Positions 1 through 43,120 of a DNA stretch of 43,120 bases are shown here, piece by piece; within the stretch, counting starts at the first letter, position 1; the number at the start of each line of letters is the position of its first letter. A model generated the notes under the pieces. The model made no database searches and was not told the origin of the DNA. It saw only the letters and a program-made list of their open reading frames with translations. A program made the position numbers and the translations under genes. The DNA comes from Candidatus Pacearchaeota archaeon (lineage in GTDB: Archaea; Nanobdellota; Nanobdellia; Pacearchaeales; GW2011-AR1). The stretch covers positions 1 to 43,120 of the forward strand of contig JAFCEO010000004.1 of NCBI GenBank assembly GCA_017609085.1, given 5' to 3'.

Positions 1-164
1 AAGGAAATAAAGGAAAATATGATTCATTAAAATTTTCATGGGAATTTGATAAAGGTGAAGCTGGCATATATGTTAAAAAAGGATTTATAGGAGCAAATTT
101 CACTTGGGATTTTGCAACCCCTGGGAAACATTTTGCTGACTTAACTGTAGATTATGAAGGATAA
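1..164 (+). CDS. C-terminal end of a PKD-domain surface protein (partial)
   Basis: An open frame enters from the left edge (first full codon at base 3) and stops with TAA at 162-164. The visible 53 residues contain FSWEF and FTWDFATPGKHFADLTVDY, which resembles the end of a PKD-type beta-sandwich (WDF...PG.....LTV.D). PKD domains are typical of archaeal surface proteins, and the next two genes are also surface proteins. No membrane segment or sorting signal is seen after the domain, so the protein ends directly on it. The start and the rest lie outside the window. The domain call rests on a short stretch and is moderate. Confidence 0.6.
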   Translation, partial: GNKGKYDSLKFSWEFDKGEAGIYVKKGFIGANFTWDFATPGKHFADLTVDYEG

Positions 165-184
165 ATAAATACATAATAAGAAAG

Positions 185-199
185 AAAAGATTTATAAAC
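185..199 (+). promoter_or_regulatory. TATA/BRE promoter of the Cys-rich surface gene
   Basis: The sequence AAAAGATTTATAAAC is the strongest version of a motif that recurs before many genes in this window. Its centre lies 28 bases before the ATG at 222, which fits a leaderless transcript starting at that ATG rather than at the ATG at 204. Confidence 0.6.
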
Positions 200-221
200 A
201 AAAATGAGTTTTAAAAATAAA

Positions 222-1067
222 ATGAGGTGGAAAAGTTTAACAGTTTTTTTAATAATATTCTTAATTTCATTTAATGGTGTTAAAGGCATTTCTTCTTCAA
301 CCTCCACAGAATTTTCAATATCAGGATATGAAGAATGTGTGGAGGGGGGAAGCAGGTGGTATGATGAAAATGGAGTAGAGCGTATTACAACAGTGGAAGA
401 TTGGACGGCTTGTTATGGTAAAGATGAAATTGCTGGAAATGCTGATGATTGCTGCCCTGTAGGATATGGTTGTGTTGAAGGAGAAAAACCTGGTTGTGTG
501 CCTGGAAAAGGCGTGGAAGAATGTATGGATATAGGAAGCTGTTCTGATTATACCACGCAAGAAGATTGCGAAAATGATATATGCATGGTTGGAGTAGCAG
601 GAGGAAGAGGAGAAGGAACAGATATTTGCGGAAGTGTGATTTGTTATGATTACAACGGAGAAATAATATGCCAAACAATAAGAGATGACTCCTGCAGATG
701 TGAATGGAAAGATGGAGAATGTCGGTTGGCATATGACGTAAGCGAATCTAGTGGTGGGGGCCACAAATTTACATGTTCCAAGAAGTATAGCTCAACAGCA
801 TGTGTAGAAGGAAGAATGGAAGTGAGTTGGGTAGCAACTGTAGAATGGGATCTTGAACCTCCAGAAGAAGAGAAACTATCCATACTTCAAAGCGCAGGGT
901 GTGTTGATGGAGGACCAGTGACAAGGATGTGTGGAAGGTCCCTCATTGCTCTCAGTTTCTTTAAAATAACAAATTTGATAATTGCTATTCTTATTATAGG
1001 GATAATTTATATTATTTGGATTTCTAAAAAAGAAAGAAAGAAAAAAATAAAAAAGAAGAAAAAATAA
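222..1067 (+). CDS. Secreted Cys-rich protein with C-terminal membrane anchor
   Basis: The ORF is open from ATG 204, but ATG 222 (MRWKSL) is preferred: the TATA box is 28 bases upstream and the next gene has the same start context (aaaATGAGGTGGAAAA). The 281-aa product has a signal peptide, an ectodomain with 20 cysteines (an even number, compatible with up to ten disulfides), one transmembrane helix (IIAILIIGIIYIIWI) close to the end and a strongly basic cytoplasmic tail (KKERKKKIKKKKK). The stretch around CSDYTTQEDCENDIC looks like a short disulfide motif. No enzyme motif is seen. It is flanked by PKD proteins, so a cell-surface role is inferred; the specific function is unknown. Confidence 0.75.
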   Translation: MRWKSLTVFLIIFLISFNGVKGISSSTSTEFSISGYEECVEGGSRWYDENGVERITTVEDWTACYGKDEIAGNADDCCPVGYGCVEGEKPGCVPGKGVEECMDIGSCSDYTTQEDCENDICMVGVAGGRGEGTDICGSVICYDYNGEIICQTIRDDSCRCEWKDGECRLAYDVSESSGGGHKFTCSKKYSSTACVEGRMEVSWVATVEWDLEPPEEEKLSILQSAGCVDGGPVTRMCGRSLIALSFFKITNLIIAILIIGIIYIIWISKKERKKKIKKKKK

Positions 1068-1109
1068 TTTATCAAATTATAACATTATAAGAAAGACTTC
1101 ACTTTAAGT

Positions 1110-1123
1110 AATATTTATAAATA
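1110..1123 (+). promoter_or_regulatory. TATA promoter of the PKD membrane protein gene
   Basis: AATATTTATAAATA is centred about 30 bases before the ATG at 1148. This spacing supports ATG 1148 as the true start and argues against the TTG at 1136 used in the ORF track. Confidence 0.55.
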
Positions 1124-1147
1124 TAATTATTCTTTTTGGATTATAAA

Positions 1148-3835
1148 ATGAGGTGGAAAATCTTAGTAATATTGATTATTCTTATTGGAATAAATACTGT
1201 ATCAGCATCTTTTTTAGTAGGAAACATTAATATAGAGGAAAATTATGCGCCGTTAACTAGTTTAAGGGGATGGATTAATTTTAGCTTAAAAAATGAAGCA
1301 GGAGACTCTTTATTAAAAGCTTTTGATAGCAATATAACGCTTCTGGATTTTTTAAATGAAGGAGGGGCAAAATATAGTTGTGTTCCACTAGATTGTGGAA
1401 AAGGTTATGAGAGTTTAAATGAAATAGAGTCGTTTTCTTTAAATTTCGGAGAAAGCAAAATTGTAGGGTTAAAGTTAAATGGAAACCTCACAGATGATCC
1501 GATAACTGACATATCATTTCAAGTTACAAGTACTGCTCAACAAACCTGTTATAACCCTTTGCAAATAGACTTTCTAAATGATGGAATAGATTGGTATTTT
1601 TTAAAATCAGCTCATATTTTTACTTGCCCCGAAGAAAGTGGATGTTTTAAGAAAGAAGAAGCAAACGAAGAATTTGAAATAACTTCATTTCCTTTATGCG
1701 AAAAAATAACATTTGAACCTTACTCTTCATTCGAAATAGGCGCAAACATAACAAATACAAGTTCAGAATCTGCAGAATTTGAAATGTTGGTCCTGGACGA
1801 AAATCTTAATGAAGTCTCAAGTTGTACTTTTTCCACTCAAGGAAGTGGAAAAAAAAGTTGTGTTATTATCCCCAATTTAACAGAAAGAAAAGATTTTTTT
1901 GTGTGTATAAAAACTTCTTCCTCAAATTATGATGGGCTATACAAAATTGAAGCAGAAAGTAACGAACCTTGTGGCTTTTTTAAAAATTTGAATAACGGCT
2001 TCACAAAAGATTATGATATTTTTGTTAAAGGAAGCAAGTACAAAGAAATTGGAAGTTTTTTAATGAATGATGATGAATTTAAAAAATTTAATGACCAAAG
2101 TTTAATAGGTTACTTAAATGAATATCTTTATGATAAGTATAATTACGACTGTCAAGAAGGATGTATTATACCAATCAAGTTCTTATCTGGAAAACAACAA
2201 ACAATAACTCTCTCTAATATAAGTCTAAGATATAATACAATTTCGGGACCTACATCCACTTCCAGAGTTTATGATGTTGTTGAAACTTCTGTAAAAATCA
2301 ATATGGAGTTTCAGAAATTAGATTTGAAAAAAGCTAATTTAAATGTCCCCTCTGCAATAGGTAGCTATATGGCGAAAATTTATTTGAATAATGAATTACT
2401 GGGGAGTCAAAAAATAAATGTGAGTAATTTTATTAAAATTGAGGGTATAAATATCCGAGAAGTGCCAGCTGCTATACCTGTCAAGTTCATTGTTTATGTA
2501 TCTGAAAATGCTACTAAATATAAATGGGACTTCGGTGACGGGACAATAGAAGAAACAGAAATAAATGAAATTTTTCATACATATTCTTCACTTGGTAATT
2601 ATACGCTTAGAATAGAAGTTGAAAACAATCTTGGAAAATCGAGTGAAGTATTTTACATAAATGTAAAAAGTCCTAAAAATGAAATTAAAAACGCATTCGG
2701 AATTAAGAGAAAAAAATTAAATGAAACCCTAGAAGATTTGGAGAGTATAACAGGATGGTATAAATCGGAGATAAAGAAAGTGGCAGACTTAGAGAGTATT
2801 AAAATTGAATTAGACAATTTAGAAAAACAATATGAAATTGCTTCATCACCTGAAGATTATGTTGAAATAATGAGTAATTTAATAAAAATAGAAGTTCCTT
2901 CTTTAAGAGTAAATCAAAACCATATGGAAGATTATTTTCTAAATAAAGACTATATAAACTTAAATTATTTAGAAGAATTTGTTGGGAAGAAAGTAGAAAA
3001 TGCAGAAGAATACAAGAATGCCCTTTTAAAGTGGTTTAGTGATAATATTGACATAGATATAGAAAGCAAAAATTATTTTTTAAATTATAATGACAAAGAA
3101 ACGCCTTTGTTAACTGTTTTCACATTAAAAATAAAACCGAAACAAGAAACAGATGAGTCGTATTTAATTATAGATAAAAGTTATGACGAGATAATCTTCA
3201 ATCCAAATCAAGACTATAATGAAAAAGTAATAAAATCAGGAACAATAATAACTTTCCCTGAACTTAAAGAAGAAAAGGTCATTGAATTTATCCTCCCAGA
3301 AAAAATCGAGATTGTAGAGCTTCCTTTTTATATTTCTCCAAGGATTTCTGAATTGTCTGACTTTGGAGTTGGAGAAGGAAAAATTGAACCTTGTGATTAT
3401 GATGGAAGATGTGAGAAAGATTTAGGAGAAACTTCTGAAAACTGTCCTTCTGATTGCGGACCGTGGAAAAAAACCGCACTTTATTTAGCTATTTTGTTAT
3501 TTGTAGCTTTTATAGTTTACATTATACTGCAAGAATGGTATAAAAGATATTATGAAAGCCATTTATTCAGAAATAGAAATGATTTATTCAACTTAGTAAA
3601 TTTTATAAGCAATGCTCTACGTCAAGGTTTAGAAAAAAAAGAGATAATTAGAAAATTGAAAAAGCATGGATGGAGCGGGGAGCAGATAGTTTATGCTTTC
3701 AAAAAAGTCCAGGGAAAAAGAACAGGGATGTGGGAAATTCCGATTTTTAGATATTGGGAAAAGAAAAAGTTAAAAGAAGAAATTGAAAAAAGACAACGAA
3801 TAATAATAAAAAGCCCACCCCAACAAATAAAATAA
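1148..3835 (+). CDS. PKD-domain membrane-anchored surface protein
   Basis: The track begins at a TTG (1136); ATG 1148 gives MRWKILVILIILIG..., a clean signal peptide ending near VSA. The 895-aa product has a long ectodomain with several cysteine pairs, a PKD-like domain around residues 430-505 (KWDFGDG motif, then YTLRIEVEN), a helical stretch, a Cys-rich segment near residue 748 (CDYDGRCEKDLGE...ENCP.DCG), one transmembrane helix (about 776-798) and a cytoplasmic tail of about 95 residues. The tail carries a short helical module (ALRQG...KKHGWSGEQI) that reappears in the tail-anchored protein near 42.9 kb. It is probably a surface or envelope protein that passes its anchor into the cytoplasm; binding partner and function are unknown. 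Confidence 0.75.
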   Translation: MRWKILVILIILIGINTVSASFLVGNINIEENYAPLTSLRGWINFSLKNEAGDSLLKAFDSNITLLDFLNEGGAKYSCVPLDCGKGYESLNEIESFSLNFGESKIVGLKLNGNLTDDPITDISFQVTSTAQQTCYNPLQIDFLNDGIDWYFLKSAHIFTCPEESGCFKKEEANEEFEITSFPLCEKITFEPYSSFEIGANITNTSSESAEFEMLVLDENLNEVSSCTFSTQGSGKKSCVIIPNLTERKDFFVCIKTSSSNYDGLYKIEAESNEPCGFFKNLNNGFTKDYDIFVKGSKYKEIGSFLMNDDEFKKFNDQSLIGYLNEYLYDKYNYDCQEGCIIPIKFLSGKQQTITLSNISLRYNTISGPTSTSRVYDVVETSVKINMEFQKLDLKKANLNVPSAIGSYMAKIYLNNELLGSQKINVSNFIKIEGINIREVPAAIPVKFIVYVSENATKYKWDFGDGTIEETEINEIFHTYSSLGNYTLRIEVENNLGKSSEVFYINVKSPKNEIKNAFGIKRKKLNETLEDLESITGWYKSEIKKVADLESIKIELDNLEKQYEIASSPEDYVEIMSNLIKIEVPSLRVNQNHMEDYFLNKDYINLNYLEEFVGKKVENAEEYKNALLKWFSDNIDIDIESKNYFLNYNDKETPLLTVFTLKIKPKQETDESYLIIDKSYDEIIFNPNQDYNEKVIKSGTIITFPELKEEKVIEFILPEKIEIVELPFYISPRISELSDFGVGEGKIEPCDYDGRCEKDLGETSENCPSDCGPWKKTALYLAILLFVAFIVYIILQEWYKRYYESHLFRNRNDLFNLVNFISNALRQGLEKKEIIRKLKKHGWSGEQIVYAFKKVQGKRTGMWEIPIFRYWEKKKLKEEIEKRQRIIIKSPPQQIK

Positions 3836-3876
3836 TCAGAATTTTAATAAATGAGATTATAATAAAATTAACAAAG

Positions 3877-3890
3877 CAAAATTTATAAAC
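3877..3890 (+). promoter_or_regulatory. TATA/BRE promoter of the arvABC operon
   Basis: CAAAATTTATAAAC lies about 50 bases before the ATG at 3937. The predicted start of transcription near 3910 falls inside the inverted repeat at 3894-3915, leaving a leader of about 25 bases. Confidence 0.55.
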
Positions 3891-3893
3891 TAA

Positions 3894-3915
3894 TTTTCTT
3901 TTTAAAAAAAGAAAA
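3894..3915 (+). promoter_or_regulatory. Inverted repeat at the arvA transcription start
   Basis: TTTTCTTTTT (3894-3903) and AAAAAGAAAA (3906-3915) are perfect reverse complements separated by AA. The repeat sits just downstream of the TATA box, where a repressor would block initiation. Low-complexity A/T tracts are common here, so this is only a candidate operator. Confidence 0.25.
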
Positions 3916-3936
3916 CGTGGAACGAGTTTTAAAAAG

Positions 3937-4575
3937 ATGATAAGAATAATAAGAAATTTCGTAAAAAGAATTTTTTCTGGGATATTTAAAGGTAAAAAAG
4001 AAATAAGTTTAGGTTTCTATGGGCCTCCAAATGCAGGAAAAACTTCTCTTGCCAATAGAATATGTAAAGACTGGACAGGAGAGGAAATAGGACAAGTAAG
4101 TAAAATACCTCACGAAACAAGAAGTGTACAGTTTAAAGAAAAAGTAGAAATAGAATATAAAGGCAAAAAACTTACGTTTAAAATTGTTGATACTCCGGGC
4201 ATTGCAACAAAAATAGATTATGAAGATTTTATGAAATTTAAACTTAAGAAAAAAGATGCTCAAAAGAGAGCAAAAGAGGCCACCCAAGGGGTAGTGGACG
4301 CTATAAAATGGTTAGATGATATGGATGCTGTAATTGTTGTTTTAGATTCTACTAAAAATCCCTATAGCCAAGTTAATATAACGATTATCGGAAATTTAGT
4401 AGCTAGAAAAATACCTGTATTAATCGTTGGAAATAAGATAGATTTAAGAAAAAGCGATTTAAAGAGAGTTGAAGCGGCATTTCCAGAATATGAAGTAGTT
4501 GGAATTTCAGCGAAATACGGCAAGAACATGGAAGAATTTTACGAATCTCTTTTTAGATTGGCAAAAAAAGCTTAA
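3937..4575 (+). CDS. arvA: Small GTPase ArvA/OapA (archaeal vesicle / origin-associated GTPase)
   Basis: The 212-aa protein has complete GTPase motifs: G1 GPPNAGKTS (29-37), G3 DTPG (85-88), G4 NKID (166-169) and G5 SAK (191-193). DWTGEE..., PHETR, REATQGV-like and LDSTKNP...QVN segments match the euryarchaeal Era-like GTPase known as OapA in haloarchaea and as ArvA, where it drives extracellular vesicle formation. The first 20 residues (MIRIIRNFVKRIFSGIFKGK) form a basic amphipathic helix with hydrophobic residues every 3-4 positions, as in Arf/Sar1 GTPases, suggesting reversible membrane binding at the inner face of the cytoplasmic membrane. It is followed by the arvB- and arvC-like genes, the same gene set as in Euryarchaeota. 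Family assignment is strong; the vesicle role is carried over from those homologues. Confidence 0.85.
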   Translation: MIRIIRNFVKRIFSGIFKGKKEISLGFYGPPNAGKTSLANRICKDWTGEEIGQVSKIPHETRSVQFKEKVEIEYKGKKLTFKIVDTPGIATKIDYEDFMKFKLKKKDAQKRAKEATQGVVDAIKWLDDMDAVIVVLDSTKNPYSQVNITIIGNLVARKIPVLIVGNKIDLRKSDLKRVEAAFPEYEVVGISAKYGKNMEEFYESLFRLAKKA

Positions 4576-4609
4576 AAATAAATCTAAAAGTTAAATTCGA
4601 AAAAAGAAG

Positions 4610-5008
4610 ATGGTGAAGAAAAAAAATAAAAAAGTAAAAGGCTTAACAATCCAGTTTATACCCTTCGCTGAAATAGAAAATTTAGAAAGTGGAGAAAGGA
4701 TCAGAAAAATATTGGATATAATCTTGGGAAATAAGATAATTATTCTGCAAGGAAAATTGCTACCTGAAGAAGAAACCAGATTAATAGAAGATACCATGGC
4801 AATGGTTGGACATGTCAAAAATTTTAAAGGAATCGAGCTTGCAGTCTTAAATCCTAGTCTTGATGATAAAGGGTTTTTTGAAAAAATGAAGCATAATCTT
4901 GCTCGTGTTTTGGGAGCTCAAGAAGCAATAACAATAATTGGACCTGCTTCTATTGTAAGAGAAATGAAAAGAAATCCAAAAAAAGTGGAAATACTAATGA
5001 ACAAATAA
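4610..5008 (+). CDS. arvB: ArvB/OapB family protein (DUF2073)
   Basis: The 132-aa protein begins with a basic tail, then GLTIQFIPFAEIENLESGERI, and contains ILQGKLLPEEETRLIEDTM, the recognisable core of DUF2073 (OapB/ArvB). It lies 34 bases after the GTPase gene on the same strand, and the family almost always neighbours that GTPase. It is probably a cytosolic partner or regulator of the GTPase; no catalytic motif is visible. A 75-aa antisense ORF across its 5' part is a shadow. Confidence 0.82.
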   Translation: MVKKKNKKVKGLTIQFIPFAEIENLESGERIRKILDIILGNKIIILQGKLLPEEETRLIEDTMAMVGHVKNFKGIELAVLNPSLDDKGFFEKMKHNLARVLGAQEAITIIGPASIVREMKRNPKKVEILMNK

Positions 5009-5063
5009 CAAAGCATAGAATTCTGAAAAAATAATTTAAAGAGAGAATAAAGAGATACAGCAG

Positions 5064-5078
5064 GAAAATTTATATATG
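5064..5078 (+). promoter_or_regulatory. TATA promoter before arvC
   Basis: GAAAATTTATATATG is centred about 68 bases before the arvC ATG at 5140, giving a predicted leader of roughly 40 bases. It suggests that arvC and the CCA enzyme can be transcribed apart from arvA-arvB. Confidence 0.5.
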
Positions 5079-5139
5079 TTCATTCCTTGAATCATTTAAT
5101 TATATTTTTGTATTTGATATAAAAGATGAAAAATTGAAA

Positions 5140-5544
5140 ATGCCGCACCAATGTGTTCATTGTGGAAAGATGTATGAAGATGCAGCTTCTGAATTGCTAA
5201 AGGGATGCAGTTGTGGAAGCCACTTTTTCTTTTTTGTTAAAGAAAAACAATTAGAAGAGCTTAAAAAGAAAACTATTGAATTAGATGAGGTAAATAAAAA
5301 ACAAGTAGAGAAAGATATCAGAGAAATGATTGGACTGGAAGAAGAAAAAGAAATTCCAGTTATCTTGGATTTAGAATCGATAAGAACTGCCGGTCCCGGA
5401 AAATTTGAAATAGATTTAGTTAATTTATTTTTAAAAAACCGCCCACTCATATACAAATTAGAAGAAGGAAAGTATATTATAGATTTAGCTTCAACATTAA
5501 AAGCGAGTACAGATGTGATAAAAAAGAAAACCAAAAAAAAATGA
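5140..5544 (+). CDS. arvC: ArvC/OapC zinc-ribbon protein (DUF2072)
   Basis: ATG 5140 (MPHQCVHCG...) is preferred over the TTG at 5134, because family members begin MPHQC. The 134-aa product has an N-terminal zinc ribbon (CVHCG, then GCSCGSHFFFF), an acidic/lysine-rich coiled-coil middle and a C-terminal helical part ending in a basic run. This is the OapC/ArvC architecture. It follows arvB by about 130 bases with its own promoter and precedes the CCA-adding enzyme by 7 bases, so it probably shares a transcript with it. With arvA and arvB it completes the three-gene set associated with vesicle formation in Euryarchaeota. Confidence 0.82.
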   Translation: MPHQCVHCGKMYEDAASELLKGCSCGSHFFFFVKEKQLEELKKKTIELDEVNKKQVEKDIREMIGLEEEKEIPVILDLESIRTAGPGKFEIDLVNLFLKNRPLIYKLEEGKYIIDLASTLKASTDVIKKKTKKK

Positions 5545-5551
5545 GATAAAG

Positions 5552-6796
5552 ATGGAAAAAATAAAAGAGGTTCTTAAAAAAGAAAGAGAGCTTATTAAGC
5601 TTGAAGAAAAAGAGAAAGAGAAAATAAACAAAGAAACTGAAAAATTTGTTCGAGAATTAGAGAAAGAAATAAAAAATAAGAAAATTAAAGCAGATGTTTT
5701 TATAGGAGGTAGTTTGGCTAAAGACACTTTAATAAAGAAAGATAAGTATGATATTGATATTTTCGTCAGATTTGATGAAAGTTACGATGATAAAAAAATC
5801 TCTGACATTCTTGGAAAAATTTTAAAAAAAGCAAAAAGAATCCCTGGCTCAAGAAACTACTTTCAAATCGAAAAGGACAAAATTATCTTCGAGGTAATTC
5901 CTGTTCTAAAAATAAATAAGCCTGAAGAAGCAAAGAATATCACGGACCTAAGTTATTTTCATGTCAATTATATAAAAAATAAAATAAAGAAGAATAAAAA
6001 ATTGGCAGACGAAATAAAATTGGCTAAGAGTTTTTGTTATGCTCAAAACTGCTATGGCGCTGAATCTTATATAAAAGGATTTTCTGGTTATGCTCTAGAA
6101 TTATTAGTTAGCTATTATGGCAGTTTCTTGAAATTTATTAAGGCTGTAAAAGATAAAAAACAGGTGATTATCGATCCCTCAAAATTTTACAAAAATAAAA
6201 AAGAAGTAATGTTGGAATTAAATGAAGCAAAATTACAAAGCCCAATAATTTTTATAGACCCAACATTTAGAGAAAGAAACGCCTTGGCTGCTCTATCTTA
6301 CGAAACTTTTAAAAAATTTCAAGAAGCATGCAAAGATTTTTTAAAAAATCCCTCTCTTAAGTTTTTTAAAAAACAAGAGTTAGAAAAACAACTAAGAAAA
6401 AAACATAAAAATTTGATAATTGTAATGGCCAAAACAAATAGGCAAAAAGGGGATATTGCCGGAAGCAAGTTAAAAAAGTTTTACGAATTTCTTTGTTGTA
6501 AGGCTAAGAAATATTTCGAAATAAAGGTAAAAGAGTTTGAATATATAGAAAATAAAAACATCGGGAAAATTTATCTGTCTTTAAAAAAAAGAAAGAAGAT
6601 TATTCTTTCTGGACCTCCAATAACAGCAGTAGAACATCTTGCAAGATTTAAAAAGAAACATGAAAATTGCTTTATAAGGAATAAAAGAGCTTATGCTACA
6701 GAAAAAGAAATAAGTTTTAATGAATTTTTAAAAAGATTAAGAAAAGAAGAAGCTATTAAGGAAATGGGAATAACTAATATAAAATTAATTAGATAA
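5552..6796 (+). CDS. cca: Archaeal CCA-adding enzyme (tRNA nucleotidyltransferase)
   Basis: The enzyme adds or repairs the CCA 3' end of tRNAs in the cytosol using CTP and ATP. The 414-aa protein has the class I nucleotidyltransferase signature: FIGGSLAKDT followed by YDIDIFVRF, giving the GS and paired Asp metal ligands, and a third acidic position in IIFEVIPVL. The middle contains the GFSGYALELLVSYYG segment typical of archaeal CCA enzymes. The coiled N-terminus of about 45 lysine/glutamate-rich residues is usual for the family. The tRNA gene in this window does not encode CCA, so the enzyme is needed. It follows arvC by 7 bases. Confidence 0.9.
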   Translation: MEKIKEVLKKERELIKLEEKEKEKINKETEKFVRELEKEIKNKKIKADVFIGGSLAKDTLIKKDKYDIDIFVRFDESYDDKKISDILGKILKKAKRIPGSRNYFQIEKDKIIFEVIPVLKINKPEEAKNITDLSYFHVNYIKNKIKKNKKLADEIKLAKSFCYAQNCYGAESYIKGFSGYALELLVSYYGSFLKFIKAVKDKKQVIIDPSKFYKNKKEVMLELNEAKLQSPIIFIDPTFRERNALAALSYETFKKFQEACKDFLKNPSLKFFKKQELEKQLRKKHKNLIIVMAKTNRQKGDIAGSKLKKFYEFLCCKAKKYFEIKVKEFEYIENKNIGKIYLSLKKRKKIILSGPPITAVEHLARFKKKHENCFIRNKRAYATEKEISFNEFLKRLRKEEAIKEMGITNIKLIR

Positions 6797-6819
6797 TCTA
6801 TAAAAATAAAAAGGAAATT

Positions 6820-7596
6820 TTATTTGTTTTTCCAAGCCTGCTCAAACATATAAGCAAGAGAATTCCCAAAAAAGTTTGAGTTTATCCAGAGAGCAAGCTC
6901 ATCTTCATTAGAATTTGAAAGTGTAAAAAGAACTTGCTCTTTATCTACAATGAAAAATTTAGCATTAATATCAATTTTTTGAGCATTAATTTTAAATTTG
7001 TTATTTATTTTTTTAATTTCTTTTTCATCTCCAGATAAAGCTATTTTTGTATTTACTTTTTTTCTATTCAAATTTGAAAAAAGAGACGAGAAGAGTCTTG
7101 ATTTTTCATTTACTTCTTCTGCCGTGGTACATATAATAACTTCCTTTTTAGCCCCTTCAAGAAGTTCTCTTAAGTGATTAAATACATTTGTCTTTCCTTT
7201 TATAGCCCCACTTAAATTTTGATGCTTGATTGGTTCTATTCCATTATTATAAAGTTCTTGAAGTTCTGCATATTCTCTTGTTTCTTTTAAATTAGAAAGA
7301 AGTTCAAGATTCTCTTTTGCTCTTCTTAAAGTATCTGTTTTAAGTTTTTCTATAACTGTTGTCGGCTTAACAGCCATGTATTTAACTGGTTTTCCAACCT
7401 TAATTATTGCAAATCCTCTTTTCTCTAAACTTTCGAGAACATCATAAGTTCTACTTCTTGGAACTCCGCTCAATTCTGCAATTTCTCCTGCTGAAGCTAC
7501 TCCTTGGCTCAGTAAAGCCAACCATACTTTAGTTTCGTAAATGTTCAAGTTAAAATATTCCTTTATTTTTTTAACAAGCTCTTGTTTAATCATCAT
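6820..7596 (-). CDS. TrmB-family transcriptional regulator
   Basis: The 258-aa protein has an N-terminal winged helix (residues about 8-75: LNIYETKVWLALLSQG, then SGVPRSRTYDVLESLEKRGF) of the TrmB type and a C-terminal sensor domain resembling a degenerate phospholipase-D fold (about 145-255; NAKFFIVDKEQVLFTLSN). TrmB relatives usually control sugar uptake or central carbon metabolism; no such genes lie nearby, so the target is unknown. A good Shine-Dalgarno (AGGAGG) precedes the double ATG. The start overlaps the end of the 111-aa gene by 11 bases, so the two are translationally coupled. Confidence 0.8.
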   Translation of the reverse strand: MMIKQELVKKIKEYFNLNIYETKVWLALLSQGVASAGEIAELSGVPRSRTYDVLESLEKRGFAIIKVGKPVKYMAVKPTTVIEKLKTDTLRRAKENLELLSNLKETREYAELQELYNNGIEPIKHQNLSGAIKGKTNVFNHLRELLEGAKKEVIICTTAEEVNEKSRLFSSLFSNLNRKKVNTKIALSGDEKEIKKINNKFKINAQKIDINAKFFIVDKEQVLFTLSNSNEDELALWINSNFFGNSLAYMFEQAWKNK

Positions 7597-7921
7597 CTTT
7601 CCTCCTCTGAATAGAGTATTCTGTATTTTCGAGTTTTTTTAAAACATTATATAGATAGTTTACATCCCCCTTGTAATCAAGAAGTTTAAATCTCAAAATT
7701 TCTGGTTCGAAACTATTGTGTGAAGAAATAGTTATATTTTCTTCAAGAATTTCTGACAATTTAGCTATGTCAGAAGGAATGGAAATTGACCCTGTTTTTT
7801 TCTTTACCCTTAACTCTAAATCTTCAGATAAGAAAGGGTGGTCTCTTACAAGTTCCTTCGCAGATTTTAGTTTCCCTTCACAAACGAGATTTATAAATTC
7901 AAAATATATTCTATCTTCCAT
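7586..7921 (-). CDS. Hypothetical protein coupled to the TrmB regulator
   Basis: This 111-aa acidic/helical protein (MEDRIYFEFINLVCEGKL...) is not recognised. It is the first gene of a two-gene unit with the TrmB regulator, has its own TATA box, and its last codons (...RRKDDD) contain the Shine-Dalgarno of the downstream gene. One cysteine, no membrane segment. It may modulate the regulator, but this rests only on the gene order. Confidence 0.65.
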   Translation of the reverse strand: MEDRIYFEFINLVCEGKLKSAKELVRDHPFLSEDLELRVKKKTGSISIPSDIAKLSEILEENITISSHNSFEPEILRFKLLDYKGDVNYLYNVLKKLENTEYSIQRRKDDD

Positions 7922-7953
7922 TTTAATTTTTACTACTTATCTTAAAGAAAAAA

Positions 7954-7967
7954 CCTTTATAAATCTT
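7954..7967 (-). promoter_or_regulatory. TATA promoter of the 111-aa/TrmB operon
   Basis: On the minus strand the sequence reads AAGATTTATAAAGG, centred about 40 bases before the ATG at 7921. It matches the window consensus. Confidence 0.55.
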
Positions 7968-8000
7968 TCTATTTTGTTATTACTAAATAATTAATACAAT

Positions 8001-8016
8001 AAAAAGGTTTAAATAC
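8001..8016 (+). promoter_or_regulatory. Weak TATA promoter of the signal peptidase gene
   Basis: AAAAAGGTTTAAATAC lies about 33 bases before ATG 8045 and is divergent from the TrmB operon promoter. The TATA box is less perfect than the consensus. Confidence 0.4.
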
Positions 8017-8044
8017 TCTAATTTCCGTTGAAAAACGAGAAAAA

Positions 8045-8518
8045 ATGAACTATCTTAAAATTTTATCTTATATTTTGGTATTTTTAATAGGATTTATAAG
8101 CTGTGCGTTTCTTTCTTTTTCAAAAATAGAGATTCCCCTTGGTTTTAATTTTTCTTCAGAACTAGAAACTCCGGGGGACTGGATAAAAGATAGCCAGATA
8201 CATATTTATGAAAATGCAATTGTTATTGATGTAGAAAATGCTTCTCTCGGCAGATACGCGGCTACAGGAAGTATGAAACCTGTTTTAGATGAAAATAGCA
8301 ATGGAATAAGAATTAAGCCAAAATCTGAGAAAGATATAAAAGTAGGAGATATTGTTACATTTGAACAAAATGACATAATGATCATTCATAGAGTTGTGGA
8401 AATAAGAGAAGATGAGGAAGGAGTTTATTTTATAACAAAAGGAGACAATAATAATATTGTAGATGGAAAAATAAGATTTAAAGATATCAAATATGTTACA
8501 ATAGGTGTTCTTTGGTAA
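8045..8518 (+). CDS. S26-family signal peptidase (archaeal Sec11-like)
   Basis: The 157-aa membrane protein has one N-terminal transmembrane helix and S26 catalytic boxes: serine 76 in ATGSMKP, histidine 115 in IIHRVVEI (archaeal and ER-type enzymes use His instead of Lys) and TKGDNN (about 131-136). Such enzymes remove signal peptides from secreted proteins on the outer face of the membrane. A spacer of about 45 residues (DWIKDSQIHIYENAIVID) sits between the helix and the Ser box. Surface genes with signal peptides lie a few kb away. It is convergent with the presenilin-like protease with a 7-base gap. S26 family is confident; being the main signal peptidase is not proven. Confidence 0.82.
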   Translation: MNYLKILSYILVFLIGFISCAFLSFSKIEIPLGFNFSSELETPGDWIKDSQIHIYENAIVIDVENASLGRYAATGSMKPVLDENSNGIRIKPKSEKDIKVGDIVTFEQNDIMIIHRVVEIREDEEGVYFITKGDNNNIVDGKIRFKDIKYVTIGVLW

Positions 8519-8525
8519 ATAGGCT

Positions 8526-9434
8526 TCAAAGCTGTAAAATCCAGCTTAAGAGCATACCTGCAAAAATTCCTGCGGTTAAAAAGGGCATTGCTGGATAAAA
8601 TTTTCCTTTTTTTGATTTTGTAAACAGGATAAATAATGAGAGGGTTGCTCCAAAAGTTATTAACAAAGCTGAAGCCAATCCAAAACTTCTAAGGAAAATT
8701 CCCGAAGCAACTATTGGAAAAACAATATCTCCTCCTCCAAGAATAGCTAAACTTACCCTAATCCTTTTTTTCTTCAAGACTTTTTCAGGAATTTTATTTT
8801 TGTACTTCTGTCTTAATAATTTGATTTTGTCTCTTTCTTTTTTGCCTAAATAAGGGACAAAAAAACCTGCAAAAATTTTGAGCTGATTGATTTGAAATTT
8901 CGCCATCTTTTGCATGAATCCAGAATGCCAAACAGCATAAATGTCATATATGGAAATGAATAAAAGAAGAAGAATTATTGTCCAGATATTTAAAATAGGA
9001 ACGAAAACAGCAGCCATTCCAGGATAAATCAAAAGTTCAGTAAGATTATGCACAAATAGATTTTGTTTAAAAATTTTTAAAAAGGCTAAAGGAAAAGCAA
9101 TTAAAATTGCAACAATAGATGCAAAAGGAATCTTAAAACAAAAGAGTAAACTGTTAAAAGTTATGCCGAGAGCTAAAATAACAACTGTAAAGAACCATAA
9201 TTTTAAAAAAAGTATGGCCCTTATTTTACTTAATAAGAAAATTAAAGATATTGCTATTGCAAATGCTATTATTATTGATACTATAGAAGTTTCTGGCTTT
9301 ACTTCTGGGGGCTCCATTCCATAAGGCAATCCTCTTTCTTCAGAAAGATAAGACTTTACAACAGCTAACCCAATCAACTGCGTTATTAAAAACATAATTA
9401 AAAGAATAATCGTTATCTTCCAAGTATGTTTCAT
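8526..9434 (-). CDS. Presenilin-like intramembrane aspartic protease (A22/PSH)
   Basis: The multi-pass protein has the three presenilin-family motifs: YD in SIYDIYAVWH (near residue 162), GxGD as LGGGDIVFPI (near 233) and a PAL-like segment as PAMPFLTAG (near 279, PAM replacing PAL). These enzymes cut peptide bonds within the membrane. The track starts at 9506, but ATG 9434 (MKHTWK) is preceded by a strong AAAGGAGGAAC Shine-Dalgarno and begins a clean transmembrane helix, giving 302 aa, the usual length for archaeal PSH. Eight to nine membrane segments are visible. A role in clearing signal-peptide remnants is plausible next to a signal peptidase, but is an inference. Confidence 0.87.
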   Translation of the reverse strand: MKHTWKITIILLIMFLITQLIGLAVVKSYLSEERGLPYGMEPPEVKPETSIVSIIIAFAIAISLIFLLSKIRAILFLKLWFFTVVILALGITFNSLLFCFKIPFASIVAILIAFPLAFLKIFKQNLFVHNLTELLIYPGMAAVFVPILNIWTIILLLLFISIYDIYAVWHSGFMQKMAKFQINQLKIFAGFFVPYLGKKERDKIKLLRQKYKNKIPEKVLKKKRIRVSLAILGGGDIVFPIVASGIFLRSFGLASALLITFGATLSLFILFTKSKKGKFYPAMPFLTAGIFAGMLLSWILQL

Positions 9435-9473
9435 TGTTCCTCCTTTATCTATTCGATTATATGTAGAAAAGAT

Positions 9474-9488
9474 GGTTTTTAAATATAC
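9474..9488 (-). promoter_or_regulatory. TATA promoter of the presenilin-like gene
   Basis: The minus strand reads GTATATTTAAAAACC about 45 bases before ATG 9434, leaving a leader of about 20 bases that holds the Shine-Dalgarno. This supports the shorter start. Confidence 0.45.
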
Positions 9489-9524
9489 TGGAAATAGTTG
9501 TTGCAATTTTGTCCTCCCTCAAAA

Positions 9525-9540
9525 CAAAAAATTTATATAT
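9525..9540 (+). promoter_or_regulatory. TATA promoter of the pilin-like gene
   Basis: CAAAAAATTTATATAT is about 47 bases before ATG 9580. A GAGG Shine-Dalgarno lies 9 bases before that ATG. Confidence 0.5.
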
Positions 9541-9579
9541 TTCTTTTTTTAAAGATATAAGAAAAAGAGGAAAATTCAA

Positions 9580-9801
9580 ATGAAAAAATCTCAGGCAAAC
9601 ATTATAACAGTAGTTTTACTAATTATGATTGCTTTAATATCCGTTATTATAGTTTGGAATGTCGTTAGACCTTTAATCAAAAAATCTGTAAGTAAAATAG
9701 GGACAGAAGCTTTTACTGTTTCTTTAGAAATTAAAAATGTTGAATTATTCGTTGATGGAGGAGCAAAAATAACAGTAAAAAGAAAGAGAAGACGGTTATG
9801 A
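9580..9801 (+). CDS. Type IV pilin-like N-terminal fragment
   Basis: The 73-aa frame begins MKKSQANIITVVLLIMIALISVIIVW, an archaeal pilin/archaellin-type N-terminus: short basic leader then a long hydrophobic helix. It continues into a beta-rich stretch (AFTVSLEIKNVELFVDGGAKITVK) and then abruptly into KRKRRRL and a stop. The stop is immediately followed, in the +1 frame, by the LamG ORF, which lacks any signal of its own. Reading across with a one-base deletion in the A-rich tract (taaaaagaaag) joins ITVK to EREDGYEMPDELETK. The most likely reading is the 5' part of a single pilin-like LamG surface gene broken by a frameshift; two coupled genes are possible. Confidence 0.6.
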   Translation: MKKSQANIITVVLLIMIALISVIIVWNVVRPLIKKSVSKIGTEAFTVSLEIKNVELFVDGGAKITVKRKRRRL

Positions 9802-9802
9802 A

Positions 9803-10603
9803 ATGCCTGATGAATTAGAAACCAAAATTTATGATTTTTCTATTACTGATTATCCTGGGCTTTATAATATAGAAAAAGTTTCTCTTGCTCCTATGCTCGG
9901 CTCTTCTACAGGGATTATTGTCTCTGAACCTGAGTCGGCTTTAAAAAAAGATTCAGAAGGGAAGAGAATTTTATATCCTCCTCAAGATAATAGTATGGTA
10001 AGCTGGTGGAAGTTTGACGGAAATGCGAGAGATAGTGTAGGAGGAAATGATGGAATTCTTGAAGGAAATATCGAAATTGAAAATGGAGAATTAGTTCTAG
10101 GAGCAGGTAAAAGTTTTGTCAATATTTCTCTCTTTGAAAGTAAAATTCCTACAGAGAAGATTAGCATTTCTATCTGGGCTAAACCGCAACCCATTGGAAA
10201 TTATGACTTATTTTCTCTAGAACCTATTGGCAATGATAGAGTTACAGTTCATCTTCCTTGGTTAGATGAAAATATAGGATATCAAATTATTTGGCAATTT
10301 GGTAATCCAACGACTAGCTCTGTAAGTGTAGATTACAATAATGGATGGACCAATATATGGGACCATTTTGTTTTTACTGCTGATGAAAATGAGCGGATTT
10401 TAAAAATATATGTGAACGGTGTAGAAATAGGAAGAAGAGAAGGAGCCAGTTCTTTTTTTTCAGGCACTAGCGAGAGAGACTGGCTTATTGGTGGAAGACC
10501 GGGCTCCTCTTTCGAAGGAAGGATTGATAATGTTATGGTCTTCAATAAAGTTCTCTCAGATAAAGAAATATTGGCTATTTACAACAATCAGAAAAAAGAA
10601 TAA
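9803..10603 (+). CDS. LamG (concanavalin-like) domain protein, probably C-terminal part of a frameshifted gene
   Basis: This 266-aa frame starts one base after the previous stop. Residues about 67-260 form a laminin-G-type jelly roll: SWWKFDGNARDSVGG at the start, ISIWAKPQ, ILKIYVNGVEIG and GRIDNVMVFNKVLSDKEI at the end. LamG domains bind carbohydrate or matrix ligands on the cell surface. The first 60 residues (DELETKIYDFSITDYPGLYNIEKVSLAP) look like the continuation of a pilin-like beta domain, not a protein start. There is no signal peptide and no promoter or Shine-Dalgarno before the ATG. Without the upstream fragment it would stay cytosolic. Confidence 0.7.
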   Translation: MPDELETKIYDFSITDYPGLYNIEKVSLAPMLGSSTGIIVSEPESALKKDSEGKRILYPPQDNSMVSWWKFDGNARDSVGGNDGILEGNIEIENGELVLGAGKSFVNISLFESKIPTEKISISIWAKPQPIGNYDLFSLEPIGNDRVTVHLPWLDENIGYQIIWQFGNPTTSSVSVDYNNGWTNIWDHFVFTADENERILKIYVNGVEIGRREGASSFFSGTSERDWLIGGRPGSSFEGRIDNVMVFNKVLSDKEILAIYNNQKKE

Positions 10604-10607
10604 AATT

Positions 10608-10623
10608 AAAAAACTTTATAAAC
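10608..10623 (+). promoter_or_regulatory. TATA promoter of the ferredoxin gene
   Basis: AAAAAACTTTATAAAC ends 50 bases before the ferredoxin ATG. The predicted leader of about 27 bases carries a strong Shine-Dalgarno (AAGGAGGG, 10661-10668). Confidence 0.55.
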
Positions 10624-10672
10624 TCTCTTTAAATAATCTGAATATCAAGATAAAATCTGAAAGGAGGGAAAA

Positions 10673-10852
10673 ATGGTTTCAGTTGATGAAGAAAAATGTA
10701 TAGGATGTGGAAGTTGTGGCGCTGTATGTCCTGAAGTCTTTGAATTAAAAGAAGGGAAATCCTATGTTAAAGCGGGACAAGAAAAATCCACCCTTCCATG
10801 CGTAAAAGAAGCTGAAGAATCTTGCCCTGTTCAAGCTATAAAGCTTGACTAA
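10673..10852 (+). CDS. Single-cluster [4Fe-4S] ferredoxin (absent from the ORF track)
   Basis: This 59-aa gene is too short for the supplied track, where the region is covered by a shadow frame. It encodes MVSVDEEKCIGCGSCGAVCP... and ends CPVQAIKLD. Cys9, Cys12, Cys15 and Cys51 (CP) are the expected ligands of one [4Fe-4S] cluster, and Cys19 and Cys43 are placed like the disulfide pair of mono-cluster ferredoxins such as those of Thermotoga and Pyrococcus. It is a small cytosolic electron carrier. It has its own TATA box and a clear AGGAGGG ribosome site 4 bases before the ATG, and lies just upstream of the ArsR regulator and Isc genes. Confidence 0.93.
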   Translation: MVSVDEEKCIGCGSCGAVCPEVFELKEGKSYVKAGQEKSTLPCVKEAEESCPVQAIKLD

Positions 10853-10877
10853 GAATACAATTTTTAGTTCTAATTGC

Positions 10878-10893
10878 CGAAAGTTTTAAAAAC
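10878..10893 (+). promoter_or_regulatory. TATA promoter of the ArsR/isc operon
   Basis: CGAAAGTTTTAAAAAC is centred about 27 bases before ATG 10914, so the transcript is expected to start at or next to the start codon. Confidence 0.5.
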
Positions 10894-10895
10894 AT

Positions 10896-10915
10896 ATATG
10901 AATATTCTTTCATAT
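10896..10915 (+). promoter_or_regulatory. Inverted-repeat operator overlapping the ArsR start codon
   Basis: ATATGAATATTCTTTCATAT consists of two perfect 7-base inverted half-sites (ATATGAA and TTCATAT) with a 6-base spacer. ArsR-family dimers bind imperfect AT-rich inverted repeats of this size. It lies between the TATA box and the first two bases of the ATG, so occupancy would block transcription. Autoregulation by the encoded ArsR protein is the simplest reading. Confidence 0.5.
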
Positions 10916-11216
10916 GAAAAAATCTACATATCATATATTCTTCAGCAAACTTTCTAATCCCTTAAGAATAGATATAATTTCAATTTTGAAAAAAAGCCCT
11001 AAACCTGCGACTGCTATCTCTAAAGAATTAAAAACAGAACAAAGTAAGGTTAGTCATGCATTGAAGGAATTAAGAGACTGCAATATAATTAAATTCGAAA
11101 AAAAAGGTAAACAAAGGATATATAGTTTAAGCAAAACAATTATTCCTATTTTGAATCTAATTGATTGCCATGCTAAAAATTGTATTAAATGTAAAGGATG
11201 CAAAAATGAAAAATAA
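10914..11216 (+). CDS. ArsR-family regulator with a C-terminal cysteine cluster
   Basis: The 100-aa protein is a winged-helix ArsR-type repressor (FSKLSNPLRIDIISIL, then LKTEQSKVSHALKELRDCNIIKFEKKGKQRIYSL). The last 16 residues hold C85, C90, C93 and C96 (CHAKNCIKCKGC), a likely site for metal ions or an Fe-S cluster. It is the first gene before iscS (about 50 bases) and iscU, all on the plus strand, and an inverted repeat overlaps its own start. It probably senses iron, Fe-S status, metal or redox and controls the Isc operon, playing a role comparable to bacterial IscR although from another family. The ligand is not determinable from sequence alone. Confidence 0.82.
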   Translation: MKKSTYHIFFSKLSNPLRIDIISILKKSPKPATAISKELKTEQSKVSHALKELRDCNIIKFEKKGKQRIYSLSKTIIPILNLIDCHAKNCIKCKGCKNEK

Positions 11217-11269
11217 AAACAAAAAAATAAAATTAAAAGAAAATATGGAGGTTATTGAAAAATTTTAAG

Positions 11270-12409
11270 ATGATATATTTAGACAATGCTGCAACAACAA
11301 AGGTTGATAAAAGAGTTTTATCAGTTATGAAACAGTATTTTACTAAAAAATATGGAAATGCGTCTTCTCAACATTTATTTGGGCAAGAAGTAAAAAAAGA
11401 TTTAGAAGAATCTCGAAGCATTATTGCAAAGTCTATTGGTGCAAGAAGTGAAGAAATTATTTTTACATCAGGAGGAACAGAAAGCAACAATCTAGCATTG
11501 AAAGGGCTTTTTTTCGCAAATAAAGATAAAAAAAGGCATATCATTACGACAAAAATTGAGCATGATTGTGTTTTAAATTCTTGCAAATGGCTTGAAAAAC
11601 AAGGAGTTAAAGTAACTTATCTTAATGTAGATAGAGAAGGGTTTGTAAATTTAGATGAACTAAAAAAGGCAATAACTAAAGATACGCTCTTGGTCAGTAT
11701 TATTCACGGAAATAATGAAATAGGAACAATTCAAAATCTTGAAGCAATTGGAAAGATCTGCAAGGAAAATGATATTTTATTTCATACTGATGCTTGTCAG
11801 TCTTATACTAAAGTTCCGATTAATGTCAAAAAACAAAATTTAGATTTAGTTACTCTTAATGCGCATAAAATTCACGGACCTAAAGGTGTAGGGGCACTAT
11901 ATATTAGAAATGGAATAAAAATCGTTCCTTTAGCTCACGGCGGAGGTCATGAAAGAAACATTAGAAGCGGAACTGAAAATGTTGCGGGAATTGTAGGTTT
12001 TGCAAAAGCTGTTGAGTTGGCAAAAAATAAACATATAAAACACATGGAAAAATTAAGAGACAGACTAATAAAAGGTATTTTAAAAATTGAAAACACAAAA
12101 TTAAACGGACCTATTGGAAAAAGAAGGTTATGCAACAATGTAAATATCTGCTTTAATGACATAGAGGGAGAAGCTATTGTAGGTTATTTAGACTCAAAAG
12201 GAATATATGTTTCGACTGGTAGCGCATGTTCGAGTCATACATTAGAGCCGAGCCACGTTCTTCTTGCCCTTGGTCTATCGGCATTAGAAGCAAATAGCTC
12301 AATAAGATTAAGTCTTAGCAGAGAAAATACTAAAGAAGAAATAGACAAAGTTTTAGAAGTCTTGCCAAAAATAGTTAAAAAACTAAGGAAGATAAGTCCA
12401 TTCAAATGA
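11270..12409 (+). CDS. iscS: Cysteine desulfurase (IscS/NifS)
   Basis: This PLP enzyme releases sulfur from cysteine as a persulfide for Fe-S cluster and tRNA thiolation. Motifs: FTSGGTESNN, HTDACQ, the PLP lysine K200 in NAHKIHGPKG, and the mobile catalytic cysteine C320 in STGSACSS. ATG 11270 (MIYLDNAATTKVD) matches the usual start of the family; the track uses a TTG at 11255. A GGAGG at 11247-11251 is only 3 bases from that TTG but 18 from the ATG, so the start remains uncertain; length is 379 or 384 aa. It overlaps the next gene by ATGA and is followed by iscU. Confidence 0.92.
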   Translation: MIYLDNAATTKVDKRVLSVMKQYFTKKYGNASSQHLFGQEVKKDLEESRSIIAKSIGARSEEIIFTSGGTESNNLALKGLFFANKDKKRHIITTKIEHDCVLNSCKWLEKQGVKVTYLNVDREGFVNLDELKKAITKDTLLVSIIHGNNEIGTIQNLEAIGKICKENDILFHTDACQSYTKVPINVKKQNLDLVTLNAHKIHGPKGVGALYIRNGIKIVPLAHGGGHERNIRSGTENVAGIVGFAKAVELAKNKHIKHMEKLRDRLIKGILKIENTKLNGPIGKRRLCNNVNICFNDIEGEAIVGYLDSKGIYVSTGSACSSHTLEPSHVLLALGLSALEANSSIRLSLSRENTKEEIDKVLEVLPKIVKKLRKISPFK

Positions 12410-12636
12410 TTAAAATGAAAATAGAACTAATACAGATATATAATAAACCATATTACAGAATAACTTATGGAGAAAAAACAGAGAATGCTTTTGGTTTTGA
12501 ACAAGTCAAAAAGTATGTAACAATTGCAAAACAAAATGATGAAAAAATCGAGCTTGTCGATTTAGTTTTAAAAGAGCATAGCAAATTAGTTGCCCTATTA
12601 AAGTCAAATAAAATCCAAAAGAAAAAATCAAAATGA
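12406..12636 (+). CDS. Small hypothetical protein in the isc operon
   Basis: A 76-aa basic protein (MIKMKIELIQIYNKPYYRITYGEK...) with no cysteine and no recognised domain. It overlaps iscS by 4 bases (ATGA) and the next gene by 4 bases, so it is translationally coupled within the operon; ATG 12415 is an alternative start. A short beta hairpin followed by helices is suggested. Its position between iscS and iscU hints at an accessory role in sulfur transfer, unproven. Confidence 0.65.
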   Translation: MIKMKIELIQIYNKPYYRITYGEKTENAFGFEQVKKYVTIAKQNDEKIELVDLVLKEHSKLVALLKSNKIQKKKSK

Positions 12637-12866
12637 AAAAAGAAGAAAAAATAAACAAGAAAATGAGTTTCATTGAAATAATGCATAGATATCCTGAAGC
12701 AATGGAGATATTGACAAAAAAAGGAATGCATTGTGTTGGTTGTCCAATGGCAATGCAAGAAACTCTTGAACAAGGATGTTTAACTCATGGTCTTAACCCA
12801 AATAAACTTGTTAAAGAAATTAACGAGTTATTAAAAACAAAGTCCAAAAGAGCTAAAAGAAATTGA
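12633..12866 (+). CDS. DUF1858 / hybrid-cluster-associated redox disulfide domain protein
   Basis: The 77-aa protein contains MSFIEIMHRYPEAMEIL followed by GMHCVGCPMA (Cys34, Cys37) and a third cysteine in EQGCLTHGL. This is the DUF1858 / TIGR03980 pattern, a small helical domain with a CxxC disulfide that often occurs near redox enzymes. In this operon it may carry a persulfide or act as a redox partner between IscS and IscU. It overlaps the preceding ORF by ATGA and is 30 bases before iscU. Confidence 0.8.
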   Translation: MKKEEKINKKMSFIEIMHRYPEAMEILTKKGMHCVGCPMAMQETLEQGCLTHGLNPNKLVKEINELLKTKSKRAKRN

Positions 12867-12896
12867 AGCTTATAATAAATATTTTTAAAGGAAAAA

Positions 12897-13307
12897 ATGG
12901 CAAAAAAATTCTCCATGTATAATAAAAAAGTTATGAAACATTTTTTAAATCCAAAATATGCAAGAAAAATGAAAAATCCGGACGTTGTCGGAAGAATAAG
13001 AAATGCGTATTGCGGGGATATAATGGAAATTTATCTAAAGATTGAAAAAGGAAAGATTAAAGATATAAGCTTTCAAACACTTGGTTGTGCTGCTGCAATA
13101 GCTTCTTCAGACGTGTTGTGTAAACTATCAAAAGGAAAAACTTTAGAACAAGCTAAAAAAATAGACAAAAAGAAGATATTGAAGAAATTAGGCAACTTAC
13201 CTCCGATAAAGATACATTGTTCTGTTTTAGGAGAAGAAACTTTAAAAAAAGCAATTGAAGAATATGAGAAAAAGATAAAAAAAAGAAAGATGAGAAGCAA
13301 AAAGTAA
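12897..13307 (+). CDS. iscU: Fe-S cluster assembly scaffold IscU/NifU-N
   Basis: The 136-aa protein has the three scaffold cysteines C39 (NAYCGD), C64 (TLGCAAAIASSD) and C108 (IHCSVLGEETL) and an LPPIK motif (101-105) just before C108, corresponding to the chaperone-recognition LPPVK of IscU. It receives sulfur from IscS and assembles [2Fe-2S]/[4Fe-4S] clusters. The C-terminus carries an extra lysine-rich tail (KKIKKRKMRSKK). No HscA/HscB or A-type carrier gene is next to it. It is the last gene of the isc run before the tRNA thiolase. Confidence 0.92.
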   Translation: MAKKFSMYNKKVMKHFLNPKYARKMKNPDVVGRIRNAYCGDIMEIYLKIEKGKIKDISFQTLGCAAAIASSDVLCKLSKGKTLEQAKKIDKKKILKKLGNLPPIKIHCSVLGEETLKKAIEEYEKKIKKRKMRSKK

Positions 13308-13411
13308 AATCGAAAAAAGCTAAAAGAAAATAATAAAAATCCGCATATAAATAAACATAAAAAATATATTTCAGAATTTTATAATAAGAGAATAAATTTT
13401 TCTGAAAAATT

Positions 13412-14260
13412 ATGATGGAAAATAAAAAACAAAAATTTCTAAACAAATTTGAAAAAAAAGTCTTATCAACTATAAAAGATTACGGGTTAATAAAAAAGAA
13501 AGACAAAGTTCTAGTTGCAGTTTCGGGAGGAAAAGACTCTACAACCATCTTATACCTTCTAAAAAAATTTGGTTATAAAGTAAGTGCCCTACATTTAAAT
13601 CTTGGCCTCGGAGATTATAGTGAGAAATGTTTAATCAATCTTAAGAAAATGTGTGAAGAATGGAAAGTTAAACTGCATGTTCTTGATATGAAAAAAGAAT
13701 TTGGAATGGGAATGTGTAGTATAAGATGTAAAGTCCAACAAAAGTTGAAAGCCAGTAATTGTATGGTGTGCGGTATAGTTAAAAAATGGTTGCTAAATCG
13801 TGAAGCGCGGAAATTAAAGGTCGACAAAATAGTTACGGGCCATAATTTAGATGATGAGGCGCAAACAGTTATAATGAACTTTCTGCAAGGAAATTTGATG
13901 TTGGGTGCGAATTCTGGACCTCAAACAGGCAGTATTCGTGATGAAAAGTTTGTTCCACGAATCAAGCCTCTTTATTTTGTATCAGAGGATGACATAAGAA
14001 AATACAGTAAGATGAAGAATTTCCCCGTCGTTTATGAACCCTGCCCTTGCACTATTTCTTCTTTAAGAATAAAGACAAGAACATTTATGAACAGTAAAGA
14101 TGAAAATATTAAATTAAGAATAGTAAAAAATTTTTTAAAAATGATTCCAAAGTTAAGAGAACATCTTTATAAAGAGAAACTTGTTTACTGCAAAATATGC
14201 AGGGAGCCAAGCAGAAATGAAGTCTGTAAAAAATGTTCTCTTTTGAATTTAAAGATATAA
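13412..14260 (+). CDS. TtuA/TtcA-family tRNA thiolation enzyme (N-type PP-loop ATPase)
   Basis: The 282-aa enzyme adenylates a tRNA base and inserts sulfur. It has the PP-loop SGGKDS (38-43), NCMVCGIVKKWLLNREA with a CxxC, GHNLDDEAQT, PCPC near the fold end and a C-terminal zinc ribbon (YCKICREPSR...CKKC). The CxxC plus a later cysteine are the expected ligands of the catalytic [4Fe-4S] cluster. The N-terminal zinc finger typical of TtuA/NcsA is absent; the protein begins with a lysine-rich helix instead. Target could be U54 (TtuA), U34 (Ncs6-like) or C32 (TtcA). It directly follows the IscS/IscU genes that would supply sulfur and its cluster. ATG 13415 is an alternative start. Confidence 0.82.
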   Translation: MMENKKQKFLNKFEKKVLSTIKDYGLIKKKDKVLVAVSGGKDSTTILYLLKKFGYKVSALHLNLGLGDYSEKCLINLKKMCEEWKVKLHVLDMKKEFGMGMCSIRCKVQQKLKASNCMVCGIVKKWLLNREARKLKVDKIVTGHNLDDEAQTVIMNFLQGNLMLGANSGPQTGSIRDEKFVPRIKPLYFVSEDDIRKYSKMKNFPVVYEPCPCTISSLRIKTRTFMNSKDENIKLRIVKNFLKMIPKLREHLYKEKLVYCKICREPSRNEVCKKCSLLNLKI

Positions 14261-14297
14261 GAGAAAAGTAATAAAGTTTCTTAAAAGAAAATTAAAA

Positions 14298-14891
14298 ATG
14301 AAATTTTCAAAACAAGAATTAGGGGATTTGTTTACTGCGTGGCTAATAATCTCTTTGGCTTTTGCTATATTGTTTTCTGGAGGAATTTCTATGTCTCTAA
14401 ATTTATTTATTATTTCTTTTATAATTTCTATCTTTACAGTAGGAGTCAGTTTTTTATTGCATGAATTGGCTCATAAATACGTTGCTCAGAAATATAGTTT
14501 ATGGGCCGAATTTAGAGCTTTTTATGAAATGCTGTTCCTTGCTTTACTATTATCATTTTTTGGCTTTATTATAGCTACCCCCGGTGCTGTAGTAATTAAA
14601 GGTTGGATAGATAAAAAGAAAAACGGAAAGATTTCTTTAGCAGGTCCGTTAACTAATATACTCCTAACTTTAATATTTTTTATTCTCATTATGGTTTTTA
14701 AAATCTCAGGAATATTCGGAATTTTTTTAAAATACGGAATAACAATAAATTCTCTTCTAGCATTATTTAATATGGTTCCACTTGCGCCATTCGACGGAAA
14801 AAAAGTTTATGAATGGAATAAAATGGTTTATATTTTTACAACAGTTTTTGCTTTATTGTTATTTTTATCGGCACTTGCATTTTGGAAATAA
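14298..14891 (+). CDS. M50-family intramembrane metalloprotease
   Basis: The 197-aa protein has about five to six transmembrane helices and the site-2-protease signatures HELAHK (H55, E56, H59; zinc and catalysis) and NMVPLAPFDGKKV near the C-terminus, whose Asp is the third zinc ligand. M50 proteases cut transmembrane substrates. It is compact, with no PDZ or CBS domain. A short palindrome TTTCTTAAAAGAAA lies just upstream at 14277. The substrate is unknown; it is followed at 80 bases by a nuclease gene with its own promoter-like element. Confidence 0.85.
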   Translation: MKFSKQELGDLFTAWLIISLAFAILFSGGISMSLNLFIISFIISIFTVGVSFLLHELAHKYVAQKYSLWAEFRAFYEMLFLALLLSFFGFIIATPGAVVIKGWIDKKKNGKISLAGPLTNILLTLIFFILIMVFKISGIFGIFLKYGITINSLLALFNMVPLAPFDGKKVYEWNKMVYIFTTVFALLLFLSALAFWK

Positions 14892-14971
14892 ATTAATTAT
14901 ATTTTGAACTTATTTACAATCCATATTTTCTTAAACAATAATTATTTTAAATTTAAAAAATGCGTTAATTT

Positions 14972-15982
14972 ATGGTAGAAGTAGGAAGACTAAGTGCTTC
15001 TAAATTGACAACCTTCTTTGGCTGTCCAATGGCTTATTATTTAAAATATGTGAAACATGAGTGGATCCCACAAAATATCAGACTTTTATTTGGAAAATCT
15101 ATCCATTATATGTTAGATAGATTTTATGAAGTTAGTTACAAAAGTGCAGAAAGTTTTTCCAATTTTTGGAAATATTATTGGTCTGGAATTATTTCTGGAA
15201 AATTTTTAGAAGGAAAAGATAAAGAAAGATTAAAGATTTTAGAATATCCCTTTATGGGGAGAAATAAAAGTGGGAAAAAGACCGAGAAAGTTTTAGTCGT
15301 TGGAAATCATGTAAAATTTAATCCTATTAAGAAAAACAAAAAAGGAGTATATGAAGAAGATCCTGTAGGAGAATTTTTTAACTATATGAGAATAGGAGAG
15401 GATATATTAAAAAGGTTTTATAAAAGGCATATCAATAAAGAACCACCGATTGAAAGAGAAAAAAGATATTACATAAATTTGTTTGGTCATCCATTTGTCG
15501 CAATTTTAGATAGAGTGGATAAGATTAATGGAGAATATTATTTAACTGATTACAAAACAGATAAGTTCTGTCCGCTAAAAGATTCGTTCATCCTCCATAG
15601 ACATCCTCAGTTTACTGTTTATAGTGCTGTGTTCAGAGAAGTTTTTAAAGACTTATTTGGCAAAGTTGTTGAAAAGAATATTCTTTATTATCATTTAAGA
15701 ACAGGAAATGTATTAAAAACAAAAAGAAATCAAATTGATTATGATTATGTGAAAGCCCTAATGGATACTGCCCAAAGGAGAATAGAAAACAACGAATTTG
15801 TTCCTTTTTATGGTTTTCATTGCAAAGATTGTGATTGGAAAGTTCCTTGTGAAAAATATTCTGTATTTTATGATGGGCCAAGAATAGATTTAGAAAATAG
15901 AATTCTTGAAGCTGATCCATTTTTATTATGGCACAATCCAGAAGAAAGAAAAATATGGCTTGAAATGGCAGAAGAAAGATAA
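14972..15982 (+). CDS. PD-(D/E)XK nuclease with Fe-S staple (RecB/Cas4-like)
   Basis: The 336-aa protein starts with LSASKLTTFFGCPMAYYLKY, the typical opening of RecB/AddB/Cas4-type nucleases, with GHPFVAILDRVD and YLTDYKTDK giving the Asp and D-x-K active-site residues, then HRHPQFTVYSAVF (the QxxxY motif). C18 and three cysteines at the end (CKDCDWKVPC) match the iron-sulfur staple pattern of AddB/Cas4. It probably resects DNA ends in repair. No helicase, CRISPR array or cas gene is nearby, so a CRISPR role is not supported. A TATA-like TTTAAATTTA lies about 22 bases before the ATG. Confidence 0.85.
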   Translation: MVEVGRLSASKLTTFFGCPMAYYLKYVKHEWIPQNIRLLFGKSIHYMLDRFYEVSYKSAESFSNFWKYYWSGIISGKFLEGKDKERLKILEYPFMGRNKSGKKTEKVLVVGNHVKFNPIKKNKKGVYEEDPVGEFFNYMRIGEDILKRFYKRHINKEPPIEREKRYYINLFGHPFVAILDRVDKINGEYYLTDYKTDKFCPLKDSFILHRHPQFTVYSAVFREVFKDLFGKVVEKNILYYHLRTGNVLKTKRNQIDYDYVKALMDTAQRRIENNEFVPFYGFHCKDCDWKVPCEKYSVFYDGPRIDLENRILEADPFLLWHNPEERKIWLEMAEER

Positions 15983-15985
15983 TAG

Positions 15986-16000
15986 AAACACTTTTAAATC
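15986..16000 (+). promoter_or_regulatory. TATA promoter of the thioredoxin gene
   Basis: AAACACTTTTAAATC directly follows the nuclease stop and lies about 60 bases before the thioredoxin ATG at 16053. Confidence 0.4.
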
Positions 16001-16052
16001 TCTTATTTCTACTTTTCATATTTATTATTGCTTTAAAAAGAAGAAAAGTAAA

Positions 16053-16385
16053 ATGGCAGTAAATAATGATAAAGCGATTGAAATATCAAGTAACGAATTT
16101 GAAGACACAATTAATTCTAAAGAAGTTGTCATTGTTGATTTTTATGCAGAATGGTGTATGCCGTGTTTAATGTTGGCGCCTATTTTTGAAGAATTGGCAG
16201 AAAAATTTAAGGATATTAAGTTTGCAAGAATCAATGTTGACGAAAATAAAGAGCTAGCAAATAAATTTAATATTTCTTCTATTCCCTGTTTAGTTGTATT
16301 TAAGCAAGGAAAAGAAGTAGAAAGGATTCTAGGAGCTTTGCCAGCAGAAATTTTAGAGGAGAAATTAATGAAGTATTCTAAATAA
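16053..16385 (+). CDS. trxA: Thioredoxin
   Basis: The track ORF (15906) overlaps the nuclease; ATG 16053 (MAVNNDKAIEIS) is the real start, giving 110 aa, the usual thioredoxin length. The active site is WCMPC (C35, C38; Met replaces the common Gly), with DFYAEWC before it and the cis-proline loop SSIPCLVVF after it. It reduces protein disulfides in the cytosol. No thioredoxin reductase gene is in the window. Confidence 0.92.
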   Translation: MAVNNDKAIEISSNEFEDTINSKEVVIVDFYAEWCMPCLMLAPIFEELAEKFKDIKFARINVDENKELANKFNISSIPCLVVFKQGKEVERILGALPAEILEEKLMKYSK

Positions 16386-16473
16386 AAAAATAAGAACAGG
16401 AAAAAACGAGTCTTTTGAAAATTAGTTTAACAAATTTAATAGTTAGGAAATATTAAATCCCAAAATTTAAATT

Positions 16474-16490
16474 AAAAAGTTTTTTAAACT
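16474..16490 (+). promoter_or_regulatory. TATA promoter of the tRNA gene
   Basis: AAAAAGTTTTTTAAACT is centred 26 bases upstream of the first base of the mature tRNA, so transcription would start at or next to the 5' end. Confidence 0.5.
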
Positions 16491-16511
16491 AAATACTGCT
16501 TGTAGATTTAA

Positions 16512-16674
16512 GGCTCCATAGCTCAGCCTGGTTAGAGCACTGGCCTTTTACATTTACACAATCTTCAATAAAGATTGTATAAAATAGACGAGCTAATATT
16601 GTTAATTAAAGAAAAATACCTTAAAATAGAGTGAAGAAAGCCAGGTGTCGGGGGTTCAAATCCCCCTGGGGCCA
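16512..16674 (+). tRNA. tRNA-Lys(TTT) with an intron after position 37
   Basis: GGCTCCA (16512-16518) pairs with TGGGGCC (16667-16673), followed by A73; CCA is not encoded. D stem GCTC/GAGC, T stem GGGGG/CCCCC with loop TTCAAAT, and anticodon stem CTGGC (16540-16544)/GCCAG (16640-16644) are all intact. With the intron removed the anticodon loop is CTTTTAA, giving anticodon TTT (lysine). The intron sits at the canonical archaeal 37/38 site. Spliced length is 75 bases. Confidence 0.9.
16551..16638 (+). other. tRNA intron (88 bases)
   Basis: The intron separates A37 from A38 (because both flanks are A, 16550-16637 is equally possible). Its ends can pair as TTTAC (16553-16557) with GTGAA (16631-16635), forming the inner helix of a relaxed bulge-helix-bulge for the splicing endonuclease. 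Inside is a perfect 8-bp hairpin ACAATCTT/AAGATTGT. No ORF is visible in it. Confidence 0.8.
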
Positions 16675-16679
16675 TTTTT
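16675..16679 (+). terminator. T-run after the tRNA gene
   Basis: TTTTT follows directly after A73. Archaeal RNA polymerase terminates on short T-runs, so this is a likely terminator for the tRNA transcript. Confidence 0.4.
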
Positions 16680-16695
16680 GGGTAATGCATTTTAA

Positions 16696-16712
16696 CCAAA
16701 AGATTTATAAAC
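16696..16712 (+). promoter_or_regulatory. Upstream TATA/BRE promoter of the rpoH-rpoB-rpoA operon
   Basis: CCAAAAGATTTATAAAC is nearly identical to the promoters at 185 and 27906. Predicted initiation near 16731-16735 places the hairpin at 16737 at the extreme 5' end of the leader (about 65 bases before rpoH). Confidence 0.6.
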
Positions 16713-16736
16713 GTTGCTTTAATTCATTTTTAGTAT

Positions 16737-16763
16737 TGCAGAGTTGTTAAAGACAATTCTGCA
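16737..16763 (+). promoter_or_regulatory. 11-bp stem-loop in the rpoH leader
   Basis: TGCAGAGTTGT (16737-16747) and ACAATTCTGCA (16753-16763) form an 11-bp stem with a single G-T wobble and a TAAAG loop. It lies between two TATA-like elements. It could be a 5' leader hairpin of the long transcript or a dimer-protein operator upstream of the second promoter. Confidence 0.45.
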
Positions 16764-16776
16764 AAATTTAAATATG
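16761..16776 (+). promoter_or_regulatory. Proximal TATA element before rpoH
   Basis: GCAAAATTTAAATATG is centred about 30 bases before ATG 16799 and would give a nearly leaderless rpoH transcript. It is weaker than the upstream promoter. Confidence 0.4.
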
Positions 16777-16798
16777 TTTAAATCCTGCTTATTTTAAA

Positions 16799-17008
16799 AT
16801 GCACATCTTACAGCCGAAACACTCTAAACTAAAACAAGAGGAGGCAAATAAGTTACTTGAAAAATACAACATTTCTTTGTCTCAGCTGCCAAAAATAAAA
16901 ATCAATGACCCTGCTTTGCCAGAAAATTGTGAAATTGGAGATATTGTTAAGATAGAAAGGAAAAGTGACGGAAAGACAATAGAATACTTTAGAGTGGTTG
17001 TAGCTTAA
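16799..17008 (+). CDS. rpoH: RNA polymerase subunit H (Rpo5)
   Basis: The 69-aa protein (MHILQPKHSKLKQEEANKLL ... LPKIKINDPAL) is the archaeal homologue of the C-terminal domain of eukaryotic RPB5, including the conserved LPKI..DPA segment and the GDIVKIERKS...YFRVVV end. It is part of the jaw of RNA polymerase. As in most archaea it heads the rpo operon, 20 bases before rpoB. Confidence 0.95.
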   Translation: MHILQPKHSKLKQEEANKLLEKYNISLSQLPKIKINDPALPENCEIGDIVKIERKSDGKTIEYFRVVVA

Positions 17009-17028
17009 AAAAATAAAAATATTTAAAA

Positions 17029-20000
17029 ATGGAAAATTTAGAATCCCAACATTTAGATAAAATGGATAAAAAGGTGCAAAGAAAACATTTGCTTGTAAAA
17101 AAGTATCTTCAAGAGCACAGTTTAGTTGAATCAAATATCACTTCTTTTAATGATTTTATTGAAGAAAGAATGCAACAAATTGTTAATGAGTTAAATGATT
17201 CTTTAGAGAAAGAAGATGTTGAAATTAAATTAGGAAGAATAAGAGTAGAGAAGCCAAACATAATCGAAGCTGATGGTAGTCAAAAGTTAATAACCCCTGC
17301 AGAAGCTATGCTTAGAAACCTTACTTATTCTGCACCTGTCTATCTTGAAATAACAGTTAAACAAGAAGGACAAATAGAAAGTCATGACGTAGAAATTGGG
17401 AGAATCCCTGTTATTGTCAAAAGTAAAGTGTGTAATACTTATGGAATGTCAAAAGAAGAACTTGAAAAAAACTACATAGACCCTCTTGACCCAGGAGGAT
17501 ATTTTATTATTAATGGAAATGAGAGAGTAATTGTTATGACAGAAGATTTGGCTGCTAACCAACCGTTTATAGAAAAATCGAGAGGAAAATTAATGCTAAG
17601 GTTGTTCTCGCAAAGAGGAAGTTACAGGATACCTCTTTCTATATCTGAGACAAATGAAGGAATACTTGAAATTAGTTTTTCAAGATTCAGGAATATTCCT
17701 GCCATGATTATGCTAAAGGCTTTAGGATTAACCAGAGAAGATAAGATATCCGAATTGATAGGGAAAGAAACGGATAGTTTAATTGTTAATTTATATGAAT
17801 ATGCAACCATCAAAACACCTGAAGAAGCAATGATGAAAATCGCCGAAATAACAGCTTTACAAGGAACAAAAAAAGAGATACTCGATAGAATTAAACAAAG
17901 AATTGACTCTTACTTCTTACCTCACATAGGATTAACCAAAGAATATAGGAAAGAAAAAGCAACTAGCTTATGTAAGTTTATAAAGCAATTTTTAATAGCT
18001 AAAGAGAATCCTGAAGTCTTGACAGACAAAGACCACTATGCAAATAAAAGAGTCAGATTGAGTGGTGATTTATTAGCTGACCTATTTAGAGTTAATCTAA
18101 ATATTTTGGTAAGAGACATACAACATAGTTTACAAAAAATTTCCAAAAGAAAAAAGTTTTACAGTATAAAAACAATAGCAAAATCCACTTTATTCAGCCA
18201 CAGAATTGAATCGGCTATAGCAACAGGAAACTGGATTGGAGAGAGGACAGGAGTAACACAAAATATGGACAAAACTAATTATCTTGCTATTCTTTCACAA
18301 TTGCAAAGAGTTTCTTCTATGTTGCCTGGAGAGCAAGAAAATTTTCTTGCTAGAACATTACATCCAACACATTATGGAAGATTTTGTCCCGTCGAAACAC
18401 CAGAAGGAACAGAAATTGGTCTAAGAAAGAACTTGGCAATTTTGTCTAAAATTTCCACAGCTGTTTCATTAGATGAAGACAAATTTTTGAGTATTTTACA
18501 AGAATTAGGGATGGATAAAGAAAAAGGCAAGATAGATATATTTTACAATGGAAGATTCATAGGACATGTAGATGAGCATGAGAAATTTATTTCGCAGTTG
18601 AGAGAAAAAAGAAGGCATGGAGAATTGCCCATAGAAACAAGTATCAGATATGATAAATACCTCAATACAATATCAATTTCAACTGAAATAGGAAGGGTTT
18701 TAAGACCATTAATTATAGTCGATAATGGGGTCCCCAGACTAAAAGATGAGCATCTTGTTCTAATAGAGGAAGAAAAAATGAAGTGGGATGATTTATTGAG
18801 GCAAGGAATTATAGAATACTTAGACGCTGCAGAAGAGGAAAATGCGTTAGTTGCACTAAGCAAAGAAGAATTAAAACCAGAACATACACACTTAGAAATA
18901 GATAGTATTGATTTGTTCGGATTAGTTACAAGTCTTGTTCCTTATGCAAATCACGACCAAAGTTCAAGATTAAATAGAGGAAGTAAAACACAAAAACAGG
19001 CTCTCGGTCTTTATTCTGCTAATTATTTATGTAGAGTAGATAGCGATGTAAGCATCTTACATTATCCTCAAAAACCGATAGTAAGGAGTTTTGTTTATGA
19101 CACTTTAAATATTTATCCGGCTGGACAAAATTTAGTAGTGGCTGTAATGACTTATGAAGGTTATAATACAGAAGATGCTATTATCTTAAATAAAGGGAGT
19201 GTCGATAGAGGGCTTGGCAGAAGTACTTACTTTAGACCTTATACAACAACAGAATTACATTATGCTGGTGGATTATCAGATGAAATTTGCATTCCTGATA
19301 AAGATACTGTCGGTTACAGAACAGAAGAAAGCTATCGTTTTTTAGAAGATGATGGGATAGTTTACCCTGAAGCAAAATTGAATGAAGGAGAAGTAGTTAC
19401 AGGAAAAGTTTCTCCTCCAAAATTTTTATCTGAAGCAAGAGAAATAACTATTAGAACAAAAAAAGAATCAAGTTCTGTGATAAAGCAAGAAGAAAAAGCA
19501 ACTATTGATGCAGTATTCATAACAACAGATTTTGAAGGAAACAAAATAGTGCAAGTGAGAACGAGAGATGAAAGAATTCCTGAGCTTGGAGATAAGTTCT
19601 CTACCTCCCATGGACAAAAAGGAGTTGTCGGCTTACTTGTTGAAGAAAATGACATGCCATTCACTTCAAGAGGAGTAAAACCTGACTTAATTTTTAATCC
19701 CCACGGAATTCCTTCAAGAATGACAGTTGGCTATCTGTTAGAATTATTAGCTGGAAAAGTTGGATGCTTAGCTGGCAGGGTAGTAGATGGAACAGCATTT
19801 TCGGGAGAAAGTAAGGAAGATTTAGAGAAAGAATTGGAAAAATTAGGCTTTAGATATGATGGAAAAGAAACATTGTATAATGGAATAACTGGAAAGATGA
19901 TGAAAGTTAAGATTTACATTGGAAATATGTATTATCTTAAACTGAAATATATGGTTGCAAATAAAATGCATGCGAGAGCTTCAGGAAAAGTCACTCTTCT

Positions 20001-20319
20001 CACAAGGCAACCCATAGAAGGAAGAGCTGTTGGAGGTGCTCTCAGATTAGGAGAAATGGAGCAACAAGCATTAGTAGCTCACGGTTCTGCTCTTTTACTT
20101 AAAGAAAGATACGATTCTGATAAAGTTATTGTACACATATGTGCAAAATGTGGAGCTATTGCTATTAATGATACAATTCATAACAAACTATTTTGTCCTG
20201 CTTGTAATAGTCAAGAAATAGAGTCAGTCGAAATGTCATATGCTTTCAAGTTGTTGGTGGAAGAACTTCAAGGCCTCCATATCATGACACATTTTGAATT
20301 AAAAAACAAATATGAATAA
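17029..20319 (+). CDS. rpoB: RNA polymerase subunit B (Rpo2, unsplit)
   Basis: The 1096-aa subunit is the unsplit B form (methanogens and haloarchaea split it into B'' and B'). Recognisable blocks are GGYFIINGNERVIV, GRFCPVETPEGTEIGLRKNLA, GDKFSTSHGQKGVVG (about 850-865), EGRAVGGALRLGEMEQ and the C-terminal zinc site CAKCGAIA...FCPACNS (about 1040-1065). It forms half of the catalytic cleft with RpoA. No intein or frameshift is seen. The gap to rpoA is only 6 bases. Confidence 0.96.
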   Translation: MENLESQHLDKMDKKVQRKHLLVKKYLQEHSLVESNITSFNDFIEERMQQIVNELNDSLEKEDVEIKLGRIRVEKPNIIEADGSQKLITPAEAMLRNLTYSAPVYLEITVKQEGQIESHDVEIGRIPVIVKSKVCNTYGMSKEELEKNYIDPLDPGGYFIINGNERVIVMTEDLAANQPFIEKSRGKLMLRLFSQRGSYRIPLSISETNEGILEISFSRFRNIPAMIMLKALGLTREDKISELIGKETDSLIVNLYEYATIKTPEEAMMKIAEITALQGTKKEILDRIKQRIDSYFLPHIGLTKEYRKEKATSLCKFIKQFLIAKENPEVLTDKDHYANKRVRLSGDLLADLFRVNLNILVRDIQHSLQKISKRKKFYSIKTIAKSTLFSHRIESAIATGNWIGERTGVTQNMDKTNYLAILSQLQRVSSMLPGEQENFLARTLHPTHYGRFCPVETPEGTEIGLRKNLAILSKISTAVSLDEDKFLSILQELGMDKEKGKIDIFYNGRFIGHVDEHEKFISQLREKRRHGELPIETSIRYDKYLNTISISTEIGRVLRPLIIVDNGVPRLKDEHLVLIEEEKMKWDDLLRQGIIEYLDAAEEENALVALSKEELKPEHTHLEIDSIDLFGLVTSLVPYANHDQSSRLNRGSKTQKQALGLYSANYLCRVDSDVSILHYPQKPIVRSFVYDTLNIYPAGQNLVVAVMTYEGYNTEDAIILNKGSVDRGLGRSTYFRPYTTTELHYAGGLSDEICIPDKDTVGYRTEESYRFLEDDGIVYPEAKLNEGEVVTGKVSPPKFLSEAREITIRTKKESSSVIKQEEKATIDAVFITTDFEGNKIVQVRTRDERIPELGDKFSTSHGQKGVVGLLVEENDMPFTSRGVKPDLIFNPHGIPSRMTVGYLLELLAGKVGCLAGRVVDGTAFSGESKEDLEKELEKLGFRYDGKETLYNGITGKMMKVKIYIGNMYYLKLKYMVANKMHARASGKVTLLTRQPIEGRAVGGALRLGEMEQQALVAHGSALLLKERYDSDKVIVHICAKCGAIAINDTIHNKLFCPACNSQEIESVEMSYAFKLLVEELQGLHIMTHFELKNKYE

Positions 20320-20325
20320 AATCAA

Positions 20326-23300
20326 ATGCCAGAAATAATAAGAAAACAGGTTAAAAGTTTGAAATTTAGTTTACTTAGTCCGGAAAAGATTAAAAAAATT
20401 TCTGCAGCTAAAATTGTCACTCCTGAACTCTATGATGTTGACGGATATCCTGTTGATGGGGGTTTAATGGATTTAAGATTGGGAGCTATAGATCCAGGAG
20501 TAAGATGCAGAACCTGTGGAGGAAGATTGAAAGAGTGTTTAGGCCATCCTGGTTCCATAGAATTAGCGAGACCTGTCTTACATGTTAAGTATGTTCCACT
20601 TATAGAAATGTTCTTAAGATGTTTTTGTAAAAACTGTGGAAAAATTTTGTTGAAAGAGAAGGATATAAGTAAGCATAATATTGCAAAGAGAATCAAAAAA
20701 AGCAAAGATGTTAAAAAATGCCCTCATTGCAATACAACACAGGAAAAAATTAAGTTAAGTAAGCCAACAACTTTTTACATGGGAAAGAGTAGAATTTTCC
20801 CTACTGAAATCAGAGACTTTCTTGTGAAAATACCTGACGAGCAAGTCAAGTTAGTAGGAGTTAATCCGAAAACATGCAGGCCAGAATGGGCTGTTTTAAC
20901 CTTATTGTTAGTCCCGCCCGTTACTGTTAGACCAAGCATCACCTTAGAAAGTGGAGAGAGAAGTGAAGATGCCTTAACTCACAAATTATCGGACATAATA
21001 AGGGCCAACCAAAGATTGTGGGAGAATTTAAATGCGGGTGCTCCAAAAGTAATTATAGATGATTTATGGGATTTATTGCAATATCATGTCACAACTTTTT
21101 TTGATAATACAATAACAAGAATTCCTCCTGCAAGACATAGAAGTGGACAGCCATTAAAAACAATAACCGAAAGAATTAAAGGCAAAGAAGGAAGAATAAG
21201 ACATAATCTCGCTGGAAAAAGAGTTAATTTTTCTTCAAGATCTGTTATTTCTCCAGATCCTTTCATACACCTAAATGAAATTGGAGTTCCCCTTGAAGTA
21301 GCCAAAGTAATTACTGTCAAAGAAACGGTTAATAGTTTAAATATAGAGAGAATGAAAAAATTAATTTTAAAAAAAGATTATCCTGCAGCAAATTATGTAA
21401 TAAGACCTGACGGAAAAAGAAAAAGGATAACAGAAGATTTGAAAGAAGAAATTGTTAAAGAGCTACAACCGGGTTATATTGTAGAAAGACATTTGCAAGA
21501 CGGAGATGTTGTTCTCTTTAATAGACAGCCATCTTTGCATAGGCCAAGTTTAATGGCACATTTTGTTAGAGTGTTCCCCTACAAAACTTTCAGGTTACAC
21601 CCTGCAACTACTTTCCCATATAATGCTGACTTCGACGGTGATGAGATGAATATACACGGTCCACAAACAGAAGAAGCGAGAAGTGAAGCAAAGGTCTTAT
21701 TAGATGTAAAACAAAATTTAATATCTCCAAAAAATAATGCAAATCTTTTAGGTTGCATAGCAGACGCCATAACTGGAAATTATTTATTAAGTGCTACTAA
21801 GATAGGTAAAGAAGAAGCATCGCAAGTATTATATGAATCGGGGATAGAAAGCGAATTTGGAAAGAAAATTATTGAAGGAGAAGAAATCTTTTCTGAAACT
21901 TTACCAAAAATAACTTTCTCGATAAAAACTAAAGCATGCTTAGGAGAAGATTGCCCATATTACAAAAATTGTAAAAAGGAGAAATGTCCTAATAATGCCT
22001 ATCTCAGTATTAAAGAAGGAAAATTTTTATCTGGAGTAATAGATAAGAATACCTTTGGAGTAGAGGACGGACTTTTAATTAAACAATTGGATAAAATAGC
22101 AGGGAGAGAGGAAACTCTTGAAACAATAAGAAAAGTGTTTACACTAGGTACAACATATTTATCAAGAACCGGATTTACAATCTCCTTAAGAGATTTAAAT
22201 GTAAACGAAAAAACAAAAGAAGAAACAGAAAAGATAATTAAAGAAGCGGAAGAAAAAACCAATAAGATTATTGAAGCGTACTATAATGGAAGTTTAGAAC
22301 CTATTCCTGGAAAAGATAAAGAGGAGTCAAGAGAAATAAAAATTTTGCAAAGTTTAAATGAAGTAAGAACAAAAATTGGAAAAATTGTTAAAAAAGAATT
22401 TCCAAAAGAAAATCCAGTCAATACAATGATTCTTTCTGGAGCTGGAGGCAATATTCTAAATATCACTCAAATAGCTTGTTGTGTAGGGCAACAGGCGTTA
22501 TGGGCAAAGAGAATTAATCTTGGATACACAAATAGAACATTATCTTTTTTCAAAGAGCATGATTTGTCACCTGTTGCACACGGTTTTATTTATTCGTCAT
22601 ATATGGAAGGTCTAAAGCCATACGAATTTTTCTTCGGAGCTATAACAGGAAGAGACGCTCTTATGGATACTGCACTAAGAACTCCTAAATCTGGATATCT
22701 TTATAGAAGATTAGCTAATGCATTACAAGATTTAAAAGTGGAGTATGATGGAACTGTAAGAGACGCTTCGGGCAACATAGTTCAATTTGTTTATGGAGAC
22801 GATGGTTATGATGTTTCTGGTTTACATAAATTGAAAAAAATTTCCCCTGGAGAGGCTGTAGGGATAGTAACAGCCCAATCTTTTGGTGAACCTTCAACGC
22901 AAATGGCATTAAATGTCTTTCATTTTGCAGGTGTCCAAGAAATGCAGATAACTTTAGGACTTCCTAGATTAATAGAAATTTTCGATGCAAGAAAAAAGCC
23001 AAGTACTCCTCTGATGGAAATTTATCTTGATCAAGAACACAACAACGAAAAACAGGCAAAGATTATAGCAGAAAAAATTAGGGAAGTCAAGTTGAAGAAT
23101 ATTATTTCGGAAATAAAAATTAGTTTTTCAGAAAAGAAAATTGAAATAATCTTAGATAATAATGCAATTAAAGGAATTCATACTTCTCCTTCTACAATTT
23201 CACAAATTTTAAATGAAAAAGGATTCAAAAACAAGTTAAAAAAAGACTCATTAACTATAAATTTAGATAAGCAGGATTTTAAGGCTATCTATAGAATAAA

Positions 23301-23865
23301 GGAAAAGTTAAAAGAAGTAGTTGTTTCTGGAGTTAAAGGAATTGAACAAGTTTTAGTTGTAAAAAGAGACAAGAATTATGTAATTTTAACTGCAGGCTCA
23401 AATTTGCAAGACATTCTTAAAATTAAAGGAGTGAATAAAGAGAAAGTAATAACTAATGACATACACGAAATAGCGAGTGTTTTGGGTATAGAAGCCGCCA
23501 GAGAAGCAATAATGAGAGAGGTCAAGAAAGTTATAGAATCGCAAGGTTTGGACATAGATGATAGACATTTAAAATTGATTGCAGACGCAATGACTTCAAC
23601 AGGAGAGGTAAAAGGTATTACGAGAATGGGAATTATCTCTGATAAAAGAAGTATTCTGGCTAGAGCTTCTTTTGAGACTCCTATAAAACAATTTGTAGGA
23701 GCCACAATAAAAGCGTCAAAAGATGAATTAGCTTCAGTTATAGAAAATATAATCTTGAACCAACCAGTTCCTGTTGGAACAGGACTACCAGGACTAATGG
23801 TAAAAATTACAGGAAGTCTTGCAAAAAGCAAGAGAAAAGCAGAAGAAAATAAAAGAGAAAAATAG
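20326..23865 (+). CDS. rpoA: RNA polymerase subunit A, fused A'-A'' (Rpo1)
   Basis: One continuous 1179-aa frame carries both halves of the largest subunit that most archaea split in two. A' part: zinc site CRTCGGRLKECLGH (about 60-73), second zinc site (CKNC ... CPHC, about 100-135), YNADFDGDEMNIHGPQ with the catalytic aspartates (about 432). A'' part starts about residue 839 with ISPGEAVGIVTAQSFGEPSTQM and the trigger loop FHFAGVQEMQITLGLPRLIEI. Between VQFVYGDDGYD and ISPGEAVG only about a dozen residues remain, whereas separate A'' subunits carry an N-terminal region of several dozen residues there. The catalytic and trigger-loop elements are intact, so the enzyme should be active. Confidence 0.95.
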   Translation: MPEIIRKQVKSLKFSLLSPEKIKKISAAKIVTPELYDVDGYPVDGGLMDLRLGAIDPGVRCRTCGGRLKECLGHPGSIELARPVLHVKYVPLIEMFLRCFCKNCGKILLKEKDISKHNIAKRIKKSKDVKKCPHCNTTQEKIKLSKPTTFYMGKSRIFPTEIRDFLVKIPDEQVKLVGVNPKTCRPEWAVLTLLLVPPVTVRPSITLESGERSEDALTHKLSDIIRANQRLWENLNAGAPKVIIDDLWDLLQYHVTTFFDNTITRIPPARHRSGQPLKTITERIKGKEGRIRHNLAGKRVNFSSRSVISPDPFIHLNEIGVPLEVAKVITVKETVNSLNIERMKKLILKKDYPAANYVIRPDGKRKRITEDLKEEIVKELQPGYIVERHLQDGDVVLFNRQPSLHRPSLMAHFVRVFPYKTFRLHPATTFPYNADFDGDEMNIHGPQTEEARSEAKVLLDVKQNLISPKNNANLLGCIADAITGNYLLSATKIGKEEASQVLYESGIESEFGKKIIEGEEIFSETLPKITFSIKTKACLGEDCPYYKNCKKEKCPNNAYLSIKEGKFLSGVIDKNTFGVEDGLLIKQLDKIAGREETLETIRKVFTLGTTYLSRTGFTISLRDLNVNEKTKEETEKIIKEAEEKTNKIIEAYYNGSLEPIPGKDKEESREIKILQSLNEVRTKIGKIVKKEFPKENPVNTMILSGAGGNILNITQIACCVGQQALWAKRINLGYTNRTLSFFKEHDLSPVAHGFIYSSYMEGLKPYEFFFGAITGRDALMDTALRTPKSGYLYRRLANALQDLKVEYDGTVRDASGNIVQFVYGDDGYDVSGLHKLKKISPGEAVGIVTAQSFGEPSTQMALNVFHFAGVQEMQITLGLPRLIEIFDARKKPSTPLMEIYLDQEHNNEKQAKIIAEKIREVKLKNIISEIKISFSEKKIEIILDNNAIKGIHTSPSTISQILNEKGFKNKLKKDSLTINLDKQDFKAIYRIKEKLKEVVVSGVKGIEQVLVVKRDKNYVILTAGSNLQDILKIKGVNKEKVITNDIHEIASVLGIEAAREAIMREVKKVIESQGLDIDDRHLKLIADAMTSTGEVKGITRMGIISDKRSILARASFETPIKQFVGATIKASKDELASVIENIILNQPVPVGTGLPGLMVKITGSLAKSKRKAEENKREK

Positions 23866-23870
23866 AAAAA

Positions 23871-24293
23871 ATGCTCAGAACAACACTTGATATGAAGTTT
23901 ATAAGATATTTGAATTTATTTGAAAGAGTGGCAAAAGTGAGAGCCAGACATTGCTTCTGTTACAATTCGACAATAATTTTTCTTGTCCCAAAACAGGAAG
24001 TAGCTAAAGCCTTAGGGAATGGAGGAAAAAATATTAAAAAACTATCAGAAATTTTAGAGAAGAAAGTTAAAGTAATAGAAATGCCTTGTGTAAAAGAAGA
24101 TATAAAAAAATTCATTGAAGCAATAATCTATCCTGTAAAATTTAAGAGTATAGAAGTTAAGGATGATTGTGTTATAATAAGTGCCGGCATGCAAAGCAAA
24201 GCGACACTAATCGGAAGAAATAAAACCCGATTAAAAGAAATGAAAAATATTTTAAATGAACATTTTGGAATTAAAGAATTAAAGATTACTTAA
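23871..24293 (+). CDS. nusA: Archaeal NusA-like KH-domain protein
   Basis: The 140-aa protein has two KH-type segments (FLVPKQEVAKALGNGGKNIKKLS and ATLIGRNKTRLKEM with their GxxG-type loops GGKN and GRNK). This is the short archaeal NusA, an RNA-binding transcription factor, in its normal place between rpoA and rps12. In many archaea rpl30e sits between rpoA'' and nusA; here only 5 bases separate rpoA and nusA, so rpl30e is missing from this locus. Confidence 0.9.
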   Translation: MLRTTLDMKFIRYLNLFERVAKVRARHCFCYNSTIIFLVPKQEVAKALGNGGKNIKKLSEILEKKVKVIEMPCVKEDIKKFIEAIIYPVKFKSIEVKDDCVIISAGMQSKATLIGRNKTRLKEMKNILNEHFGIKELKIT

Positions 24294-24378
24294 TTGATGA
24301 GATATATTAATTAAAATTAATAACATTTAAAAACTGCTTTTATTATGCTTAAATATTCTAAATAACTAATATGAGAAA

Positions 24379-24801
24379 ATGGGATTGATGAATGCAAGAA
24401 AACTTATTAAAAAAAGAAAAAAATTTAGATGGAAAGATAGAGCTTATAAAATTAGAACGCTCAATTTAGATGTGAAAGCAGATCCTTTGGAAGGTTCTTC
24501 TCAAGGAAAAGGGATTGTTGTAGAAAAAATCCAAAAAGAAGCCAAACAGCCAAATTCTGCTATGAGAAAATGTTGCAGAGTTCAGCTTATGAAAAATGGT
24601 AAACAAGTGACTGCATTTATTCCAGGAAATCTTGCTCAAAAATTTATTGATGAGCATGATGAAGTTATTATTGAAAGAATAGGTGGAAAACAAGGAAGAA
24701 GTAAAGGAGATATTCCAGGAGTAAGATTTCAGGTTATCAAAGTAAATGATCAGCCTTTAAAAATGTTAGTTAAAGGCAAGATTGAAAAAGGAAGAAGATA
24801 A
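24379..24801 (+). CDS. rps12: 30S ribosomal protein S12 (uS12)
   Basis: The 140-aa protein has the uS12 signatures KRRKKFRW-like [26 protein letters not shown] and [13 protein letters not shown]. It lies near the decoding centre of the small subunit. A TATA-like GCTTAAATATTC about 27 bases before the ATG suggests its own leaderless promoter. The next gene begins 1 base after the stop. Confidence 0.95.
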
Positions 24802-24802
24802 A

Positions 24803-25051
24803 ATGAACTCTAATTTAAAAAAATTAATTGAAAACTCAAAAAAACGAATTGAAAATTTGCAACAAAATACATCAAGTAGAAAGTTTATTATTCTTCCAGA
24901 TGACTTTATCAATCTTTTAAATAGCGGCGTTTCTGCTGCTTTTTTAAATGAAGAATATTCAGAAGGAAATGTTACCCGGTATAGACATTACGCAATTTAT
25001 GAAGGAACAGTAATTCAATCTGATACCGAATATAAAATTAGTAATGAATAA
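24803..25051 (+). CDS. Unknown protein embedded between rps12 and rps7
   Basis: The track start is a TTG inside rps12; ATG 24803, one base after the rps12 stop, matches the TAAaATG junction used at several gene pairs here. The 82-aa product (MNSNLKKLIENSKKRIENLQ ... FIILPDDFINLLNSGV) has a helical N-terminal half and a beta-rich C-terminal half (RYRHYAIYEGTVIQ). No cysteine, no known domain. It ends one base before the rps7 ATG, so it is co-translated with ribosomal proteins. An rps12-rps7 junction normally has no gene here. Confidence 0.75.
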   Translation: MNSNLKKLIENSKKRIENLQQNTSSRKFIILPDDFINLLNSGVSAAFLNEEYSEGNVTRYRHYAIYEGTVIQSDTEYKISNE

Positions 25052-25052
25052 A

Positions 25053-25649
25053 ATGAGTGGAATGAAAATTTTCGATATTTATTCAACAGAAAATGTTAAA
25101 GTAGAGGACCCTGGATTAAAACGTTATTTAAACCTAAATGAAAAACTTGTTTTAAGAACAGTTGGGAGAGCGAGGGAAAGATTTGCAAAAGCAAAAGTTA
25201 ATATTATTGAAAGATTGTCTAATTTGCTTGCTGTTCCAGGACACAGAGGAAAAAAACATAAGATAATAACAGGTCACTCTTCGGGAAAATACAGTAAAAA
25301 TATAAAGATTGTTTTAAAATGCTTAAAAATTATTGAAGAAAAAACAAAACAGAACCCTATTCAAGTTTTAGTTAAGGCAATAGTGAATGCCGCTCCCAGA
25401 GATGAGGTAACAGTAATAGAATATGGGGGAGCGAGATATCCTCAAGCTGTAGACATCTCTCCTTTAAGGAGGCTTAATATTTCCTTGAGAAACATAGTTC
25501 ATGGAGCTTATGATAAGGCTTTTAATAAAAAAACCAAAATAGAAGAGGCATTAGCTTCTGAAATTATCTTTGCAGCAGAAGGTAAAACAGAAAGTTTCGC
25601 TTTACAAAAGAAAAACGAATCAGAAAAACAGGCAGATTCTGCAAGATAA
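25053..25649 (+). CDS. rps7: 30S ribosomal protein S7 (uS7)
   Basis: The 198-aa protein has uS7 features: FDIYSTENVKVEDPGL, an ERL..LLAVPGHRGKKHKIITG segment, NAAPRDEVTVIEYGGARYPQAVDISPLRR and the HGAYDKAF C-terminal region. ATG 25053 follows the upstream stop by one base; ATG 25044 is an alternative that overlaps the upstream gene. It nucleates the head of the small subunit. The C-terminal tail (KKNESEKQADSAR) is slightly extended. Confidence 0.94.
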   Translation: MSGMKIFDIYSTENVKVEDPGLKRYLNLNEKLVLRTVGRARERFAKAKVNIIERLSNLLAVPGHRGKKHKIITGHSSGKYSKNIKIVLKCLKIIEEKTKQNPIQVLVKAIVNAAPRDEVTVIEYGGARYPQAVDISPLRRLNISLRNIVHGAYDKAFNKKTKIEEALASEIIFAAEGKTESFALQKKNESEKQADSAR

Positions 25650-25685
25650 AATTTAAGAATAAATCATTCATAAACATAAATTAAG

Positions 25686-27857
25686 ATGGCATCAGAAGAA
25701 GAAAAAATAAAAAAAATTTTGGAATTAATGAAGAAACCAGAAAAAATAAGAAATATAGGAATAGTGGCACATATAGATCATGGCAAGACAACAATGACTG
25801 ATTCTCTCCTATCGGGAGCTGGAATGATTTCGAGTGATTTAGCTGGAAAACTTCTAGTTATGGATTTTCATGAAGATGAAAAAGAAAGAGGAATAACCAT
25901 AGACTCTGCTAATGTAAATATGATTCATGAAGTAGAAGGAGAAGATTATCTAATAAATTTAATTGATACCCCTGGTCATGTAGATTTTTCAGGAGAAGTT
26001 ACAAGAGCCATGAGAGCTACAGATGGTGCTGTCGTCGTTGTATGTGCAGCAGAAGGAATGATGCCTCAAACAGAAACTGTCTTAAAACAAGCTTTAAGAG
26101 AAAGGGTCAAGCCAGTTCTTTTTATAAATAAAGTTGATAGACTAATCAAAGAATTAAAGCTGACAGGGGAGCAAATGCAAGAAAGATTTATTAAAATCAT
26201 AAATAATGTCAACAAATATATTGATTCTATTACTCCTAAGGAATTTAAAGGCAAATGGTTAGTTTCTGTTCAAGATGGAAGCGTCGCTTTTGGTTCTGCT
26301 AAAGATAGATGGGCAATAAACTTCAACACTATGAAAAAATTGAATATTAAATTTTCTGATGTGGTAAAAGCCTACGAAGAAGACAAAGTAGACGAATTGG
26401 CTAAAAAAGTTCCTTTACATAAAGCAATTCTAGATATGACAGTTAAACACATACCAAACCCTATTGAAGCTCAATCATACAGAATACCAAAAATATGGAA
26501 AGGAGACTTAGAAAGTGAAGAAGGAAGAGCTTTATTGAAGTGTGACCCTTCTGGTCCAGTAATTTTTGTTGTAACCAAAATCGTTGTAGACCCTCAAGCA
26601 GGAGAAATCGCTGGAGGAAGGCTTTTTTCAGGAACTATAAGTAAAGGACAAGAATTAAAAATGATTCTTGCAAAAAAACCGGTTAAAGTTCAACAGATAA
26701 ACCTTTACAAAGGTCCTCAAAGAATTATAGTAGAAAAAGTTCCTGCAGGCAATATTATAGGAATAGCAGGACTAAAGGGGGTTAATGCTGGAGAAACTTT
26801 AGCAAGCAAAGAGATAGAACCTTTTGAGAGTATAAAACATATTTTTGAACCAGTCGTCACCGAGAGCATAGAAGCAAAAAAACCTACAGACCTGCCAAAA
26901 TTAATAGAAGTTTTAAAAACAGTGCAGAAAGAAGACCCTACAGTCAAAGTAGAGATTAATGAAGAAACAGGACAACATCTTTTGTCTGGAATGGGGGAAC
27001 TGCACTTAGAAGTTATAGCTAATAGAATCAGAACGGAAAAAGGAGTCGATGTTAACGTTTCCCCCCCAATTGTTGTTTATAGAGAAACTGTTACTAAACA
27101 AAGTAAAGTGTTTGAAGGGAAATCTCCAAATAAACATAACATCTTCTTTATACAAGTAGAACCACTTGAAGATGCTGTTTATGAAGCAATAAAATCTGGC
27201 GAAATTAGTGAAGGTAGAATAAAAAAGAAAAACGAACAGCTATGGAAAAAATTAGAATCTCTCGGAATCTCGACGGATGAAGCACGACAATACAGGGACA
27301 TATATAAAAACTGCGTCTTGCAAGATAGGACAAGAGGAGAGGTTCATATCGGGGAAGTAATAGAAATGGTGTGCGACGCTTTCGAACAAGTGGTTGACGC
27401 AGGCCCTTTAGCAAGAGAACCTTGTTTAAAAATGAAAGTTATGTTGATTGATACTAAGTTACATGAAGACGCTATACATAGAGGTCCTGCTCAAGTTTAT
27501 CCTGCAGTAAGAGATGCTATAAGAGCTGCCATGCAAGATGCTAAAACAGTTATGTATGAGCCAGTTCAAGTTTTACAAATAGAAGCTCCTATCGAACATA
27601 TGGGGGAAGTCACTAAACTTGTTCAAAGTAAGAGAGGACAGATGTTAAACGTCGAACAAGAAATCGATCGTGTATCTATGCGTGTAAAAATGCCTGTTGC
27701 AGAAATGATTGGACTAGCGGGTGATTTGCGTGGAGCTACAGAAGGAAGAGGAACTTTCGCTTTAGTTGATCAAATGTTTGAAAGAATGCCTGCTGAGATA
27801 CAAGAAAAAGTTATCAAACAAATCAGAAATAGAAAAGGATTAGCAGAAAATGAGTAA
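25686..27857 (+). CDS. fusA: Translation elongation factor 2 (aEF-2)
   Basis: The 723-aa GTPase has VAHIDHGKTT (about 26-35), DTPGHVDFSGEV, NKVDR and the domain IV loop LHEDAIHRGPAQ whose histidine (about residue 598) is the diphthamide site. Length and C-terminus (ALVDQMFERMPAEIQ...RKGL) are normal for archaea. It drives ribosomal translocation. No diphthamide synthesis gene lies in the window. It follows rps7 by 36 bases. Confidence 0.96.
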   Translation: MASEEEKIKKILELMKKPEKIRNIGIVAHIDHGKTTMTDSLLSGAGMISSDLAGKLLVMDFHEDEKERGITIDSANVNMIHEVEGEDYLINLIDTPGHVDFSGEVTRAMRATDGAVVVVCAAEGMMPQTETVLKQALRERVKPVLFINKVDRLIKELKLTGEQMQERFIKIINNVNKYIDSITPKEFKGKWLVSVQDGSVAFGSAKDRWAINFNTMKKLNIKFSDVVKAYEEDKVDELAKKVPLHKAILDMTVKHIPNPIEAQSYRIPKIWKGDLESEEGRALLKCDPSGPVIFVVTKIVVDPQAGEIAGGRLFSGTISKGQELKMILAKKPVKVQQINLYKGPQRIIVEKVPAGNIIGIAGLKGVNAGETLASKEIEPFESIKHIFEPVVTESIEAKKPTDLPKLIEVLKTVQKEDPTVKVEINEETGQHLLSGMGELHLEVIANRIRTEKGVDVNVSPPIVVYRETVTKQSKVFEGKSPNKHNIFFIQVEPLEDAVYEAIKSGEISEGRIKKKNEQLWKKLESLGISTDEARQYRDIYKNCVLQDRTRGEVHIGEVIEMVCDAFEQVVDAGPLAREPCLKMKVMLIDTKLHEDAIHRGPAQVYPAVRDAIRAAMQDAKTVMYEPVQVLQIEAPIEHMGEVTKLVQSKRGQMLNVEQEIDRVSMRVKMPVAEMIGLAGDLRGATEGRGTFALVDQMFERMPAEIQEKVIKQIRNRKGLAENE

Positions 27858-27870
27858 TTTATTGGTCAAA

Positions 27871-27899
27871 AAAATTTTTATCGACGATGATAAAATTTT
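27871..27899 (+). terminator. Hairpin between EF-2 and EF-1A
   Basis: AAAATTTTTATC and GATAAAATTTT pair with one bulged T around a GACGAT loop, just after the EF-2 stop and before the EF-1A promoter. It may end or stabilise the long rpo-str transcript. The stem is AT-rich, so support is weak. Confidence 0.3.
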
Positions 27900-27905
27900 G
27901 AAAAA

Positions 27906-27923
27906 ACAAAAGATTTATAAACC
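27906..27923 (+). promoter_or_regulatory. TATA/BRE promoter of the EF-1A gene
   Basis: ACAAAAGATTTATAAACC is the window consensus, about 73 bases before ATG 27988. The predicted leader is about 45 bases, longer than most here, and is A-rich. Confidence 0.6.
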
Positions 27924-27987
27924 CTATTTTTTATCATATAATTACTTATAAAAATAAATTTTAAAAAAATATTAAAAATAACAACAA

Positions 27988-29271
27988 ATGGCGCACGAAA
28001 AACCAAATTTTAATGTAGTATTTGTAGGCCATGTAGATCACGGAAAAAGTACTTGCATAGGTAGACTTATGTATGATAGTGGAATGATACCAGAACAAGA
28101 AATGAAGAAATTAAAAGAAGAGGCCGAAAAGCATGGAAAAGTAGGGTTTGAATTTGCTTTTGTTATGGATAAATTTAAAGAAGAAAGAGAAAGAGGAGTT
28201 ACAATTGATTTAGCTTACAAAAAATTAATAACTCAAAAATACCAAATTACAATTATTGATGCTCCAGGACATAAAGACTTTGTTAAAAACATGATAACTG
28301 GTGCAAGCCAAGCTGATGCTGCTTTTCTTGTAGTCGCAGCAAAAGAAAGTGTCCAACCACAAACAAAAGAACATCTATGGCTTCTAAGAACAATGGGTGT
28401 TGACCAAGTGTGTGTATTAATTAACAAAATGGACACTGTTGATTATAAAGAAGAAACATTCAATAAAGTAAAAGAAGAAATCTCTAATTTATTAAAATCT
28501 GTAGGATATAAAATAGAAGGGGTTACATTTTTGGCTGTTTCAGGATTAAAAGGTGACAATATAGTTAAAAAATCTGATAAAATGCCCTGGTATAAAGGGC
28601 CTACATTATTAGAACAATTTGATAATTTCTCTGAACCAAAAAAACCAACAGACCTTCCATTAAGAATGCCTATTCAAGATGTTTACGAAATTACAGGAAT
28701 AGGAACTGTTCCTGTAGGAAAAATAGAGACAGGAGTAATGAAAGTAGGACAAAAAGTAAAGATCTTGCCTGGAAGAACAGGAAAAGGAATAGAGGGAGAA
28801 GTTAAAAGTATAGAGATGCACCATGAACAACTACAAGAAGCTCCAGCAGGAGACAATGTTGGAGTAAATATTAGAGGAGTAGGAAAAAAAGATATAGCAA
28901 GAGGAGATGTTATTTGTGACGCAGCTCATCCAGCAACAATAGCAAAGGAGTTCATAGCTCAAATTGCTGTTATTAATCACCCAACTGTTATTGCAAAAGG
29001 TTATTGTCCTGTGTTTCACGTTCACACCGCACAAGTTCCTTGCCAGTTTGTAGAGTTGCAAAAAAAACTTGATCCAAAAACAGGACAAGTCGCCCAAGAA
29101 AATCCAGATTTCTTAAAAAATGGAGATGTAGCTATAGTAAAAATAAAACCAATGGGCAATCTTGTTTTAGAAAAGCAAAGTGTAAATCCACATATGGCAA
29201 GATTTGCAATTAGGGATGCTGGAGCCACTGTAGCAGCAGGAATATGTATAGACCTAGTTGCAAAAGAATAA
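27988..29271 (+). CDS. tuf: Translation elongation factor 1-alpha (aEF-1A)
   Basis: The 427-aa GTPase has GHVDHGKST (G1), [13 protein letters not shown] (G3), NKMD (G4) and the beta-barrel domains with IPVQDVY-like [17 protein letters not shown]. It delivers aminoacyl-tRNA to the ribosome. It has its own strong promoter. In most archaea rps10 follows; here the next gene is the convergent NrdG, so rps10 is elsewhere. Confidence 0.97.
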
Positions 29272-29301
29272 ACTTAACAAACAACTCACTTTTTTAACTT
29301 T

Positions 29302-30036
29302 TCAATATTTTTCTCCTCTAATTTTGATTTTTTCAAAATATCCTGTTTTTTCAAGTTCTGTCTTAATTTTTTCTAATTTGATGTAGGGATAATTGCCTTT
29401 TTTTATAAATTCTGGATTTATTGTCTTTTCCTCTGGCAAATCAGTTCTAAATTGATTAAGAACATAAAGTTTAATTTTTCTCTTATCTTTGAAAAGCCAT
29501 CTTGCAATTTTTTTAATATCATCTTCATTATGAAAGCCTGGAACAAGAGTTGTTCTTAATTCATAATCTAAATTCGAGTTTTTAATTATCTCTACAGTTT
29601 TTTCTATATCTTCTATTTTAACTACTGCTCCACAAGTTTTGTTATATTTTTCTCTACAGTTTTTGATATCTAAAGCCACACTATCTATCAAATTTTCTTG
29701 CATTAGTTTTTCAATTGCTTCTGGATTAGAGCCATTTGTTTCTAATCTAACTTTAATATTTAATTTTTTTATTTTTTTAAGAAAAGCAAAAAGTTGAGGA
29801 TGTATTGTTGGCTCGCCTCCTGTAATGCAGACTGCATCAATAAAATTTTTTCTTTCTTTTATTTCCTTCAATATTTTTTCTTGCTCCATTCCTTCTTGTT
29901 TTTCGTATTTTTCTGGTAAAACAAGATGGGGAACATAACAAAAAGGACAACGAAAATTGCAACCAGCTATAAAAATCACATAGGATAAATGTCCTGGAAA
30001 TTCTATCAGAGATTCTTGACTTCCGAGAATCTTCAT
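29302..30036 (-). CDS. nrdG: Anaerobic ribonucleotide reductase activating enzyme (radical SAM)
   Basis: The 244-aa radical SAM protein has the CNFRCPFC cluster motif (C26, C30, C33) and the ITGGEPT SAM-binding segment. It generates the glycyl radical on NrdD. It lies just downstream of nrdD on the minus strand with its own TATA box, so the pair acts together. The length is at the long end for NrdG, and the N-terminus (GSQESLIEFPGHLSYVIF) is the archaeal form. Confidence 0.9.
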   Translation of the reverse strand: MKILGSQESLIEFPGHLSYVIFIAGCNFRCPFCYVPHLVLPEKYEKQEGMEQEKILKEIKERKNFIDAVCITGGEPTIHPQLFAFLKKIKKLNIKVRLETNGSNPEAIEKLMQENLIDSVALDIKNCREKYNKTCGAVVKIEDIEKTVEIIKNSNLDYELRTTLVPGFHNEDDIKKIARWLFKDKRKIKLYVLNQFRTDLPEEKTINPEFIKKGNYPYIKLEKIKTELEKTGYFEKIKIRGEKY

Positions 30037-30070
30037 AAAAGAATAAGTAAAAAAGAGTTTATTAAGATTT

Positions 30071-30086
30071 CTTTATAAATAAAAGG
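30071..30086 (-). promoter_or_regulatory. TATA promoter of nrdG
   Basis: The minus strand reads CCTTTTATTTATAAAG about 40 bases before ATG 30036. Confidence 0.5.
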
Positions 30087-30135
30087 ATTTTAAAAGAAGA
30101 TTAAAGGAAGTTCATCTATATATTTTTTATTCAGC

Positions 30136-32208
30136 CTATTTTAGAATAGGTTTGAATACTTTTCTGTCTTTGAACTCGGATTGTTTCCCTCGATTCCAGT
30201 CTTTGACAGGACGAAAATATCCAACAACTCTTGAATAAACTTCTGTAGCCTTGTGGCATTTTGGGCAAATTTTTTGTTCGTCTTTGAGATAACCGTGCGT
30301 TTCACAGATAGAAAAGGTAGGAGTTATTGTAAAATAAGGAATAGAAAATTGATAAGCAATTTTTTTAACTAAAAGTTTGCAGGCATCTCTATCTATGGAT
30401 TCCCCTAAAAAAGTATGAAAAACTGTTCCTCCAGTGTATAATTTTTGTAAAGGCTCTTGATGTTTTAAAGCAGAAAAAATGTCAGAAGTATAGCCTGCTG
30501 GAAGTTGTGTCGAGTTAGTATAATAAGGCTCTTTTTTTCCAGATGTTATTATCTTTGGGTATTGTTTCTTATCTTTTCTGGCTAATCTGTAAGAAGCGCC
30601 CTCTCCAGGTGTGGCTTCAAGATTATAGATATTGCCTGTCTCTTCTTGATATTCTAATATTTTATCTCGCATAAATTTTAAAACTTTAATTGCAAATTTT
30701 TGCCCTTCTTCTGTTTCTATGCCTTTATCTTTTCCAAGCAAATTAAGACATGCTTCGTGCATTCCAATTAAGCCGAGCGTTGAAAAATGATTTTTTAAAC
30801 TTCCAAGATATCTTTTTGTATAAGGAAGAAGATTTCTTTGAATATTTCTCTCGACTAACTTTCTCTTTATCTCTAAAGATTCTTTTGCTAAATACATATA
30901 TCTTTCTAGTTTTTCAAAAAAATCAGTTTCGTTTCTTGCTTCATAAGCAAGATGAGGTAAATTAAGAGTCACTACTCCTAAGCTTCCTGTTGACTCTGCA
31001 GAGCTAAATCTTCCTCCGGTTATATTCCTCTGCAACTCTTTTAAATTCAACTGCAATCTACAACACATTGCTCTAATGTCCTCTGGATTTAAATCGGAAT
31101 TTATGAAATTTTGAAAATAAGGTAAACCATATTTTGCTGTCATAGCAAATAGCATATTTGATATTTCAGAATCCCACTTAAAATCTTTTGTTAAGTTGTA
31201 AGTAGGAATTGGAAAAGTAAAAACCCTTCCTTTTGCATCACCATTTGTCAAAACTTCTATAAGTGCCTTATTAATTAAATCCATTTCATCTTGAAAGTCG
31301 GAATAAACTGAATTTTGAAATTTACCTCCAACAGTAACTTTCTGCTGTGCCAAATCTTTTGGGACTGTCAAGTCGAGAGTTATATTAGTAAAGGGTGTCT
31401 GTGAAGCCCATCTTGAAGCAACATTCATATTATAAACATATTCTTGAATACACTGCTTTACTTCTTCATAAGATAATTTATCCTCTCTAACAAAGGGAGC
31501 AAGATAAGTGTCAAAACTATTAAAAGCTTGGGCCCCTGCCCATTCATTTTGTAATGTTCCAATAAAATTAACTATTTGTCCTATGGCTGACCTTAAATGT
31601 TTTGGAGGAGAACATTCAATTTTTCCAGGAATACCATTAAAACCTTCATGCAAAAGTTGTCTTAAAGACCAACCTGCACAATATGGATTTAAAGCCATTT
31701 GCAAATTGTGTATATGGATGTATCCAGAGATATGTGCCTTACTAATCTCTTTAGGATAAACATGGTGTAATCCGTAGAAAGTCACTATTGTGCCGGAAGA
31801 ATACCATAGTAAACCGGGTAAAGAATAAGTTGCATTTGCATTTTCATAAACTCGCCAATCTTCCTTACCAATATAATCTTCAACGAGCTTAATAGAATCA
31901 ACAATAAATTCCTTTGTTTCTCTAAGATTAGCTTTTTGTTGTCTATAAAGAATAAAATTTTTTGCGACTTTTGCATGTCCCTCTTCTATCAAAACTTTTT
32001 CCACAATATCTTGAACATCCTCTACGTTAGGAATCTTATTTTTAAAATTTCTATTTAAAATATCTACTACTTTTTGTGCCAATCTTTCAGCTTCTTCCTT
32101 ATCATGACCTCCAACATCTTGTGCAGATTTAAAAATAGCCTCCGATATTTTTTGTTTCTCGAAATTAACAAGTCTACCATCCCTTTTCCTAATTTTTTTT
32201 ATCATCAT
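30136..32208 (-). CDS. nrdD: Anaerobic (class III) ribonucleoside-triphosphate reductase
   Basis: The 690-aa enzyme makes deoxyribonucleotides under anoxic conditions. It has an N-terminal ATP-cone (about 1-95; KKIRKRDGRLVNFEKQKI), the catalytic core with a Cys pair (AMCCRLQLNL), a C-terminal zinc site (CETHG ... CPKCHK) and the glycyl radical site RVVGYFRPV (G663). It needs the neighbouring NrdG. A GAGGAATG Shine-Dalgarno-like sequence precedes the double ATG. No class I or II reductase is in the window, consistent with an anaerobic life style. No intein. Confidence 0.95.
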   Translation of the reverse strand: MMIKKIRKRDGRLVNFEKQKISEAIFKSAQDVGGHDKEEAERLAQKVVDILNRNFKNKIPNVEDVQDIVEKVLIEEGHAKVAKNFILYRQQKANLRETKEFIVDSIKLVEDYIGKEDWRVYENANATYSLPGLLWYSSGTIVTFYGLHHVYPKEISKAHISGYIHIHNLQMALNPYCAGWSLRQLLHEGFNGIPGKIECSPPKHLRSAIGQIVNFIGTLQNEWAGAQAFNSFDTYLAPFVREDKLSYEEVKQCIQEYVYNMNVASRWASQTPFTNITLDLTVPKDLAQQKVTVGGKFQNSVYSDFQDEMDLINKALIEVLTNGDAKGRVFTFPIPTYNLTKDFKWDSEISNMLFAMTAKYGLPYFQNFINSDLNPEDIRAMCCRLQLNLKELQRNITGGRFSSAESTGSLGVVTLNLPHLAYEARNETDFFEKLERYMYLAKESLEIKRKLVERNIQRNLLPYTKRYLGSLKNHFSTLGLIGMHEACLNLLGKDKGIETEEGQKFAIKVLKFMRDKILEYQEETGNIYNLEATPGEGASYRLARKDKKQYPKIITSGKKEPYYTNSTQLPAGYTSDIFSALKHQEPLQKLYTGGTVFHTFLGESIDRDACKLLVKKIAYQFSIPYFTITPTFSICETHGYLKDEQKICPKCHKATEVYSRVVGYFRPVKDWNRGKQSEFKDRKVFKPILK

Positions 32209-32247
32209 TCCTCTTTTATTAAAAGGGAATTTTAAATCAGTATTTAA

Positions 32248-32262
32248 ATTTTTATATAATCT
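32248..32262 (-). promoter_or_regulatory. TATA promoter of nrdD
   Basis: On the minus strand TTATATAAAAATTTA lies about 45 bases before the nrdD start, leaving a short leader that includes its GAGGAAT ribosome site. Confidence 0.4.
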
Positions 32263-32352
32263 AAAACATAAAAGAAAATTAAAAATATTTCCTTTAATTA
32301 TATAATAGTAATTTTACAACAAAAAAAGAAAGAAAAAACATAAAAAACTTTG

Positions 32353-32439
32353 TTAATAATCTTCCTCTAAATCGTCCTCTTCAGAGAAGTCGTCAACGCT
32401 TATCATATCTTCTTCGTCTTCAAAATCTTCTTCTATCAT
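32353..32439 (-). CDS. Candidate 28-aa acidic microprotein
   Basis: This short frame encodes MIEEDFEDEEDMISVDDFSEEDDLEEDY and is not in the ORF track. Seventeen of 28 residues are Asp or Glu, against a genomic background rich in Lys. It has an ATG, a good TATA box about 45 bases upstream (GTTTATAAAC preceded by CGAAAA) and lies in an otherwise empty 580-base gap between nrdD and the AbrB/CDC48 genes. Very acidic peptides can act as nucleic-acid mimics or as flexible tails for partners. Function is unknown. Confidence 0.5.
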   Translation of the reverse strand: MIEEDFEDEEDMISVDDFSEEDDLEEDY

Positions 32440-32480
32440 TTTTTTAAGAGTATTTTATCTAACTTTATTTTTAAGATAGA

Positions 32481-32490
32481 GTTTATAAAC
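32481..32490. promoter_or_regulatory. Palindromic TATA element (GTTTATAAAC), possibly bidirectional
   Basis: GTTTATAAAC is a perfect 10-base palindrome. On the minus strand it is preceded by A-rich CGAAAA (BRE-like) and serves the acidic microprotein; on the plus strand, together with a second TATA-like CGTATATAAT (32495-32504), it could serve the 49-aa ORF. Confidence 0.45.
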
Positions 32491-32539
32491 TTTTCGTATA
32501 TAATTTTGTTGAATTATAATATTTAGATAATTATCTTAG

Positions 32540-32689
32540 TTGCCTAAAACAAAGAAAGGATTTAGCAGGATTATTATTGTAGTTATACTCAGAGGGAGAA
32601 AAACAAATATAGTTTCTATATTGGTTAGTGAAGAGGATGTTTTGGATAATATGTTAAAAGAGCAATCTAAAAAATCGAAAGATTTATAA
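32540..32689 (+). CDS. Candidate 49-aa basic peptide with TTG start
   Basis: From TTG 32540 the frame reads MPKTKKGFSRIIIVVILRGRKTN..., then SEEDVLDNMLKEQSKKSKDL and stop at 32689. A TATA-like CGTATATAAT lies about 40 bases upstream. The peptide has a basic N-terminus, a short hydrophobic strand and a charged helix. It uses a rare start codon and overlaps the promoter of the next gene, so it may be chance. Confidence 0.3.
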   Translation: MPKTKKGFSRIIIVVILRGRKTNIVSILVSEEDVLDNMLKEQSKKSKDL

Positions 32690-32691
32690 AG
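32676..32691 (+). promoter_or_regulatory. TATA/BRE promoter of the AbrB-CDC48 operon
   Basis: CGAAAGATTTATAAAG matches the window consensus and predicts initiation near 32712, a leader of about 78 bases before ATG 32790. Confidence 0.5.
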
Positions 32692-32708
32692 TATACATTT
32701 TATGTATA
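32692..32708 (+). promoter_or_regulatory. Palindromic operator candidate downstream of the TATA box
   Basis: TATACATTTTATGTATA contains perfect 7-base inverted half-sites (TATACAT, ATGTATA) with a TTT centre. It sits between the TATA box and the predicted start of transcription, where binding would repress. The first gene of the operon encodes an AbrB-type DNA-binding domain, so autoregulation is possible. Confidence 0.4.
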
Positions 32709-32789
32709 TACGTAAAAGATATATTTTATTTTATACACACACAATTTTAAATAAAATAAATTAAGTAAAGATTAAAAGAAACTGTTAAG

Positions 32790-33197
32790 ATGGCAGACAT
32801 TTTTGATAATCCAATTTTATGCAGGAAATGTAATGTAAAAATGGAATCTGTAAAGATAGAGAAAAATGGGTTTATTTTAAGGGCTGTTGAATGTCCAAAA
32901 TGCCACACAAAAATTTTTCATCCCCTTGATAAAGAAGAATACAATAAATTTATGAGATTAAGAAATAAAACTTTTAGAGTTAAAATGAGGATTGTCGGAA
33001 ACAGTTATGCTATAAGCATTCCAAAAGAAATAGTTAATTTCATCAAAGAGCAAGAGAAGATTATGAATAATATGGTGAAATTATGTTTCGATGATTATAA
33101 AAAATTAAGTCTCTTATTTGATGATGAGGAAGATAGCAATCAAAATAGGATTAAAAAATTTAAAAAAAATTTAAATAAGAACAAATTAATAATGTAA
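32790..33197 (+). CDS. Zinc-ribbon / SpoVT-AbrB domain regulator
   Basis: The 135-aa protein has an N-terminal zinc ribbon (CRKC ... CPKC, about 11-38) and a swapped-hairpin AbrB-like motif (KMRIVGNSYAISIPKEIVNFI, about 65-88), then a basic C-terminal tail. AbrB-type proteins bind DNA as dimers. It lies one base before the CDC48 gene, so the two are co-transcribed and probably coupled. It may control its own operon through the palindrome at 32692. The regulatory target is not proven. Confidence 0.75.
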   Translation: MADIFDNPILCRKCNVKMESVKIEKNGFILRAVECPKCHTKIFHPLDKEEYNKFMRLRNKTFRVKMRIVGNSYAISIPKEIVNFIKEQEKIMNNMVKLCFDDYKKLSLLFDDEEDSNQNRIKKFKKNLNKNKLIM

Positions 33198-33198
33198 A

Positions 33199-35490
33199 AT
33201 GGCAGAAGAAATTAAATTGAGAGTGGCAGAATCTTTGCAAGATGACGCTTACAAAGGTATTGCTAGAATAGACTCTGAAATAATGAGAAAATTAGACGTA
33301 AGAAGAGGAGACGTTATTTATATTAAAGGAGAAAGAGAGACAGTAGCCATGGTTGATAGAGCATATCCTGCAGACATTGGAGAAGGGATAATAAGAATTG
33401 ATGGAATCATAAGAAGAAATGCAAAAACAGGAATCGGAGAATTAGTTTCTATTAGAAAAGCTGAAGTTAAAGATGCAAAAAAAATTACAATAGCTCCTGT
33501 GCAAAAAGGAATAAGGATTCAAGCAGATCCTGAAATTTTTAAGAGAGGATTGCTTGGAAGAGCTGTTGTAAAGGCAGATATTGTGGTTTTAGGAGGGGCT
33601 AAAAGAAGAAGAGACATCATGTCTGAAGAATTTGGTATAGAAGACATTTTTGGAGATTTAAACAATATTTTTGGAGGAGCATTTGGCAATTTTGGGTTCG
33701 GCAATTTACAACAAATGAGGTTTGTTGTTGTTTCTACTCATCCAAATCAACCTGTAATTATAACAGAAAATACAGAAATTGTTGTATCTCCGAAAGCAGT
33801 CGAAATTGTTGAAGAAAAAATTCCAGAAGTTACTTATGAAGATATTGGAGGTCTAGAAGAAGAAATCAAAAAAATTAGAGAAATGGTGGAGCTACCATTA
33901 AAACACCCAGAGATATTTAATAGACTTGGAATAGAGCCTCCAAAAGGAGTTTTGTTGCATGGTCCTCCAGGAACAGGAAAAACTTTATTGGCTAAAGCAG
34001 TTGCTAACGAAAGTGAAGCTAATTTTATTTTGCTTAATGGTCCTGAAATAATGTCAAAATTCTATGGTGAATCTGAAAAAAGAATTAGAGATATTTTTGA
34101 AGAAGCTGAAAAAACAGCTCCAACAATTATATTTATAGATGAAATAGATGCAATTGCTCCAAAAAGAGAAGAATCTTATGGAGAAGTTGAAAGAAGAGTT
34201 GTAAGTCAGTTATTAACTATGATGGATGGATTAAAAACAAGAGGTAGAGTGGTTGTCATTGGAGCAACTAACAGGCCAAATGCTATAGACCCTGCATTAA
34301 GAAGGCCAGGAAGATTTGATAGAGAATTATCTATAAATGTTCCGGATAAAGATGGAAGACTTTCTATTTTAAAAATACATACAAGGAATATGCCTCTTGC
34401 TAAAAATGTAAATTTAGAAGAGTTAGCAAGAATAACCCATGGTTTTGTTGGTGCTGACATAAATGCGTTAGCGAAAGAAGCTGCTATGAATGTTTTAAGA
34501 AGACTTCTTCCTAAATTTAAAATGAAAGAAGATGAACCAATTTCAGAAGATATTTTACAGGAATTGAAAGTAACATCAAAAGACTTCGAAGAAGCTCTAA
34601 AAATTGTAAGGCCAAGTGCGATGAGAGAAGTTTTGGTGGAAACTCCAAATGTAAAATGGAATGATGTCGGAGGGTTAGAAAAAACAAAACAAGAATTAAA
34701 AGAAGCAATAGAATGGCCTTTAAGGTATCCTGAATCTTTTAAAAGAATAGGAATTAGGCCACCAAAAGGCATTCTTCTTTATGGTCCTCCAGGAACAGGA
34801 AAAACTTTATTGGCTAAAGCAGTTGCTAACGAAAGTGAAGCTAATTTTATACAAGTTAAAGGCCCTTCATTATTGAGTATGTGGGTTGGAAAAAGTGAAG
34901 AAGGTGTGAGAAAAGTTTTTGAAAGAGCGAGACAAGTAGCTCCTTGTATTATCTTCTTTGACGAAATTGATGCTTTAGCTGGTAGAAGAGGTCTCGAAAC
35001 AGGAACAAAAGTTACTGAAAGAGTTTTAAATCAATTATTGGCAGAGATGGATGGTATAGAAGATTTGACTAATGTTGTTGTAATAGGTGCCACAAACAGA
35101 CCTGATATGATAGACCCCGCTTTATTAAGACCGGGAAGATTTGATAGAATTGTATTAATTAATGTTCCAGACAAAAAAGCAAGACTTGATATTTTAAAAA
35201 TACATACAAGGAATATGCCTCTTGCTAAAGATGTTAAACTTCAAGAAATCGCAGAAAAAACAGAGGGTTATGTTGGAGCAGATATAGAAAATTTGGTAAG
35301 AGAAGCAGGATTACTTGCCTTAAGAGAGAATATGGAGAGTAAAGAGGTAAGAAAAAAACATTTTGAAGCGGCATTAAAGAAAGTTAAAGCTTCTATTGGT
35401 AAAGGAGATGTTGAGAGGTACAAAAAAGTAGAAGAAAATTATTTAAAAAGTGCGAGAGCTGCTTTAAGCGAGCCGGCCTACTTAGGATAA
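33199..35490 (+). CDS. CDC48/VCP-type AAA+ ATPase (VAT)
   Basis: The 763-aa unfoldase has an N domain (double-psi barrel plus four-stranded part, about 1-195), D1 with Walker A GPPGTGKT (255-262) and Walker B IIFIDEIDA, and D2 with Walker A GPPGTGKT (529-536) and IIFFDEIDA. Pore loops are KFYG (D1) and MWVG (D2). The N domain contains a Gly/Phe-rich insertion (FGDLNNIFGGAFGNFGFGNL, about 150-170). It extracts and unfolds proteins for the proteasome. D1 and D2 share a 70-base and a 40-base stretch of identical DNA. The C-terminus lacks the HbYX-like motif in obvious form. Confidence 0.95.
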   Translation: MAEEIKLRVAESLQDDAYKGIARIDSEIMRKLDVRRGDVIYIKGERETVAMVDRAYPADIGEGIIRIDGIIRRNAKTGIGELVSIRKAEVKDAKKITIAPVQKGIRIQADPEIFKRGLLGRAVVKADIVVLGGAKRRRDIMSEEFGIEDIFGDLNNIFGGAFGNFGFGNLQQMRFVVVSTHPNQPVIITENTEIVVSPKAVEIVEEKIPEVTYEDIGGLEEEIKKIREMVELPLKHPEIFNRLGIEPPKGVLLHGPPGTGKTLLAKAVANESEANFILLNGPEIMSKFYGESEKRIRDIFEEAEKTAPTIIFIDEIDAIAPKREESYGEVERRVVSQLLTMMDGLKTRGRVVVIGATNRPNAIDPALRRPGRFDRELSINVPDKDGRLSILKIHTRNMPLAKNVNLEELARITHGFVGADINALAKEAAMNVLRRLLPKFKMKEDEPISEDILQELKVTSKDFEEALKIVRPSAMREVLVETPNVKWNDVGGLEKTKQELKEAIEWPLRYPESFKRIGIRPPKGILLYGPPGTGKTLLAKAVANESEANFIQVKGPSLLSMWVGKSEEGVRKVFERARQVAPCIIFFDEIDALAGRRGLETGTKVTERVLNQLLAEMDGIEDLTNVVVIGATNRPDMIDPALLRPGRFDRIVLINVPDKKARLDILKIHTRNMPLAKDVKLQEIAEKTEGYVGADIENLVREAGLLALRENMESKEVRKKHFEAALKKVKASIGKGDVERYKKVEENYLKSARAALSEPAYLG
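33959..34028 (+). repeat. 70-base perfect direct repeat, copy 1 (CDC48 D1 Walker A)
   Basis: This stretch around the D1 P-loop is identical to 34781-34850 in D2, including all synonymous positions. Flanking DNA is clearly different, so the identity has sharp edges. Confidence 0.9.
34365..34404 (+). repeat. 40-base perfect direct repeat, copy 1 (CDC48 D1 C-terminal part)
   Basis: The segment encoding ILKIHTRNMPLAK in D1 is identical to 35190-35229 in D2 at every base. Confidence 0.9.
34781..34850 (+). repeat. 70-base perfect direct repeat, copy 2 (CDC48 D2 Walker A)
   Basis: Second copy of the repeat at 33959-34028, in the same reading frame and the homologous position of D2. Confidence 0.9.
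35190..35229 (+). repeat. 40-base perfect direct repeat, copy 2 (CDC48 D2 C-terminal part)
   Basis: Second copy of the repeat at 34365-34404, at the homologous place in D2, spaced from the first repeat as in D1. Confidence 0.9.
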
Positions 35491-35507
35491 TTTTAAAAGA
35501 GTTTCTA

Positions 35508-36395
35508 TTAAAGTCTTGTTATTATCTCCACTTTATCTGTTAGAAGAATTGTATCTTCTGCTTGACTTACTGGAGAATTGGATTTTTCAACGAGTTTTGA
35601 ATAATGATGCAAAATCCCTGAATTTTCAAGAAAAAGAAGGGCAATTTTGGTTCTAGAACCAAATTTTTTTGTAAGCCATCTTTCGCAAAATGGGAGAGTT
35701 CTATACTCTTCTAGAATATACTGATAAATTTTTCTTGCTGTTGCATCCCTTACTGAACCTTGTTTTTCAAGACGGTAGATACTACTTTTTCCACCATCAT
35801 AAACTAATCCAAGACCAGGAGTGGCAAAAGGTTCTATGGCATAAGCCCCTTCCTGAAGTTTAGTTAAGTTATTGTTTTCGTAGCTTGGAATAATTAAACC
35901 TGCGTGAACTAAGAAATGACCAAGTTCGTGGCCTGAAAGATTTCTTATTGGAGAAAAACCTTTTTTTGTAATTGTTTCTTGTATGACAGAACCGATTTCA
36001 GATAAAGTTATGCTTTTTTTTATTATTTTTAATGCGTTTTCTAAAGCATCTTCACTTGCCCTTATAAGTTCTTTATATTTTTCTTCTTCTGTTAAGTCTA
36101 GAGAGAAAGCAGTATCTGCTATAGAACCATCAATATGAACTCCCATATCCACCTTCAAAAGACCAGCAGCTATTTCATTATCATTTGAACTTGGAGTGTA
36201 ATGAGCTGCTATTCCGTCTTTAGCGAGATTGAGTGGAAAAGCTGGCTTTCCTCCAAGTTTTAAGATTTTATCTTCAATTTTTTCAGCTATTTCTAACAAA
36301 GGCATATTCGGTTTTATTAACTGTCTTGCGTATTCCTTAACTTCTGCTGCAATCTGTCCTGCTCTCTTATAATTCTTTAGTCTTTTCTCATCCAT
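35508..36395 (-). CDS. map: Methionine aminopeptidase, type II
   Basis: The 295-aa enzyme removes the initiator methionine. H65 (GIAAHYTP), metal ligands D83 and D94 (KVDMGVHIDGSIADTAF), the His in SGHELGHFLVH, Glu in YAIEPFA and the last Glu in QAEDTILL are all present, and the type II insertion (TARKIYQYILEEYRTLPFCERWL) marks the archaeal/eukaryotic form. The gene is transcribed divergently from the PAS protein gene across a shared TATA element and is convergent with CDC48, 17 bases away. Confidence 0.95.
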   Translation of the reverse strand: MDEKRLKNYKRAGQIAAEVKEYARQLIKPNMPLLEIAEKIEDKILKLGGKPAFPLNLAKDGIAAHYTPSSNDNEIAAGLLKVDMGVHIDGSIADTAFSLDLTEEEKYKELIRASEDALENALKIIKKSITLSEIGSVIQETITKKGFSPIRNLSGHELGHFLVHAGLIIPSYENNNLTKLQEGAYAIEPFATPGLGLVYDGGKSSIYRLEKQGSVRDATARKIYQYILEEYRTLPFCERWLTKKFGSRTKIALLFLENSGILHHYSKLVEKSNSPVSQAEDTILLTDKVEIITRL

Positions 36396-36413
36396 TATTC
36401 TAATAATTTTTTT

Positions 36414-36427
36414 AGAGTATATAAATG
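36414..36427. promoter_or_regulatory. Shared divergent TATA element (map / PAS gene)
   Basis: AGAGTATATAAATG contains TATATAAA on the plus strand and TTTATATA on the minus strand. It lies about 26 bases before the map ATG (minus) and about 37 bases before ATG 36458 (plus), so the same box can serve both genes, which therefore may compete for TBP. Confidence 0.5.
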
Positions 36428-36457
36428 TTTAAAAAAATGTAAAAGAATTAAAACTTG

Positions 36458-37771
36458 ATGGAAAAGAAAGAATATAAAGGGTTCTTTGGAAAATTTGAGA
36501 AATTTTTTGATTGGATAATTGATATTTATATCAGAATTGAAGATTACCATAAACTTGCAAAATCTCATAAAAAATATTTCGATTTAGCCCTGAAGAGTGA
36601 TTTTGAAATTAAAAATTTAAGAAGAATAGTTGAAAGACAAGAGGAGAATATTAAAAAACTTGCTATAGAAAATTTGGGATTAAGAGATAAATTAACAGAA
36701 TATCGAAAAAGAGTCTTGGAAAGTCCAGAATACATAAAATCAGAAAGAGAAAAAAGAAAGTATAAAGAACTGGCTGAAGAAAGGGGGAAATTAATCGAAT
36801 TTTTGAAGAGAGACAAAAAGGAGATAATGAAATTTAATGATTCTCTTATAAGAAAAAAAGCTGTTGACCCATTAGCTATGTTTTTAGAACAGAATGTGAG
36901 AGAGCCCTATTTATTGCTTAACAAAGAAGGTAAGATACTCTATTGTACAAAAGCTTTAATGAAAGAACTTGGAATAAGTGAAGATAAAAATATAAAAGGA
37001 AAAAGCTATCTGGAAATTTTGAAAAGTGAAAATATAGAAGAACTAAAGTACATAAAAAAACTTTTAACTTTAGAAGAAGAAAAAGAATTTGACATCTCTT
37101 GTGAGATTAATAATAAAAAAGTTAATTTACATGTAATAAAGAAACTTCCCATCTTTGTTCCAGTAGAATTTGAATATCGTGGAAAAGAAAGAGATATGAA
37201 CGTTATTTCCTGTGTTCCATTAATCATAGAGAAAACAAGAAAATGGTCATTCCATATAAAACACAGCCTTGAAAAGATAATAGAAAAAGTAGAAAAAGAT
37301 AATTTAATTGCAAAAGAAATCGAAAAAGAAATGCCGAAGATTTATGCAGGACTTATTAGACATGGCTGGAAAAGTAAAGATATTTTGGAACTTGAAAAAA
37401 AATTGGGAATAACTGGTGCGTACTTTTATCTTAAAAATCAGCTTAACAAAATAGAAGAGAAAGAGAGAGCAATTAAAAAAGCAAAAAGAAGAAAAGAAGC
37501 AAAAGAAAGACTCAAAAGAATTAAAAAACAACAACGAGAAAGAAGAAAAATCGAAAGAAAAAGAGACAAAGTTATTTCTGTATTCAGAGCAAAACACGGA
37601 TTAAGGAAATCTGAATTAATGAAATGCTGGAAGGAAAGTAAGGACTTCAAAGATTTTGTTTATAAATGTAGGAGTCTAATAAATAACAAGGAACAGGAAG
37701 AAGAGAAAAAGAAAATAATTGGAAGCATGATTATGGGGGTTATCAATCACAAATCAAAATCTAATCCTTAA
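36458..37771 (+). CDS. Coiled-coil protein with a PAS-like domain
   Basis: The track starts at a TTG (36455); ATG 36458 is preferred (437 aa). Layout: N-terminal helical region, long coiled coil (about 40-135), a PAS-like domain about 145-255 (PYLLLNKEGKILYCTKALMKELGIS, then a beta-rich second half ending VISCVPLII), a helical part (GLIRHGWKSKDI) and a highly basic coiled coil (RRKEAKERLKRIKKQQRERRK). No kinase, HTH or membrane segment is seen. It may be a soluble sensor or scaffold, perhaps binding nucleic acid through the basic region. It is convergent with the next gene, overlapping by 11 bases. Confidence 0.65.
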   Translation: MEKKEYKGFFGKFEKFFDWIIDIYIRIEDYHKLAKSHKKYFDLALKSDFEIKNLRRIVERQEENIKKLAIENLGLRDKLTEYRKRVLESPEYIKSEREKRKYKELAEERGKLIEFLKRDKKEIMKFNDSLIRKKAVDPLAMFLEQNVREPYLLLNKEGKILYCTKALMKELGISEDKNIKGKSYLEILKSENIEELKYIKKLLTLEEEKEFDISCEINNKKVNLHVIKKLPIFVPVEFEYRGKERDMNVISCVPLIIEKTRKWSFHIKHSLEKIIEKVEKDNLIAKEIEKEMPKIYAGLIRHGWKSKDILELEKKLGITGAYFYLKNQLNKIEEKERAIKKAKRRKEAKERLKRIKKQQRERRKIERKRDKVISVFRAKHGLRKSELMKCWKESKDFKDFVYKCRSLINNKEQEEEKKKIIGSMIMGVINHKSKSNP

Positions 37772-38207
37772 TTCTTCTCTCTTTAGGTACAAAATTTGTA
37801 ATTCTTTCTTTTGTGGATTTTCCACAACCAATAAAATCTTGACGATTTTTTAAAATTTTAAAGCTCTTTTCAGCCTTAATTAATAGATCGTTTCCTTTAA
37901 ACCATTGTTCTGCTTTTTCATCGTCTATAACAAGAATGTTTTTTGTTATTTGATTTTTAAATAGATATAAAGAGTCAAGACTAAGGCGAAAACCATCTGG
38001 GTGTTGTTTGACAAAATATAATCCTATATTTTCTATTCTAAGATTTTTATCCAGAACTCTAAGTTCTTCAGAAGACAAAGAGCCAGAGTATAGACGTATT
38101 TTCTCTTTTCCAAACTTTAAAAGTAAGTAAGGAAGAGATGTTATACCGAATTGCTTATTTAATTGATTTAAAATTTTTCTCTTCTCGGGTGATTTTATGA
38201 TTTTCAT
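37761..38207 (-). CDS. PUA-like RNA-binding protein (NOL1/NOP2/Fmu-associated)
   Basis: The 148-aa protein begins at ATG 38207 (MKIIKSPEKRK); the track uses a TTG at 38216. The C-terminal half (IGLYFVKQHPDGFRLSLDSL ... WFKGNDL ... DFIGCGKS ... NFVPKERRI) matches the PUA-type domain that accompanies RsmF/NSUN methyltransferases. In this genome it is a separate gene 12 bases downstream of the methyltransferase on the same strand. It probably positions the methyltransferase on rRNA or tRNA. Confidence 0.75.
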   Translation of the reverse strand: MKIIKSPEKRKILNQLNKQFGITSLPYLLLKFGKEKIRLYSGSLSSEELRVLDKNLRIENIGLYFVKQHPDGFRLSLDSLYLFKNQITKNILVIDDEKAEQWFKGNDLLIKAEKSFKILKNRQDFIGCGKSTKERITNFVPKERRIKD

Positions 38208-38219
38208 TTTCCCCAAATT

Positions 38220-39170
38220 TTATTCAAGTTTTTTTATTTTGCATAAAAAGAACCCTTCTGTATCATTATCTTGAGGATAAATACGACAGGCTCTATTCAG
38301 TTCTTTACTAAGTATTTGACCTTCCCATTCTGTTATCCCTGGACGGGTTTTTAAAGGCAGTGTAATCGGCTCTATTTTTATATTAAAATTATTAAGTAAA
38401 TGTTGTATAATAAGTTCATTTTCTTCCGGAGCATGGGTACAAGTTGAATATAACATTTCCCCTCCAGGCCTTAAAATTTCTAAAGCAGAAGAAGCAAGTT
38501 TTTTTTGTATTCTTGATAGTTTATTTATAACTTTTATGTTCCACATTTTTAATGTAGCAAGATTACTTCTTATATTTCCTTCCCCCGAACAAGGAACATC
38601 TGCTAAAATTTTTGAAGCTTGGAACTTAAGTTTTTTCAATTTATTACATAAAACAATGCCATCATGTCTTGTTATTATTACATTGCTACAGCCTTGTTTT
38701 TCTAAATTAGATGAAAGAATGGAGATTCTTCCTAAGTTTACATCATTTGCTATTATCGTCCCTTTATTCTCCATTACTGCACAAGCATGGGTTGTTTTTG
38801 AGCCCGGAGCTGCACATAAATCAACTAAGATGTCTTGTGATGATGGTTTTAAAGCAAGAATCGGCATCATTGATGCAGTTTCTTGAATATAGTAATATCC
38901 TAAAATATGCTCTCTGCTCTTTCCCAATTCTCCAGGTAACAAATTGCTTGCTACTTGCATAATTTCCGGATATTCTGGAAAAGGTTGTTTTATCTTCCAT
39001 TTTTTTTCTAATCTTTTTTTTAATTCCTGTGGAGAGATTTTCAAAGTATTGCATCTGATAGTTCTCAACAGGGGTTTTTTTGAAAAAATCCAAAACTTCT
39101 TTATGTCATTTCTATCTGTCAAAAGTTTTTCAATTCTTTCTTTGAAAAGAGGTTTTGGTCGATAATCCAT
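38220..39170 (-). CDS. RNA (cytosine-C5) methyltransferase, NSUN/RsmB family
   Basis: The 316-aa enzyme methylates cytosine in tRNA or rRNA. SAM-binding site VDLCAAPGSKT, catalytic motifs DVPCSGEG (motif IV, Cys) and YSTCTHAPEENE (motif VI Cys), and the N-terminal RNA-recognition part (LRTIRCNTLKISPQELKKRL) are visible. The substrate is not deducible. The PUA protein immediately downstream may be its second subunit. A TATA element (AATTTATTAAAC on the minus strand) lies about 28 bases before the ATG, implying a leaderless transcript. Confidence 0.9.
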   Translation of the reverse strand: MDYRPKPLFKERIEKLLTDRNDIKKFWIFSKKPLLRTIRCNTLKISPQELKKRLEKKWKIKQPFPEYPEIMQVASNLLPGELGKSREHILGYYYIQETASMMPILALKPSSQDILVDLCAAPGSKTTHACAVMENKGTIIANDVNLGRISILSSNLEKQGCSNVIITRHDGIVLCNKLKKLKFQASKILADVPCSGEGNIRSNLATLKMWNIKVINKLSRIQKKLASSALEILRPGGEMLYSTCTHAPEENELIIQHLLNNFNIKIEPITLPLKTRPGITEWEGQILSKELNRACRIYPQDNDTEGFFLCKIKKLE

Positions 39171-39188
39171 AAAAGAAAAAGTCTGAAT

Positions 39189-39205
39189 TAGTTTAATAAA
39201 TTAAC
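39189..39205 (-). promoter_or_regulatory. TATA promoter of the NSUN-type gene
   Basis: The minus strand reads AATTTATTAAAC about 28 bases before ATG 39170. Confidence 0.4.
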
Positions 39206-39233
39206 CATTATCATATTTACTTTTAAACCTTTT

Positions 39234-41282
39234 CTAATTTTCCACTTTTGTAACTCCAGATTCTTTTTTAAATTTTATAATATTTTCTACAAAACTTTCT
39301 ATTTTGGCTTCATGACTTACTAAGATGAGCTGTTGAACTTTTAACTGACTTAAAACGTCCCTCATTTTATCTAACTGACTTTCTGAAAATCCGTCTGTTG
39401 GCTCGTCTAAAATAAGAAGGTCGCGAGTTTTTATTTTACTTAAAAAAGAATTGATAACCTGATTTAAAGCAAGCCTATAAGCTAAAGCGACGGCTGTCCT
39501 CTCTCCCCCAGATAAGTAAGAATAAGAAAGTTCATAATCTTGTTGTTGTATTATTGGAGAAAACTCTTCATCCAATCTTACAGACAAACTTTCAGGAACT
39601 AAAACTGAAAACCACTCTGAAAATAATTTTGAAAATTCTTCTTTCAATTTTAGCATAACATTTCTTTCTGTAACGAAAATTAAAGCAAGAAATTTGGAAG
39701 AAATCCAATTTTCTAGTTTTTTTAAATAATCAAGCTTTTTTTTCAGTTCTTGTTTTTCTTTTATTCTACGTTCTATATCTAAAATTTGTTCTTGAACTAA
39801 AGATATCTCTTTATTTAATTCAGCTATTTTAATTTCTTGCTGTTTTTCTTTCATTTTTTCCTTTTCAAGTTGTTCTCTTTTTTCATCAAAAATTTTGACA
39901 AAAACTGAAAACTGTTTTATACTTTCTTCCAATGTTTTTATATGCCTGGATATCAACTGTATATCGGAATCTATCTGTTTTTTTCTTTTTTCTATTTCTT
40001 CAACGCTCTTTTCTTTTTCTTTTATACTTTCTAACTTAATTTTCTTAATTTCTTCTTCTGATTTCTTCTGTTCTAGGTTTGTTGTTTGTTTTCTTATACT
40101 TTCAAGCAATTCAAAAATTTGGGATTTTTGTTTTTCCAGTTTTTCAGTTTCAGAATTAATAAAAAGCAATTCTGACTCTACTTTTTTAAAGATGTTACTT
40201 TTGTATTGCTCATTAACTTCTTGAAGGCAGGTAGGACAAATTTTAAGATTAGAAATTTTTTCGCGAAGTTGTTCGGATTCTTTTTTTCTCTCTATTAGAG
40301 AATTCAGTTTACTTGAAAGATTAATAATTTGTTCTTGATATGTCTTTTCTCGCTCTTTATTTTTATTTATAATTTCTTCAATTTCTTTAAGTTTTTTCTC
40401 GTCAAAGACAAGGTTTTTTCCTTCTTGAATCTCTAATTTTATCTTTTTTATCTGTGAATCTGCTTCGAAATACAAATTTTTTTTATTTGTCAACATTAAC
40501 TCAGATTTTTCTCTTTCTCTTTCGAGATTCTCTTTTTCTTTTATCTTTCTCTCTATTTCAGAAACTTCTTGTTCTATCTTTTCTCTCTCTTTTTTTCTCT
40601 CTTCAAGAATTTTATTCTCTTCTTCCTTATTTTTTTGCAGAAAAGAAAGTTTTGTCTTTCTTTCTTCTAATTTTTTTTTAATCTCATCTATATCTGAAAG
40701 TTGACCCTCTTTGCTCCTTATTTCTTCCCTTAACTTTGCCGCAAAAATGCTGGCGTTTTCTTCTATTCTTTTATATTTATCAATTCCGAAAATATGCCTC
40801 AATGTGTTAAGCCTTGTTTCTGCTGGCTCGAGAATTATTTGTTTCATTTCTTCTTGAGGAGTATAAACTGTAAATTTGTATAAAAGATTTGTTTTTTTAG
40901 CAAATTCAGAAGGATAATTTAACAAATTAAGGACTCTATTTTTAATTTCCGTGACAGACCCTTCAAATTTTTCATTATCTATTGTGATAGCAGCGTAATC
41001 CTGGCTTATTGTTTTCCCCTTTTTCAAGGTTCTTTCTAAGATAACTGATTTGCCATCTATATCCAATTCTAATACAACTCTCCCCTCCTTTTTTCCATTT
41101 TTTAATAAAGAAGACCCTCTTTGGCTGGGCTGTAAACCGAATAATGCAAATTCTATGGCAAGTAAAACAGAAGTTTTTCCTGCTCCAATATCTCCTGACA
41201 AAAGGGTAGACCCTCTCGGAAATTCTATCTCCTGATTTTCGTAACTTCTTATATTCTCAAGCTTTATCTTTTTTATTAACAT
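39234..41282 (-). CDS. rad50: DNA double-strand break repair ATPase Rad50
   Basis: The 682-aa SMC-like ATPase has Walker A (GDIGAGKTS), a long coiled coil interrupted by the zinc hook CPTC (about residue 348), signature YLSGGERTA and Walker B LLILDEPTDG. It works with Mre11 to process DNA ends. It is shorter than the roughly 850-900 aa of many archaeal Rad50 proteins, mainly in the coiled-coil arms. Its start overlaps the mre11 end by 7 bases, so it is translated after mre11. Neither HerA nor NurA, the usual partners, is adjacent. Confidence 0.93.
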   Translation of the reverse strand: MLIKKIKLENIRSYENQEIEFPRGSTLLSGDIGAGKTSVLLAIEFALFGLQPSQRGSSLLKNGKKEGRVVLELDIDGKSVILERTLKKGKTISQDYAAITIDNEKFEGSVTEIKNRVLNLLNYPSEFAKKTNLLYKFTVYTPQEEMKQIILEPAETRLNTLRHIFGIDKYKRIEENASIFAAKLREEIRSKEGQLSDIDEIKKKLEERKTKLSFLQKNKEEENKILEERKKEREKIEQEVSEIERKIKEKENLEREREKSELMLTNKKNLYFEADSQIKKIKLEIQEGKNLVFDEKKLKEIEEIINKNKEREKTYQEQIINLSSKLNSLIERKKESEQLREKISNLKICPTCLQEVNEQYKSNIFKKVESELLFINSETEKLEKQKSQIFELLESIRKQTTNLEQKKSEEEIKKIKLESIKEKEKSVEEIEKRKKQIDSDIQLISRHIKTLEESIKQFSVFVKIFDEKREQLEKEKMKEKQQEIKIAELNKEISLVQEQILDIERRIKEKQELKKKLDYLKKLENWISSKFLALIFVTERNVMLKLKEEFSKLFSEWFSVLVPESLSVRLDEEFSPIIQQQDYELSYSYLSGGERTAVALAYRLALNQVINSFLSKIKTRDLLILDEPTDGFSESQLDKMRDVLSQLKVQQLILVSHEAKIESFVENIIKFKKESGVTKVEN

Positions 41283-42454
41283 TTTATATCTAAATTTAGA
41301 GTCTTATTTATTTCTGATAAAAGGCGGGATTCAAAGATTGCTTTTTTTTCATCTTCTTGTTTTTCTAAATTAAAAGATTCTATTAAAGAAGGTATGAAGC
41401 TGTTGAACTCCGAAGGATTTTTTTTGATAAAATCTCTAATTATTGAGTCTTCTATCTTGTCTATATTATCCGTTTCTATTTTAATTTCTGGCTCTTCTGT
41501 CTTTAAATGAGTGGTATTTTTTAAAAAAGCGTATGCTTTTTTTTCTTTTACTTTTTCCTGAATTTTTTGAAATTTTATATCAGAGGTCTTTCCTTGTTTT
41601 ATTTTTCCTCTTAATTTTAAAAGGACAATCTTATCCTCCAAGTCTTCTTTTTCTAAAACAGAAAGAATCTGCTCAGTTGCTGTGAGAGCATTCTCTATTT
41701 CGAGTTCAAAAAGGCGTGTTTCTTTTATCTTTATCTCTTTCCTTGTTAATTTTACGTAGCCATTGACGTCTATGATATAAAAACTTCCCCCGCCTAATTC
41801 TTCCAATTCTGAAAAATTATTCGGAAATAAAGGACCGGGATAAATTAAGTACTTATTATCTGATACTTTATACTCGTGAATTAAGTGCAAATGACCTAAA
41901 GCATAATAATCTGCTTCTGGTAATTCTTCAATTGAAACAGATTCTATAGGAAGATTTCCTTTAGCAGATTCCATTGTTGTATGCAACATTAAAATTTTAA
42001 ATTTATTACTGGGTTGAAGAAAAATTTTTTTTAAATCGGTTACCTCAAGCCCTGATTTTTTTCCAGGATAACCATAAATTGAAACAGATTCATTATTGAA
42101 AGATTTCAGTATAATTTTATCCTCTTTTTCTTCAAACTTACATATTTCGCAGAATCCTGCCTTCTCAAGAACATCAAGAAACGTTTTTCCAGAAACAGAA
42201 TAATCGTGACTTCCCGCTATAACATAGCATTTAATTCCTTCTTCTTTGATTTTTTTAAATTCTGAAAAGGTCTCTTTCAAAATTTCTATCGGAGGGTACG
42301 CAGAATCAAAGAGATCCCCTGAAAAAATTATAAAATTTACGCTCTCTTGTATACAGATATTTATAGCTTTTTTAAAGCTTTCAAGATTTAATTTTTGCAA
42401 TTCTGGTTGTCTCCAAGAACCTAGATGGCAGTCAGATATATGTGCAAATTTCAT
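41276..42454 (-). CDS. mre11: DNA repair nuclease Mre11
   Basis: The 392-aa metallophosphoesterase has ISDCHLG (Asp, His), FSGDLFD, IAGSHDYS, MLHTTMES and ALGHLHL, the full two-metal site. The C-terminal third is a helical Rad50-binding region. It is a nuclease that opens and trims DNA ends. A TATA element (GACTATATAAATTTAAA, minus strand) about 20 bases before the ATG implies a leaderless mRNA. It overlaps rad50. Confidence 0.94.
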   Translation of the reverse strand: MKFAHISDCHLGSWRQPELQKLNLESFKKAINICIQESVNFIIFSGDLFDSAYPPIEILKETFSEFKKIKEEGIKCYVIAGSHDYSVSGKTFLDVLEKAGFCEICKFEEKEDKIILKSFNNESVSIYGYPGKKSGLEVTDLKKIFLQPSNKFKILMLHTTMESAKGNLPIESVSIEELPEADYYALGHLHLIHEYKVSDNKYLIYPGPLFPNNFSELEELGGGSFYIIDVNGYVKLTRKEIKIKETRLFELEIENALTATEQILSVLEKEDLEDKIVLLKLRGKIKQGKTSDIKFQKIQEKVKEKKAYAFLKNTTHLKTEEPEIKIETDNIDKIEDSIIRDFIKKNPSEFNSFIPSLIESFNLEKQEDEKKAIFESRLLSEINKTLNLDIKC

Positions 42455-42465
42455 CTTGTCTTTTT

Positions 42466-42480
42466 AAATTTATATAGTCT
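42466..42480 (-). promoter_or_regulatory. TATA promoter of mre11-rad50
   Basis: GACTATATAAATTTA on the minus strand lies about 20 bases before ATG 42454. Confidence 0.5.
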
Positions 42481-42591
42481 TTACTTTTCTTTTTTGAAAA
42501 AGGAAAAAAAGGTTATATAAAAATAGTTGTAATAAAGAGAATATAATAAATAAGGAGAATTGTTTAGGTAAAGATCTTTAAAAGAGTATCC

Positions 42592-42972
42592 CTATGTGAA
42601 CAATCCAATTATCTTTTCTTTAAAAATAAGTACTAATATAAGAATAGCTATAAGAATGAGCAAAATAATGAGGAGAACAACGATTTTATAATTTCTTTTT
42701 AATTTATTGAAAAAAGAGTCCTTTGGTTTTTTTACCTGCTTAGAATCTTGTCCTGTTTGGGGCGACATAGAAGGTGAAGGTGGGGAAGATGAGGGAGTCT
42801 CTAAAGATTTGTCTTCTTTTTCTGGAAGAACTCCTGTATTAATAAAACTAGCCGCTTCCTCTACTTCTTCACGAGAATAACCTGCATTAATAAAACTTTG
42901 TTTGGCTTTTTCAAAAGATTCGCCTTTTTCTATAGCATTTCTTAACCCCCACAAAATATCCTCTCTTACCAT
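42592..42972 (-). CDS. Tail-anchored membrane protein with a small helical module
   Basis: The 126-aa protein has an N-terminal helical module (GLRNAIEKG ... SFINAGYSREEVEEAASFI, about 8-45), a Pro/Ser-rich linker (PSSSPPSPSMSPQ), a basic patch and a C-terminal transmembrane helix (IVVLLIILLILIAILILVLIF) with almost nothing after it, hence tail-anchored with the N-terminus in the cytoplasm. The module resembles the cytoplasmic tail of the PKD protein at 1.1-3.8 kb. TATA-like sequence (AAATTTAAATAAC) lies about 25 bases upstream. Function unknown. Confidence 0.7.
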   Translation of the reverse strand: MVREDILWGLRNAIEKGESFEKAKQSFINAGYSREEVEEAASFINTGVLPEKEDKSLETPSSSPPSPSMSPQTGQDSKQVKKPKDSFFNKLKRNYKIVVLLIILLILIAILILVLIFKEKIIGLFT

Positions 42973-43022
42973 CTCTAATAAAATAAAAAGAGTTATTTAA
43001 ATTTATCTTTAAAAGAATTTTC

Positions 43023-43120
43023 TCAAAGTTTTATATTTCTTAATCTTTTTATTCTCTCTTCTATTGGTGGATGAGTCGAAAAAATATTAATTAACTTTTG
43101 TTTACTAAAAGGATTTACGA
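43023..43120 (-). CDS. htpX: HtpX-type M48 metalloprotease, C-terminal end (partial)
   Basis: The reverse frame entering from the right edge reads VNPFSKQKLINIFSTHPPIEERIKRLRNIKL and stops at 43023. FSTHPPIEERIKRL is the highly conserved end of HtpX, the membrane zinc protease of quality control. Only about 31 residues are present; the catalytic HExxH is outside the window. Confidence 0.85.
   Translation of the reverse strand, partial: VNPFSKQKLINIFSTHPPIEERIKRLRNIKL

Follow-up and report, generated by a model that had tools for sequence, protein, structure and literature searches.

The stretch of DNA analysed here (the window; 43,120 nucleotides, G000:C12 of a metagenome-assembled genome of 583 kb that is 88% complete) carries an intact, genuine ArvABC (OapABC) locus, which is an ordinary member of a known family and has been vertically inherited in a Pacearchaeota archaeon. 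The sequence of the GTPase predicts that ArvA is a HAS-type, K+-activated enzyme of the TrmE-Era-EngA class that inserts into membranes and is activated by dimerisation, and that it is not a true relative of Arf. On balance, we favour a reading in which ArvABC is a K+-activated, dimerising and helix-inserting GTPase system that sheds vesicles, with ArvB as the promoter and ArvC as the brake of the process. New in the present work are the count of how widely the set is conserved, the pattern of its joint loss, the lineages that possess only ArvA and ArvC, and a K+-activated mechanism that can be tested.

ArvA was named from Haloferax and has been found in 14 archaeal phyla, seven of which belong to DPANN; among the genomes with ArvA, about 95% also encode ArvB and about 91% ArvC (Mills et al. 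2024; PMC10927574). Thus, the novelty that the first-pass annotation implied for an arv set in DPANN is not borne out, and the locus is one more case from the Pacearchaeota that differs in nothing of kind from the DPANN homologues reported previously. In the same study, it is stated to be unknown whether every ArvA-family protein makes vesicles (PMC10927574). A full-text literature search with the full name of the family retrieved no paper besides that by Mills and co-workers, and no vesicle data from arv-bearing DPANN were found in the literature searched.

The arv locus and its phylogenetic position

The genes arvA, arvB and arvC are adjacent open reading frames on the plus strand and the gene of the CCA enzyme comes next. 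The features of the locus are as follows:

3882..3889 (+): TATA-box-like element TTTATAAA, 55 bp 5' of the arvA ATG (consensus match only, sequence scan)
3937..4575 (+): arvA (oapA), small GTPase of 212 aa (ORF list, Pfam MMR_HSR1, alignment, motif counts)
3937..4005 (+): basic amphipathic helix MIRIIRNFVKRIFSGIFKGKKEI at the N-terminus of ArvA, candidate membrane anchor (hydrophobic moment)
4610..5008 (+): arvB (oapB), DUF2073 protein of 132 aa (PF09846, E 2.1e-17; AlphaFold2 model)
5069..5076 (+): TATA-box-like element TTTATATA, 71 bp 5' of the arvC ATG (consensus match only, sequence scan)
5140..5544 (+): arvC (oapC), DUF2072 zinc ribbon with a C-terminal domain (PF09845, E 4.2e-21; alignment)
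5552..6796 (+): CCA-adding tRNA nucleotidyltransferase (PF09249, TIGR03671, synteny)

The start codon of arvA is the ATG at position 3937, whereas the feature in the first-pass annotation begins at position 3894. For arvC, the ATG at position 5140 (MPHQC...) is most likely the start codon and not the TTG upstream at position 5134, because the MPHQC start is common to nearly all ArvC relatives. Since TATA-like elements are located 5' of arvA and 5' of arvC, the arvA-arvB and arvC-CCA pairs may be transcribed separately, the latter from a promoter of its own.

Profile searches bear out the proposal that three adjacent Arv/Oap genes are present. ArvB matched the OapB family (PF09846) with 63.4 bits (cut-off 27) and ArvC matched the OapC family (PF09845) with 76 bits (cut-off 23), while ArvA, a small P-loop GTPase, was recognised by the Pfam model MMR_HSR1 (58 bits) and by the NCBIfam model small_GTP (TIGR00231). 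ArvB is encoded directly downstream of ArvA, and ArvC lies within two genes. The zinc-ribbon cysteines C5, C8, C23 and C25 of ArvC (CxxC...CxC) are invariant in 47 sequences and the C-terminal domain of the protein contains two GK[YF]x[IL]DL motifs. A structural model of ArvC was poor (pLDDT 60) and unfit for a fold search; the AlphaFold2 model of ArvB has a confident core (pLDDT 81). The CCA enzyme matched PF09249 and reached 240.7 bits with TIGR03671, which is under the equivalog cut-off of 281.3.

The OapABC proteins of Haloferax volcanii (HVO_3014, HVO_3013 and HVO_3012) belong to the same three families and are encoded in the same order, namely a GTPase with an N-terminal amphipathic helix, a DUF2073 protein and a DUF2072 zinc-ribbon protein. 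The window differs from H. volcanii by its DPANN lineage and by the CCA enzyme downstream of arvC; moreover, orc1/cdc6 was not found in it, and the function of its Arv system is predicted. An "origin-associated" role was rejected because none of the window proteins scanned matched Orc1/Cdc6.

The suspected DPANN origin of the DNA proved to be correct. The nearest named relatives of ArvA are from Pacearchaeota, with 85% identity to the protein of RBG_13_36_9. The searches for relatives retrieved no euryarchaeal ArvA. In a maximum-likelihood tree of 79 proteins, the window ArvA groups with Pacearchaeota among the DPANN sequences, where the two proteins form a pair (L068; support 99/96) inside a large Pacearchaeota/Nanoarchaeota clade (support 100/94). 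The tree also contains Pacearchaeota- or Woesearchaeota-type arv loci on contigs that are labelled as Patescibacteria (L135), Aminicenantes (L131) and Euryarchaeota (L114), and these contigs are probably misbinned or mislabelled.

ArvA as a predicted K+-activated GTPase

ArvA has a complete G1-G5 domain and is shorter than 250 aa. Its motifs are G1 GPPNAGKT, HETR, G3 DTPGI, G4 NKID and G5 SAK. The motifs were counted in 127 distinct ArvA sequences, for which an intact P-loop was required. All 127 possess the G1 asparagine (GxxNxGK[ST]), a second asparagine five residues past the G1 lysine and a G3 motif of the form DTPG[IL] that is devoid of the catalytic glutamine. With both asparagines present and the G3 glutamine absent, ArvA shows the sequence pattern of the K+-activated TrmE-Era-EngA GTPases, whose asparagine signature has been described for EngA, MnmE and FeoB (PMC3466195; see also PMC6310460). 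Indeed, the TrmE-Era-EngA-EngB-Septin-like HAS-GTPases (EngA/Der, Era, MnmE and FeoB) share with ArvA the GxxNxGK[ST] motif, the second asparagine at Lys+5 and the DTPG motif followed by a hydrophobic residue, and a profile search against the PDB returned Der/EngA, TrmE and Era on top. In contrast to these enzymes, ArvA consists of a single domain with an amphipathic helix, it has neither a KH nor a tRNA-modification domain, and its K+ dependence is predicted.

Like ArvA, eukaryotic Arf proteins have an N-terminal amphipathic helix, and membrane insertion and vesiculation have been proposed for both. However, true membership of the Arf family was rejected because ArvA scored only 19.6 bits with the Arf Pfam model (PF00025; cut-off 22.3) and the switch II glutamine is missing (DTPGI or DTPGL in 127/127). 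Contrary to a placement near Era and EngA, Arf was reported as the best HMM-HMM match of the Haloferax ArvA, and potassium, asparagine and hydrolysis are not mentioned in the main text of that paper (PMC10927574). The assignment to the TrmE-Era-EngA class is thus our own and is drawn from the sequence.

The N-terminal helix of the window ArvA has a net charge of +5 and a hydrophobic moment of 0.65, which is reached by about 0.02 of composition-preserving shuffles. Across 81 ArvA homologues, the median moment is 0.61 and the median net charge is +4, and the helix differs from shuffles of the same residues at p<0.05 in 77% of the proteins. A comparable helix has been predicted for the Haloferax ArvA (PMC10927574).

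In the mechanism that we propose, ArvA would be cytosolic when loaded with GDP and membrane-bound when loaded with GTP, and would alternate between these two states. Binding of GTP would free the basic amphipathic N-terminal helix, which could then insert into the membrane from its cytoplasmic side, and dimerisation or assembly of ArvA via the G domains would bend the membrane until vesicles are shed. As ArvA is built like a HAS-type K+-activated GTPase, it would probably be induced to hydrolyse GTP when it dimerises and K+ occupies the active site, and not by a glutamine of the Ras/Arf type. ArvB would probably promote the assembly or activation of ArvA, and the zinc-ribbon protein ArvC would probably restrain it. 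We infer these two regulatory roles from the knockout phenotypes in Haloferax, in which extracellular vesicles (EVs) were about 2.9-fold fewer without ArvA, 3.1-fold fewer without ArvB and 1.65-fold more abundant without ArvC (PMC10927574). Likewise, vesicle shedding by Pacearchaeota is carried over from Haloferax, and this holds all the more for a part in host interaction or gene transfer, as considered in the first-pass annotation. The invariant asparagine pair offers a direct biochemical test of GTPase switching, a matter that the founding paper left open. A wider generalisation, which we put forward tentatively and would sooner doubt than accept, is that ArvA represents a membrane-remodelling branch of the K+-activated TrmE-Era-EngA GTPases that follows the logic of dynamin or MnmE and not that of Arf, that it sheds vesicles in host-dependent DPANN, and that it operates in a minimal ArvA-ArvC form in some lineages.

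In two loci from different DPANN families (L002 of G144 and L017 of G010), arvA is interrupted precisely at the P-loop by an insert that resembles an intein. The insert ends with ...IAHN right before the T of GK^T, and the long reading frame is open throughout (678 aa in G144).

Distribution, joint loss and gene neighbourhood

A survey of the operon across DPANN genomes had been suggested as a check. Of 148 genomes that were sampled from the phylum, 132 encode OapB (ArvB). The arvA and arvB genes are adjacent in all 80 named relatives, and arvC is located inside the fetched stretch in 74 of them. This adjacency of the three genes goes far beyond chance. If ArvABC sheds vesicles in Pacearchaeota, a large class that is rich in symbionts would encode one of the few defined archaeal vesicle machines in almost all of its genomes. 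ArvA relatives were found neither in viral contigs nor in plasmids and ArvC was not found in plasmids, and a virus- or plasmid-borne Arv system was rejected on this basis.

All three components were checked in 30 genomes (14 with and 16 without ArvB). Each of the 14 ArvB-positive genomes encodes ArvA and ArvC, and 12 of the 16 ArvB-negative genomes lack all three proteins, among them G099 and G126, two genomes of the class that are very small and consist of one contig each; ArvABC is thus usually lost as a whole. In three further ArvB-negative lineages, arvA adjoins arvC and arvB is missing (G004, G083 and G132; loci L176, L174 and L175, respectively), and in the remaining genome (G128) arvA lies at a contig end. 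Where a single gene is missing, an incomplete draft assembly may in some cases be the reason. The G004 genome consists of one contig and is listed as 100% complete; in it, the arvA stop codon and the arvC ATG are 19 bp apart. In the ArvC of G083, the segment that connects the zinc ribbon to the C-terminal domain is shorter. A search with a 48-sequence profile gave no match to a hidden ArvB in the genomes that have only ArvA and ArvC. The retention of ArvA and ArvC in these lineages indicates that ArvB is not always needed, and they provide a natural test of its contribution.

FtsZ is encoded in 30/30 and SepF in 29/30 of these genomes, whatever their Arv state, so that a loss of ArvABC does not follow a loss of the division machinery. 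The arvABC genes are therefore mostly retained or lost together, and independently of this machinery. This pattern bears on the view that ArvABC in DPANN is mainly an envelope, cell-shape or division module and that the vesicles of Haloferax are a by-product. The genes are near-universal in the reduced genomes of the class, which could reflect a general envelope role, and deletion of oapA in Haloferax also altered cell shape and growth rate, with fewer rod-shaped cells. Moreover, ArvB has been reported to resemble SepF (PMC10927574), and SepF structures recur among the weak matches of our fold search with ArvB (3zig, TM by target 0.55), none of which was significant. However, ArvB showed no match to the Pfam SepF model (PF04472), the hhalign probability was 0.8%, and a genuine SepF is encoded elsewhere in the same genome (G000:C25). 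Homology of ArvB to SepF is accordingly not supported, the two sharing a weak topological resemblance. Given also the constancy of FtsZ and SepF, we regard an envelope or division module as rather unlikely in comparison with a vesicle-shedding GTPase system.

The typical gene order in Pacearchaeota comprises a PKD-domain surface protein, arvA, arvB, arvC and the CCA enzyme, followed on the opposite strand by a TrmB-type regulator and a presenilin-type protease; in Woesearchaeota, arvA-arvB-arvC alone are conserved. The CCA enzyme is found at the arv locus in 28 of the 80 named loci and in 5/5 genomes of the window's family, and it was not found next to arv in the other loci fetched from the phylum. 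The first-pass annotation was hence right about the position of the CCA enzyme beside the set, but its significance does not extend beyond a gene order of Pacearchaeota. This local synteny is uninformative about the function of the Arv system, and the CCA enzyme was rejected as a part of it.

The neighbourhood also has to be considered for the idea that the DPANN ArvA, like the GTPases Era and EngA, associates with ribosomes or RNA and that its gene shares a transcript with that of the CCA enzyme, in an operon linked to translation. The closest sequence neighbours of ArvA are Der, Era and TrmE, the CCA gene starts 7 bp 3' of arvC, and RNA polymerase and ribosomal genes follow about 10-20 kb downstream of the arv locus. 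We nevertheless consider this function improbable: the adjacency to the CCA enzyme is limited to the Pacearchaeota relatives of the window, a Pfam scan of ArvA found no KH or other RNA-binding domain, the conserved amphipathic helix suits membranes, and the Haloferax ArvA is associated with vesicles and drives EV formation (PMC10927574).

A large putative surface protein with a PKD domain and a membrane helix at its C-terminus is encoded at 1136-3835 of the window (plus strand). In most loci of Pacearchaeota, and not in those of Woesearchaeota, the corresponding gene immediately precedes arvA. DPANN archaea are commonly host-dependent. In combination with the surface protein, this might suggest that ArvABC serves specifically in host interaction of a symbiont-like archaeon, by vesicle-mediated delivery or exchange, along the lines of the first-pass annotation. 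We would assign very little probability to such a specialised role, as arvABC also occurs in free-living Euryarchaeota (PMC10927574), and the two very small genomes without the set, G099 and G126, indicate that a reduced genome can dispense with it.

The window also contains a tRNA gene (16512-16674, plus strand) whose anticodon loop holds an insert of about 88 nt, the size of an intron, and whose apparent anticodon is UUU (Lys). The gene was missed by ARAGORN and detected by Rfam.
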